Of a stretch of DNA of 44,580 bases, positions 1 through 44,580 are shown piece after piece. This DNA comes from Magnetococcales bacterium (GTDB taxonomy: Bacteria; Pseudomonadota; Magnetococcia; Magnetococcales; UBA8363), in the NCBI GenBank assembly GCA_015228925.1, contig JADGCQ010000017.1, positions 1 through 44,580 of the forward strand, given 5' to 3'. The notes beneath the pieces are model-generated. The model made no database searches and was not told where the DNA came from. It worked only from the letters and a program-made list of their open reading frames with translations. The position numbers and the translations under genes are program-made. Every line of letters starts with the position of its first letter. Positions within the stretch are counted from its first letter, which is position 1.

Positions 1-307
1 AGGATCGACAGTGATCTTTATGGTAATAATTGTATGTACATTAATTCGTCGCGTCAATGGGTATCACAAGGTAAATTTATTCTCGGCACGTAAAGTTGCG
101 CAAAATCTGGGTAGCCTGGGGACACTCTATCCATTACCTTTATACCAAAATAAAAAAAATGATCCTCGCATTTTTGGTTGTCAAGGGACTTCAAATGCAA
201 TGGCCCTGGCCTATCACCGTTGTGAGCGGGGGGAATAGCGGGTATAGTGCGTCGGTCAGATCGTGTTTAGGACGCTTATTCCATCTTTATTTGCTTAGGA
301 CGCAGTA
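1..307. other. Intergenic region upstream of gltB
   Basis: This stretch has no convincing gene. The short open frames in it have low-complexity, unrelated-looking translations and no good ribosome-binding site. It should hold the leader and promoter of gltBD, but I could not pick a promoter with confidence. The last bases before the gltB ATG do not show a strong Shine-Dalgarno sequence (the nearest purine stretch is TTAGGA, about 10 bases upstream). Confidence 0.5.
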
Positions 308-3300
308 ATGAAATATCCCGGATATCCCCAAAAAACCGGCCTCTACGATCCCAGGTTTGAACACGATGCTTGTGGTATTGGCTTCGTGGCCCAGATCAAT
401 GGCAAAAAATCTCATGACATCATCAAGACCGGTCTTGAGATTCTGATCAACATGACCCATCGGGGTGCCGTTGGATCGGACCCCCTGACCGGTGACGGTG
501 CGGGCATCATGATCCAAATGCCCGACACCTTCATGCGTAAAGAGTGCAAGGAACAGGGGATCAACCTCCCCGATTTTGGCGACTATGGCATCGGCACCGT
601 TTTCCTCCCCGCAGATGCGGCACTCAAGGAATCCTGCTGTCGGCTGGTGGAAAATACGGTTTCCGAAGAAGGGCAGATGTTTCTGGGATGGCGGGAAGTC
701 CCGGTCAGTGTGGATGCCCGCATCGGCTATACCGCCAAGGCTTCCGAACCTGCCGTGCGCCAGCTTGTCGTGGGGGTTCGCAATCGCCCCGACGATGCCG
801 ATCCCATGTGGTTGGAGCGCAAACTTTTCATCATCCGCCGCCGTGTCGAAAAACTCATCATGGGCTACGGTTCGGGGGAAATGAAGGCGTTCCATATTTG
901 TAGCCTGTCTACGCGGACACTGGTTTACAAGGGGATGTTCCTCGCCGATCAATTGGGCGATTATTTCCCCGATCTCAGGGATCCGTCCATGGTGACTGCG
1001 TTTTCCATGGTGCATCAACGCTATTCTACCAATACCTTTCCCACATGGCATCTGGCGCATCCGTTTCGGATGATCTGCCATAATGGAGAAATCAATACCC
1101 TGCGTGGTAACATCAACTGGATGCGGGCGCGGGAAGCCTCCTTGAGGTCCGATCTTTTTGGTGCCGACATCAATAAATTGTTTCCCATTGTTCCAGAAGG
1201 AATCTCTGATTCCGCCTCCTTTGACCGGGCAGTGGAGTTCTTGACCATCAGCGGGCGTTCTCTCCCCCATGCCATGATGATGATGATTCCCGAAGCCTGG
1301 GAAAATCACAAGCACATGGATCCCGACCGCCGTGCTTTCTATGAATACAACGCCTCCATCATGGAACCTTGGGATGGTCCGGCGGCGGTCGCGTTTGCCG
1401 ATGGTCGCTATATCGGTGCGACGTTGGATCGCAACGGACTTAGACCGGCGCGCTACATGGTCACCAAAAGCGGTTTGTGCGTGATGGCTTCCGAGGCGGG
1501 TACGGTCAACATTCCGCCGGAAGAAGAGTTGTACAGTTGGCGTTTGCAGCCGGGGCGGATGTTTGTCATCGATCTGGAGAAAGGGTGTATCATCGATGAC
1601 CAGGAAATCAAAGCGGAGATTATCGGGGCCAAACCCTATCGCAAGTGGGTTGAGGATGGGTTGTTGCGGTTGGAAAACATGGCACCGGGAGAAAAAGAGG
1701 TTTTAGAGGCGGAGCCGTTGCGTTTGCGTCAGGTTGCCAACGGGTACACCGAGGAGGATATCGGTGTCATCATGGTTCCCATGGGACTCAATGGTGAAGA
1801 ACCGACGGGATCCATGGGCAATGATGCCGCCCTGGCGGTCCTTTCGAATCGCTCGCGTTCATTGTTTGGTTATTTCAAGCAATTGTTCGCGCAGGTGACC
1901 AACCCCGCTATCGATCCGATCCGGGAAGAATTGGTCATGAGCCTCAATATGCAGTTGGGTCCGGTGGGTAATCTTCTGGAGGCACTTCCCGAACATGTGA
2001 ACCGGATTGCCCTGAACCAACCCGTTCTCACCAATGCGGATCTGGAAAAAATTCGCGCAGTCAAGGTCAAAGGGCTTTTGGCCGCGACTTTTTCCACGCT
2101 GTTTTCCAGAAACGATGGGGCTGGTGGGATGCGCCGTGCCCTATCGGCCCTGTTCAATCAAATTTCCCAGGCGTTGACCCAGGGGGTGAATCTGATCATC
2201 CTGAGTGATCGTGGTGTGGGGCCGGATCGGTTGTCTATCCCTATTTTGTTGGCCACTTCGGCGGTGCATCACAACTTGATCCGGTCGGGGGATCGCAACC
2301 GCGCCAGTATCATTGTGGAGTCGGCGGAGGTGCGGGAGGTCACTCATTTTGCGCTATTGGCGGGGTATGGGGCCAATGCCATCAACCCCTATCTCGCTTT
2401 TGAAACCTTGGCGGATTTGTGTGAACGCAAGCTTTATTTTGGAGATCTGCCGGTCAAGACGGTCCACTATAACTATGTCAAGGCGATCAATAAGGGGATG
2501 CTGAAGGTTTTTTCAAAAATGGGCATCTCCACCATGTTCAGTTATTGCGGTGCCCAGATCTTTGAAGCTATCGGTTTGGATCACCATGTGGTCGAACGGT
2601 ATTTTACCGGAACCGTTTCCCGTATCCAGGGGCTGACCCTGGAGCAGATTGCCCAGGAGGCGATACGGCGTCATGATGAGGCTTATGGTGCCGATGTTTC
2701 TGCGACGCTGCCATTGGACATTGGGGGCGAATATAAATATCGCCAAGGGGGGGAGCGGCACCTTTGGAACCCGGAAACCCTGACCAAGTTGCAACATGCC
2801 ACACGTCAGAATGATTACCGGATTTTCAAGGAATTCTCCCGCTTGATCGATGAGCAGGCGGAGTCTTTGTGTACCCTTCGGGGGTTGTTTATCTTGAAGA
2901 AAGCCCATGCGCCGGTCCCGTTGCATGAGGTGGAACCGGCTTCGGAGATCGTCAAGCGGTTTGTGACTGGGGCGATGTCCTACGGTTCGATTTCCAAAGA
3001 GGCCCACGAAACCCTCGCCATCGCCATGAATCGCATTGGTGGTCAGTCCAACACCGGTGAAGGGGGTGAAGATCCTGAGCGTTTTCAACCCCGTCCCAAC
3101 GGCGATATGGCACGGAGTGCCATCAAACAGGTCGCTTCGGGGCGGTTTGGGGTGAGCAGCCACTATCTGGTCAACAGCAATGAGATGCAAATCAAGGTTG
3201 CCCAGGGGGCCAAACCAGGGGAGGGGGGCCAGCTTCCCGGGTACAAGGTCAACGAAGTCATCGCCAAGGTGCGCAATACCACGCCGGGTGTAACGCTGAT

Positions 3301-4843
3301 TTCGCCGCCGCCCCATCACGATATTTATTCCATCGAAGATTTGGCGCAATTGATCTTTGATTTGAAAAATGTCAATCCTGCGGCGCGGGTTTCGGTCAAA
3401 TTGGTTGCGGAAGTGGGGGTTGGTACAGTCGCCGCTGGGGTGTCGAAGGCGCATTCCGACATGATTCTTATCTCCGGGGGGGATGGTGGCACGGGGGCCA
3501 GCCCTTTAAGTTCCATCAAACATGCGGGAATTCCATGGGAGTTGGGGTTGTCGGAAACCCAACAAACTTTGGTTCTCAACGATTTGCGGGGACGCATTCG
3601 GCTTCAGGTTGATGGGCAGTTGCGTACCGGGCGGGATGTGGCGGTGGCGGCGTTGCTGGGGGCGGAGGAGTATGGATTTTCCACCGCGCCGTTGGTGGTC
3701 GAAGGGTGCGTCATGATGCGCAAATGTCATCTGGGAACGTGCCCGGTCGGGATTGCCACCCAGGAGTTGGAGTTGCGCCGAAAGTTTACCGGGAAACCGG
3801 AGTATATCGTCAACTATTTCTTCTTTGTTGCCAATGAACTGCGCGAAATCATGTCGGAAATGGGGTTCAGACGTTTGGATGACATGATTGGTCGGGTGGA
3901 TCGGATTCAGTCGAATCGGGCCATCGACCATTGGAAAGCCAAAGGACTGGACTTTTCCGCCATTTTAAAACGACCCGATGTCCCTTCCAATATTGCGGTG
4001 CGCAAGGTGCAGGATCAGGACCATGGCATCGACAAGGTGTTGGATCACAAACTGGTGGATTTGGCTTACCGTGCGTTTGATACGGGCCAACCCCTTGAGA
4101 TACGCCTCCCCATTCGCAATACCGACCGCACGGTGGGTGCCATGTTGGGGGGTGAGATTTCCAAGCGGTTTGGTGGGGATGGGTTGCCGGACGATACCAT
4201 CAACATTCAGTTTCGCGGAGTGGCGGGTCAAAGTTTTGGGGCGTTCAATGTCAAAGGGGTTTCCTTGAGCATTGAAGGTTCGGCGAATGATTATGTCGGC
4301 AAGGGGATGTCGGGGGGGCGGATCAGCATCCGTTTTCATCCCAATTCGCGTTTGGTTCCCGATGAAAACATTTTGGCTGGAAATACCATCCTTTATGGGG
4401 CTACCGGAGGCGAAGCCTATTTTAGCGGGGTGGTGGGCGAGCGGTTTGCGGTGCGTAATTCGGGTGCGGTGGCAGTGGTGGAAGGGTTGGGTGATCACGG
4501 TTGTGAATACATGACGGGTGGAATCGTCGTGGTTTTGGGCAAAACGGGGCGCAATTTTGCCGCTGGAATGAGCGGTGGTATCGCTTATGTCCTGGACAGT
4601 GAAAACCAGTTCAAAACTTTGTGCAACGCTTCGATGGTCGCCTTGGAAAAATTGGAAGCCGAAGATGCCGAGATATTAAAATCTCTTGTGGAGAAACATT
4701 TACGGTATACATCCAGTCGTTTGGCGTCGCGTCTTTTGGGCGATTGGCCGGGTGCGGTTGGGCAATTTATCAAGGTCATACCCCATGAATACCGAAGGGT
4801 GCTTGAGGAAATGAAAAAAAAGGAGGCCGTTGGTCATGGGTAA
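308..4843 (+). CDS. gltB: Glutamate synthase (NADPH) large subunit
   Basis: This is the catalytic large subunit of glutamate synthase, which turns 2-oxoglutarate and glutamine into two glutamates in the cytoplasm. The 1511 residues match the usual length of about 1500. The N-terminal class II amidotransferase domain begins with Cys22 in the context ACGIGF, so a 21-residue propeptide must be removed to free the nucleophile. A central linker domain is followed by the FMN-binding synthase domain. The three cysteines of the 3Fe-4S cluster are Cys1134, Cys1140 and Cys1145 (spacing 6 and 5, as in the family). The C-terminal third is the glycine-rich GXGXG beta-helix. The stop codon overlaps the start of gltD by 8 bases, so the subunits are translationally coupled. 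Confidence 0.98.
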   Translation: MKYPGYPQKTGLYDPRFEHDACGIGFVAQINGKKSHDIIKTGLEILINMTHRGAVGSDPLTGDGAGIMIQMPDTFMRKECKEQGINLPDFGDYGIGTVFLPADAALKESCCRLVENTVSEEGQMFLGWREVPVSVDARIGYTAKASEPAVRQLVVGVRNRPDDADPMWLERKLFIIRRRVEKLIMGYGSGEMKAFHICSLSTRTLVYKGMFLADQLGDYFPDLRDPSMVTAFSMVHQRYSTNTFPTWHLAHPFRMICHNGEINTLRGNINWMRAREASLRSDLFGADINKLFPIVPEGISDSASFDRAVEFLTISGRSLPHAMMMMIPEAWENHKHMDPDRRAFYEYNASIMEPWDGPAAVAFADGRYIGATLDRNGLRPARYMVTKSGLCVMASEAGTVNIPPEEELYSWRLQPGRMFVIDLEKGCIIDDQEIKAEIIGAKPYRKWVEDGLLRLENMAPGEKEVLEAEPLRLRQVANGYTEEDIGVIMVPMGLNGEEPTGSMGNDAALAVLSNRSRSLFGYFKQLFAQVTNPAIDPIREELVMSLNMQLGPVGNLLEALPEHVNRIALNQPVLTNADLEKIRAVKVKGLLAATFSTLFSRNDGAGGMRRALSALFNQISQALTQGVNLIILSDRGVGPDRLSIPILLATSAVHHNLIRSGDRNRASIIVESAEVREVTHFALLAGYGANAINPYLAFETLADLCERKLYFGDLPVKTVHYNYVKAINKGMLKVFSKMGISTMFSYCGAQIFEAIGLDHHVVERYFTGTVSRIQGLTLEQIAQEAIRRHDEAYGADVSATLPLDIGGEYKYRQGGERHLWNPETLTKLQHATRQNDYRIFKEFSRLIDEQAESLCTLRGLFILKKAHAPVPLHEVEPASEIVKRFVTGAMSYGSISKEAHETLAIAMNRIGGQSNTGEGGEDPERFQPRPNGDMARSAIKQVASGRFGVSSHYLVNSNEMQIKVAQGAKPGEGGQLPGYKVNEVIAKVRNTTPGVTLISPPPHHDIYSIEDLAQLIFDLKNVNPAARVSVKLVAEVGVGTVAAGVSKAHSDMILISGGDGGTGASPLSSIKHAGIPWELGLSETQQTLVLNDLRGRIRLQVDGQLRTGRDVAVAALLGAEEYGFSTAPLVVEGCVMMRKCHLGTCPVGIATQELELRRKFTGKPEYIVNYFFFVANELREIMSEMGFRRLDDMIGRVDRIQSNRAIDHWKAKGLDFSAILKRPDVPSNIAVRKVQDQDHGIDKVLDHKLVDLAYRAFDTGQPLEIRLPIRNTDRTVGAMLGGEISKRFGGDGLPDDTINIQFRGVAGQSFGAFNVKGVSLSIEGSANDYVGKGMSGGRISIRFHPNSRLVPDENILAGNTILYGATGGEAYFSGVVGERFAVRNSGAVAVVEGLGDHGCEYMTGGIVVVLGKTGRNFAAGMSGGIAYVLDSENQFKTLCNASMVALEKLEAEDAEILKSLVEKHLRYTSSRLASRLLGDWPGAVGQFIKVIPHEYRRVLEEMKKKEAVGHG

Positions 4844-6257
4844 AGCAACGGGTTTTATGGAGACTGGCCGGGAGGTTCCTGAGGAGCGGGACGTGGGTGA
4901 GCGTATCCGCGATTACAAGGAACTGTATCAACCGTTTCCTGTGGAGAGGCTTCGGGAACAGGCGTCACGCTGTATGGATTGCGGCGTTCCGTTTTGTCAC
5001 TCGGGGTGTTCTCTGAACAACATCATTCCGCAGTGGAATGATTGGGTTTATCGGGGGAACTGGGCGGATGCGGTAGAGACGATGCATCGCACTAATAATT
5101 TTCCAGAATTTACGGGTCGGGTGTGTCCGGCCCCGTGTGAAAGTTCGTGTGTGGTGGGGATTAACCGGGAGCCGGTGACCATTCGGGAGATCGAGCGGAC
5201 GATTGCGGAGGAAGGGTGGCGGCAAGGATTGATCGTCCCCCAGCCTGCCCGGAAGAAAACGGGCAAACGGGTGGTGGTGATTGGATCGGGTCCTGCGGGG
5301 TTGGCGGCGGCACAGCAGTTGGTCCGTATGGGCCATGAAGTGGAAGTGTTGGAGAAGAATGAACGGCCTGGTGGGTTGTTGCGTTTTGGCATTCCCGATT
5401 TTAAGTTGGAAAAGACGGTGATTGACCGTCGCCTGGAGCAGTTGTGTGCCGAGGGGGTGGTGATTCGGACGGGGGTGCGTGCGGGTCGGGATGTGACGAT
5501 GGAGCAGTTACGCCGTGAATTTGATGCCATCGTGCTGTGTGGCGGTTCCGAGGTTCCCCGTGATTTGCCCATTCCGGGACGGGAATTGGGTGGCATTCAT
5601 TTTGCCATGGATTTTTTGACACAGCAAAATCGTCGGGTTGCCGGTTGCGTCGTGCCGCCCCAGGGGGAGATTTTGGCTCAGGGAAAGCATGTCGTGGTCA
5701 TTGGTGGTGGGGATACGGGTTCTGATTGTGTGGGAACCTCCATTCGCCATGGGGCGTTGAGTGTTACCCAGATTGAACTGTTGCCCAAGCCTCCTGATCG
5801 GCGTTCCTTGGAGACGCCATGGCCTTTGTGGCCCAACATGTTGCGGACGTCATCATCGCATCGTGAGGGGTGTAACCGGATGTGGAGCATTCAGAGCAAA
5901 GGGTTCACGGGGGTGGATGGCCGGGTGCAGAAATTGGATTGTGTCCGTCTTTTGTGGGAGCAGCGGGAGGAAGGGGGACCGATGACGTGCAAGGAACTGC
6001 CCGACAGCCGGTTTACGTTGAAGGCGGACCTTGTTCTTTTGGCCATGGGGTTTTTACATCCTGAAAAATCGGAGCTTTTGGCCGGGCTGGCATTGGATGC
6101 ACGGGGGAATGTCGCCGTGGATGGTCGGCAAATGACCAGTCAGGAGGGTATTTTTGCGGCGGGGGACATGGCGACGGGACAATCTCTTGTTCTTAGGGCG
6201 ATTGCGGGTGGCCGGAAGGCGGCCAATGGGGTGGATCATTGGTTGCGTCAAGGATGA
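4836..6257 (+). CDS. gltD: Glutamate synthase (NADPH) small subunit
   Basis: The beta subunit of glutamate synthase oxidises NADPH through FAD and passes electrons via 4Fe-4S clusters to GltB. The N-terminus carries the cluster cysteines Cys46, 49, 54 and 58, then Cys97, 101 and 105 (CPAPCESSC). The FAD Rossmann motif GSGPAG is at about residues 150-155, and a second dinucleotide motif, VVIGGGDTGSD, binds NADPH. At 473 residues it has the normal length. I chose ATG 4836 because AGGAGG at 4821-4826 sits nine bases upstream; an in-frame TTG at 4830 is a weaker choice. It overlaps the end of gltB. Confidence 0.97.
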   Translation: MGKATGFMETGREVPEERDVGERIRDYKELYQPFPVERLREQASRCMDCGVPFCHSGCSLNNIIPQWNDWVYRGNWADAVETMHRTNNFPEFTGRVCPAPCESSCVVGINREPVTIREIERTIAEEGWRQGLIVPQPARKKTGKRVVVIGSGPAGLAAAQQLVRMGHEVEVLEKNERPGGLLRFGIPDFKLEKTVIDRRLEQLCAEGVVIRTGVRAGRDVTMEQLRREFDAIVLCGGSEVPRDLPIPGRELGGIHFAMDFLTQQNRRVAGCVVPPQGEILAQGKHVVVIGGGDTGSDCVGTSIRHGALSVTQIELLPKPPDRRSLETPWPLWPNMLRTSSSHREGCNRMWSIQSKGFTGVDGRVQKLDCVRLLWEQREEGGPMTCKELPDSRFTLKADLVLLAMGFLHPEKSELLAGLALDARGNVAVDGRQMTSQEGIFAAGDMATGQSLVLRAIAGGRKAANGVDHWLRQG

Positions 6258-6379
6258 TGGGTCTTTGGAGAAGATAATTCATGGTGGTGTGAAGGACTGG
6301 GGTTGAAGTTTTCTTCTGACTTTCATAAACTGAAAGGGACCGAGTTTTTAACCATCTGAATGAATTGGAGCGGCTACTC

Positions 6380-6706
6380 ATGGATGATCATGGCACGAAT
6401 GCAGCAACCCCGCAGGGGGGGAGTGAAGGGCAACACGGTAATGCAGGGCAGAGTCATTTGGAAAATTTGATCGGCCAACTGGAGATTCGTTGGGGGAGGA
6501 TGATGGATCTCATTGGTCGGCTTCGGGATGAAAATGCGTTTCTCCAGGAGCAGTTGCGCGAGCGGGAAGAGAAGTCGGGTACGTTTGAATCGCGGTATCA
6601 GGAAGCGAACCAAAGGGTTGCGGAACTGGTTCACGAGCGTGACCAGTTGGCAGGGCGGATGGAATCCCTGTTGGCGCGGGTTCAACAATTTGAGAACACG
6701 CACTAG
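6380..6706 (+). CDS. Small coiled-coil protein upstream of zapA
   Basis: This 108-residue acidic protein has a Gly/Asn/Gln-rich N-terminus. From about residue 27 to the end it looks like a continuous helix with heptad-like leucines (ENLIGQLEIRW, RLRDENAFLQEQL). In many proteobacteria a short coiled-coil protein of unknown or ZapB-like function lies just before zapA, and the position here fits that. A cell-division role is inferred from neighbourhood and shape only. ATG 6380 is preferred over the in-frame TTG at 6365, because GGAG lies a proper distance upstream of the ATG. It is followed after 26 bases by zapA. Confidence 0.75.
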   Translation: MDDHGTNAATPQGGSEGQHGNAGQSHLENLIGQLEIRWGRMMDLIGRLRDENAFLQEQLREREEKSGTFESRYQEANQRVAELVHERDQLAGRMESLLARVQQFENTH

Positions 6707-6732
6707 GGACAACGGTTGCGTTGGTGAGGGCC

Positions 6733-7038
6733 ATGTCGGATATTGTGGAAGTGCGTGTGCATGGCCAAGTTTTCAAAATGCGGGCCAATGCCGAGGACGG
6801 ACACTTACAGCGTGTTGCCGAATACGTCGATGGTGTTTTGTCGCAAACATCGCGTAGTTTTGGGAACCAGCCGGGTCATCGGGTGGCCATCATGGCGGCT
6901 ATGCAGATTGCCGATTCGTTGATCCAGGAGAGGGCCAGCAAGGATGTTGGCGAGATGCAGCGTGTTGAGACGAGTCGTGTCGAGGGCATTCTTGCCCGGA
7001 TGATTGCCGAGAGCGACGAATTGTTGGCAGAGGAGTGA
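6733..7038 (+). CDS. zapA: Cell division protein ZapA
   Basis: ZapA is a small cytoplasmic protein that bundles FtsZ filaments and stabilises the Z-ring. The 101-residue product shows the family pattern: a short N-terminal beta region (VEVRVHGQVFKMRA), the segment around HLQRVAEYVDG, the helix with VAIMAAMQIADSL, and a C-terminal coiled coil. ATG 6733 follows GGTGAGGG closely; an in-frame TTG at 6721 would add four residues. The order coiled-coil gene, zapA, 6S RNA, 5-FCL gene is a conserved proteobacterial cluster and supports the call. Confidence 0.93.
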   Translation: MSDIVEVRVHGQVFKMRANAEDGHLQRVAEYVDGVLSQTSRSFGNQPGHRVAIMAAMQIADSLIQERASKDVGEMQRVETSRVEGILARMIAESDELLAEE

Positions 7039-7042
7039 TGAA

Positions 7043-7217
7043 TCCCCCTGCGGTGTTCGATAGGACAGACTTCCTTCTGAGCCGATAACTTACGAGCCCA
7101 GGGGACCTGCGCTGTCCGTGGAGCGTCCGCCCTTTTTGGCAGACCGGAAGCGGTTATCAGGACCCCACCTTAAACTGAGGGTTCAGAGGAGCACGTTTAA
7201 CGGCACATGTGGGGGGA
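7043..7217 (+). ncRNA. ssrS: 6S RNA
   Basis: The gap between zapA and the 5-formyltetrahydrofolate cyclo-ligase gene is the classic place for 6S RNA, which binds sigma-70 RNA polymerase in stationary phase. The ends can pair: CCCCCTGCGGTG from 7044 faces CAC followed by GTGGGGG near 7204-7216, closing a long rod of about 170 bases. Inside are further G/C-rich segments that pair across the rod, as expected for the open-promoter mimic. I assigned it by position, length and the closing stem; a covariance-model search was not possible. The 3' arm runs into the first candidate start codon of the next gene. Confidence 0.85.
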
Positions 7218-7227
7218 TTTTGACCAG

Positions 7228-7812
7228 GTGCAACCGAGTAAGGAAGCGTTGCGAAGGATGTTGCGCACACGCCGTCGTGCTTTGTCCCTGGCGGAGGTTG
7301 CGCGGCTAAGTGGTATGGTTTGTCGGCTGGCTGCGGAGCTTGCGGTGTATGTTCAAGCCCGTGTTGTCGGTGTTTACCATGCGGCTGACCATGAAGTCGA
7401 TCCAGAATCTTTGATGCGACATGCGGTTTCGCTGGGTAAAAAAGTGGCTCTGCCGGTGACGGATGCCGGGGAGAAGGGGATGGTTTTTGTGGAATGGGGA
7501 CCGGAGCGGGGGATGGCGGTGGGGCCTTTTGGGATCATGCAGCCCTGTTGGACGGGTGAGGTTGCGGATACGGTGGCACGGGATGATTTGGATGTGATTT
7601 TTGTCCCTTTGGTTGGGTTTGACCGGCGGGGGGGGCGGATTGGATACGGTGGTGGTTATTTTGACCGTTATTTAGCGGGGACACCCGGGGGAAAGCCTTG
7701 TTTGGTGGGGCTGGCGTATGGATGCCAAGAGGTGGCGGAGATCCCTGCCGCGCCGCACGATTGTAGACTTCATTATGTGATTACGGAGGGGGGGGTGACA
7801 TGTTGTGCATGA
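7228..7812 (+). CDS. 5-formyltetrahydrofolate cyclo-ligase
   Basis: This enzyme uses ATP to convert 5-formyl-THF to 5,10-methenyl-THF, clearing a folate-storage form. The motif VPLVGFDRRGGRIGYGGGYFDRYL near the C-terminus is the family signature, and the N-terminus (KEALRRMLRTRRRAL) is typical. I prefer GTG 7228, which gives 194 residues and the normal N-terminus. ATG 7207 would add seven residues but lies inside the 3' closing stem of 6S RNA. The G-run of that stem could act as the ribosome-binding site for GTG 7228. Its place directly behind ssrS is conserved in many proteobacteria, where the gene is called ygfA or fau. Confidence 0.93.
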   Translation: MQPSKEALRRMLRTRRRALSLAEVARLSGMVCRLAAELAVYVQARVVGVYHAADHEVDPESLMRHAVSLGKKVALPVTDAGEKGMVFVEWGPERGMAVGPFGIMQPCWTGEVADTVARDDLDVIFVPLVGFDRRGGRIGYGGGYFDRYLAGTPGGKPCLVGLAYGCQEVAEIPAAPHDCRLHYVITEGGVTCCA

Positions 7813-7931
7813 CATTCTCTCGTTTTTGAACGACGGCCCGCTGTCCATGGCAGTTGGGTGAGATCAACCCTTATGACGACCGCGACGGCCAGGAGACTTG
7901 GGGACGCCAGTGGTTTGGAGAACGAAGGCTT

Positions 7932-9491
7932 ATGAACATTTCCGCCCTTTTGGCAGGCTTGGTATTGGGGGCGGCCATTTCCTTTGCAATTGTTTTTTTC
8001 CGGCAGCGTGCCGTGCAACAGGTGCTTCGCCAAAGGGAAGAAAAAGCAGAGCTGCTGATCAAAGCAGCCGAGGAAAAAACCGCCCATATCGCTGGGGAAA
8101 TTGAGTTACGCAACAAGGCATCGCGGTTGAAGATCGAGGAGGAGATCAAGGGGAAGTATCAGGTTATCGAAGAGGAGTTGGGCAAGCAGAAGAGTCGGAT
8201 GGATAAGCGCGAGGAGCAGTTGGATCGCAAGTTTGATCAACTGGATCAGCGGGAGCGGGAACACGAGCGGCGACGCAAGCAGATTGAGGAGTTGGGGCAA
8301 GCGGCTCAGGAGAAGATGCGGCAGCACGAGGCGTTGGTGCTTCAGGCGGAGGCGCGTTTGGAGGAAGTTGCGGGGATGAGTGGGGATGCGGCGCGTGCGC
8401 ATTTGATGGCCCGTTTTGAGGAGGATGCGCGGAATGCGTCGGGGCGGTTGTTCAAGCAGTTGGAGGCAGAGGCGCGGGAACATGCGGATCGCAAGGCGCG
8501 GGAGACGATAGCGACTTCGATTCAGCGGTTGGCGGGGGAGTATGTGTCGGAGCAGACGGTTTCGGTGGTTGCCTTGCCGTCGGAGGAGATGAAGGGGCGG
8601 ATCATTGGCCGTGAGGGGCGCAACATCCGGGCGTTGGAGACGGCGACGGGATGTGATTTGATCATTGACGATACCCCGGAAGCGGTGGTGATTTCGGGGT
8701 TTAATCCGGTCCGTCGGCAGGTTGCGCGGCAGGCGTTGGAAGAGTTGATCAGTGATGGTCGGATTCATCCGGCGCGGATTGAGAGTGTTGTGAAGAAGGC
8801 GACCTTGAATGTTCAGAATGAGATCAAGGAAGCGGGGGAGAAGGCTGTTTTTGATGTTGGGTTGACGGATGTGCATCCAGAGATTATCAAGTTATTGGGG
8901 ACGTTAAAATTTCGCACTTCGTACACACAGAATGTTTTATCGCATTCGGTGGAGGTTGCGTTGTTGTGTGGGGCGATGGCGGATGAGTTGGGGTTGAGTG
9001 GGAGCATTGCGCGTCGGTGTGGATTGTTGCATGACATTGGCAAGGCGGTGGATCATGACATGCAGGGTTCTCATGCGGTGATTGGTGGGCAGTTGGCCAA
9101 GAAGTATCGGGAGAAGCCGATCATTGTCAATGCCATTTGGTCGCATCATTTTGACATCGAGCCGAATTCTGTGTATGGGCCGTTGACCAATTCAGCGGAT
9201 GCGTTATCGGCGGCGCGGCCTGGGGCGCGGCGGGAGAATGTGGAGACCTACTTGAAGCGTTTGGAGCAATTGGAGGAGATTGCGACGGGTTTCCATGGGG
9301 TGGAGAAGGCGTTTGCGATTCAGGCGGGGCGTGAGGTTCGGGTGATTGTGCAGTATGATAAGGTGAACGATGAGGGGTCGATGATGTTGGCGCGGGACAT
9401 TGCGACCAAGGTTGAGAATGAGATGACCTATCCGGGTCAGATCAAAATCACGGTGATTCGGGAGATGCGCACGACGCACATTGCCAACTGA
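7932..9491 (+). CDS. rny: Ribonuclease Y
   Basis: RNase Y is a membrane-anchored endoribonuclease that starts mRNA decay. The N-terminus is one transmembrane helix (about residues 3-24) and residues 30-200 are a long charged coiled coil. A KH domain with [15 protein letters not shown] follows at about 218-235. The HD domain has its metal-binding motif in [11 protein letters not shown] near residue 365, plus SHHFD. Starting at ATG 7932 gives 519 residues, the usual length; GGAG and GAAGG lie just upstream, and this start puts the membrane anchor at the N-terminus. A TTG at 7854 would add 26 residues unlike the family. Confidence 0.96.
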
Positions 9492-9552
9492 GCGAATATG
9501 GATAGATACCCCATGTGCGTATTTTTCCCTTGCCTGGAGGGATGTTTTTGCC

Positions 9553-10203
9553 ATGACGAAAACGGATCTTGTCCGCGCCATTGCCCAGGAGCGTGGGTTG
9601 CCGACACAGCATGTTGCCGAGATCGTCGATGCGGCCTTGGAGGGGATCATCAAGGGTTTGGAGGGGGGTGAATCGGTTCGATTGCGTGGATTTGGGCAAT
9701 TCAGTCTCAAGCGTCGCCTTCCGCGCAAGGGGCGAAGTTTGACGACGGGGGAGGCGGTTGTTATTCCCGCCAAACAGGTGACCGCCTTCAAACCGGGAAC
9801 GGAGATGCAGCGTCGCTTGGAGGAGGTTTTGGACGAGGACTGGGTGGCGGCATTGGCACCGCAAACGGTCAAGCCCAAGCCCAAGGTTGCGACGCCGGAT
9901 GAAAAGGCGAAGGCGTTACGGGATATTTTAATCAACATTCGGGAGATCCGGGATCACACAACCTTTTTATGGCGCAAGATTTTGGGGGTGAAGGGGGATC
10001 GTGGTTCCTTTACCTGTCAAATTCGGAAGAGTACTTTTTTTCAGGTTGAGGATAATATGACGTGGCTCCAGGGAAAGGGATTTTTTAAATTTTCCGTGGG
10101 TCCGGGGTTTGATCAGAATGATGATAATGTGATGCAATTACGAGTTTACGAGATCAGTGAGCAGTTTAACGAGCATGTTGGCCAGATTGTCAGTCAAAAA
10201 TAA
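9553..10203 (+). CDS. HU/IHF-like DNA-binding protein with extra C-terminal domain
   Basis: Residues 1-95 are a HU/IHF fold: a helical dimerisation region (MTKTDLVRAIAQERGLP), then RLRGFGQFSLKRR and the beta-arm segment RKGRSLTTGE. Typical HU or IHF is 90-100 residues, but this protein has 217. The C-terminal 100 residues (from about 115) include a helix (DEKAKALRDILINIREIRD) and a predicted beta-rich part that I do not recognise. The usual arm motif RNPxTG, whose proline wedges into DNA, reads RSLTTG here, so the wedge proline is missing. GGAGGG precedes ATG 9553. It lies 61 bases after rny on the same strand. DNA binding is likely; the role of the C-terminus is unknown. Confidence 0.82.
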   Translation: MTKTDLVRAIAQERGLPTQHVAEIVDAALEGIIKGLEGGESVRLRGFGQFSLKRRLPRKGRSLTTGEAVVIPAKQVTAFKPGTEMQRRLEEVLDEDWVAALAPQTVKPKPKVATPDEKAKALRDILINIREIRDHTTFLWRKILGVKGDRGSFTCQIRKSTFFQVEDNMTWLQGKGFFKFSVGPGFDQNDDNVMQLRVYEISEQFNEHVGQIVSQK

Positions 10204-10286
10204 TTATTTCAGTTCAATTTTTAGATTTCTGGGGCTTGTTCGACAAAGGATACAGTCAGATCCTCTCCCACCTTAAAATTTTTGAA

Positions 10287-10400
10287 AAGAAAGAAGGGGT
10301 CTGGGGAATTATTTCCCAGGGTTTTGGTTTTAAACAAAAAATTCCATTTTCCGCTTTTGAATTTGCTTTTATTTAAAATCAAAAGCAAAAACCCGAAGGC
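10287..10400. repeat. Intergenic repeat with GGGGTCTGGGG core, copy 1
   Basis: The core is at 10296-10306, followed by a hairpin with arms CTGGG (10301-10305) and CCCAG (10315-10319) and then a T-rich tail. A second perfect inverted repeat, TTTGCTTTT (10362-10370) with AAAAGCAAA (10381-10389), follows. The same layout (AAAAGAAA, GGGGTCTGGGG, hairpin, GTTTTG) recurs near 44424. It lies in the gap after the HU-like gene and could end its transcript. Confidence 0.7.
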
Positions 10401-10492
10401 AATTTCCCAGATAACCCCCGAACAAGCTGCGCCGAGGTGTTGGCTGACGCCAGAAGGGCTTCATCGTGTGCGTTCATGGAGATTTCCCGCGA

Positions 10493-11032
10493 TCACTGAC
10501 CCTTTTGGTAGGTTCCCACCAGTTCTGCGTCCGCCAGTATGTGCCCGGTCATCGCTTTGAGTAGTGTCGCCTTGTTGGCGTGTGGTACCGTCGCAAGGGT
10601 GGTATCCAAGGCGTAGAGCTTGTGAAAATAACGGTGGCGTCCTATGGGGGGGCATGGGCCACCATATCCGGTCCGTTCCCAATCGTTCAGCCCCTCTTGG
10701 GTTCCCTGGGGCAAACCGGCACCGGCGACCCCCGCAGCCAATTCCCCATCCTCGGGCGGCAGATCATACAACACCCAATGCACCCAAACCCGCTGCGGTG
10801 CTTTCGGGTCGGGAACGTCGGGATCGTCTACGATTAATACCAAGCTGCGACTCCCCTGAGGAACCCCGTGCCACGCCAGCGGTGGCGAACGATCCTCCCC
10901 CTCACAGGTGTACGCCTTGGGAATTGTCCCCCCATGGCTGAACGCGCTGGAAGAGAGGCGCATCCCCCCTTCTGCGGCATAACCCAGGCTCGCAAACCCC
11001 AATACCGCCGCAATAGTTAAAAGTTTCATCAT
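10493..11032 (-). CDS. YbhB/YbcL-family (PEBP/Raf kinase inhibitor-like) protein, secreted
   Basis: The 179-residue protein belongs to the bacterial phosphatidylethanolamine-binding-protein family; its biochemical role in bacteria is not settled. The first 19-20 residues are a signal peptide (MKLLTIAAVLGFASLGYAAEG). The family core is visible as CEGEDRSPPLAWHGVP, the ligand-pocket motif LIVDDPDVPDPK, VHWVLYDLP and the late motif GGPCPPIGRHRYFHKLYALD. All key pocket residues (DPD, HW, GPCPP, HRY) are present. ATG 11032 follows GGGGAAA. It shares orientation with the IalB-like gene 109 bases upstream, and both encode exported proteins. Confidence 0.92.
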   Translation of the reverse strand: MMKLLTIAAVLGFASLGYAAEGGMRLSSSAFSHGGTIPKAYTCEGEDRSPPLAWHGVPQGSRSLVLIVDDPDVPDPKAPQRVWVHWVLYDLPPEDGELAAGVAGAGLPQGTQEGLNDWERTGYGGPCPPIGRHRYFHKLYALDTTLATVPHANKATLLKAMTGHILADAELVGTYQKGQ

Positions 11033-11141
11033 CTTGTTTCCCCGTATCCAAGAATTGAGAACCCCTTGTTCATAGTGGATGTTTGATCCATTATCAAGGT
11101 GGTTGATGGGTAAAAAAGGACAAAATATTTTTTCTCAAATT

Positions 11142-11696
11142 TTAGAGCATGAGATCGGTCTCTTCCCCTTCTTTGGGGAAGGTGGGGATGGATTCTTTTT
11201 TCAGTTTATCCATGCCGATGGCGATGCCATTGAGGGGGACGGGGATGACGACTGGGATTTTTTGTTTATCCCAGAGGACAAAACCGACTTTGAGGGCGGT
11301 TCCGGTGGCGAGTTCTTTCAGAAAATCGGGTTTGGCGTGGAGTGCGGCGATACATCCTTCGGGGCGGCAGCGTTGCAATCTCATTTTGAGTTGTTTCCCC
11401 TGATCCACTTTCACGAGGACGCTGGTATCGAGGAAAATATTGATTGGGGTATGGATGATGAGGGCGGGTTCGCCGTTTTTACCGAACTGACCAAAGATCA
11501 CCTTGACGATATTTTTTCCGGTATTGGGCGATGTGACCACTTGCGCAAGGCCGCAGCGGGTTTTATCGACGCCGATGGCGGTACAGGAGAAGCTCCAGGC
11601 ACCGAACTTATCGCCGACGGTAAGTTCGGCCTGGGCGACCGCAGAGAGGCCCAGGGACAAGGCGAGGAACAAAGAAGGGATTTTATAGGATTTCAT
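11142..11696 (-). CDS. Invasion-associated locus B (IalB) family protein, periplasmic
   Basis: The 184-residue protein has a clear signal peptide ending at AVAQA (about residue 23). It then shows the IalB-family layout: a beta-rich domain starting with GDKFGAWSFSCTAI, a cysteine pair in the middle (RLQRCRPEGCIAAL) and a short helix (DFLKELATGTALKVGF). IalB-type proteins are common in alphaproteobacteria, including free-living ones, so the name does not imply pathogenicity. The function is unknown; a periplasmic role is likely. An overlapping plus-strand open frame (11079-11744) is an antisense shadow rich in Gly and Asp. Confidence 0.88.
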   Translation of the reverse strand: MKSYKIPSLFLALSLGLSAVAQAELTVGDKFGAWSFSCTAIGVDKTRCGLAQVVTSPNTGKNIVKVIFGQFGKNGEPALIIHTPINIFLDTSVLVKVDQGKQLKMRLQRCRPEGCIAALHAKPDFLKELATGTALKVGFVLWDKQKIPVVIPVPLNGIAIGMDKLKKESIPTFPKEGEETDLML

Positions 11697-11747
11697 GGTG
11701 GCGCAAGCGTATCAGGTTTGCCAAGCTTTCTAAAGAATAAATGACTG

Positions 11748-11825
11748 TGGAATCCGGGGGAACATCCCAACGCCACGCACTTCAAGGGCATGGGAATGTT
11801 CCCCCAGACCCCGCAATCTTGTTCA
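11748..11825. repeat. Intergenic repeat with GGGGTCTGGGGG core, inverted copy
   Basis: Read on the minus strand, 11800-11813 gives the core GGGGTCTGGGGG seen at 10296 and 44434. The element forms a long hairpin: GGGGGAACAT with CCC (11756-11768) pairs with GGGAATGTTCCCCC (11792-11805), leaving one bulged A and a 23-base loop. It lies between the ialB-like gene and tRNA-Glu. Confidence 0.65.
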
Positions 11826-11917
11826 CTCCTCGAACCATGTCAACCGGGAAAACCATCCCTGGGACGGGAACCTTCGGAGACGCGGCAATTTTTTTTGGGT
11901 ATTTTTAAAAGATAGGG

Positions 11918-11946
11918 TTGCCAATTGTCAGGAATCCTTTTACTGT
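11918..11946 (+). promoter_or_regulatory. Possible sigma-70 promoter for tRNA-Glu
   Basis: TTGCCA (11918-11923) and TACTGT (11941-11946) are 17 bases apart, with transcription expected to start near 11953, about 40 bases before the tRNA. The -35 match is good and the -10 match is weak, so this is only a candidate. Confidence 0.35.
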
Positions 11947-11991
11947 ATGCCCCGCAAGACCGATCCATCAGGGAACTATCTGTCTTTGCAT

Positions 11992-12067
11992 GTCCCGTTC
12001 GTCTAGTGGACTAGGACATCGGCCTTTCACGCCGGTAACAGGGGTTCGATTCCCCTACGGGACGCCA
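11992..12067 (+). tRNA. tRNA-Glu (anticodon UUC)
   Basis: The sequence folds as a full cloverleaf. The acceptor arms GTCCCGT and ACGGGAC pair perfectly, followed by discriminator G and an encoded CCA. The D-arm is TCTAGTGGACTAGGA. The anticodon arm is CGGC-CTTTCAC-GCCG, giving anticodon TTC. The T-arm is CAGGGGTTCGATTCCCCT-like with the GTTCGAT loop. It is a single tRNA, upstream of the nfu-ampD-mpl-yqgE genes. Confidence 0.97.
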
Positions 12068-12112
12068 CTTATTTAAGAAAAGAACCTCTTTTACGACCCC
12101 CCAGGTGTATTC

Positions 12113-12337
12113 ATGCGCGAGCGCGTTCAAAAAGTCCTTGAAGAAGTCCGTCCCTTCCTCCAAAGAGATGGCGGCGATGTCGAACTGGTGGATGTGACCC
12201 CCGGTATGGTGGTCAAAGTCCGTCTGCGCGGTGCCTGTGGAACCTGCCCAGGGGCGACCATGACCCTCAAGGGGGGGATCGAACGGGTTCTTAAAGAGCG
12301 TATTCCCGAAGTCGTCTCGGTGGAGAACGTCCCCTGA
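12113..12337 (+). CDS. NifU-like C-terminal domain (Nfu-type) Fe-S scaffold protein
   Basis: This 74-residue protein consists of the Nfu domain alone. It has the conserved N-terminal half ([16 protein letters not shown]) and the cluster-binding CxxC pair at Cys42 and Cys45 in [12 protein letters not shown]. Such stand-alone Nfu proteins carry a 4Fe-4S cluster between two subunits and deliver it to target enzymes in the cytoplasm. ATG 12113 follows AGGTG at a good distance. Its TGA stop overlaps the apparent CTG start of ampD (CTGA), suggesting coupled translation. Confidence 0.93.
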
Positions 12338-12903
12338 CGGACCCCGTTTTCCGGTATCGCCCATCACCCCACTGCAATGCTAGGCCGGAGGGCGTCTCTA
12401 TCGACCTGCTGGTTTTGCACGCCATCAGTCTCCCCCCAGGTTTTTTCGGGGGTTGCGCCATCGACGATTTTTTCCTGGGGCGATTGGATGTCGCAGCACA
12501 CCCATTCTTCCAAGAAATCGCATCACTCAAAGTCTCCGCCCATTTTGTCATCGACCGCCAGGGGGCAGTGACCCAATATGTTCCCGTCCATGGGCGTGCG
12601 TGGCATGCCGGTGTCAGTGTCTGGGAAGGGCGTGAAAATTGCAACGATTTCTCCATTGGCGTCGAATTGGAAGGGGATGCCGATACCCCCTTTGAAATGT
12701 GCCAATACAATACGCTCGCCAGCTTGATCGCACGCCTGCAATCACGTCTCCCCGCCCTGCGGGAAGAGAGGATCGTCGGTCACCAACATATCGCCCCAAC
12801 CCGTAAGTGGGATCCGGGGCCAACATTCGACTGGTCTGAACTCAAACAACGTTTGCGACATTCCCAACCCAACATCAACTGGCCCGTGAGATGGGAGGCT
12901 TAG
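12334..12903 (+). CDS. ampD: 1,6-anhydro-N-acetylmuramyl-L-alanine amidase AmpD
   Basis: AmpD is a cytoplasmic zinc amidase that cuts the peptide from anhydro-MurNAc during cell-wall recycling. The zinc ligands are visible as His29 (LHAISLPPG), His150 (GHQHIAP) and Asp160 (KWDPG), matching His34, His154 and Asp164 of the E. coli enzyme. The conserved N-terminus ([12 protein letters not shown], then [10 protein letters not shown]) is encoded upstream of any ATG, GTG or TTG. The frame is open back to 12295, and the best start is CTG 12334 in a CTGA overlap with the nfu stop, with GGTGGAG eight bases upstream. That gives 189 residues, close to the family's 183-190. Starting at TTG 12415 would lose conserved residues. 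Confidence 0.9.
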
Positions 12904-12907
12904 CATC

Positions 12908-14317
12908 ATGCCCCATGTGCATATCATCGGAATTTGTGGAACCGCCATGGCCGGCCTCGCCGCCCTCGCCAAAGAGCGCGGCTGGCATGTCACCGGTTCC
13001 GATCACGGCGTTTATCCCCCCATGAGCCTTTTTTTGCAAGACCTGGGCATCCCCATCCAAGAAACATTCGCCGCCGAAAATCTGAACCCTACCCCCGATC
13101 TTGTCCTGGTGGGTAACGCCATCTCCCGTGGGAATCCCGAATTGGAAGCGGTACTCGAACGCAATATTTCCTACCGTTCCGGGGGGCAATGGTTGTTTGA
13201 ACATGTCCTCGAAGGGCGGCATCCGGTCGTCGTCTCGGGAACCCATGGCAAAACCACCACCACCAGCATGATCGCCCGCGTGATGGATGAGGCGGGTTGG
13301 CAACCCGGATTTTTTATCGGCGGTATCCCCAAAGATTTCGGCCTTGGTGCCCGTTTTCCCAAGAGCCTCTGGGTGGTGATCGAAGGGGATGAATACGATA
13401 CGGCGTTTTTTGACAAAAGACCGAAATTTTTACACTACCATCCCAAAACATTGATTTTACACAATCTTGAATTTGACCATGGGGACATCTATCCCGATTT
13501 GGAAGCGATTCGTGTGCAATTTCGTTTATTGTTGCGGCTGGTCCCTGGCAACGGTCAGGTGATGGCCAATTTTGATGATCCTGAAATCAGGGAATTGGTT
13601 AAAAAAGCCTATTCTCCGGTGGTGAGTTATGGGTTGAATCATGCGGATGTCCAGTATACCGCTCGCCTGCACCGTCCCGATGGCCAGGCGTGGAGTGTGT
13701 TGCGTGGCGGCGAAGAATTGTTCCGGGTTCAGTGGCTCCTGTTGGGGCGTCATAATGTTCTGAATGGTTTGGCGGCGGCGGCCACCTGTCTGCATCATGG
13801 GATGGAACCAGCCCAGGTGAAACAAGGGTTGGAGCGGTTTCAAGGGGTGGCGCGGCGGTTACAGGAACGGTTTGCCATCAACGATATTCACATCTATGAT
13901 GATTTTGCGCATCATCCCACCGCCATGGCGACCACCATCGATGGGTTGAAATGTAAGGTTGGGTCGAGCCGGGTGTGGGTGGTGGTGGAACCGCGTTCCA
14001 ATACCATGCGCTCGCGGGCGCATCAGGAACGCTTGGCACCGGCGTTGGCACAGGCCGATTTTGTCCTGATCACCCGTCCGGCACCGCGTGGGATGACCCC
14101 GGGGCAATTGTTGGACGTGGATGCGGTGACTGAGATTCTCAACCGTGGGGCCGAGGGGCCACTGCCTAAAGCCAAGGTGATTGCCAATGGTGTGGAAGCA
14201 TCGGAATATTTGACAAAACACCTCAAGAAGGGGGACCATTGCATTATCATGAGTAATGGTGGTTTTGATGGCATTCATGAGCGGTTACATGATAGTCTCA
14301 AGAGCATCCAACCATAA
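12908..14317 (+). CDS. mpl: UDP-N-acetylmuramate:L-alanyl-gamma-D-glutamyl-meso-DAP ligase
   Basis: Mpl reattaches the recycled tripeptide to UDP-MurNAc, the step that uses the peptide freed by AmpD and related amidases. The 469-residue protein shows the Mur-ligase layout: an N-terminal Rossmann domain (HIIGICGTAMAGLAALA), the P-loop GTHGKTTTTSM at about residues 110-120, the central motif EGDEYDTAFFDKRPKF typical of Mpl and the C-terminal domain with YDDFAHHPTA. It lies four bases after ampD, and pairing of the two recycling genes supports both calls. GGGAGG precedes ATG 12908. Confidence 0.96.
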   Translation: MPHVHIIGICGTAMAGLAALAKERGWHVTGSDHGVYPPMSLFLQDLGIPIQETFAAENLNPTPDLVLVGNAISRGNPELEAVLERNISYRSGGQWLFEHVLEGRHPVVVSGTHGKTTTTSMIARVMDEAGWQPGFFIGGIPKDFGLGARFPKSLWVVIEGDEYDTAFFDKRPKFLHYHPKTLILHNLEFDHGDIYPDLEAIRVQFRLLLRLVPGNGQVMANFDDPEIRELVKKAYSPVVSYGLNHADVQYTARLHRPDGQAWSVLRGGEELFRVQWLLLGRHNVLNGLAAAATCLHHGMEPAQVKQGLERFQGVARRLQERFAINDIHIYDDFAHHPTAMATTIDGLKCKVGSSRVWVVVEPRSNTMRSRAHQERLAPALAQADFVLITRPAPRGMTPGQLLDVDAVTEILNRGAEGPLPKAKVIANGVEASEYLTKHLKKGDHCIIMSNGGFDGIHERLHDSLKSIQP

Positions 14318-14334
14318 AGACTGGGGAAACGGGA

Positions 14335-14898
14335 ATGGATCGAAGTCAAAGCCTTGAAGGCAAATTTTTGATTGCCATGCCGGGGTTGAATGATCCCAAT
14401 TTTGAACGGTCGGTCCTTTTTATTTGCTCCCACAATGAGGATGGGGCATTGGGATTGGTCATCAATCAGGCCCACCCCGCCTCTATGCAGGAAATCTTGG
14501 AACAATTGGACCTGGATTGGAATCGCCATGATTCGGCAGTTGTCTACCAGGGGGGGCCGGTCGCTTTGGATCGTGGTTTTATCCTCTATGAAGATGCCTT
14601 GGAACTCCCCGGCAATCTTAAAGTGGAAGAAAATCTTTTCCTGGGGACCAACCCCGATATTTTGCGGCGTTTGGTTGAAGGGCCATCATCGGGTCGGTTT
14701 TTGTTTGCCTTGGGCTATTCGGGATGGGCGGGGGGGCAGTTGGAGCTGGAGTTGAAGGAAAACGCATGGTTGGTTTCGCGGCTTAACCGCAGGATATTAT
14801 TTGATGCCCCGTTGAACGTCCGCTGGGAATCGGCTTTGAAGGAGATGGGGATCGATCCGGTGAAATTGGTGGACTGGGGGGGACATTTGACCAACTAA
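14335..14898 (+). CDS. YqgE/AlgH family protein
   Basis: This 187-residue protein belongs to the YqgE/AlgH (DUF179) family, widespread in Gram-negative bacteria and without an established biochemical function. The family motifs are SLEGKFLIAMPGLNDPNFERSV near the N-terminus, LGLVINQ, VYQGGPVALDRGFILY and FALGYSGWAGGQLELEL. ATG 14335 is preceded by GGGGAAACGGGA. It follows mpl by 17 bases and probably ends this operon. A hairpin at 15082-15113 would terminate the transcript. Confidence 0.93.
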   Translation: MDRSQSLEGKFLIAMPGLNDPNFERSVLFICSHNEDGALGLVINQAHPASMQEILEQLDLDWNRHDSAVVYQGGPVALDRGFILYEDALELPGNLKVEENLFLGTNPDILRRLVEGPSSGRFLFALGYSGWAGGQLELELKENAWLVSRLNRRILFDAPLNVRWESALKEMGIDPVKLVDWGGHLTN

Positions 14899-15216
14899 GA
14901 TGCGGAGGTGAGGATTCCTGGCTTTTGTCTCTATGAACACGCTGCTCTTAAACACCATTCCGAAGAGAGGATGTCATGTCCGATAAGACATGTGTTGTTC
15001 ATCCCGCCGTGGTCGTTCCCGATTTTCTGTGTTGAAAAGGCTGAAAACACGGTAGAAGTTGCAAAATAATTGGAAAAGAAGAATCCTGGGGAATTTTTCC
15101 CCCAGGATTTTTGCCTGGAGTGGAATGATTTCAATCTCCACGCTTTGGATGGTGTCTCAGATCCTTTTTAATGATAGTAGATATTCTATTGACTCTTCTG
15201 TTGAGAATATTTCTTC
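14899..15216. other. Intergenic region between convergent yqgE and nhaD
   Basis: There is no convincing gene here. It holds the strong hairpin at 15082-15113, a small palindrome (CATGTC and GACATG arms near 14974-14991), and a weak inverted repeat TTGAGAA/TTCTCAA (15201-15220) that overlaps the nhaD stop codon. Confidence 0.6.
15082..15113. terminator. Rho-independent terminator between yqgE and nhaD
   Basis: The ten-base arms AATCCTGGGG (15082-15091) and CCCCAGGATT (15100-15109) pair perfectly around an eight-base loop and are followed by a short T-run. The other side is A-rich (GGAAAAGAAG), so it may work in both directions between the convergent genes. Confidence 0.8.
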
Positions 15217-16665
15217 TCAAGGCAAGTGAACAGTCCCCTGGAACTGGGAGCTGTTGACCAGAAAATGGATCCAGATGCTGGCTGCGTATCCCAGTGCAAT
15301 GGCCCAGGTCCATTTTAAATGGCTGAAAAAGGTGTACATGCCCCGCGCTTGGCCCATGAGGCCGACTCCGGCAGCGGATCCGATGGAGAGCAGACTGCCG
15401 CCGACACCCGCCGTCAGTGTTACCAACAACCATTGTCCCATGGACATGTCTGGACCCATGGTCAGGACGGCAAACATGACCGGGATGTTATCCACGATGG
15501 CGGAAAGGATACCGATCATGATGTTGGCGTTGGTCGCCCCCCACCCTTCATACATGACGTGGGAGACCATGGATAGGTAGCCAATAAAACCAAGCCCGCC
15601 GACCGCGAGTATCACACCATAGAAAAACAGCAGGGTATCCCATTCGGCCCGGCCCACATTGACGAAAAGATCAAAAGGGGTATCTCCTGCGACGACCGCA
15701 TCGTTAGGATTGGTTCTTTTCTCACTGGCTACCTTGCCAAAGGTTTTCTTGAGGTAGAAACCCAGAATTCCCAGGTAGGACAAGCCAAGCATCATCCCCA
15801 TGGTGGGGGGGAGGTGTATGAAGTTGTGAAAACTGACGGCGGTGGCAATGGTCAGGAGAAAAAGGGCAATGATGCGCTTGCCGCCGCGCTTGATGGCGAC
15901 GACCTCATTACTTGCTTCGGGTTTGTCTTGGGGGACGGCAAAATGCATGATGGCGGCTGGGACGGCCCAATTGACGATGGAAGGGATGAAAAGCAGGAAA
16001 AATGTGCCGAAAGGGACGATCCCCTTTTGCCATACCATGAGGGTGGTAATATCGCCAAAGGGGGAGAAGGCACCGCCCGCATTGGCTGCCACTACGACGT
16101 TGATGCAGGCGAGGGATACGAAGGTGGGTTTGGAGCGGCCAACTGCAAGGATCACGGCGCACATTAAAAGGGCTGTGGTGAGGTTGTCCGCGATGGGAGA
16201 AATGAAAAAAGCAAGTACGCCGGTGAGCCAGAAGAGTGCGCGATAGCTGAAACCCGATCGGACCAGCCAGGAACGCAAAGCCTCAAATACCTGTCGTTCT
16301 TCCATGGCGTTGATGTAGGTCATGGCCACCAGGAGGAACAGGAAAAGCTCGGCATATTCCAGGATATTGTGTCGTACCGCTTCGGCGGCGGCGTGGGGTA
16401 GGCCGTTATTGGCGTAAACGAAGGCCACCATGGTCCAGATGAGTCCCGCAGCCAGGAGTACGGGTTTGGATTTGCGCAGGTGCGTTACCTCTTCCGCCAT
16501 AACCAGGGCGTAGGCGATGACAAAAATCACAAGGGCAAAATAGCCAACTCCGCTGGCTGTTAGGTTCAGAGACCCGCCGCCGCCTTCGGAAGCCAAAGCT
16601 TGAACTGGAAAAAAAAATACACTACCCAAAATGGCAGAGATGAGGGGAAACAATTTTTCTCTCAT
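15217..16665 (-). CDS. nhaD: Na+/H+ antiporter NhaD
   Basis: NhaD is an inner-membrane antiporter that expels sodium (or lithium) in exchange for protons. The 482-residue protein starts with a signal-like hydrophobic helix followed by a short Gly/Ser segment. It then has about twelve membrane helices spread over the whole length. Family hallmarks include the segment ISPIADNLTTALLMCAVILAVG, VAANAGGAFSPFGDITTLMVW and SAIVDNIPVMFAVL, which carry the buried Asp, Thr and Asn residues of the ion-transporter superfamily. The start at ATG 16665 follows AAGGAG. A LysR regulator of the NhaR type is encoded 1.7 kb away on the other strand, a plausible sodium-responsive activator. Confidence 0.95.
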   Translation of the reverse strand: MREKLFPLISAILGSVFFFPVQALASEGGGGSLNLTASGVGYFALVIFVIAYALVMAEEVTHLRKSKPVLLAAGLIWTMVAFVYANNGLPHAAAEAVRHNILEYAELFLFLLVAMTYINAMEERQVFEALRSWLVRSGFSYRALFWLTGVLAFFISPIADNLTTALLMCAVILAVGRSKPTFVSLACINVVVAANAGGAFSPFGDITTLMVWQKGIVPFGTFFLLFIPSIVNWAVPAAIMHFAVPQDKPEASNEVVAIKRGGKRIIALFLLTIATAVSFHNFIHLPPTMGMMLGLSYLGILGFYLKKTFGKVASEKRTNPNDAVVAGDTPFDLFVNVGRAEWDTLLFFYGVILAVGGLGFIGYLSMVSHVMYEGWGATNANIMIGILSAIVDNIPVMFAVLTMGPDMSMGQWLLVTLTAGVGGSLLSIGSAAGVGLMGQARGMYTFFSHLKWTWAIALGYAASIWIHFLVNSSQFQGTVHLP

Positions 16666-16762
16666 GAAAGATACTCCTTGGTTGGGGGAGTTAAATTACC
16701 TGGATAAATATATGCTTCAGATGGATCGGGACATTGATGACAGGATATTTAAGTTGGGCAGC

Positions 16763-16792
16763 CCTGGAATGGTGATGCGGTGACCATCCAGG
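16763..16792. other. Inverted repeat between nhaD and the Tim44-like gene
   Basis: CCTGGAATGGT (16763-16773) pairs with ACCATCCAGG (16783-16792) with one bulged A and a nine-base loop. No T-run follows on either strand, so it is either a weak terminator of the Tim44-like gene or a regulatory structure in the nhaD leader region. Confidence 0.45.
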
Positions 16793-16822
16793 ACTACCCA
16801 GGATGAGGAGATCAGTGGAGCC

Positions 16823-17884
16823 TTATGCGAGGGATTGTCCCTGTTGTTGAATGGCGGCGAGGAACCAGTTGGGATTTCGAGAGCCTACCGGACGGGTAAA
16901 CGTCCAATATTCCTCCACGACCACGGGGATGGAACGATCGCCGTCCACAACAACCCCTTGAGCGTCGGTAGAATACTCCAACATGGAGACCTGAAAGAGG
17001 ACGGTGATCCAATCCTCTCCCGATTCCTGCCACGCTTCACTGATTTCGGCCTGTTGGAACTGGATATTTTCGATATGATCTTTTAAATGGTTGCTTTCTT
17101 TTTTCTTCATGTCGGCCAGGACATGTTCCAACATGGTGGTCGTCAACAAAGGGCGCAGGCTATCCGCATTGCCATCGCACCAGGATTGTTGCATCTGTTG
17201 AAAGGCACTTTTGGCACCGTTCAGGAATTGCCCTTCGTTGAAATGTTTGTCCATGGACGCGATATACCCTAATCCCTGGGAGACCTCATCCATGCCCGCA
17301 TTCATTCCAGCGGAACTGGGGCCGGGGTCGAATGATTGCCCAAGTCCGTGGCCACCCCTTTCCTGATGGATGGTTGATCTTTCGGTATTGGCGTTGGGAA
17401 AATTAAAACCGCTGCCCTGTGCCTGTGGTAACGGATGGCCAAACGCGGAACCTGCGGCTGGGGTCATGGCGCGTTGGCGTTTATACCAACGAATACCAAA
17501 CCAGATTGCCCCTCCGATGAGCAGGATTTCCAACAGGCCCATACCACCGGCTCCCGCGCCAGCGGCTCCCGCACCGCCAAACAACATGGAACCGATCATT
17601 CCGCCCAACATGAGTCCCCCCAATCCACCAAGGAGTCCAGACCCGATGCCGCCGAACATCCCTCCAGCAGCGGCACCACCTGGGCGTTGTGCTGCCGAGG
17701 GTTGATTGAAGCCGGTACGTGCGGCAGGCTGTTGGGGTGCCGAAAAATTTTTTGATCCGCGAGAACCTATGGAACTGCCGCCACCCATCCGTTTGGCGTC
17801 AGCCTCATCTGGAAAAACAGAAAGAATACCAAAAGCCATGAACATGGCGATTGTCGTCATGATGATCGATTTGAAAGAGAACAT
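16823..17884 (-). CDS. Tim44-like domain membrane protein
   Basis: The 353-residue protein has an N-terminal hydrophobic segment (residues 5-30) and a low-complexity region rich in Gly, Ala, Gln and Pro. A second hydrophobic glycine-rich block follows (GLLGGLGGLMLGGMIGSMLF, then LLEILLIGGAIWFGIRWY, about residues 80-132). The C-terminal 140 residues resemble the Tim44-like domain: FNEGQFLNGAKSAFQQMQQSW, a linker, then a beta-rich half with VVVEEYWTFTRPV. Bacterial members of this family are membrane proteins of unsettled function. The zinc-ribbon gene lies 46 bases upstream on the same strand, so the two probably form an operon. An AGGAG sequence precedes the start. Confidence 0.88.
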   Translation of the reverse strand: MFSFKSIIMTTIAMFMAFGILSVFPDEADAKRMGGGSSIGSRGSKNFSAPQQPAARTGFNQPSAAQRPGGAAAGGMFGGIGSGLLGGLGGLMLGGMIGSMLFGGAGAAGAGAGGMGLLEILLIGGAIWFGIRWYKRQRAMTPAAGSAFGHPLPQAQGSGFNFPNANTERSTIHQERGGHGLGQSFDPGPSSAGMNAGMDEVSQGLGYIASMDKHFNEGQFLNGAKSAFQQMQQSWCDGNADSLRPLLTTTMLEHVLADMKKKESNHLKDHIENIQFQQAEISEAWQESGEDWITVLFQVSMLEYSTDAQGVVVDGDRSIPVVVEEYWTFTRPVGSRNPNWFLAAIQQQGQSLA

Positions 17885-17930
17885 GGAAAATCTCCTTATT
17901 AAGAGCAGGTATGCGGTGTTTGGTCAGGGG

Positions 17931-18212
17931 TTAATCAAAGATTTCAAACAAGGATTCCATGGGGCTTTTTTTCCGATAATGCTTATCCTTGTCAGAGGGG
18001 TAGTGTCTGGATGGATGATGACCTTGGCTGTGCTGTCCAGTATTGGGAGCGTATGGGCTGTGTTCCTGATCCCGAATGGGTTGCAAAAGTTTTTCCAGCT
18101 CGCCTCTGTCAAGCCATATTCCGCGACATTGCGGACAGGTATCCAATTCGATTCCCGACCTTTGGACAACCAACATGCCTACGTTGCAGTTGGGACATAA
18201 TAAAAGAGGCAT
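17931..18212 (-). CDS. Zinc-ribbon (zf-TFIIB type) protein
   Basis: The 93-residue protein has one N-terminal zinc ribbon with Cys6, Cys9, Cys26 and Cys29 (CPNC and CPQC). The family motif CRGIWLDRGELEKL follows directly. The remainder is His/Ser/Pro-rich and probably disordered, ending in a short acidic helix (MESLFEIFD). The function of these proteins is unknown. I chose ATG 18212, which has AAGGAG at a good distance; an upstream TTG at 18230 gives a less natural N-terminus. It is the first gene of a pair with the Tim44-like gene and diverges from nhaR. Confidence 0.88.
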   Translation of the reverse strand: MPLLLCPNCNVGMLVVQRSGIELDTCPQCRGIWLDRGELEKLLQPIRDQEHSPYAPNTGQHSQGHHPSRHYPSDKDKHYRKKSPMESLFEIFD

Positions 18213-18354
18213 GATCAATCTCCTTATCAAATCGGAGGGTCTATTAAGTTTAAAAGGTTACCGAACCCACTCAGGGTTACTATACGGCGGTGGAACAATC
18301 AAGTAAATTCGATAATATCTTACATAATGTCAGTATTTTTCGAAAGGACAAAGG

Positions 18355-19242
18355 GTGAACTACAAGCATCTGCACTATTTTTGGACTGTGGCCCGGGTTG
18401 GGAGCATTACTGCGGCGGGTCGGTTGCTCAGGCTCCGTCCACAAACGTTGAGTACGCAACTCCAGGTGTTGGAGGAAGCGTTTGGTCTGTCACTTTTTGA
18501 AAGGGTTGGCCGACGACTGGAATTGACGGAAACGGGGCAGGTGGTTTTTGACTATGCCAACGAGATGTTTTTGCTGGGCAATGAACTGGATGAAATGCTC
18601 AAGGGGATGCCGACACAAAGACCACTTCGGTTTCGCGTAGGGATCGCCGATGTCATTCCCAAACTGATCGCCTATCGTTTTCTCGAGCCGGCCCTGCGGT
18701 GTGAGCGTGAGGTGCATTTGGTATGCAACGAAGATAAAATGGTCAATCTTTTGGCCGATTTGGCCCTGCACAAGTTGGATATGGTCTTGGCGGATAGTCC
18801 CACGATACCGGGCATTTCCGTTCGCACCTACCATTATTCCATGGGATCTGTTGGGGTTACCTTTTTTGGGACGCCGGGACTTCGGGCAAAGCATCCCGGT
18901 CCATTTCCCGCGTTGCTGAGCAATGCGCCAATGCTGATGCCCACGGTGGGAAACTCCATTCGCGGCGATATCGGTCGGTGGTTGAACGATCTGGGAATTA
19001 TTCCAAGAATTGTTGCGGAATTTGAAGATACTGCCCTTCTCAAAGCGTTTGGTCAGGCGGGCGCGGGTTTTTTTTTCATCCCCTCCATCATTGAAGATGA
19101 TGTTGTTTACCAACATCAGGTCGAGGTTGTCGGGCATACCCAAGCGGTGCAGGCAGAATATTTTGCTATTACCACGCAACGTCGTGTCAATCATCCAGCG
19201 ATTCAGGCCATCAAGGAGAGCCGCCAAAGAATAAAAGTCTAA
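18355..19242 (+). CDS. nhaR: LysR-type transcriptional regulator NhaR
   Basis: This 295-residue LysR-family protein has the NhaR-type N-terminus (MNYKHLHYFWTVARVGSIT) and a winged helix-turn-helix up to about residue 60. The effector-binding domain from about residue 90 begins with RFRVGIADVIPKLIAYR. NhaR activates Na+/H+ antiporter genes when sodium is high. GTG 18355 is the start, with AAAGG just upstream. It is divergent from the zinc-ribbon/Tim44-like pair, and nhaD lies beyond those on the minus strand. Control of nhaD is therefore the likely job, and control of the pair between them is possible. Confidence 0.93.
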   Translation: MNYKHLHYFWTVARVGSITAAGRLLRLRPQTLSTQLQVLEEAFGLSLFERVGRRLELTETGQVVFDYANEMFLLGNELDEMLKGMPTQRPLRFRVGIADVIPKLIAYRFLEPALRCEREVHLVCNEDKMVNLLADLALHKLDMVLADSPTIPGISVRTYHYSMGSVGVTFFGTPGLRAKHPGPFPALLSNAPMLMPTVGNSIRGDIGRWLNDLGIIPRIVAEFEDTALLKAFGQAGAGFFFIPSIIEDDVVYQHQVEVVGHTQAVQAEYFAITTQRRVNHPAIQAIKESRQRIKV

Positions 19243-19446
19243 AAGGTTATGGATGAGAGAGACAAAGAAACATTGAAATGACCGAGATACTCCTGCTACA
19301 GTGCTTCTGTCGGAGGGGTTGGTTTTTTAAATTCTTAAAGTCGAAATCGGTATACCCTGAGGCCACCGTTATCCGTCCGTTTGTGGTGGCTTGACCGGGT
19401 GATTTCCGAGCGGTCCCCCTCATTGCCATTAAGCCGAGCTTGAAGA

Positions 19447-21576
19447 ATGTCCGTGTTTGAAACGTTATCCCGATTTTTTGCTAAAAAACAGGAGTCAACA
19501 ACCTCTGTCAAGGTTGATGAAAAAAAACCTGATATTCGGCATCTTTACATCCATGTCTCCTCAGCCGGTTGGCAAAGCATACTGTTCGACGAGCAGGGGA
19601 TTGTTGGCGATGAAGTTAAAGATAATATTATTTATGAAAAGGAAATTGATCGAAAACAGGGAGGGGTATCCACCCCAGGGGCACGTATCGAAGCGGTTCT
19701 TCGGAATGCCATTCAGGCCAATAAAAAACAGATTGATCATGTTAACAAAATATGTCTTGTTCTCGGTGATGTTGGTTTTGAATATTCCGATAGCAAGCCA
19801 GCGGAACTCAGCGCAGCGGCTTCGGGTACCGTTGTTCGCCGTTTTGGCCAGGTCCGACTGAACGGTACCGACGTTTCCTATGGCAAGGGGGTTTTTCCCC
19901 GTTCCAAAGATAATCCCTCGGAATCTAAAAATACAATCTATACGTTTGTTGATGCCAATTTTCTCCGTTCCTTGTTGGCCACATTCGACGTTCATGGTTT
20001 GAAGGTTCTCGATGTGGTTCCCAAAGGCTATCAAGTCATCTCCCGTTCTTTTGAAAATCCTGGGCAGCCTTACGGAGCTTTGGATCTTGGGGGGTTGACG
20101 ACCACATTTTATCTGGCCAATCCCCACTCGGGGAACTTGTTGGTGCGCACCATTCCAGTTGGTTATTTGACCATGGTTTACGCTGTGGCGGAAGGATCTG
20201 GTATTTCTCTGGATGAGGCGGTCGCGTTATTGAAAGATCGTGACCATGTGCAAAAAATAAATCCATACAGTAGTTTGGCTGATGAGTCTGTGGTTCGGGC
20301 CATGTCGGAGTTCAGTCAGGCATTGCATCCAGTGATGAAAAGGTTGCTCGATGAACTCCACCGTTCGCTGGATTATTTTACCCTCCAAAAAGTCTCTGGA
20401 CGACCCGGAACCTTAGAAGCCTTTGGGGAGACAAAACGGGTCAATGGTTTTGTGGAATGGATCCGTCGGCATTGCAATCTACAGGTTGTCCAAGGGCCAT
20501 CCAATCGGGAACTTCTGGAAACCTTGGCATTGAAAACCCAGGTTCCAAAGCCATGCAACCTTCTTTCAGGTTCTGAAACGCCACTGCTCACTGTGGGACG
20601 GACTGAGTATGTTTTTTCTCTCGAACGTGGCTATGTCAGTGCCTTGGATATTCTCAAAGGCAAAGAGGCCGAAGCCAAACTACAAAATCGCAGGGATGGT
20701 GAAAAACGAGGTGCCAAAGGGGGGCGCAGTGGTGTGCGTCAACCCAAAGGTGGTCCCTCACGCCGTGTGAGACCGGGTGCTAAAACAGGGTCTTCCACAA
20801 ACGGTTCCCAAGGATTTTCCAATCATGTCTGGGTGAAAAAGGTCACTGCCTTTTTTCACAATGACGGGAGTGTGAACGCGGGTACCCAGGGTGAAGATGG
20901 TAAATATTTTGCTTTGTTTGCCCTCAGTGCCATGATTCTTGTCTATCGGGGTTGGACCATGATTGATGCCGAGCGGAACCTCTTCAAAAAAAAGACCGAG
21001 GCTTTCTTGAAAGAACGGACCTCATGGGATGAGAAGATTCAAAAGTTCAGTAAAACTGGGGTCAAGGGATGGTCCATGGGAAATTCGGGGGATATGGCGA
21101 AGATTCTTTGGACCGAGAAATTTGTCCTTATCGGTGATCATCTGAATGATCATATCTGGTTGTCAGATCTTTATCTTGAAAAAGGGCATGGTACGAAAAG
21201 AGAAGAGGATCCGGAAAAAAAAGGTGAATCATCTGGAACCTCTTTGATGATTCAAGGCAATGTCCTCCCATCGACGGATGGACATATCCAACGCATCTCT
21301 GAATTCCTCGGGAATATGCTTTTGGACAAAGAAGGGTTCATGAGTGATTTTGATAATATCACTTTCCATGGTGCCGAACTTGTTCCGGCGGACAACATGG
21401 TCCGGTTTAAGCTTAAGGCCTTGTATAATGCCGATAAGCGTATCAAAGCCGCCCAGGATCTGCCGGAACAGGGTCGTGTTGGAAAGGATGCCCCGCAGCC
21501 GGGATTGGCCGATATGAATAAAAATATAAAGAATCGTGAACAAATTCAGGAAAAGGCACTCAGAGGCGGGCGATAG
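19447..21576 (+). CDS. PilM-PilN-like fusion, pilus alignment protein
   Basis: The 709-residue protein appears to join two components of the type IV pilus inner-membrane complex. Residues about 30-405 resemble the actin-like PilM/MshI domain, with a nucleotide-site motif in YGALDLGGLTTTFYLA and a typical ELHRSLDYF helix. A basic Gly/Arg/Lys-rich linker (about 415-455) leads to one transmembrane helix (about 483-500). Beyond it is a PilN-like periplasmic part with a coiled coil, LNDHIWLSDLYLEKG, LMIQGNVLPSTDGHIQRISE and a final FDNITFHGAEL strand. Separate PilM (about 350 aa) and PilN (about 180 aa) are the norm. The next gene follows after five bases. The linker, single start and uninterrupted frame argue for a true fusion. 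Confidence 0.8.
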   Translation: MSVFETLSRFFAKKQESTTSVKVDEKKPDIRHLYIHVSSAGWQSILFDEQGIVGDEVKDNIIYEKEIDRKQGGVSTPGARIEAVLRNAIQANKKQIDHVNKICLVLGDVGFEYSDSKPAELSAAASGTVVRRFGQVRLNGTDVSYGKGVFPRSKDNPSESKNTIYTFVDANFLRSLLATFDVHGLKVLDVVPKGYQVISRSFENPGQPYGALDLGGLTTTFYLANPHSGNLLVRTIPVGYLTMVYAVAEGSGISLDEAVALLKDRDHVQKINPYSSLADESVVRAMSEFSQALHPVMKRLLDELHRSLDYFTLQKVSGRPGTLEAFGETKRVNGFVEWIRRHCNLQVVQGPSNRELLETLALKTQVPKPCNLLSGSETPLLTVGRTEYVFSLERGYVSALDILKGKEAEAKLQNRRDGEKRGAKGGRSGVRQPKGGPSRRVRPGAKTGSSTNGSQGFSNHVWVKKVTAFFHNDGSVNAGTQGEDGKYFALFALSAMILVYRGWTMIDAERNLFKKKTEAFLKERTSWDEKIQKFSKTGVKGWSMGNSGDMAKILWTEKFVLIGDHLNDHIWLSDLYLEKGHGTKREEDPEKKGESSGTSLMIQGNVLPSTDGHIQRISEFLGNMLLDKEGFMSDFDNITFHGAELVPADNMVRFKLKALYNADKRIKAAQDLPEQGRVGKDAPQPGLADMNKNIKNREQIQEKALRGGR

Positions 21577-21581
21577 CACCT

Positions 21582-22388
21582 ATGGAAGTTTTTTTGCGTC
21601 GATATCAAAACTTTTTAATTTCAACATTATTCATGTTGTCCGGGTTGTTTGCTGTGGGGTATTCTGAATTTTATTCACCCTATACGATCTATGCCACCGA
21701 TGCCGCAAAGAAAACTTCACAATTAAAAAAAGAGATAGAGAATATCGGAGAGAAGGATAAGCAGAAAGTTACCGAAAATCAACAGGCCGAGAAGGGAATT
21801 CATTTTTTACCCGATTTTTTAGGCCGTATCAACGATATCGCCCATCGGCAACAGGTCATTATCAACCGTCTTTCTCCTGAGAAGGAGGAGAGCCTTAAAT
21901 TTAAGTTGGAAATGACCTCTGAGTATCGGACATTCATTAAATTTATCGCCCAGTTGGAATCTTTGAATGTTATCATCGATGATATTCAACTCCACCCCTA
22001 CGATGCGCGTAAGGTGACCCCCGTTCATGCCATCTCTTTCACCATCATTCCCCGGAATGATGCCGAACCGCTGTCGGCAGAGCGGCAAAAAAAATTGCAA
22101 GAACTGGTTGCCAAACCGGGTCAGCGTAACCCTTTTCAACGATTGGCTCCCGGTATTGTCGATCACTTGGTCGATTTAACCTGGGTTGTCAAACTGGGTG
22201 GTATTGGCGTCGCACTGGACGGCAAGCGTTATGCCACGATCGATAATTCAAGCTATCGGGTCGGGGATACCCTGGAAGGGCGTGTTATCACGGAAATTAC
22301 CGAATCCAAGGTGTTCATGGAAAAAATTGATGATGATGGCGTTACCCGTTTCGTCCTATCCAGTCGAGAAAAGAAAAAGGGTGAATGA
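21582..22388 (+). CDS. PilO-PilP-like fusion, pilus alignment protein
   Basis: The 268-residue protein has one N-terminal membrane helix (about residues 11-30). A periplasmic coiled coil and a PilO/MshJ-like ferredoxin-fold region cover about 70-155 (NRLSPEKEESLKFKLEM, FIKFIAQLESLNVIIDDIQLHP). The C-terminal 85 residues look like the PilP/GspC homology domain: LVDLTWVVKLGGIGVALDGKRYATIDN, then YRVGDTLEGRVITEITESKVFME. In the family, PilP is a lipoprotein that joins the PilMNO complex to the secretin. Here that domain is attached directly to PilO. It ends 13 bases from the convergent platform gene. Confidence 0.78.
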   Translation: MEVFLRRYQNFLISTLFMLSGLFAVGYSEFYSPYTIYATDAAKKTSQLKKEIENIGEKDKQKVTENQQAEKGIHFLPDFLGRINDIAHRQQVIINRLSPEKEESLKFKLEMTSEYRTFIKFIAQLESLNVIIDDIQLHPYDARKVTPVHAISFTIIPRNDAEPLSAERQKKLQELVAKPGQRNPFQRLAPGIVDHLVDLTWVVKLGGIGVALDGKRYATIDNSSYRVGDTLEGRVITEITESKVFMEKIDDDGVTRFVLSSREKKKGE

Positions 22389-22401
22389 TGGGGGATCGTT
22401 G

Positions 22402-23442
22402 TTATTTGACGACGTTGCCCATGTCGAATACCGGCAGGAAGGAGGCCACCATCATCCCAGCGATGGCTATGCCGATGACAACCGTTAAAATGGGGTTGAT
22501 CAATCCTGTGATGATTTGCACTTGGTTGTCCAGAATTCTTTCAAAATAATCGGCAGCACTGATTAACAACTCATCTAATGCCCCTGTCTCTTCCCCCGTA
22601 GCAACCATTTGTAAAACAATTCCGTGGAATATTTCATATTCTTCAAAGCTTTGTGTAATGCTAATCCCGGTGGCAACGTCATTGGTAATTTGGTACAGTA
22701 CTTCCTCAATGTATCGGTTTCCCGTGACCGAGGCGGCCAATTCCAAGGCGTCCAATAAGCGCACCTCATTATGCAGTTGGACCGCAAACGTCCTTAAAAA
22801 ACGGGCCATGGCGGTCAGACGCCACAACCGACCTAAAAGGGGTATTTTAAGCTTGAATTCATCCCAGATGAGGCGACCATATTGATTGGTTATCCACCAG
22901 ATCCATGCGGCCATCGCGATGCCCATTACTGTCAGAATGACAAACCAGTTATCACGCCAAAAATTGCCGATTGCCAACAAAATCTGTGTGGGAATGGGGA
23001 GTTCTTTTTTGAATGATTTAAACAAGTTGTCAAATCGTGGCAGGATGAAAAACACCATTAGATTGAAGACCGTGAAAAAGGCGGCCAACATGAAGATGGG
23101 ATAGGCGACGGCACTGCGTACTTTGTTGCCAATGGCGTCTGCTTTTGTCAGATACTCGGATATTTGGGTGAGGGCCTCTGGCAAGCGGCCAGAATTCATG
23201 CCGGCGCGGGTGACATTGACAAAAATTTCATCAAAGAGTTGTGGTGAATAGTCCTCCAATGAGTCGCTGAAGTCCACACCGTGGCGCACATTTTCGGCAA
23301 CGTCATAAATGGCGGCACTCAACTCCTTGCCAGGGGTATCGTGGGCAAGATTGTCCAGTATGCTTACCAGGGGCATCTGGCTGCGGAGCATGGAGGCAAA
23401 TTGACTGGTAAAAATAAGAATTTCCGATTTTTTGACCGCCAT
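22402..23442 (-). CDS. Type II/IV secretion platform protein (GspF/PilC/MshG family)
   Basis: This integral inner-membrane protein sits under the growing pilus and couples it to the assembly ATPase. The 346 residues hold two GspF domains (about 5-115 and 205-330), with three membrane segments near 115-140, 160-185 and 310-340. Family motifs include FTSQFASMLRSQMPLVSIL, VRSAVAYPIFMLAAFFTV, ARFLRTFAVQLHNEVRLLDALELAA and ATGEETGALDE. Normal members have about 400 residues; this one lacks the first 50-60 cytoplasmic residues. ATG 23442 follows AAGGAAA, and I see no coding extension upstream, so the short form seems real. It is nine bases downstream of the ATPase gene. Confidence 0.94.
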   Translation of the reverse strand: MAVKKSEILIFTSQFASMLRSQMPLVSILDNLAHDTPGKELSAAIYDVAENVRHGVDFSDSLEDYSPQLFDEIFVNVTRAGMNSGRLPEALTQISEYLTKADAIGNKVRSAVAYPIFMLAAFFTVFNLMVFFILPRFDNLFKSFKKELPIPTQILLAIGNFWRDNWFVILTVMGIAMAAWIWWITNQYGRLIWDEFKLKIPLLGRLWRLTAMARFLRTFAVQLHNEVRLLDALELAASVTGNRYIEEVLYQITNDVATGISITQSFEEYEIFHGIVLQMVATGEETGALDELLISAADYFERILDNQVQIITGLINPILTVVIGIAIAGMMVASFLPVFDMGNVVK

Positions 23443-23451
23443 GTAATTTCC

Positions 23452-25542
23452 TTAGACCTCCTCACCCAGGAGGCGAATGACCTCTCTCAGGGTAGTTTTT
23501 TGTTCTTTTACCAGGTGCATCCCGTGTTCGATCAAGGTTTTCATCCCGGCATCGCGTGCTATTTGTTTTAACTTGGTGCCGCTGATATGGCCCGAAATGA
23601 TCAGATCCCGGGCTTCATTGGTCATTTCAAACATTTCGAAAACCGGCTGACGCCCGCTGTAGCCTGTATTGAGACAGCGTTCACAACCTGCGCCCAAATA
23701 ATAATCATCGTCTGGGTCGATGGTGATATCACGAGCCGCCAAGCGTTCGGCGGTGATGCCATCTTGGAAAAGAAGTTCCAGCATCCGCTCACCACCGACG
23801 GAAATGCGGCAGTTGGGGCAGATGGTACGGATCAAACGTTGGGCGATGGCCAAGGAGAGGGCGGTGGCGATCAGATAGGGTTTGACCTTCATATCCATCA
23901 ATCGGGTGACCACCCCCACGGCATCGTTGGTATGAATGGTGGAGAACACCACATGCCCGGTCAGAGCCGCTTGCACCGCCATGGCGGCGGTTTCATCATC
24001 ACGGATTTCGCCGACCATGATGACATCGGGATCTTGACGCAAAATAGACCGGAGACCTTTGGCAAAGGTCAGGTCGATCTTTTGATTGACCTGCATTTGG
24101 TGGACTCCGGGGAGGCGGTATTCTACGGGATCTTCCACCGTCAGGACATTTTTGATGGCTTTATCGATGCTCCCCAGACAGGAATAGAGGGTGGTTGTTT
24201 TGCCAGAGCCGGTGGGACCGCTGATCATGATCAAACCATGGGGGGCTTCAATCTTGGTCTTGAGGAGTTTGAGATCCCGATCCAAAAATCCCATGGTATC
24301 GATGATGGGGCTTAACAGATTTTTATCCAACAAGCGGAGTACAAATTTTTCGCCATGTTCGGTGGGATAGGATGAAACACGGACATCGATGGGGTTGCGC
24401 AGGATGACGGTACTGAAGCGACCATCCTGAGGGTGGCGTTTTTCTGCCACGTTCATATCGCATAAAATCTTCAACCGGCTGACAATCTCCGAATGCAACT
24501 GCATGGGCAATGTGATTTCTGTGTGGAGTATGCCATCCACGCGGTTGCGGACCATCATCAACTTTTCGCCCGCCTCGATGTGAATGTCGGATGCCCGCTG
24601 TTTATAGGCACTGAAAAGAAAATAATTGACCATCATGGGGACATCGACTTTATCGCTTTGTTCCCGGATGTTCCGTTCTTCTTCTGCTGAAAAGTCGGTA
24701 CTGAGTCCTACTTTTTGGGATTCATCATCGCCATGAATCTCTTTTCGTCGCAGGATTACCTTTTTGAGCAGTTCGGGTGTTGTCATGACCACATCTGCTG
24801 GAAAACCGCTGCAACGCTCAAACCAGTCAAGATTTTCCAGGTTGAAAGGGTCATAAGTGGCGTAGCGTGAACGATTTTCCTGGAGCGGCTCTAGTGCAAC
24901 CATACCAAGTTCCAAGGCTTTGTCGTAAGAGAGCCAACTGGTTGCTTTGATATCGTTCATCAGATTATTTTCATCGAGTATAAATTTAATCTTTAATTTT
25001 TCTTCAATGAGTTTAAGTATAGAAGCTACTTTTTCGGTGGTTTGACGGAGCATCAGGATCGTAAAAAAGGTTCGTCCGGTCTCTTGGGCTTCGTCAAGAG
25101 TTAACGCGATACTGCGCCGCTCCAGGAGTCCGGCATCGATCATGGCTTGGGGAATATCCGCATTCAGACAGATCTCGACCCAGTTGCGTCCAAGGCCGCG
25201 CCGTTCCTTCCAATAGTCTTCATCAAGTTGTTTTTTTGACTTATTTTTGCGGGTGATGGTGGATAAATCGGGGGCGTCGCCCAGATAAGGGTTTGAGGGG
25301 GTTTCATCGTCTTCGGTAGAAAAAGCACTATCCGACCCCAGCATGGTCGCGTCATACAGATCAAAGACGGTTTTTACAGGTTCCGCTGGTGCGGATTGAT
25401 TCGGTGGTGGCGGCTTCATGGTGACGATATCGGCAGAGTCTTCAACTTCTCGGATCTCTGTGATTTCTTCATCAGGGTCGTCTGCATCCAGGAGGATGTG
25501 TTGGGAGGTGGTGGTATTCACGTTTGGCTTATCCAAAATCAA
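23452..25542 (-). CDS. Pilus/secretion assembly ATPase (GspE/PilB/MshE family)
   Basis: This cytoplasmic hexameric ATPase powers pilin polymerisation. The 696 residues start with about 100 acidic, low-complexity residues. A MshEN-type N-terminal domain covers about 115-290, then comes the RecA-like motor with Walker A GPTGSGKTTTLYS (about 440) and the Asp and His boxes. Walker B is VIMVGEIRDDETA. A tetracysteine zinc site follows (CPNC near 574 and CERC near 617). The start is uncertain: the frame opens with TTG 25542 and has no clear ribosome-binding site. It lies 24 bases after the kinase gene and is followed by the platform gene, the standard motor-platform pair. Confidence 0.95.
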   Translation of the reverse strand: MILDKPNVNTTTSQHILLDADDPDEEITEIREVEDSADIVTMKPPPPNQSAPAEPVKTVFDLYDATMLGSDSAFSTEDDETPSNPYLGDAPDLSTITRKNKSKKQLDEDYWKERRGLGRNWVEICLNADIPQAMIDAGLLERRSIALTLDEAQETGRTFFTILMLRQTTEKVASILKLIEEKLKIKFILDENNLMNDIKATSWLSYDKALELGMVALEPLQENRSRYATYDPFNLENLDWFERCSGFPADVVMTTPELLKKVILRRKEIHGDDESQKVGLSTDFSAEEERNIREQSDKVDVPMMVNYFLFSAYKQRASDIHIEAGEKLMMVRNRVDGILHTEITLPMQLHSEIVSRLKILCDMNVAEKRHPQDGRFSTVILRNPIDVRVSSYPTEHGEKFVLRLLDKNLLSPIIDTMGFLDRDLKLLKTKIEAPHGLIMISGPTGSGKTTTLYSCLGSIDKAIKNVLTVEDPVEYRLPGVHQMQVNQKIDLTFAKGLRSILRQDPDVIMVGEIRDDETAAMAVQAALTGHVVFSTIHTNDAVGVVTRLMDMKVKPYLIATALSLAIAQRLIRTICPNCRISVGGERMLELLFQDGITAERLAARDITIDPDDDYYLGAGCERCLNTGYSGRQPVFEMFEMTNEARDLIISGHISGTKLKQIARDAGMKTLIEHGMHLVKEQKTTLREVIRLLGEEV

Positions 25543-25566
25543 GGGGGTTGCCCATGACCCGAAGGT

Positions 25567-27117
25567 TTAAGTGGGTGTTTCTTCTGTAAAGACCAGACGA
25601 AAGCCGATGGACCGACTTCGTTTGTCTGGAGGCGCGTGGTGCCGAGATGCGCATTGTCCCTGGGAAATGGCACTGTCAAAGGCACCACCGCGAATGATTT
25701 TATCCCCCGTACTGGCTTTGTAGAGAGGATCCTGGTCTCCCAGGTCCGTGCCAATATGGGGTTTGCCATTCCAGGTGTCTCGACACCATTCCCAGACATT
25801 ACCGCTCATGTCATTGATTCCGTATGGATTTTCTCCGGCGGGATGGGCATCCACGGGGGTGGTGACTTCGCTTTCGTTGTACAGGTTGGCCCGTCCTGGT
25901 GAAAATGGTTCATCTCCCCATGGAAAGAGAGGCTGTTTCCTCCCCGCTTTGGCGGCATATTCCCACTGGGCTTCGGTAGGGAGGTTGCCACCAGCCCACT
26001 GGGCATAGGCCAGGGCATCGGCATGGGTGACAAATACAACCGGGTGGTCGGGTTTTCCATGGATCGGATGGTTCAGATAAGGCGGCTCTGAATAACCAGT
26101 GGCCTGTATGAAGGCCTTGTACTCGCGCACGCGCACGGGATAGATAGCCATCCGAAATCCAGACATGTGTACTTTCATGGTGATACCGCCACCTTTGTTG
26201 GATCCCATCGTGAAGGTGCCACCGGGAATCGATACGACTTCCTGTTTTTGGGATTGATCTTTTCCGTGGTCTGCAAAACGGGGGTCGCTCAGGGAGATGC
26301 AATCCAAAACTTTGGTTAGTTCTTCAGCACTGCCGATCCTCTCCTGGGGGTGGTAGGAGAGCAGTTTAATGATCACCTGATCCAGGGCGGAGGGGACGGC
26401 GGCGCAAAAGGAGGAGGGATAGGGGATGGATGCCGGGTCGATTTTTGGCGGTGTTTTACCGGCGTAAGTTTTTTTTAACGAATCTGTCGGCTTGACACCA
26501 TGGGAAAACAGTTCATAGGCGATGACACCCAGGGTGAACAGATCTGACCGTCCATCCACCTTGTCAGGGGTCTCCCGCTGTTCTGGTGACATGTAGCTTG
26601 GTGTTCCGATAACATATTTCTGATTCTTTGCTTCATGCTCAAACATGGCGGTACCAAAATCGATGATGACCGTGCGCGATGGGTCACCATCAAGCAGGAA
26701 GACGTTATCGGGTTTCAGATCACGATGGACAAGTTTTTTTTCTTGAATCTTGGTTAGGGCCGCGCTCAATTTTTTAAAGATGGTCAGACGATCCTGGGCC
26801 GTTTCCAGGAGTCGATGACGGTTTTGTTTTTGCCATTTTTTCAGCTCGATCCCTTGGATTAAATCCATGACGGTCCCCACACCTCGGGGACCCTCATACA
26901 CGTCATGGATGGGACAGATATTTTCGTGTCGCAGATCGCGGGAGATGACAACCTCCCGGTGCAATGCGGCCACCGATGCCGGGTCGGCACAGCGTTCTTT
27001 TTTGAGGAGTTTGACGGCTACATCGCGTTTGAGTATGGTGTCAAACACGCTGTAGACCTCTCCAAACCCCCCTTTGCCAATTTCCTTCCAGTTGGTGTAG
27101 CGTTCTTCGCCCGGCAT
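25567..27117 (-). CDS. Ser/Thr protein kinase fused to a SUMF1/FGE-like domain
   Basis: The 516-residue protein starts with a complete Hanks-type kinase domain (about 8-270): glycine-rich loop GKGGFGEVYSVFD, Lys36, the catalytic HRDLKPDN (131-138), DFG (153-155) and GTPSYMSPEQR. All catalytic residues are present. A formylglycine-generating-enzyme-like domain (about 293-512) follows, with VSIPGGTFTMGS, LPTEAQWEYAAKAGR, NPYGINDMSGNVWEWC and a final SRSIGFRLVF. I see no active-site cysteine pair of true FGE enzymes near GQCASRHH, so it may bind a ligand rather than oxidise cysteine. No transmembrane helix is seen. It is embedded among pilus genes between a prepilin and the assembly ATPase, so control of the machine is a reasonable guess. 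Confidence 0.93.
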   Translation of the reverse strand: MPGEERYTNWKEIGKGGFGEVYSVFDTILKRDVAVKLLKKERCADPASVAALHREVVISRDLRHENICPIHDVYEGPRGVGTVMDLIQGIELKKWQKQNRHRLLETAQDRLTIFKKLSAALTKIQEKKLVHRDLKPDNVFLLDGDPSRTVIIDFGTAMFEHEAKNQKYVIGTPSYMSPEQRETPDKVDGRSDLFTLGVIAYELFSHGVKPTDSLKKTYAGKTPPKIDPASIPYPSSFCAAVPSALDQVIIKLLSYHPQERIGSAEELTKVLDCISLSDPRFADHGKDQSQKQEVVSIPGGTFTMGSNKGGGITMKVHMSGFRMAIYPVRVREYKAFIQATGYSEPPYLNHPIHGKPDHPVVFVTHADALAYAQWAGGNLPTEAQWEYAAKAGRKQPLFPWGDEPFSPGRANLYNESEVTTPVDAHPAGENPYGINDMSGNVWEWCRDTWNGKPHIGTDLGDQDPLYKASTGDKIIRGGAFDSAISQGQCASRHHAPPDKRSRSIGFRLVFTEETPT

Positions 27118-27154
27118 TGGTTATCGCCTTATCCAGTTGTGTGGTTCAGGAATA

Positions 27155-27760
27155 TCAAGCGCCTCCGTTACATGCGGCTATGACAGTGCCGTCTGCGGCG
27201 CAGCATCCGCCCGCCACGGCTGTAGCGGTTGGATCGATATAGATGGCGCGATAGACGTTACCTTCCCATTCGGCGGTATCGGCAGCCCGGCTGGAATAAA
27301 GGACAAACTGGTCTGTTTCTTCCCCTTTCCACGCCTTGACGCAGATGGCCAGGGTGTCGTTTGCCCCTTCCCAGGTTCCGATTGCTGCGGCAATTTCATA
27401 GGTAAACTGGGCGTCCTCGGCCAGGGTAAGTTGGGGGATGAGGGAAGTCAGGGTGGTCGCTAAGGCAGCCGTCAGGCTGAGGGTCTTTTTTTCGTTGATC
27501 TTGGTCACTATGGCGGCAGCGGTCAGACGGGGGTGGGAGTCCTGGTAGCCACCGATGGCCTTGACAACTCTTCCGCATTGTTCAACCGCTTCCGAGGTTT
27601 CTGCCGTTCGGATGAACGAGGTCATTTTGGGTAGGCCGATGGCGGCCAAAATGGCGATAATAGCGACGACCACCATTAATTCGACCAGTGTAAAGCCATT
27701 TTCATGGATGTTTTTTGTGTTGATGCCAGCGGAAGCATGTCTGTGACAACCTATACTCAT
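27155..27760 (-). CDS. Prepilin, type IV pilin-like (possible major pilin)
   Basis: The 201-residue precursor has a 22-residue leader ending in HENG, then the processed N-terminus FTLVELMVVVAIIAILAAIGLP with the conserved Glu5. Cleavage would follow the glycine. The globular domain ends in a Cys-rich tail (GGCCAADGTVIAAC), likely a disulfide loop as in many pilins. I prefer ATG 27760, which has GGGGGA at a good distance; ATG 27775 would lengthen the leader to 27. The leader is long for type IVa pilins, more like MSHA or type IVb. Its isolation from the other four prepilins may mark it as the main subunit. Confidence 0.92.
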   Translation of the reverse strand: MSIGCHRHASAGINTKNIHENGFTLVELMVVVAIIAILAAIGLPKMTSFIRTAETSEAVEQCGRVVKAIGGYQDSHPRLTAAAIVTKINEKKTLSLTAALATTLTSLIPQLTLAEDAQFTYEIAAAIGTWEGANDTLAICVKAWKGEETDQFVLYSSRAADTAEWEGNVYRAIYIDPTATAVAGGCCAADGTVIAACNGGA

Positions 27761-27856
27761 GAAATAGTCCCCCATAATTTTGTTGTGGTGGTTGACGAAG
27801 GTTCACATCCGGCATAGCCCGGAAACTGTGCGGAATGCCAAAAGCGTTTCATTCCT

Positions 27857-28552
27857 TCAACGTCTTGTTGGCGTAAAACGGACTAAAACTCTTGAAGATG
27901 CTTTATTTTTTCCATATTGATATTCCATGCGAACGTAGTTACCCACCAGGGGGCTGTACCACCATTTTTCTACGCCGGTCCAATCACTGTCCAAGCTTCG
28001 TGTTTTCCACTCCATGACCCAGCAGTAAAAACTTCCGGCAGGGACGGTCACTTTTTCCTGACGAAAAACGCGCCAGGAGGTTTTGTGGCGGCGCAATTGG
28101 TCATCTGCCTTGTATTCCCGAAGAAACAAAACGCTTTTCCCTTTTTCCAGGGGGAACAGGGAGGATGGATCCGGGGAGCGATAGACAAGTTTGCGCAGGC
28201 TATCGCCGGTTTTGGAGCCGATTTTAAATAATCCGTCGCGGATCACCCAATCACCCATTTTATCCAGGCGATCAAGACGGGCCGTCGTTCCACGGACTTG
28301 ACCCACCGCCAGATGATAACCATCGCCATAAAGCCATGTATCCCCTTCGTGCCAGCGCAGTGGACCAGGATCGAGGAGGGATTCCAATTCCAGATCCGAT
28401 TCTTCCAGGGTATTTTTGCCGACGGTTGGCGTATTGGGTACGTCTTGCACGATCGGCATCACCGGTGCCACCGATGTTACCGGAGGCTTGGTGACACACC
28501 CAGCCATCAGCACAAGGGCCAGTACGATCATCCATGGTTGGTGCCACTTCAT
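27857..28552 (-). CDS. Lipoprotein in pilus locus
   Basis: The 231-residue protein begins with a lipoprotein signal, MKWHQPWMIVLALVLMAGC, with the lipobox cysteine at residue 19. A Pro/Val-rich spacer follows. The rest is a beta-rich domain (LRWHEGDTWLYGDGYHLAVGQ, KSVLFLREYKADDQLRRH, VEKWWYSPLVGNYVRME) that I do not recognise. It could be a pilotin-like or secretin-associated lipoprotein, as it lies between secretin and pilin genes, but no pilotin signature is visible. ATG 28552 has GGAGGGG upstream; the longer open frame (to 28720) would bury the lipobox inside the protein and overlap the upstream gene. Confidence 0.8.
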   Translation of the reverse strand: MKWHQPWMIVLALVLMAGCVTKPPVTSVAPVMPIVQDVPNTPTVGKNTLEESDLELESLLDPGPLRWHEGDTWLYGDGYHLAVGQVRGTTARLDRLDKMGDWVIRDGLFKIGSKTGDSLRKLVYRSPDPSSLFPLEKGKSVLFLREYKADDQLRRHKTSWRVFRQEKVTVPAGSFYCWVMEWKTRSLDSDWTGVEKWWYSPLVGNYVRMEYQYGKNKASSRVLVRFTPTRR

Positions 28553-28580
28553 CAATCTTTTCCCCTCCTGCAAACGCAAG

Positions 28581-29030
28581 CTAGAACAGCTTGTAAAAAA
28601 TACCATATTTATGAACGGGCAAATCCCATTGACCGACGGGTGACTTATTATCCCAGACCAAGGCATAGGTAATGGCTGGCAGTTGTCCCGCTTTGATTGC
28701 ATCGTTACTGGCATGGGCATGAATATTCAAGCGAAGCCCCGCGCCATCGTTGGAGGCAAACACTTCATATGCAAAATCAGGGTTATCGGGCTTTGGTAGT
28801 TCCAATGCGGTACGGATGTCATCAGGCATTTTCCCGGGTGCAAAATAGATAAATGTACCATGTTTCTTATAATGGTCCTGTTCCAGGTCAAGTAGTTTTT
28901 TGACAATCTTTTCCACGTCATCACGGCGATCTTTCTCGAAGATTTCTTGATCGAGTATGGGGAGAACGATAGCCACCAGGAAGAACACGGTCCCCACGAC
29001 CCAATTCAATGTCGTCAAACGCTGGATCAC
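28581..29030 (-). CDS. Pilin-shaped membrane protein without a clear prepilin site
   Basis: The 149-residue protein has a short N-terminus and a hydrophobic helix at about residues 10-26 (WVVGTVFFLVAIVLPIL). A charged helix (DVEKIVKKLLDLEQDHYKKHGTFIYF) and a globular C-terminus follow. This matches a pilin's alpha-1 stalk and head, but there is no Gly-Phe cleavage site and no Glu5. I do not recognise a family. It may be an uncleaved pilin-like anchor, or simply a single-pass membrane protein of the complex. GTG 29030 is the start, with GGAG eight bases upstream. It is followed by the lipoprotein gene after 28 bases and preceded by the secretin 43 bases away. Confidence 0.75.
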   Translation of the reverse strand: MIQRLTTLNWVVGTVFFLVAIVLPILDQEIFEKDRRDDVEKIVKKLLDLEQDHYKKHGTFIYFAPGKMPDDIRTALELPKPDNPDFAYEVFASNDGAGLRLNIHAHASNDAIKAGQLPAITYALVWDNKSPVGQWDLPVHKYGIFYKLF

Positions 29031-29073
29031 AGACCATTCTCCAGAGGCGTCCAGTCACGAGGGGGGGGCGGCA

Positions 29074-30948
29074 TCATTCATCCTCCGAGGGATCGGCGGT
29101 CAGATCAAGCAGTGGGCTGTGATGACGAATATCCTCCTGGGAATGTTCCAATTCCTGAAGACGCCCCTGGGCGTATTCCTGTAATTGCACCCCTTTGCGA
29201 TCATTCGTGATGCTTTCGGGGATAAAGACCTTCGGGGTGATCAGGAATACGGTTTCACGTTTGCCTTGTGAGGAGGTATTGGTGCGAAACATCGCCCCCA
29301 GAAGGGGGATACTGCGTAAGAACGGGATACCATCTTCCGCTTCAACCCGGCTGGTATTGAACAGGCCGCCCATAACAAAGGTGCTTTCATCGGGGATGAT
29401 CACACTGGTTTGTACCTCCTGGGCTGCCGTTTGCACGGCACTGGTGCTGACGGTACCAATGGATGAATTCTCAACATTGATATCGAGACGCACCATGGGT
29501 TTTGGCTCTGAAGTTTTCCCATCTCCCTTGGGTATGACCGATGGGGTGATGTCCAAGGAGACGCCGGTGCGCACCGTTTTGATGTCGGCCTTGGTGCCGT
29601 CGCCGGTGGTTACGACAAAATTGATGCTGTTGGAATTGGTGATTTTGGCTTGCAGATTGTTGAGCGTGACGACACGGGGGGAGGCGATGGTTTGCAGTTT
29701 GTTTTCGTTCGCCATGGCCTGCAAGGTTGCGTCCAACAGGGCACGGCTCCCCTTGTAGAGGAAGGTGGCCCCCAACCCAGAGGCGTCGGACTGCACCTGA
29801 TAATTTCCCACCTTCAGCGGATCGTTGGCGACACCCGGGGCTTTGGTCAATTCCACGGCACTGACAAGATTGTTCGGAGGGACCAACTGGTTGGAATTTT
29901 GGCCAAAATTTTGGCCGTGGCCCCAGCGGACCCCCAGTTGCTCGGTGACGCTGGCTTCGCCATCGACGATCATGACTTCAATTTGTACCAGGGGAACCGA
30001 TTGGTCCAACGACATGACCACACTCTGGATGAGTTCTATCTGCGCCAAAGTCCCCTGAACGATCACCGAATTGGTCCGCCGATCAATGGAAATGATTGGC
30101 TTCGAGGATCTCCGGGATTGCGAAAGCGGATCTTCCTGATTATTGGATTCTTCCCGGCGTCTGGATTTGCCATCAACGACCGTGATCTCCTCGCTGCCGA
30201 CAAAAGCCTTCAGCGAATCGATGATACCGGGAACTTCAATATCCTGCCCCTGAAACGTGGTTTTTGTATTGCCCACGGTGGCATTGCGCAGGGGGATGAT
30301 CCGTATTTCCTTGTGGAAATCCTGCTGTTCTTCACTATAGCGCAGTTCTTCACGTTCTCGTTGCAATTCAGCCAGTTTTTTCTCTTTTCCGTCTTTGATC
30401 ACCCTGTCGATACGCTCCATCAATTTTTTTTGTTTATCCACCTTCGCCCGGTCCCCTTCGAGGAATATGGCACCGGTAGCCGGGTCGCTGGTGATGGTAA
30501 CCGATTGATCCAACAGCTTGAATTGAGCCAGAGACGATTTGATCTCATCCACGGTGCCAAACTGGGGGATAAAAACATCTCCCAGGAGGTCCAGGTCCGT
30601 CGCCGGAGAAATCGTGACCGTGTTGGTGGAATCGGAATAGCTGAAGGTCAGGTTGTACTCTTCCATGAGTTTGGAAAAAGCGACTTTCAGCGGGGAATTG
30701 GTGAACACAAAGCTGGCAACGCCCCCGACGCCGGGACGAAAGAAAACCTCCGTTTGGTTGAGTTGCAATATCTCACGGAGAACGATCCTGATGTCTTCTT
30801 CAAAGGTTGTCTTGGTGAACGTGACGTCGGATTTCCAGGTCAAATCGGCAAAGGCCGACGGTATTGGAATCAGTACCCAAGCCATGACAATGCTAACCAG
30901 AAGCATGCGGAATAATGAAAAAAGGCCAAATATCAAGATATTCCCCAA
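29074..30948 (-). CDS. Outer-membrane secretin (MshL/PilQ/GspD family)
   Basis: This protein forms the outer-membrane channel through which the pilus or pseudopilus works. The 624-residue frame has an N-terminal export signal ending near IPSAFA. Next come N-domains with an STN-like part (FTNSPLKVAFSKLMEEYNLTF) and a charged helical insert. The secretin core (about 320-590) shows VQIEVMIVDGEAS, LQTIASPRVVTLNNLQA and the signature VIIPDESTFVMGGLFN with IPFLRSIPLLGAMFR. The size and N-domain layout resemble MSHA MshL. The start is uncertain: TTG 30948 gives a longer signal with an Arg, while ATG 30906 gives the same signal starting at MLLVSIV. Neither has a strong ribosome-binding site. Confidence 0.94.
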   Translation of the reverse strand: MGNILIFGLFSLFRMLLVSIVMAWVLIPIPSAFADLTWKSDVTFTKTTFEEDIRIVLREILQLNQTEVFFRPGVGGVASFVFTNSPLKVAFSKLMEEYNLTFSYSDSTNTVTISPATDLDLLGDVFIPQFGTVDEIKSSLAQFKLLDQSVTITSDPATGAIFLEGDRAKVDKQKKLMERIDRVIKDGKEKKLAELQREREELRYSEEQQDFHKEIRIIPLRNATVGNTKTTFQGQDIEVPGIIDSLKAFVGSEEITVVDGKSRRREESNNQEDPLSQSRRSSKPIISIDRRTNSVIVQGTLAQIELIQSVVMSLDQSVPLVQIEVMIVDGEASVTEQLGVRWGHGQNFGQNSNQLVPPNNLVSAVELTKAPGVANDPLKVGNYQVQSDASGLGATFLYKGSRALLDATLQAMANENKLQTIASPRVVTLNNLQAKITNSNSINFVVTTGDGTKADIKTVRTGVSLDITPSVIPKGDGKTSEPKPMVRLDINVENSSIGTVSTSAVQTAAQEVQTSVIIPDESTFVMGGLFNTSRVEAEDGIPFLRSIPLLGAMFRTNTSSQGKRETVFLITPKVFIPESITNDRKGVQLQEYAQGRLQELEHSQEDIRHHSPLLDLTADPSEDE

Positions 30949-31295
30949 CGGAAAACCGGTTTAAGACGCATGGACGTTACCAGGGCAAATCATGATTCAA
31001 TGTCATCACAGGATGATCATAATCAGTTTGTGCAAAGCTAACCGATTTGTGTCAAGCGCAAAAGGAAATTTCCACTGTCATAAGTTAAAGAAAATGCTTG
31101 ACAATGTTTTATATAATAAAATCAACCAAGACAATGACATTGAGAACCATTCCAAACTCTCATTAATATCAAAAGAATGATGAATGATTAAAAATGTTCA
31201 GAAGTCAATCCTGGTTTTGTACAAATAACGATATTTTTTATGTTTTGTGTTGTTTGATCCATTGATTCAGATCATTATGGTAAGCTGGGATCCCT
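30949..31295. other. AT-rich intergenic region splitting the pilus locus
   Basis: This is 347 bases of markedly AT-rich DNA with no gene. It separates the secretin-to-platform block from the prepilin block on the same strand, and should hold the promoter of the secretin block. Runs such as ATAATAAAATC and TTATATAATAAAAT (around 31110-31125) could be promoter elements or a binding site for an H-NS-like protein, but I could not fix a promoter with good spacing. Confidence 0.5.
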
Positions 31296-32021
31296 TCATG
31301 GCAGCATCTCCCGACGATACTCCAGAATCCAACTTTCTCCGGGGCTTCCCGTACCCGGGGTGTCAGGGGAAGTACTCAGTTTGAGGAAACTATCGCGGCA
31401 TGTACTTGTTAGGTTGTTGTCGTCATCGTCGCCAACCTCCAGTGGCTCACCCGGTTCTGGGCGCATGCACAACTCAAACACCATTGAGGGGATATGATTG
31501 CGTATTTGTCGCACTCCTGGGCTGATGGTCGTCGGTGCCAGAAGGTTTCCACCCTCATCACGGGGATCCTCCAAAGTCATGGTGATATCCAGCCGACCCG
31601 TATCATCAATACCGTCGTTCGTGTTTCCGTTCCCCAGAGTTATCGCCCCCTTGACAGCGAACGTATAGTGCGTGTCGTTGACGGTGTACTCGTTATAGGT
31701 AAAGTCGGCGGTATTGTCGGTGAACCCGTTGAGTTCATCCATGAAATCATTCAGTTTGACGATCTTATCACTGTCAGCCAGAAAATCGGCGGGGGCCAAT
31801 TGTCCCTCTTTCATGAAACGGCTGAGGGTATAGTTCATCATCCCAACCATGGCCCAATGGACCCGAATCTGAGTCAGATTGTCTTCCACAGCCTCAATTT
31901 CTGTGGTCAACAGATGGCTAAACAAGGAAGAAACGAGGATCATGATGAAAACCATAAAGGCCATGGTCGTGATCAGAAGGCTTCCCCGTTGTTGTGGATG
32001 ATGGAAAACTGAATGCGTCAT
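31296..32021 (-). CDS. PilX/GspK-like minor prepilin
   Basis: The 241-residue protein has a 13-residue N-terminus ending in QQRG, then SLLITTMAFMVFIMILVSSLFSHL. The RG-plus-hydrophobic start without the FTxxE motif is typical of PilX and MSHA MshP-like minor pilins, which help start the fibre. The globular part is acidic, with a likely calcium- or disulfide-loop region near the C-terminus (ELCMRPEPGEPLEVGDDDDNN). It is the fourth and last gene of the prepilin run and begins four bases after the end of its upstream neighbour. Confidence 0.83.
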   Translation of the reverse strand: MTHSVFHHPQQRGSLLITTMAFMVFIMILVSSLFSHLLTTEIEAVEDNLTQIRVHWAMVGMMNYTLSRFMKEGQLAPADFLADSDKIVKLNDFMDELNGFTDNTADFTYNEYTVNDTHYTFAVKGAITLGNGNTNDGIDDTGRLDITMTLEDPRDEGGNLLAPTTISPGVRQIRNHIPSMVFELCMRPEPGEPLEVGDDDDNNLTSTCRDSFLKLSTSPDTPGTGSPGESWILEYRREMLP

Positions 32022-32024
32022 GGC

Positions 32025-32615
32025 TCACTCTTTTTTGTTTGTCCCCAGGGTGAAAACGGTCCAAAACGTCTCGGAATAGTCACGCCGTGGCAGTTTTTTT
32101 TCCATGGTGATGAAAACCTGCTCTGGTTCCATGACCGTGAAAGAGACTTCGATGGTCTTGTTGCCGACGGAGCGGACCGACTGCGGGGACAGTTCGTCCA
32201 CATAACCGGCGATGGTGTGGCTATCTCCGGTGCTTGTACAGCTTTCCAATGGGGTGTCTGCCCCTTGACAGTCGAGATCGAATGCGTCGGGATAGCTGCG
32301 GCCCAACAAGGTCGCATCACCACCGACGGCATTTTGTAGTTTCCATCGGTGGTCGTCGGTGATAGTCAGTTCATGGCTCCATGGATCCCGTTGATGGCCA
32401 TGGTATCCGGGAACCCACTCAGTATTGGCTTTTCCACCATCGGCCAATGTATGAAAAAGATTGCGTGCCTCACTGTTAAGTGTGACCCGGACCATCGCCT
32501 CTCTGGTCATCTGGTAGGTTTGATCGAGCAACTCAAACAGTGCCAGTGAACACAAAAGAAATAAAATTCCGGCGATCATCAGTTCTATGATGGTGAACCC
32601 AGCAGCCTGATTCAT
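32025..32615 (-). CDS. PilW/GspJ-like minor prepilin
   Basis: The 196-residue precursor has the short leader MNQAAG followed by FTIIELMIAGILFLLCSLALFELL, with Glu5 after the cleavage glycine. The position between PilV-like and PilX-like genes and the length match PilW or MSHA MshO. ATG 32615 gives this perfect leader and is preceded by GAGGGCGG. It overlaps the end of its upstream neighbour, so the pair is translationally coupled. The open frame extends further upstream to 32783 but the added residues are not leader-like. The C-terminus (VLGTNKKE-type basic end) is unremarkable. Confidence 0.85.
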   Translation of the reverse strand: MNQAAGFTIIELMIAGILFLLCSLALFELLDQTYQMTREAMVRVTLNSEARNLFHTLADGGKANTEWVPGYHGHQRDPWSHELTITDDHRWKLQNAVGGDATLLGRSYPDAFDLDCQGADTPLESCTSTGDSHTIAGYVDELSPQSVRSVGNKTIEVSFTVMEPEQVFITMEKKLPRRDYSETFWTVFTLGTNKKE

Positions 32616-32623
32616 GACCGCCC

Positions 32624-33346
32624 TCAGGGTTCTGGTTCGGTTACGATGCTTTGAAATGAGCGTTCTCCCACAATGGTTTTCAATGTAATCGTTTCGGGTT
32701 GAGGCCACATGGTTTCCAGGGGGTCGGTGGCCTCTTCGGGATAACGATAGGGATAATCGAGAAATAAGGTCAGTATCTGGCATGGGTTCGATCCGCCATC
32801 TCTTTCATAGCAAACTTGAACGCTGGCGTCTGCCAGGATCCAACTGATTTGGGCGGTGATGCGCTGTTCTGCATCCAGCCAAACGACATTGCGATCTTCA
32901 TCGCTGTCCCCTGGTGCGCCACGATCCAGGAGATAAATGGTTCCTGGTGTAAACTGGGCTAAATCGGTGACCGTGAGCTGAAGTGTGGTGAAATCGGCCT
33001 CACCAAGAGTCAGGCCAAACACGATATGGGGAATTGTTCCCGGGTCGTCTTCGGATAACCAAGTATGATGCGTGTAGTTTTTTGAGCTGTTATTGGTGGG
33101 GATGGGTATGCCATGACGGTAGAGTGCCGAAAGACGTTCCATGTGACCGTGGAGGACAAAAATCGCTTTTTGCCGCAGAGTCACGCGAAAAAATTGATCA
33201 TGGACCAAACTCCATATCCCACTCAGGCCCAGAACCAAAATGCCGATCAACACGGTTCCAATCAGGATTTCCAACAGGGTAAATCCCCCAGGCGTGGGGG
33301 CATTCCTGGTCCAGGTGAAACGTTGGGTCTCCATGGGCCGGATCAT
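32624..33346 (-). CDS. PilV/GspI-like minor prepilin
   Basis: The 240-residue precursor has a leader of about 20 residues ending in TPGG, then FTLLEILIGTVLIGILVLGLSGIW with Glu5. This is a standard type IV prepilin N-terminus. The globular region (DEDRNVVWLDAEQRITAQISW, CYERDGGSNPC) has a likely disulfide loop. It begins with an ATG that shares its first base with the TAA stop of the preceding prepilin gene (TAATG), so translation is coupled. ATG 33334 is a second possible start and would shorten the leader by four residues. It may prime fibre assembly together with its three neighbours. Confidence 0.87.
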   Translation of the reverse strand: MIRPMETQRFTWTRNAPTPGGFTLLEILIGTVLIGILVLGLSGIWSLVHDQFFRVTLRQKAIFVLHGHMERLSALYRHGIPIPTNNSSKNYTHHTWLSEDDPGTIPHIVFGLTLGEADFTTLQLTVTDLAQFTPGTIYLLDRGAPGDSDEDRNVVWLDAEQRITAQISWILADASVQVCYERDGGSNPCQILTLFLDYPYRYPEEATDPLETMWPQPETITLKTIVGERSFQSIVTEPEP

Positions 33347-33984
33347 TACAACAACACGTCGCTGATGGTCATCCCATTTTGCCAGTCAAAAACCCGCGTG
33401 ACCTCATCGATTGTGATTTCCTGGCTGCCATCGGTGGGCGGTGGGTAGCGCAAGACGACAACGCGACCTTTACCGCCGGGAAGCTCTGAATCGCTTCCGA
33501 CCCATCCCGATGCCGGAAGTTTCGCATCGGCGGTTACGCAGGAGATATCCGTCCCCCGAACCAAAACCGAAGCGTGATCATCCCGTAGCACGGCCCATAT
33601 TTCAAAACCCTCGTCTGTTTCCAAATCCGTCGGGGTGATGAAATCGTTAACATCAAACGTGACCATGAAACAAAAGTCGGCGGCATCTTTAAGATCTATA
33701 CCGAGAAAATCTTCCAAAAATTGTTCATCGAAGGCACTGTAGTCGGTAGTGCCGATGGTTCCCCCTGCGGTATATTTGGCCTTGTCTTTCATCCAAACAC
33801 CCTGGTAATTGTGGTTGGCGCGCAATTTGGCCGCCAGGGCCATGAGATAAGGCTCGGCAGCCTTGGCATTGCCGACCCGGATGAAGTTTGCAAAACTTCG
33901 CGTTCCCAAAGCGGTGAGAATGCCAATGATGACCACGACCGTCATCAGTTCTACCAGAGTGAATCCCGGAGATTTTTTGAACAT
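33346..33984 (-). CDS. PilA/GspG-like prepilin
   Basis: The 212-residue precursor has the short leader MFKKSPG and then FTLVELMTVVVIIGILTALGTRSFANFI, with Glu5. The alpha-1 stalk continues into an amphipathic helix (NAKAAEPYLMALAAKLRANH). The head contains one cysteine pair (CFMVTF, ISCVTADAKL). It is first of the four-gene prepilin run and 12 bases downstream of the GspB-like gene. In this arrangement it could be the major pseudopilin, and the pilin at 27155-27760 the alternative. The sequence alone does not decide which subunit dominates. Confidence 0.9.
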   Translation of the reverse strand: MFKKSPGFTLVELMTVVVIIGILTALGTRSFANFIRVGNAKAAEPYLMALAAKLRANHNYQGVWMKDKAKYTAGGTIGTTDYSAFDEQFLEDFLGIDLKDAADFCFMVTFDVNDFITPTDLETDEGFEIWAVLRDDHASVLVRGTDISCVTADAKLPASGWVGSDSELPGGKGRVVVLRYPPPTDGSQEITIDEVTRVFDWQNGMTISDVLL

Positions 33985-33996
33985 GGTTACCCCCCT

Positions 33997-34725
33997 TTAC
34001 GGTGGTATGACAATTGGGTTGTGATCAAAATTTTCAGAGGCTTCGGGAACGGCGGTCCATTGCTTTGGGTCGCGCCACATCCCTCGCTGTCCTTGTCGGG
34101 CCGATTGTTCTTCTTTTTGCCAGCGTGGCCCGGATGCTTTGGCCAACCCTTCGGCAACCAATCGACCGTTGATAATCCCCTCCGCAGGGGATTGAATCTC
34201 CACCGATGTCATTCCACGATGGTCGCGGGCAATGGGGATGAAAAGGATGTTTCGGGTAAAAACAAAGCGAACCAAAAATGTTCGGGCCGATTTTCCCGCC
34301 AGGGTTTTATCTCCCAAACATTGGATATGGGCCAATGTGACTTTTTGCGGAGTTCCGTCCCAGTTTAACTCCAACAGGCAAGGCCCCAAGATGCCGGTGA
34401 CGGTGGCATGGGACCAGGGTAATGGTTCCTGGCCGTTGTCCGGGGGTGTGGATATGTCGTGAAGGGGCGATGCCAAGACTCTGGTTTCCACAGGGGGTGC
34501 AATCTTCCGTTGGGGATCCATTTTTTCGGAGACGCCTCCACGAAACAGCCACCAAGCGAGAAAAAAACTACTCAAGGCAACAATGATCAAAAGAAAAATC
34601 CAAAGCCAATAAGATCTGGATTTTTCCTCCCGGTCTCTTTGCGCAACCAACGCCAGCAGGTTGGCTGGTCCTGCCTTTGTCTGCTCTTCCGAACTTTTTT
34701 TCAGGGAATCCAATATGAAGGACAT
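33997..34725 (-). CDS. GspB-like protein with degenerate staphylococcal-nuclease fold
   Basis: The 242-residue protein opens with MSFILDSLKKSSEEQ, the hallmark of GspB/ExeB, and has one membrane helix at about 39-62. The periplasmic C-terminal half (about 110-235) resembles a staphylococcal-nuclease (SNase/TNase) domain: VTLAHIQCLGDK, HRGMTSVEI, LVAEGLAKASGPRW and EEQSARQGQRGMW. The catalytic Arg35 and Glu43 of SNase align with Thr and Gly here, so nuclease activity is doubtful. ATG 34725 is chosen for the GspB start, and it lies 18 bases past the gspA-like stop codon. GspA and GspB form a complex that helps secretins assemble in the cell wall. Confidence 0.78.
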   Translation of the reverse strand: MSFILDSLKKSSEEQTKAGPANLLALVAQRDREEKSRSYWLWIFLLIIVALSSFFLAWWLFRGGVSEKMDPQRKIAPPVETRVLASPLHDISTPPDNGQEPLPWSHATVTGILGPCLLELNWDGTPQKVTLAHIQCLGDKTLAGKSARTFLVRFVFTRNILFIPIARDHRGMTSVEIQSPAEGIINGRLVAEGLAKASGPRWQKEEQSARQGQRGMWRDPKQWTAVPEASENFDHNPIVIPP

Positions 34726-34742
34726 GACCTTGATCAGGACTC

Positions 34743-36707
34743 CTATTCCAGTATTCCTGGCATTGTTGGGATCCAACGTTTGGGATCATGGGCTTGGAGG
34801 TCCAGCTTGAGCAGGGTGAACGGGCCGGCAATCCCATCGGCGAACAGACGATTTTCCTTCTGAAACCGCTGAAGACGTTCCTGAAGTTCCGGCCCGTAAA
34901 AGTCGGGGGTTGTCGTCATCAATGCCTGGGATTGGATCGTTGTCAGTTGGTTGCCCAGCCAGGCGATGTCTTGGCCCTGTTCTCCAGGGATCAGTCGGGA
35001 TTGACCGGCGGGTGTTGCGCGAAAAATCAGGGTAAAACTTCCCGGCCAGGAGGGATCGACTTCTGTAAAGGATAGCTCTTCCCTTTTGGAACCCAATACC
35101 AGGACGACCCGATTCTCGTTCATGCCGTTCACGACGGCATAATGATCTTTTCCTCCCCCGCTTTTCAGATGCAGCAAGACTGGAACACCCAGTTCCCTCA
35201 GGGTTGCCCAGCCACCTTTCTGGGTGTGGCACCGCAAGCCAAACGCGGCAATCTGATCACAGGTGGGCATCCCTTCCAACTCTGAAAGATCGGATCGCCA
35301 TAATCTCAGGAGGGTTTTTAGAGTCACGCCGTAACTGGTCGGATGTCCCGGATCGGCGAGGATGCTGTCCATTCGTGTGGTATCGGATTCGTGAATCTGG
35401 TGCTGGTCTGGATTGGGTGATGCGTCGGTCGTGGCCAGTTGGGACCACGCGATGTCGATCTTACCCTTGAAAGCCTCCCGCTCGGATGGAGATTCCATTG
35501 GCGGAATGACCCGCAATGGTTTGGGGTTGGGGAGCGATATGGTCATGGGTTTTATGATCGAGGATGTCGGGGGTATCGCTGGCAGGGGAGGCGCATTCTC
35601 CTTTTCAGGGATGATCGCTGGGGGGAGGGTGTTGTCAGGGATCGATGCAGATGGGTCCAGGGGCGGTATCACAGCGATGTTTGCGGCATTCGGTGGCGTT
35701 GCCTCGAAGATTGTCGGTGCCGGGGGATTTTTTATGGTTGAGATCGTGGTAGGGCTGGACACCTGGATATGTCCCCGGCCCATGTTCCATGGAACATGTA
35801 GGGAGGCATCCTGTATTCTTTCCCGACCGAGCCAGAGGAACCCAAGGACCAGAAATGCCGCTATCCCTGTCCAAAATCTCCAGCGCCGACGGGGATATCC
35901 GTGGCCAGCGATTTCTACCGCCGCCCGATGGATCGTCCTGATGCCGATACGTTTGCGGTTCAACGTGTAGGCACCCAGGAGTGCGCGGTCGCAGATTTGG
36001 TTGATCAGGCGTGGAATCCCTTTGGAATAATAATGTACCAAGCGCATGGCCAGAGGGCTAAACAGGGGGGCCGAACATCCAGCTACAGAGAGGCGATGAT
36101 GGATATAATGTTTTGTTTCCATGCCGTTGAATGGGGTGATATGAAAACGGGCGGTGATGCGCTGGTTGAATTGGCGTAACCCAGGCTGGGCGAGGATATC
36201 GAGCAATTCCGGTTGGCCAATCAGGACGATTTGCAGCAATTTATCGGTCGCCGTTTCCATATTGCTCAACATGCGAATCTGTTCCAAGAGGTCAAGGCTT
36301 AGATTTTGGGCTTCATCAAGAACCAGGATGGCCCTCTTCCCCTGAGCGTGGGCGGTGAGCAGAAAATGGTTCAACCGGTCAAACAAAGACTTCAATGTGG
36401 CATTCTCATGATCATAAGGGACTTCAAATTCGTCGCATATGGAAGCGATCAATTCCTGGGCTGTAAGACGGGGATTGAAGATCAAAGCCAAGGAGATATT
36501 GCTGGGTAATTGTTCAAACAAGCAGCGGGAAACGGTGGTTTTTCCGGTTCCCACCTCACCAGTCAGGAGAACGAAACCAATACTGTTTTGCAGGCTGAAA
36601 TACAGATGGGCCAAGGCTTCGCGGTGTCTTTGGCTCAAAAATAAAAAACGCGGGTTAGGCGTGATGGCAAAAGGGGATTCGTTCAATTTGAAGAATGATT
36701 GGTACAT
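34743..36707 (-). CDS. GspA/ExeA-like AAA+ ATPase (MshM-type) with wall-binding domain
   Basis: The 654-residue protein has an N-terminal ATPase domain with Walker A GEVGTGKTT (50-58) and Walker B DEAQNL (131-136). A long ATPase C-region follows, then a membrane helix (about 277-294) and a Pro/Ile-rich periplasmic spacer (about 300-420). Next is a C39-peptidase-like fold and a peptidoglycan-binding domain at the end (LQERLQRFQKENRLFADGIAGP). The C39-like part keeps a His (DHYAVV) but I see no catalytic cysteine, so it is likely inactive, as in other GspA proteins. GspA-GspB pairs open the wall for secretin assembly. It starts the whole minus-strand locus, and the gspB-like gene follows after 17 bases. 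Confidence 0.92.
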   Translation of the reverse strand: MYQSFFKLNESPFAITPNPRFLFLSQRHREALAHLYFSLQNSIGFVLLTGEVGTGKTTVSRCLFEQLPSNISLALIFNPRLTAQELIASICDEFEVPYDHENATLKSLFDRLNHFLLTAHAQGKRAILVLDEAQNLSLDLLEQIRMLSNMETATDKLLQIVLIGQPELLDILAQPGLRQFNQRITARFHITPFNGMETKHYIHHRLSVAGCSAPLFSPLAMRLVHYYSKGIPRLINQICDRALLGAYTLNRKRIGIRTIHRAAVEIAGHGYPRRRWRFWTGIAAFLVLGFLWLGRERIQDASLHVPWNMGRGHIQVSSPTTISTIKNPPAPTIFEATPPNAANIAVIPPLDPSASIPDNTLPPAIIPEKENAPPLPAIPPTSSIIKPMTISLPNPKPLRVIPPMESPSEREAFKGKIDIAWSQLATTDASPNPDQHQIHESDTTRMDSILADPGHPTSYGVTLKTLLRLWRSDLSELEGMPTCDQIAAFGLRCHTQKGGWATLRELGVPVLLHLKSGGGKDHYAVVNGMNENRVVLVLGSKREELSFTEVDPSWPGSFTLIFRATPAGQSRLIPGEQGQDIAWLGNQLTTIQSQALMTTTPDFYGPELQERLQRFQKENRLFADGIAGPFTLLKLDLQAHDPKRWIPTMPGILE

Positions 36708-37091
36708 GATGGGCGTTTCTTGATGCCTTGGACTAATCGTTTGATTTAGATGTATAAATTATGATAATGTTTTGAATCACGTTGTAAGTTATTCCCAAAT
36801 AGCGCAACAACGACTTGCAGAAGAGTATATTTCAAATCTTACGGCATGGATAGTGGCTTTGCCTTTTGAAAGGTTGCATGGTCATGATCATGATTGTCAC
36901 GGATTGTGAGAAAGTGGGGGCTTGGGATGCCCTCAAGGTGATTGTGATCGGTTCTTCGTGGTATGCTTCCAATAATAGTGGTAGATGACGCGCACGGAAG
37001 GGGCTAGAATGGGCTGCGATCCGTTCATGGTGGTTTGCCGTGTCGGTATCATGCTTGAGAAGATTATTCACTTGTTGCGAGGAGGTGGTTC
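36708..37091. other. Intergenic region between gspA-like gene and small protein gene
   Basis: There is no convincing gene. The two blocks diverge, so both promoters should lie here. The part beside gspA is AT-rich (36740-36830) and contains TAAATTATGATAATGT, which could carry the -10 box of the pilus operon. The minus-strand open frame at 36832-37071 is rich in His and Thr, has no ribosome-binding site and is rejected. Confidence 0.5.
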
Positions 37092-37334
37092 ATGATTCCT
37101 GAGGTCTTCGTCGAAGGTGTTGGTGAAATCAGTTTCAATCTTGGCATGGTGCGGATGAACCTTGTGGGCCTTTCCCAGGCCGAAAAAGATGATAAGGGAA
37201 ATCCAAAGCCGGAAAATCGCCAGCAGGTGATTATGTCACTGCGTGGTTTTCTGGTCTCGCTGGCGGCCATGCAGAATATGGCCGATAAGCTCACGGAAGC
37301 GGGTGTATTGAAAAAGAAAGATGCGGTGGCGTAA
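37092..37334 (+). CDS. Small conserved-looking protein, unknown function
   Basis: The 80-residue protein begins with MIPEVFVEGVGEISFNLGMV, which reads as a beta hairpin. After a charged loop it has a helix (RQQVIMSLRGFLVSLAAMQNMADKL) and a Lys-rich end. I do not recognise a family. AGGAGG lies seven bases before ATG 37092, so it looks translated. It is a single gene between the pilus locus and the H-NS-like gene, and a GC-rich hairpin at 37395-37428 follows it. It has no membrane segment and no signal peptide, so it is probably cytoplasmic. A shadow frame on the minus strand (37064-37294) is rejected. Confidence 0.75.
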   Translation: MIPEVFVEGVGEISFNLGMVRMNLVGLSQAEKDDKGNPKPENRQQVIMSLRGFLVSLAAMQNMADKLTEAGVLKKKDAVA

Positions 37335-37394
37335 GACGGTCAAACGTGGGGCGTCGGTGCCAGGGAGAACCGGGGTTGGTGCTGTGACGAACAC

Positions 37395-37428
37395 GCCCCG
37401 GACGAACCTTGGTGAAAGGGTCCGGGGC
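37395..37428. terminator. GC-rich hairpin between convergent genes
   Basis: The nine-base arms GCCCCGGAC (37395-37403) and GTCCGGGGC (37420-37428) pair perfectly around a 16-base loop. It separates the small protein gene (plus) from the H-NS-like gene (minus). No T-run follows, so termination by itself is uncertain. Confidence 0.55.
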
Positions 37429-37569
37429 ATGGTCTTGTGAACAGGGGCGCAGAGAACACGGTTTACGCATCAAAAACGCCAGGAAAGGCTTGCACTCGGA
37501 TCGGGATGGGATGATCCAGGGCTAGGAATCATGTAGGCTCTAACAATACCTTAAAGCCGATGGGTTGGC

Positions 37570-37926
37570 TCAGGCGGGATTGTTGATCAAGAATTCTTCG
37601 CGGCTACGTCCGTTGTTTTCGTATGCACGCAACCATTTTGGTGTCGGCCCTTTACCACTCCATGTTTGATCGTGATTTTGAGGATCACGATATTTTGGGG
37701 GAAGTTTTAATCCTTTGTCGCTCCTTGTCATCCGGCCCGTTTGGTTTTCAATGAACTCTTCGATCGATTCATAACCGGCGACTTTCGCCAGATCGTTCAT
37801 CTGTGAACGGATTTGTTTGGATTTTTCGCGGCGTTTCTTTTTGATAATAGCATCAATATCGGCACTCAAGGTGACCAGTTCCTCCAGTGGCAGATTTTCA
37901 AAATCGGAACCGTGTATTGTCTTCAT
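37570..37926 (-). CDS. H-NS family nucleoid-associated protein
   Basis: The 118-residue protein has the N-terminal helical oligomerisation region of the H-NS/HvrA family (about 12-60, LEELVTLSADIDAIIKKKRREK). The C-terminal AT-hook-like DNA-binding motif follows: KYRDPQNHDQTWSGKGPTPKWL (about 78-99), the family's TWxGxGxxPxW signature. H-NS proteins silence AT-rich, horizontally acquired DNA and coat the nucleoid. ATG 37926 follows GAGGAAAG. It is a lone gene with a divergent neighbour (icd). The AT-rich gap inside the nearby pilus locus is an obvious candidate target, an inference only. Confidence 0.93.
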   Translation of the reverse strand: MKTIHGSDFENLPLEELVTLSADIDAIIKKKRREKSKQIRSQMNDLAKVAGYESIEEFIENQTGRMTRSDKGLKLPPKYRDPQNHDQTWSGKGPTPKWLRAYENNGRSREEFLINNPA

Positions 37927-38255
37927 GGAACTTTCCTCGACATAAGAATTTTGGGGAATGGGGGTTAGATTGGGTTATTTCCAAAATGATACTGAGCTTC
38001 AAGGATCCGCAGTATAGCGAATGTGCATAGCATAGTCAACTTTGTGAATAATTTTCCATCCATCTTTGCAAAGAATGTTTGCCAGTAATGAATTTATGCG
38101 AAAAACGTGAGACAGTGTGATCGTACTGGAACGCACGGATACTCTGGAGTATGGTTGGATAGTGGCGGTTGCGCCTATCGAGTATCGGTGGTTTATTGGG
38201 TTGTAGCATTGGCATCCGGGAAGTGTGAAGAAATCCACCCATGTTGGAGGTACCC
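37927..38255. other. Intergenic region between hns-like gene and icd
   Basis: There is no convincing gene. The part next to the H-NS-like gene is AT-rich and should hold its promoter. A short perfect inverted repeat ATACTC-TG-GAGTAT lies at 38138-38151, about 100 bases before icd. It might be an operator for icd, but I have no match to a known regulator. Confidence 0.45.
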
Positions 38256-40499
38256 ATGTCAGAAGAGTTGATGCTGGTTCGGCCAGATATTATTTACACC
38301 AAGGTCGATGAGGCGCCAGAACTTGCGAGCGCATCATTGCTTCCTATCGTTCGTGAATATTTACAAAAGGCGGGAATCACCGTCGGGACGAAAGATATCT
38401 CATTGGCTTCGCGAATTATTGCCAGCTTTCCAGAAAGGATGACCGGATCGCAAAAACGGGCGGACGATTTGCGGGAGCTGGGCCTATTGGTGACGACACC
38501 GGAGGCCAATGTGATTAAATTGCCCAATATCAGCGCATCGATCCCCCAATTGAAAGAAGCGATTCGTGAACTCCAAGGAAAGGGATATGCACTGCCCGAT
38601 TATCCCGAAAATCCCAAGACACCAGAGGAAAAAACCAATAAAGCCAAATATGATAAAATTAAAGGGAGTGCCGTGAATCCGGTGTTGCGGGAGGGGAATT
38701 CGGACCGTCGAGTCCCCAGGTCGGTCAAGGAGTTTGCCCGGAGGAATCCCCATTCCATGGGGGGGTGGCGGCAGGATTCCAAAACGCATGTGGCGACCAT
38801 GACATCCGGCGATTTTTTCGCCAATGAAAAATCCATCAACGTGACCGAGGCGTGCGCGGGGGCGGCAAAAATTGAATTTGTCGCGCAAAATGGCACGGTC
38901 TCAACGTTAAAGGATCATCTTGTGTTTCCCCGTGGAACGGTGGTCGATGCCACGTTCATGAGTCGCAGACGATTGATTGATTTTCTGGAGGAGCAGATTC
39001 AACAGGCCAAGCAGCAGGGGGTATTATTTTCACTGCACATGAAGGCTACGATGATGAAAGTCTCCGATCCCATCATCTTTGGCCATGCCGTCAGGGTCTA
39101 TTTTAAAGAGGTGTTTGAAAAACATGCCCAGACATTGGCACAACAGCATGTCGATCCCAATCATGGATTGGGTGATCTCCTGGCCAAGATTCAAGCCCTG
39201 CCTCCCCAGAGCAAACAAGATATCGAGGCAGATATTCGGGCGTGTATGGAAACCCAGCCTCCACTCTACATGGTGAACTCCGATAAGGGGATCACCAACC
39301 TTCATGTCCCCAGCGATGTTATTATCGACGCATCCATGCCCGCTTTGATTCGTGCCGGGGGCAAAGGGTGGGGCCCCGACGGTCAGCTCCAGGATGTCAA
39401 ATGTGTGGTTCCAGATAGCAGTTATGCGGGCATTTATCAGGCGACCATTGATTTTTGCAAAGAACATGGTGCCTTTAACCCGGTAACCATGGGTAGCGTT
39501 GCCAATGTGGGTCTTATGGCCCAAAAAGCCGAAGAGTATGGCTCCCATGGTACTACTTTTCTATCTCCTGGCGCGGGGATTATTCGAGTCGTGAATGATC
39601 ACGGGGATATCCTGCTACACCATGAGGTGGAAGAGGGGGATATCTGGCGGTTGTGTCAAACTCGGGATGAAGCGATCCGCGATTGGGTAAAACTGGCCGT
39701 TGAGCGCGCCCGAATCAGTGCTACGCCCGCTATTTTTTGGTTGGACGAAAAACGGGCGCATGACGCTGAGTTGATCAAAAAAATTCAGATTTATTTTAAG
39801 GATCATGATATCCAAGGATTGGATATGCGCATCATGGCACCCCATGAGGCGACGCGCCTATCCTTGCAACGTGCTTTCGATGGGTTGGATACCATTTCTG
39901 TCACGGGCAATATTCTCCGGGATTATAATACCGATTTATTTCCTATTCTTGAAGTCGGTACCAGTGCCAAAATGCTTTCTATCGTTCCGCTGATGCAGGG
40001 GGGGGGACTGTTTGAAACGGGTGCTGGTGGTTCAGCACCCAAACTGGTGCAGCAATTTCTTGAAGAGGGGCATTTACGTTGGGATTCCCTGGGAGAATTT
40101 GCGGCACTGGCGGCTTCTTTGGATCATCTGAGTCGTACCTCTCAAAATTCCAAGGCGGCATTGATGGCCAAAACATTGGATCAGGCGACAGAGCAGGTAT
40201 TGGTCAATAACAAGTCACCCAAATCTCGTAAAGGGGAACTGGATAATCGCGGAAGTCATTATTATTTGGCACTGTATTGGGCACAGGCACTGGCTGCACA
40301 GGATGAGGATCTGGAACTGAATAGGATCTTCACTCCCATCGCCGCCCAGCTTGAACAAAGACAGGCGCAGATCTTGGATGAACTGCATGCAGCTCAGAAA
40401 GTTCCGGTCGATTTGGGTGGATATTATTTTCCCGATCCGGCCAAACTGGCGGCAGTCATGCGTCCCAGTCAGACGTTCAATGCCATCATCGGGCCTTGA
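38256..40499 (+). CDS. icd: NADP-dependent isocitrate dehydrogenase, monomeric type
   Basis: This TCA-cycle enzyme converts isocitrate to 2-oxoglutarate, making NADPH. The 747-residue product matches the monomeric class (about 740 residues), not the 420-residue dimeric class. Class motifs are visible throughout: [112 protein letters not shown] and [20 protein letters not shown] 38256 is chosen because GGAGGT lies seven bases upstream; an in-frame TTG at 38241 is weaker. 2-oxoglutarate from this reaction feeds GltBD and is sensed by the PII protein, both encoded in the window. Confidence 0.97.
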
Positions 40500-40518
40500 T
40501 CCCGATCCTTGGTGTCCG

Positions 40519-40550
40519 CCAGAGGGGGGATCATTCTCCCCCCTGGTCTT
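40519..40550. terminator. Terminator after icd
   Basis: The strong G/C hairpin has GGGGGG (40524-40529) paired with CCCCCC (40538-40543), flanked by A-T and CC-GG pairs with a two-base bulge. It is followed on the plus strand by TCTTTC. It lies 20 bases after the icd stop codon and could also serve the convergent small gene. Confidence 0.65.
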
Positions 40551-40566
40551 TCATGCGTGTGGTCTT

Positions 40567-40785
40567 TCAGGGGGTTTGAAAGGGTTCTCCAACCCACACC
40601 GTGTCGCTGCCAAAGGGATCGACACGTTCAAATTGACGGATCGTGGCATGGGGAAAACCGCTGATGCGCTGCACCTTGTTGGTTGGACGAAACGCTTGAT
40701 ATTCAAACCATTCACGGGAAAATTGGATACCGGCCAGTTCTCCTGAAGATTGTTTCGCATACAGAGTGATCACTTCCATGGTCAT
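40567..40785 (-). CDS. Small hypothetical protein
   Basis: The 72-residue product (MTMEVITLYAKQSSGELAG) has a balanced composition with a likely beta-rich fold (SREWFEYQAF, DPFGSDTVWVGEPF). I do not recognise a family. ATG 40785 follows GGGAAAG, a fair ribosome-binding site; ATG 40779 is a second start. It is convergent with icd, and the icd terminator lies just beyond its stop. It may be real, but without homologues I cannot be sure. Confidence 0.5.
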   Translation of the reverse strand: MTMEVITLYAKQSSGELAGIQFSREWFEYQAFRPTNKVQRISGFPHATIRQFERVDPFGSDTVWVGEPFQTP

Positions 40786-40880
40786 GACTTTCCCGTTGGT
40801 TGAAAAAAAAGAGCGACGGCGATGGCCATAAGGATGCGACCATTACCGATAAAATGAATGATGTGCCGTTTTATGGTGAA

Positions 40881-41078
40881 TTACAATGAAGCAAACCCGT
40901 TGAGCTTTTGATCCAACCGGCGTTCAATCTGGCCAAGAAGTTGCTCAAAGCTGTTATTGCTGTTTTTTTCGATGGTTCTTATGCCGCCGTATTGCTGATT
41001 GGCGGGCTGGATGGCCTTGGTTGTCCAATCTGGCGTTTGTGGAATGCGTATCGCTGGAAAAAAGCCTGGAACCTGCAT
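40881..41078 (-). CDS. Small hypothetical protein
   Basis: The 65-residue product begins MQVPGFFPAIRIPQTPDW. A Gln/Asn-rich segment leads to a helix (FEQLLGQIERRLDQKLNGF). I know no family. ATG 41078 has GGAGGG upstream with a short spacing of four; ATG 41093 would add five residues. It overlaps a plus-strand open frame that looks like a shadow. It is on the same strand as the neighbour at 40567-40785, which starts 95 bases beyond its stop codon. Confidence 0.45.
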   Translation of the reverse strand: MQVPGFFPAIRIPQTPDWTTKAIQPANQQYGGIRTIEKNSNNSFEQLLGQIERRLDQKLNGFASL

Positions 41079-41309
41079 GATACCCTCCGACATGGTAATG
41101 AGCTGTCGGGGGAGGGATTTGCATTTTCTGGTCCAAAGAGGATTGTAAAATAATCTATAACAAAATCAATATAATACGTTAATTTTTTGGGGCTGTGCCA
41201 TGCAGTTGAACCTTAGAATGGAGCAGGGCTTTGCCAATTTTTCGACGTTCGGTGGGGGGGCCGTAATCGCCCATGGGTGGTATGGTTGGGACGATGAGGG
41301 ATGGCCCCA

Positions 41310-42218
41310 TCATTTGTTAAATTTTCGTATGATGGCATCCCGGACATTAAATTCACGCTCCAGGATTGACACGGTGTCGATGGCCTCCTGTCGCTGGGAA
41401 AAAAAACCGGCGCAAAGGCGGAGCAGGTTTTTCCCATCTTTTTGGAATTGTTGCCGAAATGTTGGTATGGACGATGAAGCCAATCGTGCTTCGATTTCTT
41501 TGGTTTTTTCGTCCGAGGCGAAGGTTCCGATATAAAGGATGAAACGCTCTTCATGGAGTTGTTTCATTCGTTGGACTTGGGGATCGTTGGGTGCCAGACT
41601 CGTCAAGCGGGCGATGAGTGCTTGGATCGCGGAGGTTTCTTTGCGTTGCTCCGAAGGGATTTTACGCAGGTGGTTGAGTACCTGTTCGACCCCTTCATGA
41701 ACCTTGTCCGGGGTCAGATTGACAGCTAAGTCGGATGGTGCCGGGGCGGGAGGTTTTATCGAATCTTCTGCAACGGGTTTTTTATCCGCTGGTTTGGTCC
41801 GTTCTTGAAGTTGTGCCAACTCTTTTTTGAGTTGATTGCGTTCCTGCAACAATGTTTCACACGGTGGTTTTGCAGAACTTGTGGTTTGGGACTTCACGGT
41901 GTTGTCACGCAACGGGGTCAATCGGACCAATCCCGACCATTCTTGACCCTGGACATCCACCGTGCCATGCGCCCCCAGATAGCCCGGGGCGGTGACCGAA
42001 ACGTGATAACGCCCTTCGGGGAGGGTGATTGGTTCGACATAGGGTTCGCGCAGTTCTCGAATCTGAACCTGGGCGTTGATGGGGTCGGTCAACAGGTTGA
42101 ACCGGGTGCCAGCAACCTGGGCCTCTTCGGCGAAGCCAGGCACCACCCCGTGGAGACTTGCCACGGGAATCCAGATGACCATCCCCAGGATTCCTATCGT
42201 TATTCCACGCCAGTTCAT
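41310..42218 (-). CDS. Envelope protein with PEGA-like and SPOR-like domains
   Basis: The 302-residue protein has an N-terminal signal peptide or anchor (residues 5-30). A PEGA-like beta domain covers about 40-105 (FNLLTDPINAQVQI, TLPEGRYHVSVTAPGYLGA) and is followed by a coiled-coil/Pro-Lys-rich linker. The C-terminal region (about 225-302) resembles a SPOR domain (RFILYIGTFASDEKTKEIEARL, FQKDGKNLLRLCAGFFSQRQEA). SPOR domains bind denuded septal glycan and PEGA domains occur in surface and signalling proteins, so an envelope role at wall or division sites is likely. ATG 42218 follows AAGGAC. It is a lone gene between the small hypotheticals and amtB. Confidence 0.8.
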   Translation of the reverse strand: MNWRGITIGILGMVIWIPVASLHGVVPGFAEEAQVAGTRFNLLTDPINAQVQIRELREPYVEPITLPEGRYHVSVTAPGYLGAHGTVDVQGQEWSGLVRLTPLRDNTVKSQTTSSAKPPCETLLQERNQLKKELAQLQERTKPADKKPVAEDSIKPPAPAPSDLAVNLTPDKVHEGVEQVLNHLRKIPSEQRKETSAIQALIARLTSLAPNDPQVQRMKQLHEERFILYIGTFASDEKTKEIEARLASSSIPTFRQQFQKDGKNLLRLCAGFFSQRQEAIDTVSILEREFNVRDAIIRKFNK

Positions 42219-42350
42219 GATCGGTGCCGGTCCTTAGGAAATTGAAAATTTTTGATTGATGAACGTTTAAACACGCATCTTAAACCAACAATCTGAAAAA
42301 ATGAACTTGTCGTTTTGGGGTACGATGATTTTTACGGCGACACAACGCAA

Positions 42351-42382
42351 AAGGCCGGGATCTTTGAGAGCATCCCGGCCTT
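42351..42382 (-). terminator. Rho-independent terminator of glnK-amtB
   Basis: The eleven-base arms AAGGCCGGGAT (42351-42361) and ATCCCGGCCTT (42372-42382) pair perfectly around a ten-base loop. On the minus strand the hairpin is followed by TTTTGCG-type sequence. It lies 27 bases after the amtB stop codon. Confidence 0.88.
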
Positions 42383-42408
42383 AAGGGTCACATCATGTCA
42401 TGCTCGAC

Positions 42409-43710
42409 TTACATGCTGTAGCCCCTTTCATCGTGGAGGGAAATATCCAATCCCATGGTTTCTTGCTCTTCATCGACCCGGAGTCCCATGATAGCACCGA
42501 CGATTTTCAGGATGATGAAGGTTGCCACGGCGCAGTATACGATGGTCGCCGCGACCCCCAACGATTGTGCCATAATTTGTTGCCCCATGGTTTCGATACC
42601 ACTTGCAAACCCTTTGCCTCCCAGTTCTTTGGCGGCAAACACACCCGTGAGTATCGAACCCACGATGCCACCGATACCATGAACCCCAAAGGCGTCCAGC
42701 GAATCATCATACCCCATGCTCCGCTTCAGCGATGTGGCACCCAGGAAGCATATGATCCCTGCTGCGGCTCCGATGGCCAGCGAACCGATGGGACCGACAT
42801 AACCGGAAGCGGGGGTTATGGCGACCAGTCCAGCCACGGCACCGGTTACGATACCCAGTGCGCTGGGTTTTCCATGACGCATCCACTCCATGAACATCCA
42901 GGCGATGGCTGCGGTTGCCGTGGCGATTTGTGTGACTGCCATCGCCATCCCGGCGGTGCCATCAGCCGCCAATTCCGATCCGGCATTGAAACCAAACCAA
43001 CCGACCCAGAGCATCCCTGCCCCCATGACCGTCAGCGGCAGATTGTGGGGGGGCATATGCATGGTTGGATAGCCTTTACGTTTGCCCAGCACCAGGGCAC
43101 AGACCAACCCGGCGATCCCGGCGTTGACGTGTACCACGGTCCCTCCGGCAAAATCCAAAACCCCTTTCGCCCCCATCCATCCACCACCCCAGGCCCAGTG
43201 ACATACCGGCGCATAGACGATTGTAATCCACAGAGTCAGAAACACCAGCATTGAAGAAAACTTCATCCGTTCAGCAAAGGCACCGACGATCAGTGCCGGG
43301 GTGATGATGGCAAAGGTCATTTGAAAAATGACAAAAACGGTTGTCGGGATTGTCCCTTTGATTGAATCGACTCCGATCCCCAGGAGAAAGAGGTTCTCAA
43401 GTCCTCCAATCCATGGGTTCAATTCGCCACCATCCGTAAACGACAGCGTGTAGACAAAAATGGTCCACAGCACCGACATCAATGCGGTAATCGCAAAACA
43501 CTGCATAAGAACGGACAACACATTTTTGGAGCGCACCATCCCGGCATAGAACAGCGACAAGCCTGGTATGGTCATGAACAATACCAGGGCGGTAGAGGTC
43601 AGCATCCAGGCGGTGTCTCCAGAGTTCAACACATTTTCCGCATGGGCATAGCCGGGTGTTAGTGCTAGCCCCGCCAATGTTAAAAGAACGCTATTTTTAA
43701 GGGTTTTCAT
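42409..43710 (-). CDS. amtB: Ammonium transporter AmtB
   Basis: AmtB is a trimeric inner-membrane channel that brings in ammonium under nitrogen shortage and is blocked by the PII protein. The 433-residue precursor has a signal peptide (to about AHA) and eleven membrane helices. Family motifs are visible as AWMLTSTALVLFMTIPGLSLFY, WAWGGGWMGAKGVLDFAGGTVVHVNAG and LGWVGWFGFNAGS-like LWVGWFGFNAGS. His residues of the conduction pore lie in VVHVNAG and GVHGIGG. I chose ATG 43710 because GAGGAGGT sits upstream; a further upstream start adds only MRRYR. The C-terminal tail (MGLRVDEEQETMGLDISLH) is the PII-contacting tail. It follows glnK by 22 bases. Confidence 0.96.
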   Translation of the reverse strand: MKTLKNSVLLTLAGLALTPGYAHAENVLNSGDTAWMLTSTALVLFMTIPGLSLFYAGMVRSKNVLSVLMQCFAITALMSVLWTIFVYTLSFTDGGELNPWIGGLENLFLLGIGVDSIKGTIPTTVFVIFQMTFAIITPALIVGAFAERMKFSSMLVFLTLWITIVYAPVCHWAWGGGWMGAKGVLDFAGGTVVHVNAGIAGLVCALVLGKRKGYPTMHMPPHNLPLTVMGAGMLWVGWFGFNAGSELAADGTAGMAMAVTQIATATAAIAWMFMEWMRHGKPSALGIVTGAVAGLVAITPASGYVGPIGSLAIGAAAGIICFLGATSLKRSMGYDDSLDAFGVHGIGGIVGSILTGVFAAKELGGKGFASGIETMGQQIMAQSLGVAATIVYCAVATFIILKIVGAIMGLRVDEEQETMGLDISLHDERGYSM

Positions 43711-43732
43711 TCGATACCTCCTCATCTTTCTC

Positions 43733-44071
43733 TTAAAGGACGCCTGGACCCGATTCGCCCGTTCTCAGGCGAACCGCGTGTTCGATATTCAGGACAAACA
43801 GTTTGCCATCCCCAATCTTTCCTGTGGCTCCCGAGGTACGAATGGCCTCAATGACCTGATCGAGTACAGCATCGTTGACCGCAACTTCCACCTTAATTTT
43901 TGGAAGAAAATCCACCTGGTATTCGGCACCCCGGTATAATTCGGTGTGTCCCTTTTGTCGCCCAAAACCGCGCACCTCCGAAACGGTCATGCCGGTCACT
44001 CCAACAGCCATCAGAGCTTCCCGAACATCGTCCTGCTTAAATGGTTTAATGATTGCGATGACCCACTTCAT
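43733..44071 (-). CDS. glnK: Nitrogen regulatory protein P-II (GlnK type)
   Basis: PII proteins sense 2-oxoglutarate and ATP/ADP and control AmtB, glutamine synthetase and nitrogen regulators. The 112-residue protein has the family N-terminus MKWVIAIIKPFKQDDVREAL, the T-loop with the uridylylation site Tyr51 (RGAEYQVDF), and the Walker-like TGKIGDGKLFV. Pairing with amtB identifies it as GlnK. ATG 44071 is the start, with GGGAGA upstream; the longer frame to 44113 is not PII-like. A good sigma-54 promoter lies about 100 bases upstream, as expected for nitrogen-starvation control. Confidence 0.95.
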   Translation of the reverse strand: MKWVIAIIKPFKQDDVREALMAVGVTGMTVSEVRGFGRQKGHTELYRGAEYQVDFLPKIKVEVAVNDAVLDQVIEAIRTSGATGKIGDGKLFVLNIEHAVRLRTGESGPGVL

Positions 44072-44177
44072 GATCCGTCTCCCTTCCAAAGGCCCCATCA
44101 GGAAGTTATCCAATACCGGGGGCTGTTTCCACTGGGTTGTTGGGTTACAGTACGACTCCCTTATGAAGTGTCATTTG

Positions 44178-44193
44178 CGCAACTGTCGTGCCA
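44178..44193 (-). promoter_or_regulatory. Sigma-54 promoter of glnK-amtB
   Basis: Read on the minus strand, the site is TGGCAC-GACAG-TTGCG. It carries the invariant GG and GC doublets with the exact spacing of a -24/-12 promoter (consensus TGGCAC-N5-TTGC). Transcription would start near 44167, about 96 bases before the glnK ATG. I did not find a clear NtrC site upstream. Confidence 0.85.
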
Positions 44194-44377
44194 CATGGAC
44201 AACTCTATGATTTGGAACGTTATAATATTTTTCGATACCCCTATTTCTAAATAATTGTCTAAGCATGCATAAATAACAGGCATACCATGGGTTGGTTCGG
44301 CGCATTGTGATTAAAAAATAGGCAAATGACTTCGATGCCCAGGGCAATCGCATTTGAAATTTTTTGGCACCATGGCG

Positions 44378-44410
44378 TATTGATATTCGTTCATTTTATT
44401 GGTATCAATA
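44378..44410. repeat. Inverted repeat upstream of glnK
   Basis: The eight-base arms TATTGATA (44378-44385) and TATCAATA (44403-44410) are perfect, with a 17-base AT-rich loop. It lies about 190 bases upstream of the sigma-54 promoter, so an activator site or the terminator of an unseen gene are both possible. Confidence 0.4.
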
Positions 44411-44423
44411 AAAAATATTATTA

Positions 44424-44470
44424 AAAGAAAAAAGGGGTCTGGGGGATTGCCCCCAGGGTTTTGATTTTGA
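44424..44470. repeat. Intergenic repeat with GGGGTCTGGGGG core, copy 2
   Basis: The core is at 44434-44445. It forms a hairpin CTGGGGG (44439-44445) with CCCCCAG (44450-44456) and a four-base loop, followed by GGTTTTGATTTTG. The layout matches the copy at 10287-10400, including AAAAGAAA just before the core. Confidence 0.72.
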
Positions 44471-44500
44471 CTTTGCTTTTCATGCGCCCCTTCTCCCGAA

Positions 44501-44539
44501 GCATTTTTTTCGCGCTTTTGGTTTTTGCGAAAAAAATGC
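44501..44539. repeat. Perfect 13-base inverted repeat
   Basis: GCATTTTTTTCGC (44501-44513) and GCGAAAAAAATGC (44527-44539) are exact reverse complements around a 13-base loop. It follows the GGGGTCTGGGGG repeat directly, as the AAAAGC/GCTTTT-type inverted repeat does in the copy near 10362, so it may be part of one composite element. Confidence 0.7.
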
Positions 44540-44580
44540 GCAGGGCGCACGCCTTAGCGTGATGTTTTTCGCGGTTTTTG

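Follow-up and report, generated by a model that had tools for sequence, protein, structure and literature searches.

The kinase-SUMF1 fusion gene described here appears to be a regulator that evolved specifically for a pilus/secretion machine, because the adjacent motor ATPase in relatives gained both a forkhead-associated (FHA) domain and series of probable phosphorylation sites. The gene was found in the window, i.e., the whole 44,580-nt stretch of DNA of a Magnetococcales bacterium analyzed in this study, which is contig C88 of a 4.25-Mb draft assembly of 219 contigs. ORF and Pfam analyses bore out the original prediction that the gene is located between a prepilin gene and an assembly ATPase gene on the same strand and with short gaps, which were 37 nt to the upstream prepilin gene and 24 nt to the downstream ATPase gene (Table 1).

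Table 1. Features of the pilus/secretion locus in the window
Feature	Position	Strand	Remarks
PilM-like and PilN/O-like pair	19447-22388 (19447-21576; 21582-22388)	+	Convergent with the operon; no Pfam match
T2SSF inner-membrane platform protein (MshG-like)	22402-23442	-	Pfam, tree
T2SSE assembly ATPase (MshE-like)	23452-25542	-	696 aa; E 2e-120 (Pfam); without FHA in the window copy, FHA in most relatives
Acidic N-terminal tail of the ATPase, ~100 residues	25243-25542	-	Single candidate phosphosite motif (YDATMLGSD, residue 64); tail proposed as target of the kinase
Kinase-SUMF1 gene	25567-27117	-	516 aa, ATG start; Ser/Thr kinase (7-265) and SUMF1/FGE-like domain (292-509)
Prepilin with N-methylation motif (N_methyl)	27155-27775	-	Directly upstream of the kinase gene
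DUF3108-like protein	27857-28720	-	Marker gene of the locus type
Small conserved locus protein	28581-29030	-	No Pfam match
Secretin (MshL-like)	29074-30948	-	Pfam
Four prepilin/minor-pilin-type genes (31296, 32025, 32624, 33346)	31296-33984	-	N-methylation motif matched in three, one weakly
GspA/ExeA-like ATPase with peptidoglycan-binding domain	34743-36707	-	Pfam

Judged by its gene content, the cluster is an MSHA-like locus for a type IV filament or for secretion, in which secretin, T2SSE, T2SSF, prepilins and a GspA/ExeA-like ATPase are all present. A gene for an SNase-like protein was also located upstream of the kinase gene on the minus strand, between the minor-pilin-type genes and the GspA-like ATPase gene. 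The PilM-like and PilN/O-like pair also adjoined the locus in genomes G028 and G011. As a correction to the original prediction, both genes run toward the operon from the opposite strand. No evidence was found for the PilM-like protein as a target of the kinase. No MshEN match was found on the ATPase of the window, and those on the ATPases of G041 and G001 were weak and under the curated cut-off. Promoter and terminator scans gave counts that were about as expected from shuffles.

The Pkinase (E 1e-36) and FGE-sulfatase (E 2.5e-51) domains of the window protein were both identified with Pfam. Alignment of this protein with its orthologs located a glycine loop (G14-G16), K36, E55, HRD (131-133), K135, N138, DFG (153-155) and SPE (177-179), including the Lys36, HRD and DFG that had been read from the sequence before. 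With this motif set, the domain is a Hanks-type Ser/Thr kinase, with phosphotransfer activity predicted. Alignment of the SUMF1 domain to human formylglycine-generating enzyme (FGE) revealed a cysteine at the position of Cys341 and none at that of Cys336, in agreement with the earlier remark that an enzyme-type cysteine pair was not visible. The single cysteine was kept in every slot protein aligned. As only one of the two active-site cysteines is present, the SUMF1 domain is probably no FGE, and this assignment was rejected. Being no intact FGE by its sequence, the domain is probably a sensor, so the suggestion that it senses a ligand is plausible.

The possibility that the gene is the target of a diversity-generating retroelement was also rejected. 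A search of its own draft genome for a template repeat matching the 3' end of the gene returned only the gene itself, and a gap among the 219 contigs is possible. The same genome contained 18 kinase/SUMF1-type matches, of which the others were at most 39% identical and matched over one domain. A structure model of the window protein, built with a single homolog, had a mean pLDDT of 30 for lack of alignment depth and was uninformative.

Of the 61 genomes screened, six Magnetococcales genomes other than the window's own, from six families, contained seven full-length orthologs between them, with identities of 47-53% and a wide gap to the next matches. All seven occupied the slot between prepilin and ATPase genes, and none was found outside it. 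The proposed check of conservation beside gspE-like genes in relatives thus gave seven of seven orthologs adjoining an ATPase gene. The gap between the kinase and ATPase genes in relatives was as small as a 4-nt overlap (G007; L119: 10507/10504). The block of genes for secretin, small protein, DUF3108-like protein, prepilin, kinase, ATPase and T2SSF was kept as far as the contigs extend, and the flanks, i.e., the GspA-like, minor pilin and PilM-like pair genes, were rearranged between loci. Genome G028 possessed two copies with the kinase in the slot (L120, L123) and further locus fragments, and FHA was found on one of the two ATPases but not on the other.

The DUF3108-like and T2SSF genes, used as markers, led to more divergent versions of the locus, the slots of which varied: that of G041 contained a 797-aa kinase-insert-SUMF1 gene, that of G011 a kinase and, in an overlapping frame, a SUMF1-TIR protein (L170:6330-8982), whose TIR domain was joined to the same SUMF1 lineage, and that of G045 SUMF1 alone. 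The operon of G045 also included a gene for a KAP-family P-loop NTPase (L176:6167-7768). Moreover, the slot of G001 contained a second prepilin gene instead of the kinase, and those of G004 and G006 were empty. Related loci without the kinase had been named in the original prediction as evidence against a built-in role, and this applies in part: G001, G004 and G006 are such loci, and the seven orthologs keep the slot. Given these three loci and the one with SUMF1 only, the kinase would be an accessory regulator. The kinase-less G004 and G006 encode a protein of ~1170 aa after the T2SSF gene (L173:10672-14232, L174:11146-14625), the G004 copy of which contains WD40-like repeats and a cyclase domain; this protein is perhaps a replacement regulator. 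These comparisons are based on small numbers of draft genomes, with contig ends in G012, G017 and G044 and uncertain gene starts in the divergent loci.

Among 399 genomes of the phylum, strong matches to the DUF3108 marker were restricted to Magnetococcales, and four weak ones were found outside. In other phyla, two of the 79 other loci from a genome scan, which kept 80 loci, had such secretion genes in the flanks covered (L052, L056), each with a match to SUMF1 only and without a kinase.

The T2SSF proteins of the locus formed one clade apart from other T2SSF paralogs, with a support of 100/100. Similarly, the slot kinase domains, including those of G041 and G011, formed one exclusive clade (10 among 63 kinases, SH-aLRT 99), as did the slot SUMF1 domains, including that of the kinase-less G045 (11 among 121, SH-aLRT 96). 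Both domain trees are quick trees with long branches for G011, G041 and G045, and their exact branching is unsure. Because the slot genes form one exclusive clade in both, the fused gene most likely entered the slot once and was lost later in some lineages, which is the simplest reading of the trees. That only the SUMF1 domain persisted in G045 points to a separate role of this domain in the machine.

An N-terminal FHA (phosphothreonine-binding) domain was found in 8 of the 14 ATPases of the locus (G037, G007, G028 copy a, G016, G017, G012, G041 and G001), and the ATPase adjacent to the kinase carried it in 7 of the 10 kinase-bearing loci. Pfam confirmed the domain in all five FHA ATPases scanned (G037, G028a, G016, G041 and G001), and all eight domains aligned, with the phosphothreonine-contact positions GR, S-R/K-H/Q and NGT largely kept. 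A single chain made up of FHA, linker and T2SSE ATPase was thus seen in eight related loci, but not in the window copy.

In five of the ATPases, the linker after FHA contained 4-10 acidic-x-Thr-hydrophobic motifs, such as TDATVVRPRD/DATVVRP of G037 and DEATIMAPA of G028a. Shuffles of the same sequences had mean motif counts of 0.13-0.29 and a maximum of 3. Across all DNA examined, clusters of at least three motifs were found only in these five ATPases, in a kinase-match ORF (L027) and, in G037, in an FHA protein encoded next to a second kinase (L118). The arrays occurred in 5 of the 10 loci with the kinase but in none of the 4 without it, in a small sample of related loci. The original prediction had proposed the assembly ATPase as a substrate, and the ATPase is now the best predicted candidate: all orthologs adjoin its gene, FHA is present in most relatives and tandem phosphothreonine-like motifs in five.

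Similar motifs were also observed elsewhere. Upstream of the locus in G037 are genes for a cNMP-binding kinase and the FHA protein, which has DATVM-type motifs (L118:1814-4992). The kinase-match ORF (L027:1462-2994) has an array of the DDATILAGG type and is from G019, whose contig keeps only the secretin and DUF3108-like genes of the locus. Finally, a small protein without Pfam match is encoded between the T2SSF and GspA-like genes of three relatives (L118:14736-15326, L119:14176-14847, L177:1032-1805) and was not found in the window; its N-terminal part contains repeated acidic D-x-T-R motifs, and it is a possible further substrate of the kinase.

Different from the ATPases of most relatives, that of the window had no FHA in a search with a profile of the locus FHA domains, and the same was found for G028 copy b, its nearest relative in the T2SSF tree. 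The idea of a hidden FHA domain was rejected on the basis of this search. The window ATPase has ~100 N-terminal residues before the part shared with its relatives, and the one motif in them is, taken alone, within chance. As both this ATPase and that of its nearest relative are without FHA, the window lineage, read from sequence, is one in which the reader on the motor is missing and the kinase intact. Phosphorylation in this lineage would act directly on the tail or via an FHA protein encoded elsewhere. Eight FHA matches were found in the window's genome, none of which was at the locus. On another contig of this genome (C72, L217:3631-5453), a PP2C-phosphatase-like gene, the product of which is a candidate phosphatase partner from elsewhere in the genome, lies beside a cyclase-like gene overlapped by an FHA match.

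The mechanism proposed here builds on what was observed directly, i.e., the domains of the protein, the operon-like gaps between genes, conservation of the slot, a single origin, and FHA domains and motif arrays in the ATPases of relatives. The SUMF1 domain would bind a ligand or a machine part and set the activity of the kinase, which would then phosphorylate threonines in the N-terminal tail of the neighboring assembly ATPase. In most relatives, the FHA domain of the ATPase would bind the tail phosphothreonines within or between hexamer subunits, and this binding would switch assembly or secretion. The FHA domains and motif-rich linkers of the relatives' ATPases suggest such phosphorylation and reading, and we consider it probable that a cytoplasmic, machine-dedicated kinase phosphorylates the ATPase tail and that the ATPase's own FHA reads it in most relatives. 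More tentatively, and with slightly less than even confidence, the motor might be its own phospho-switch, in which the operon-encoded, SUMF1-sensing kinase writes several phosphothreonines on the motor tail and FHA of the same hexamer reads them, providing graded or cooperative control of assembly, and of which some lineages, including that of the window, keep the writer without the reader. Several observations are against the mechanism, including the ATPases of the window and G028 copy b without FHA, the FHA ATPases of G012 and G041, which are found with the kinase but have no motif by the pattern used, the FHA ATPase of G001, whose slot has no kinase, and the lack of a phosphatase gene at the locus.

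The kinase might instead act mainly on another machine part, such as T2SSF, the prepilin, a secretin-associated protein or the D-x-T-R protein of relatives, or on a regulator, and the FHA ATPase would be recruited to that phosphoprotein. PpkA of Agrobacterium tumefaciens phosphorylates TssL, which recruits Fha in such a manner (PMC5995506), and the presence of the D-x-T-R protein in three relatives and of the kinase in two loci with an FHA-less ATPase also points to another target. The arrays, however, are in the ATPase beside its FHA, and no cluster was found in any other locus protein, which makes another main target unlikely. Still less probable is that the protein does not regulate assembly but is a conflict or defence sensor placed in the pilus operon, where it might, for instance, protect the pilus from phage. 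SUMF1/FGE-type CLec domains and kinases belong to proposed conflict systems (PMC10907252), the PADLOC kinase models PD-T4-6 and mad6 matched the protein, and the SUMF1-TIR fusion of G011 and the KAP NTPase of the G045 operon are consistent with such a role. The PADLOC matches were, however, mostly within the generic kinase domain and the neighbors are pilus genes, and assignment to PD-T4-6 or the MADS kinase mad6 was rejected accordingly. Moreover, the slot is fixed over six families, the template repeat was not found, and the ATPase co-evolved FHA and arrays. Finally, kinase and SUMF1 domains are abundant in these genomes, with 18 matches in the window's own, and some homologous loci are without the kinase, but one origin, a slot kept despite flank rearrangement, the overlap in G007, conserved catalytic motifs and a neighboring ATPase with FHA and arrays make it very improbable that an ordinary gene of a common family merely hitch-hikes there and has no effect on the machine.

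Similar to the MSHA pilus locus, the cluster contains secretin, T2SSE, T2SSF, a GspA/ExeA-like ATPase and several prepilins. Standard MSHA loci are not known to carry such a kinase, and the cluster may also differ from them in MshEN, for which two relatives gave weak matches and the window none. The threonine phosphorylation pathway of type VI secretion (PpkA, Fha, PppA) also combines a locus-encoded Hanks kinase with an FHA reader for post-translational control of a secretion machine, and its PpkA site in TssL, LPpTVVEITEE, has a pTVV that resembles the DATVV motif of the relatives' ATPases (PMC5995506). The cluster is nevertheless of the secretin/T2SSE/T2SSF type, with FHA fused to the relatives' ATPase and SUMF1 to the kinase, and no Tss or phosphatase gene was among the cluster genes examined; the type VI pathway proper was thus ruled out. 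Class III CpaF of Tad pili consists of FHA, a disordered region (IDR) and then the ATPase (PMC12019362), a layout shared with the relatives' ATPases. Different from class III CpaF, the locus described here encodes MshG-like T2SSF, MshL-like secretin and GspA-like proteins, its kinase gene is directly upstream of the ATPase gene, and the window copy is without FHA. The archaellum network of Sulfolobus, i.e., the FHA protein ArnA, ArnB and the kinases ArnC and ArnD, also controls a type IV pilus-like structure by Ser/Thr kinases and an FHA protein (PMC5300886, PMC4858521). However, ArnA/ArnB repress expression and are encoded elsewhere, whereas FHA is here on the motor of relatives and the kinase in the operon. 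The FGE/CLec conflict systems share the kinds of domains (PMC10907252), but not the fixed place in a pilus operon, and no template repeat was found here. As far as our searches show, none of the type VI pathway, class III CpaF and the archaellum network has this combination. Nor was a system with FHA and PilB or MshE, or with FGE, kinase and pilus, found described in the open-access literature.

Discussion of how MSHA-type and type IV pilus motors are controlled centers mostly on c-di-GMP and partner proteins. Because a substrate, candidate sites and a sensor domain are specified in the model proposed here, it is directly testable, and it hints at a function of FHA also on further assembly ATPases, including class III CpaF. 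If true, it would mean that Hanks-type signaling is built into a pilus/secretion motor, as it is in type VI secretion.
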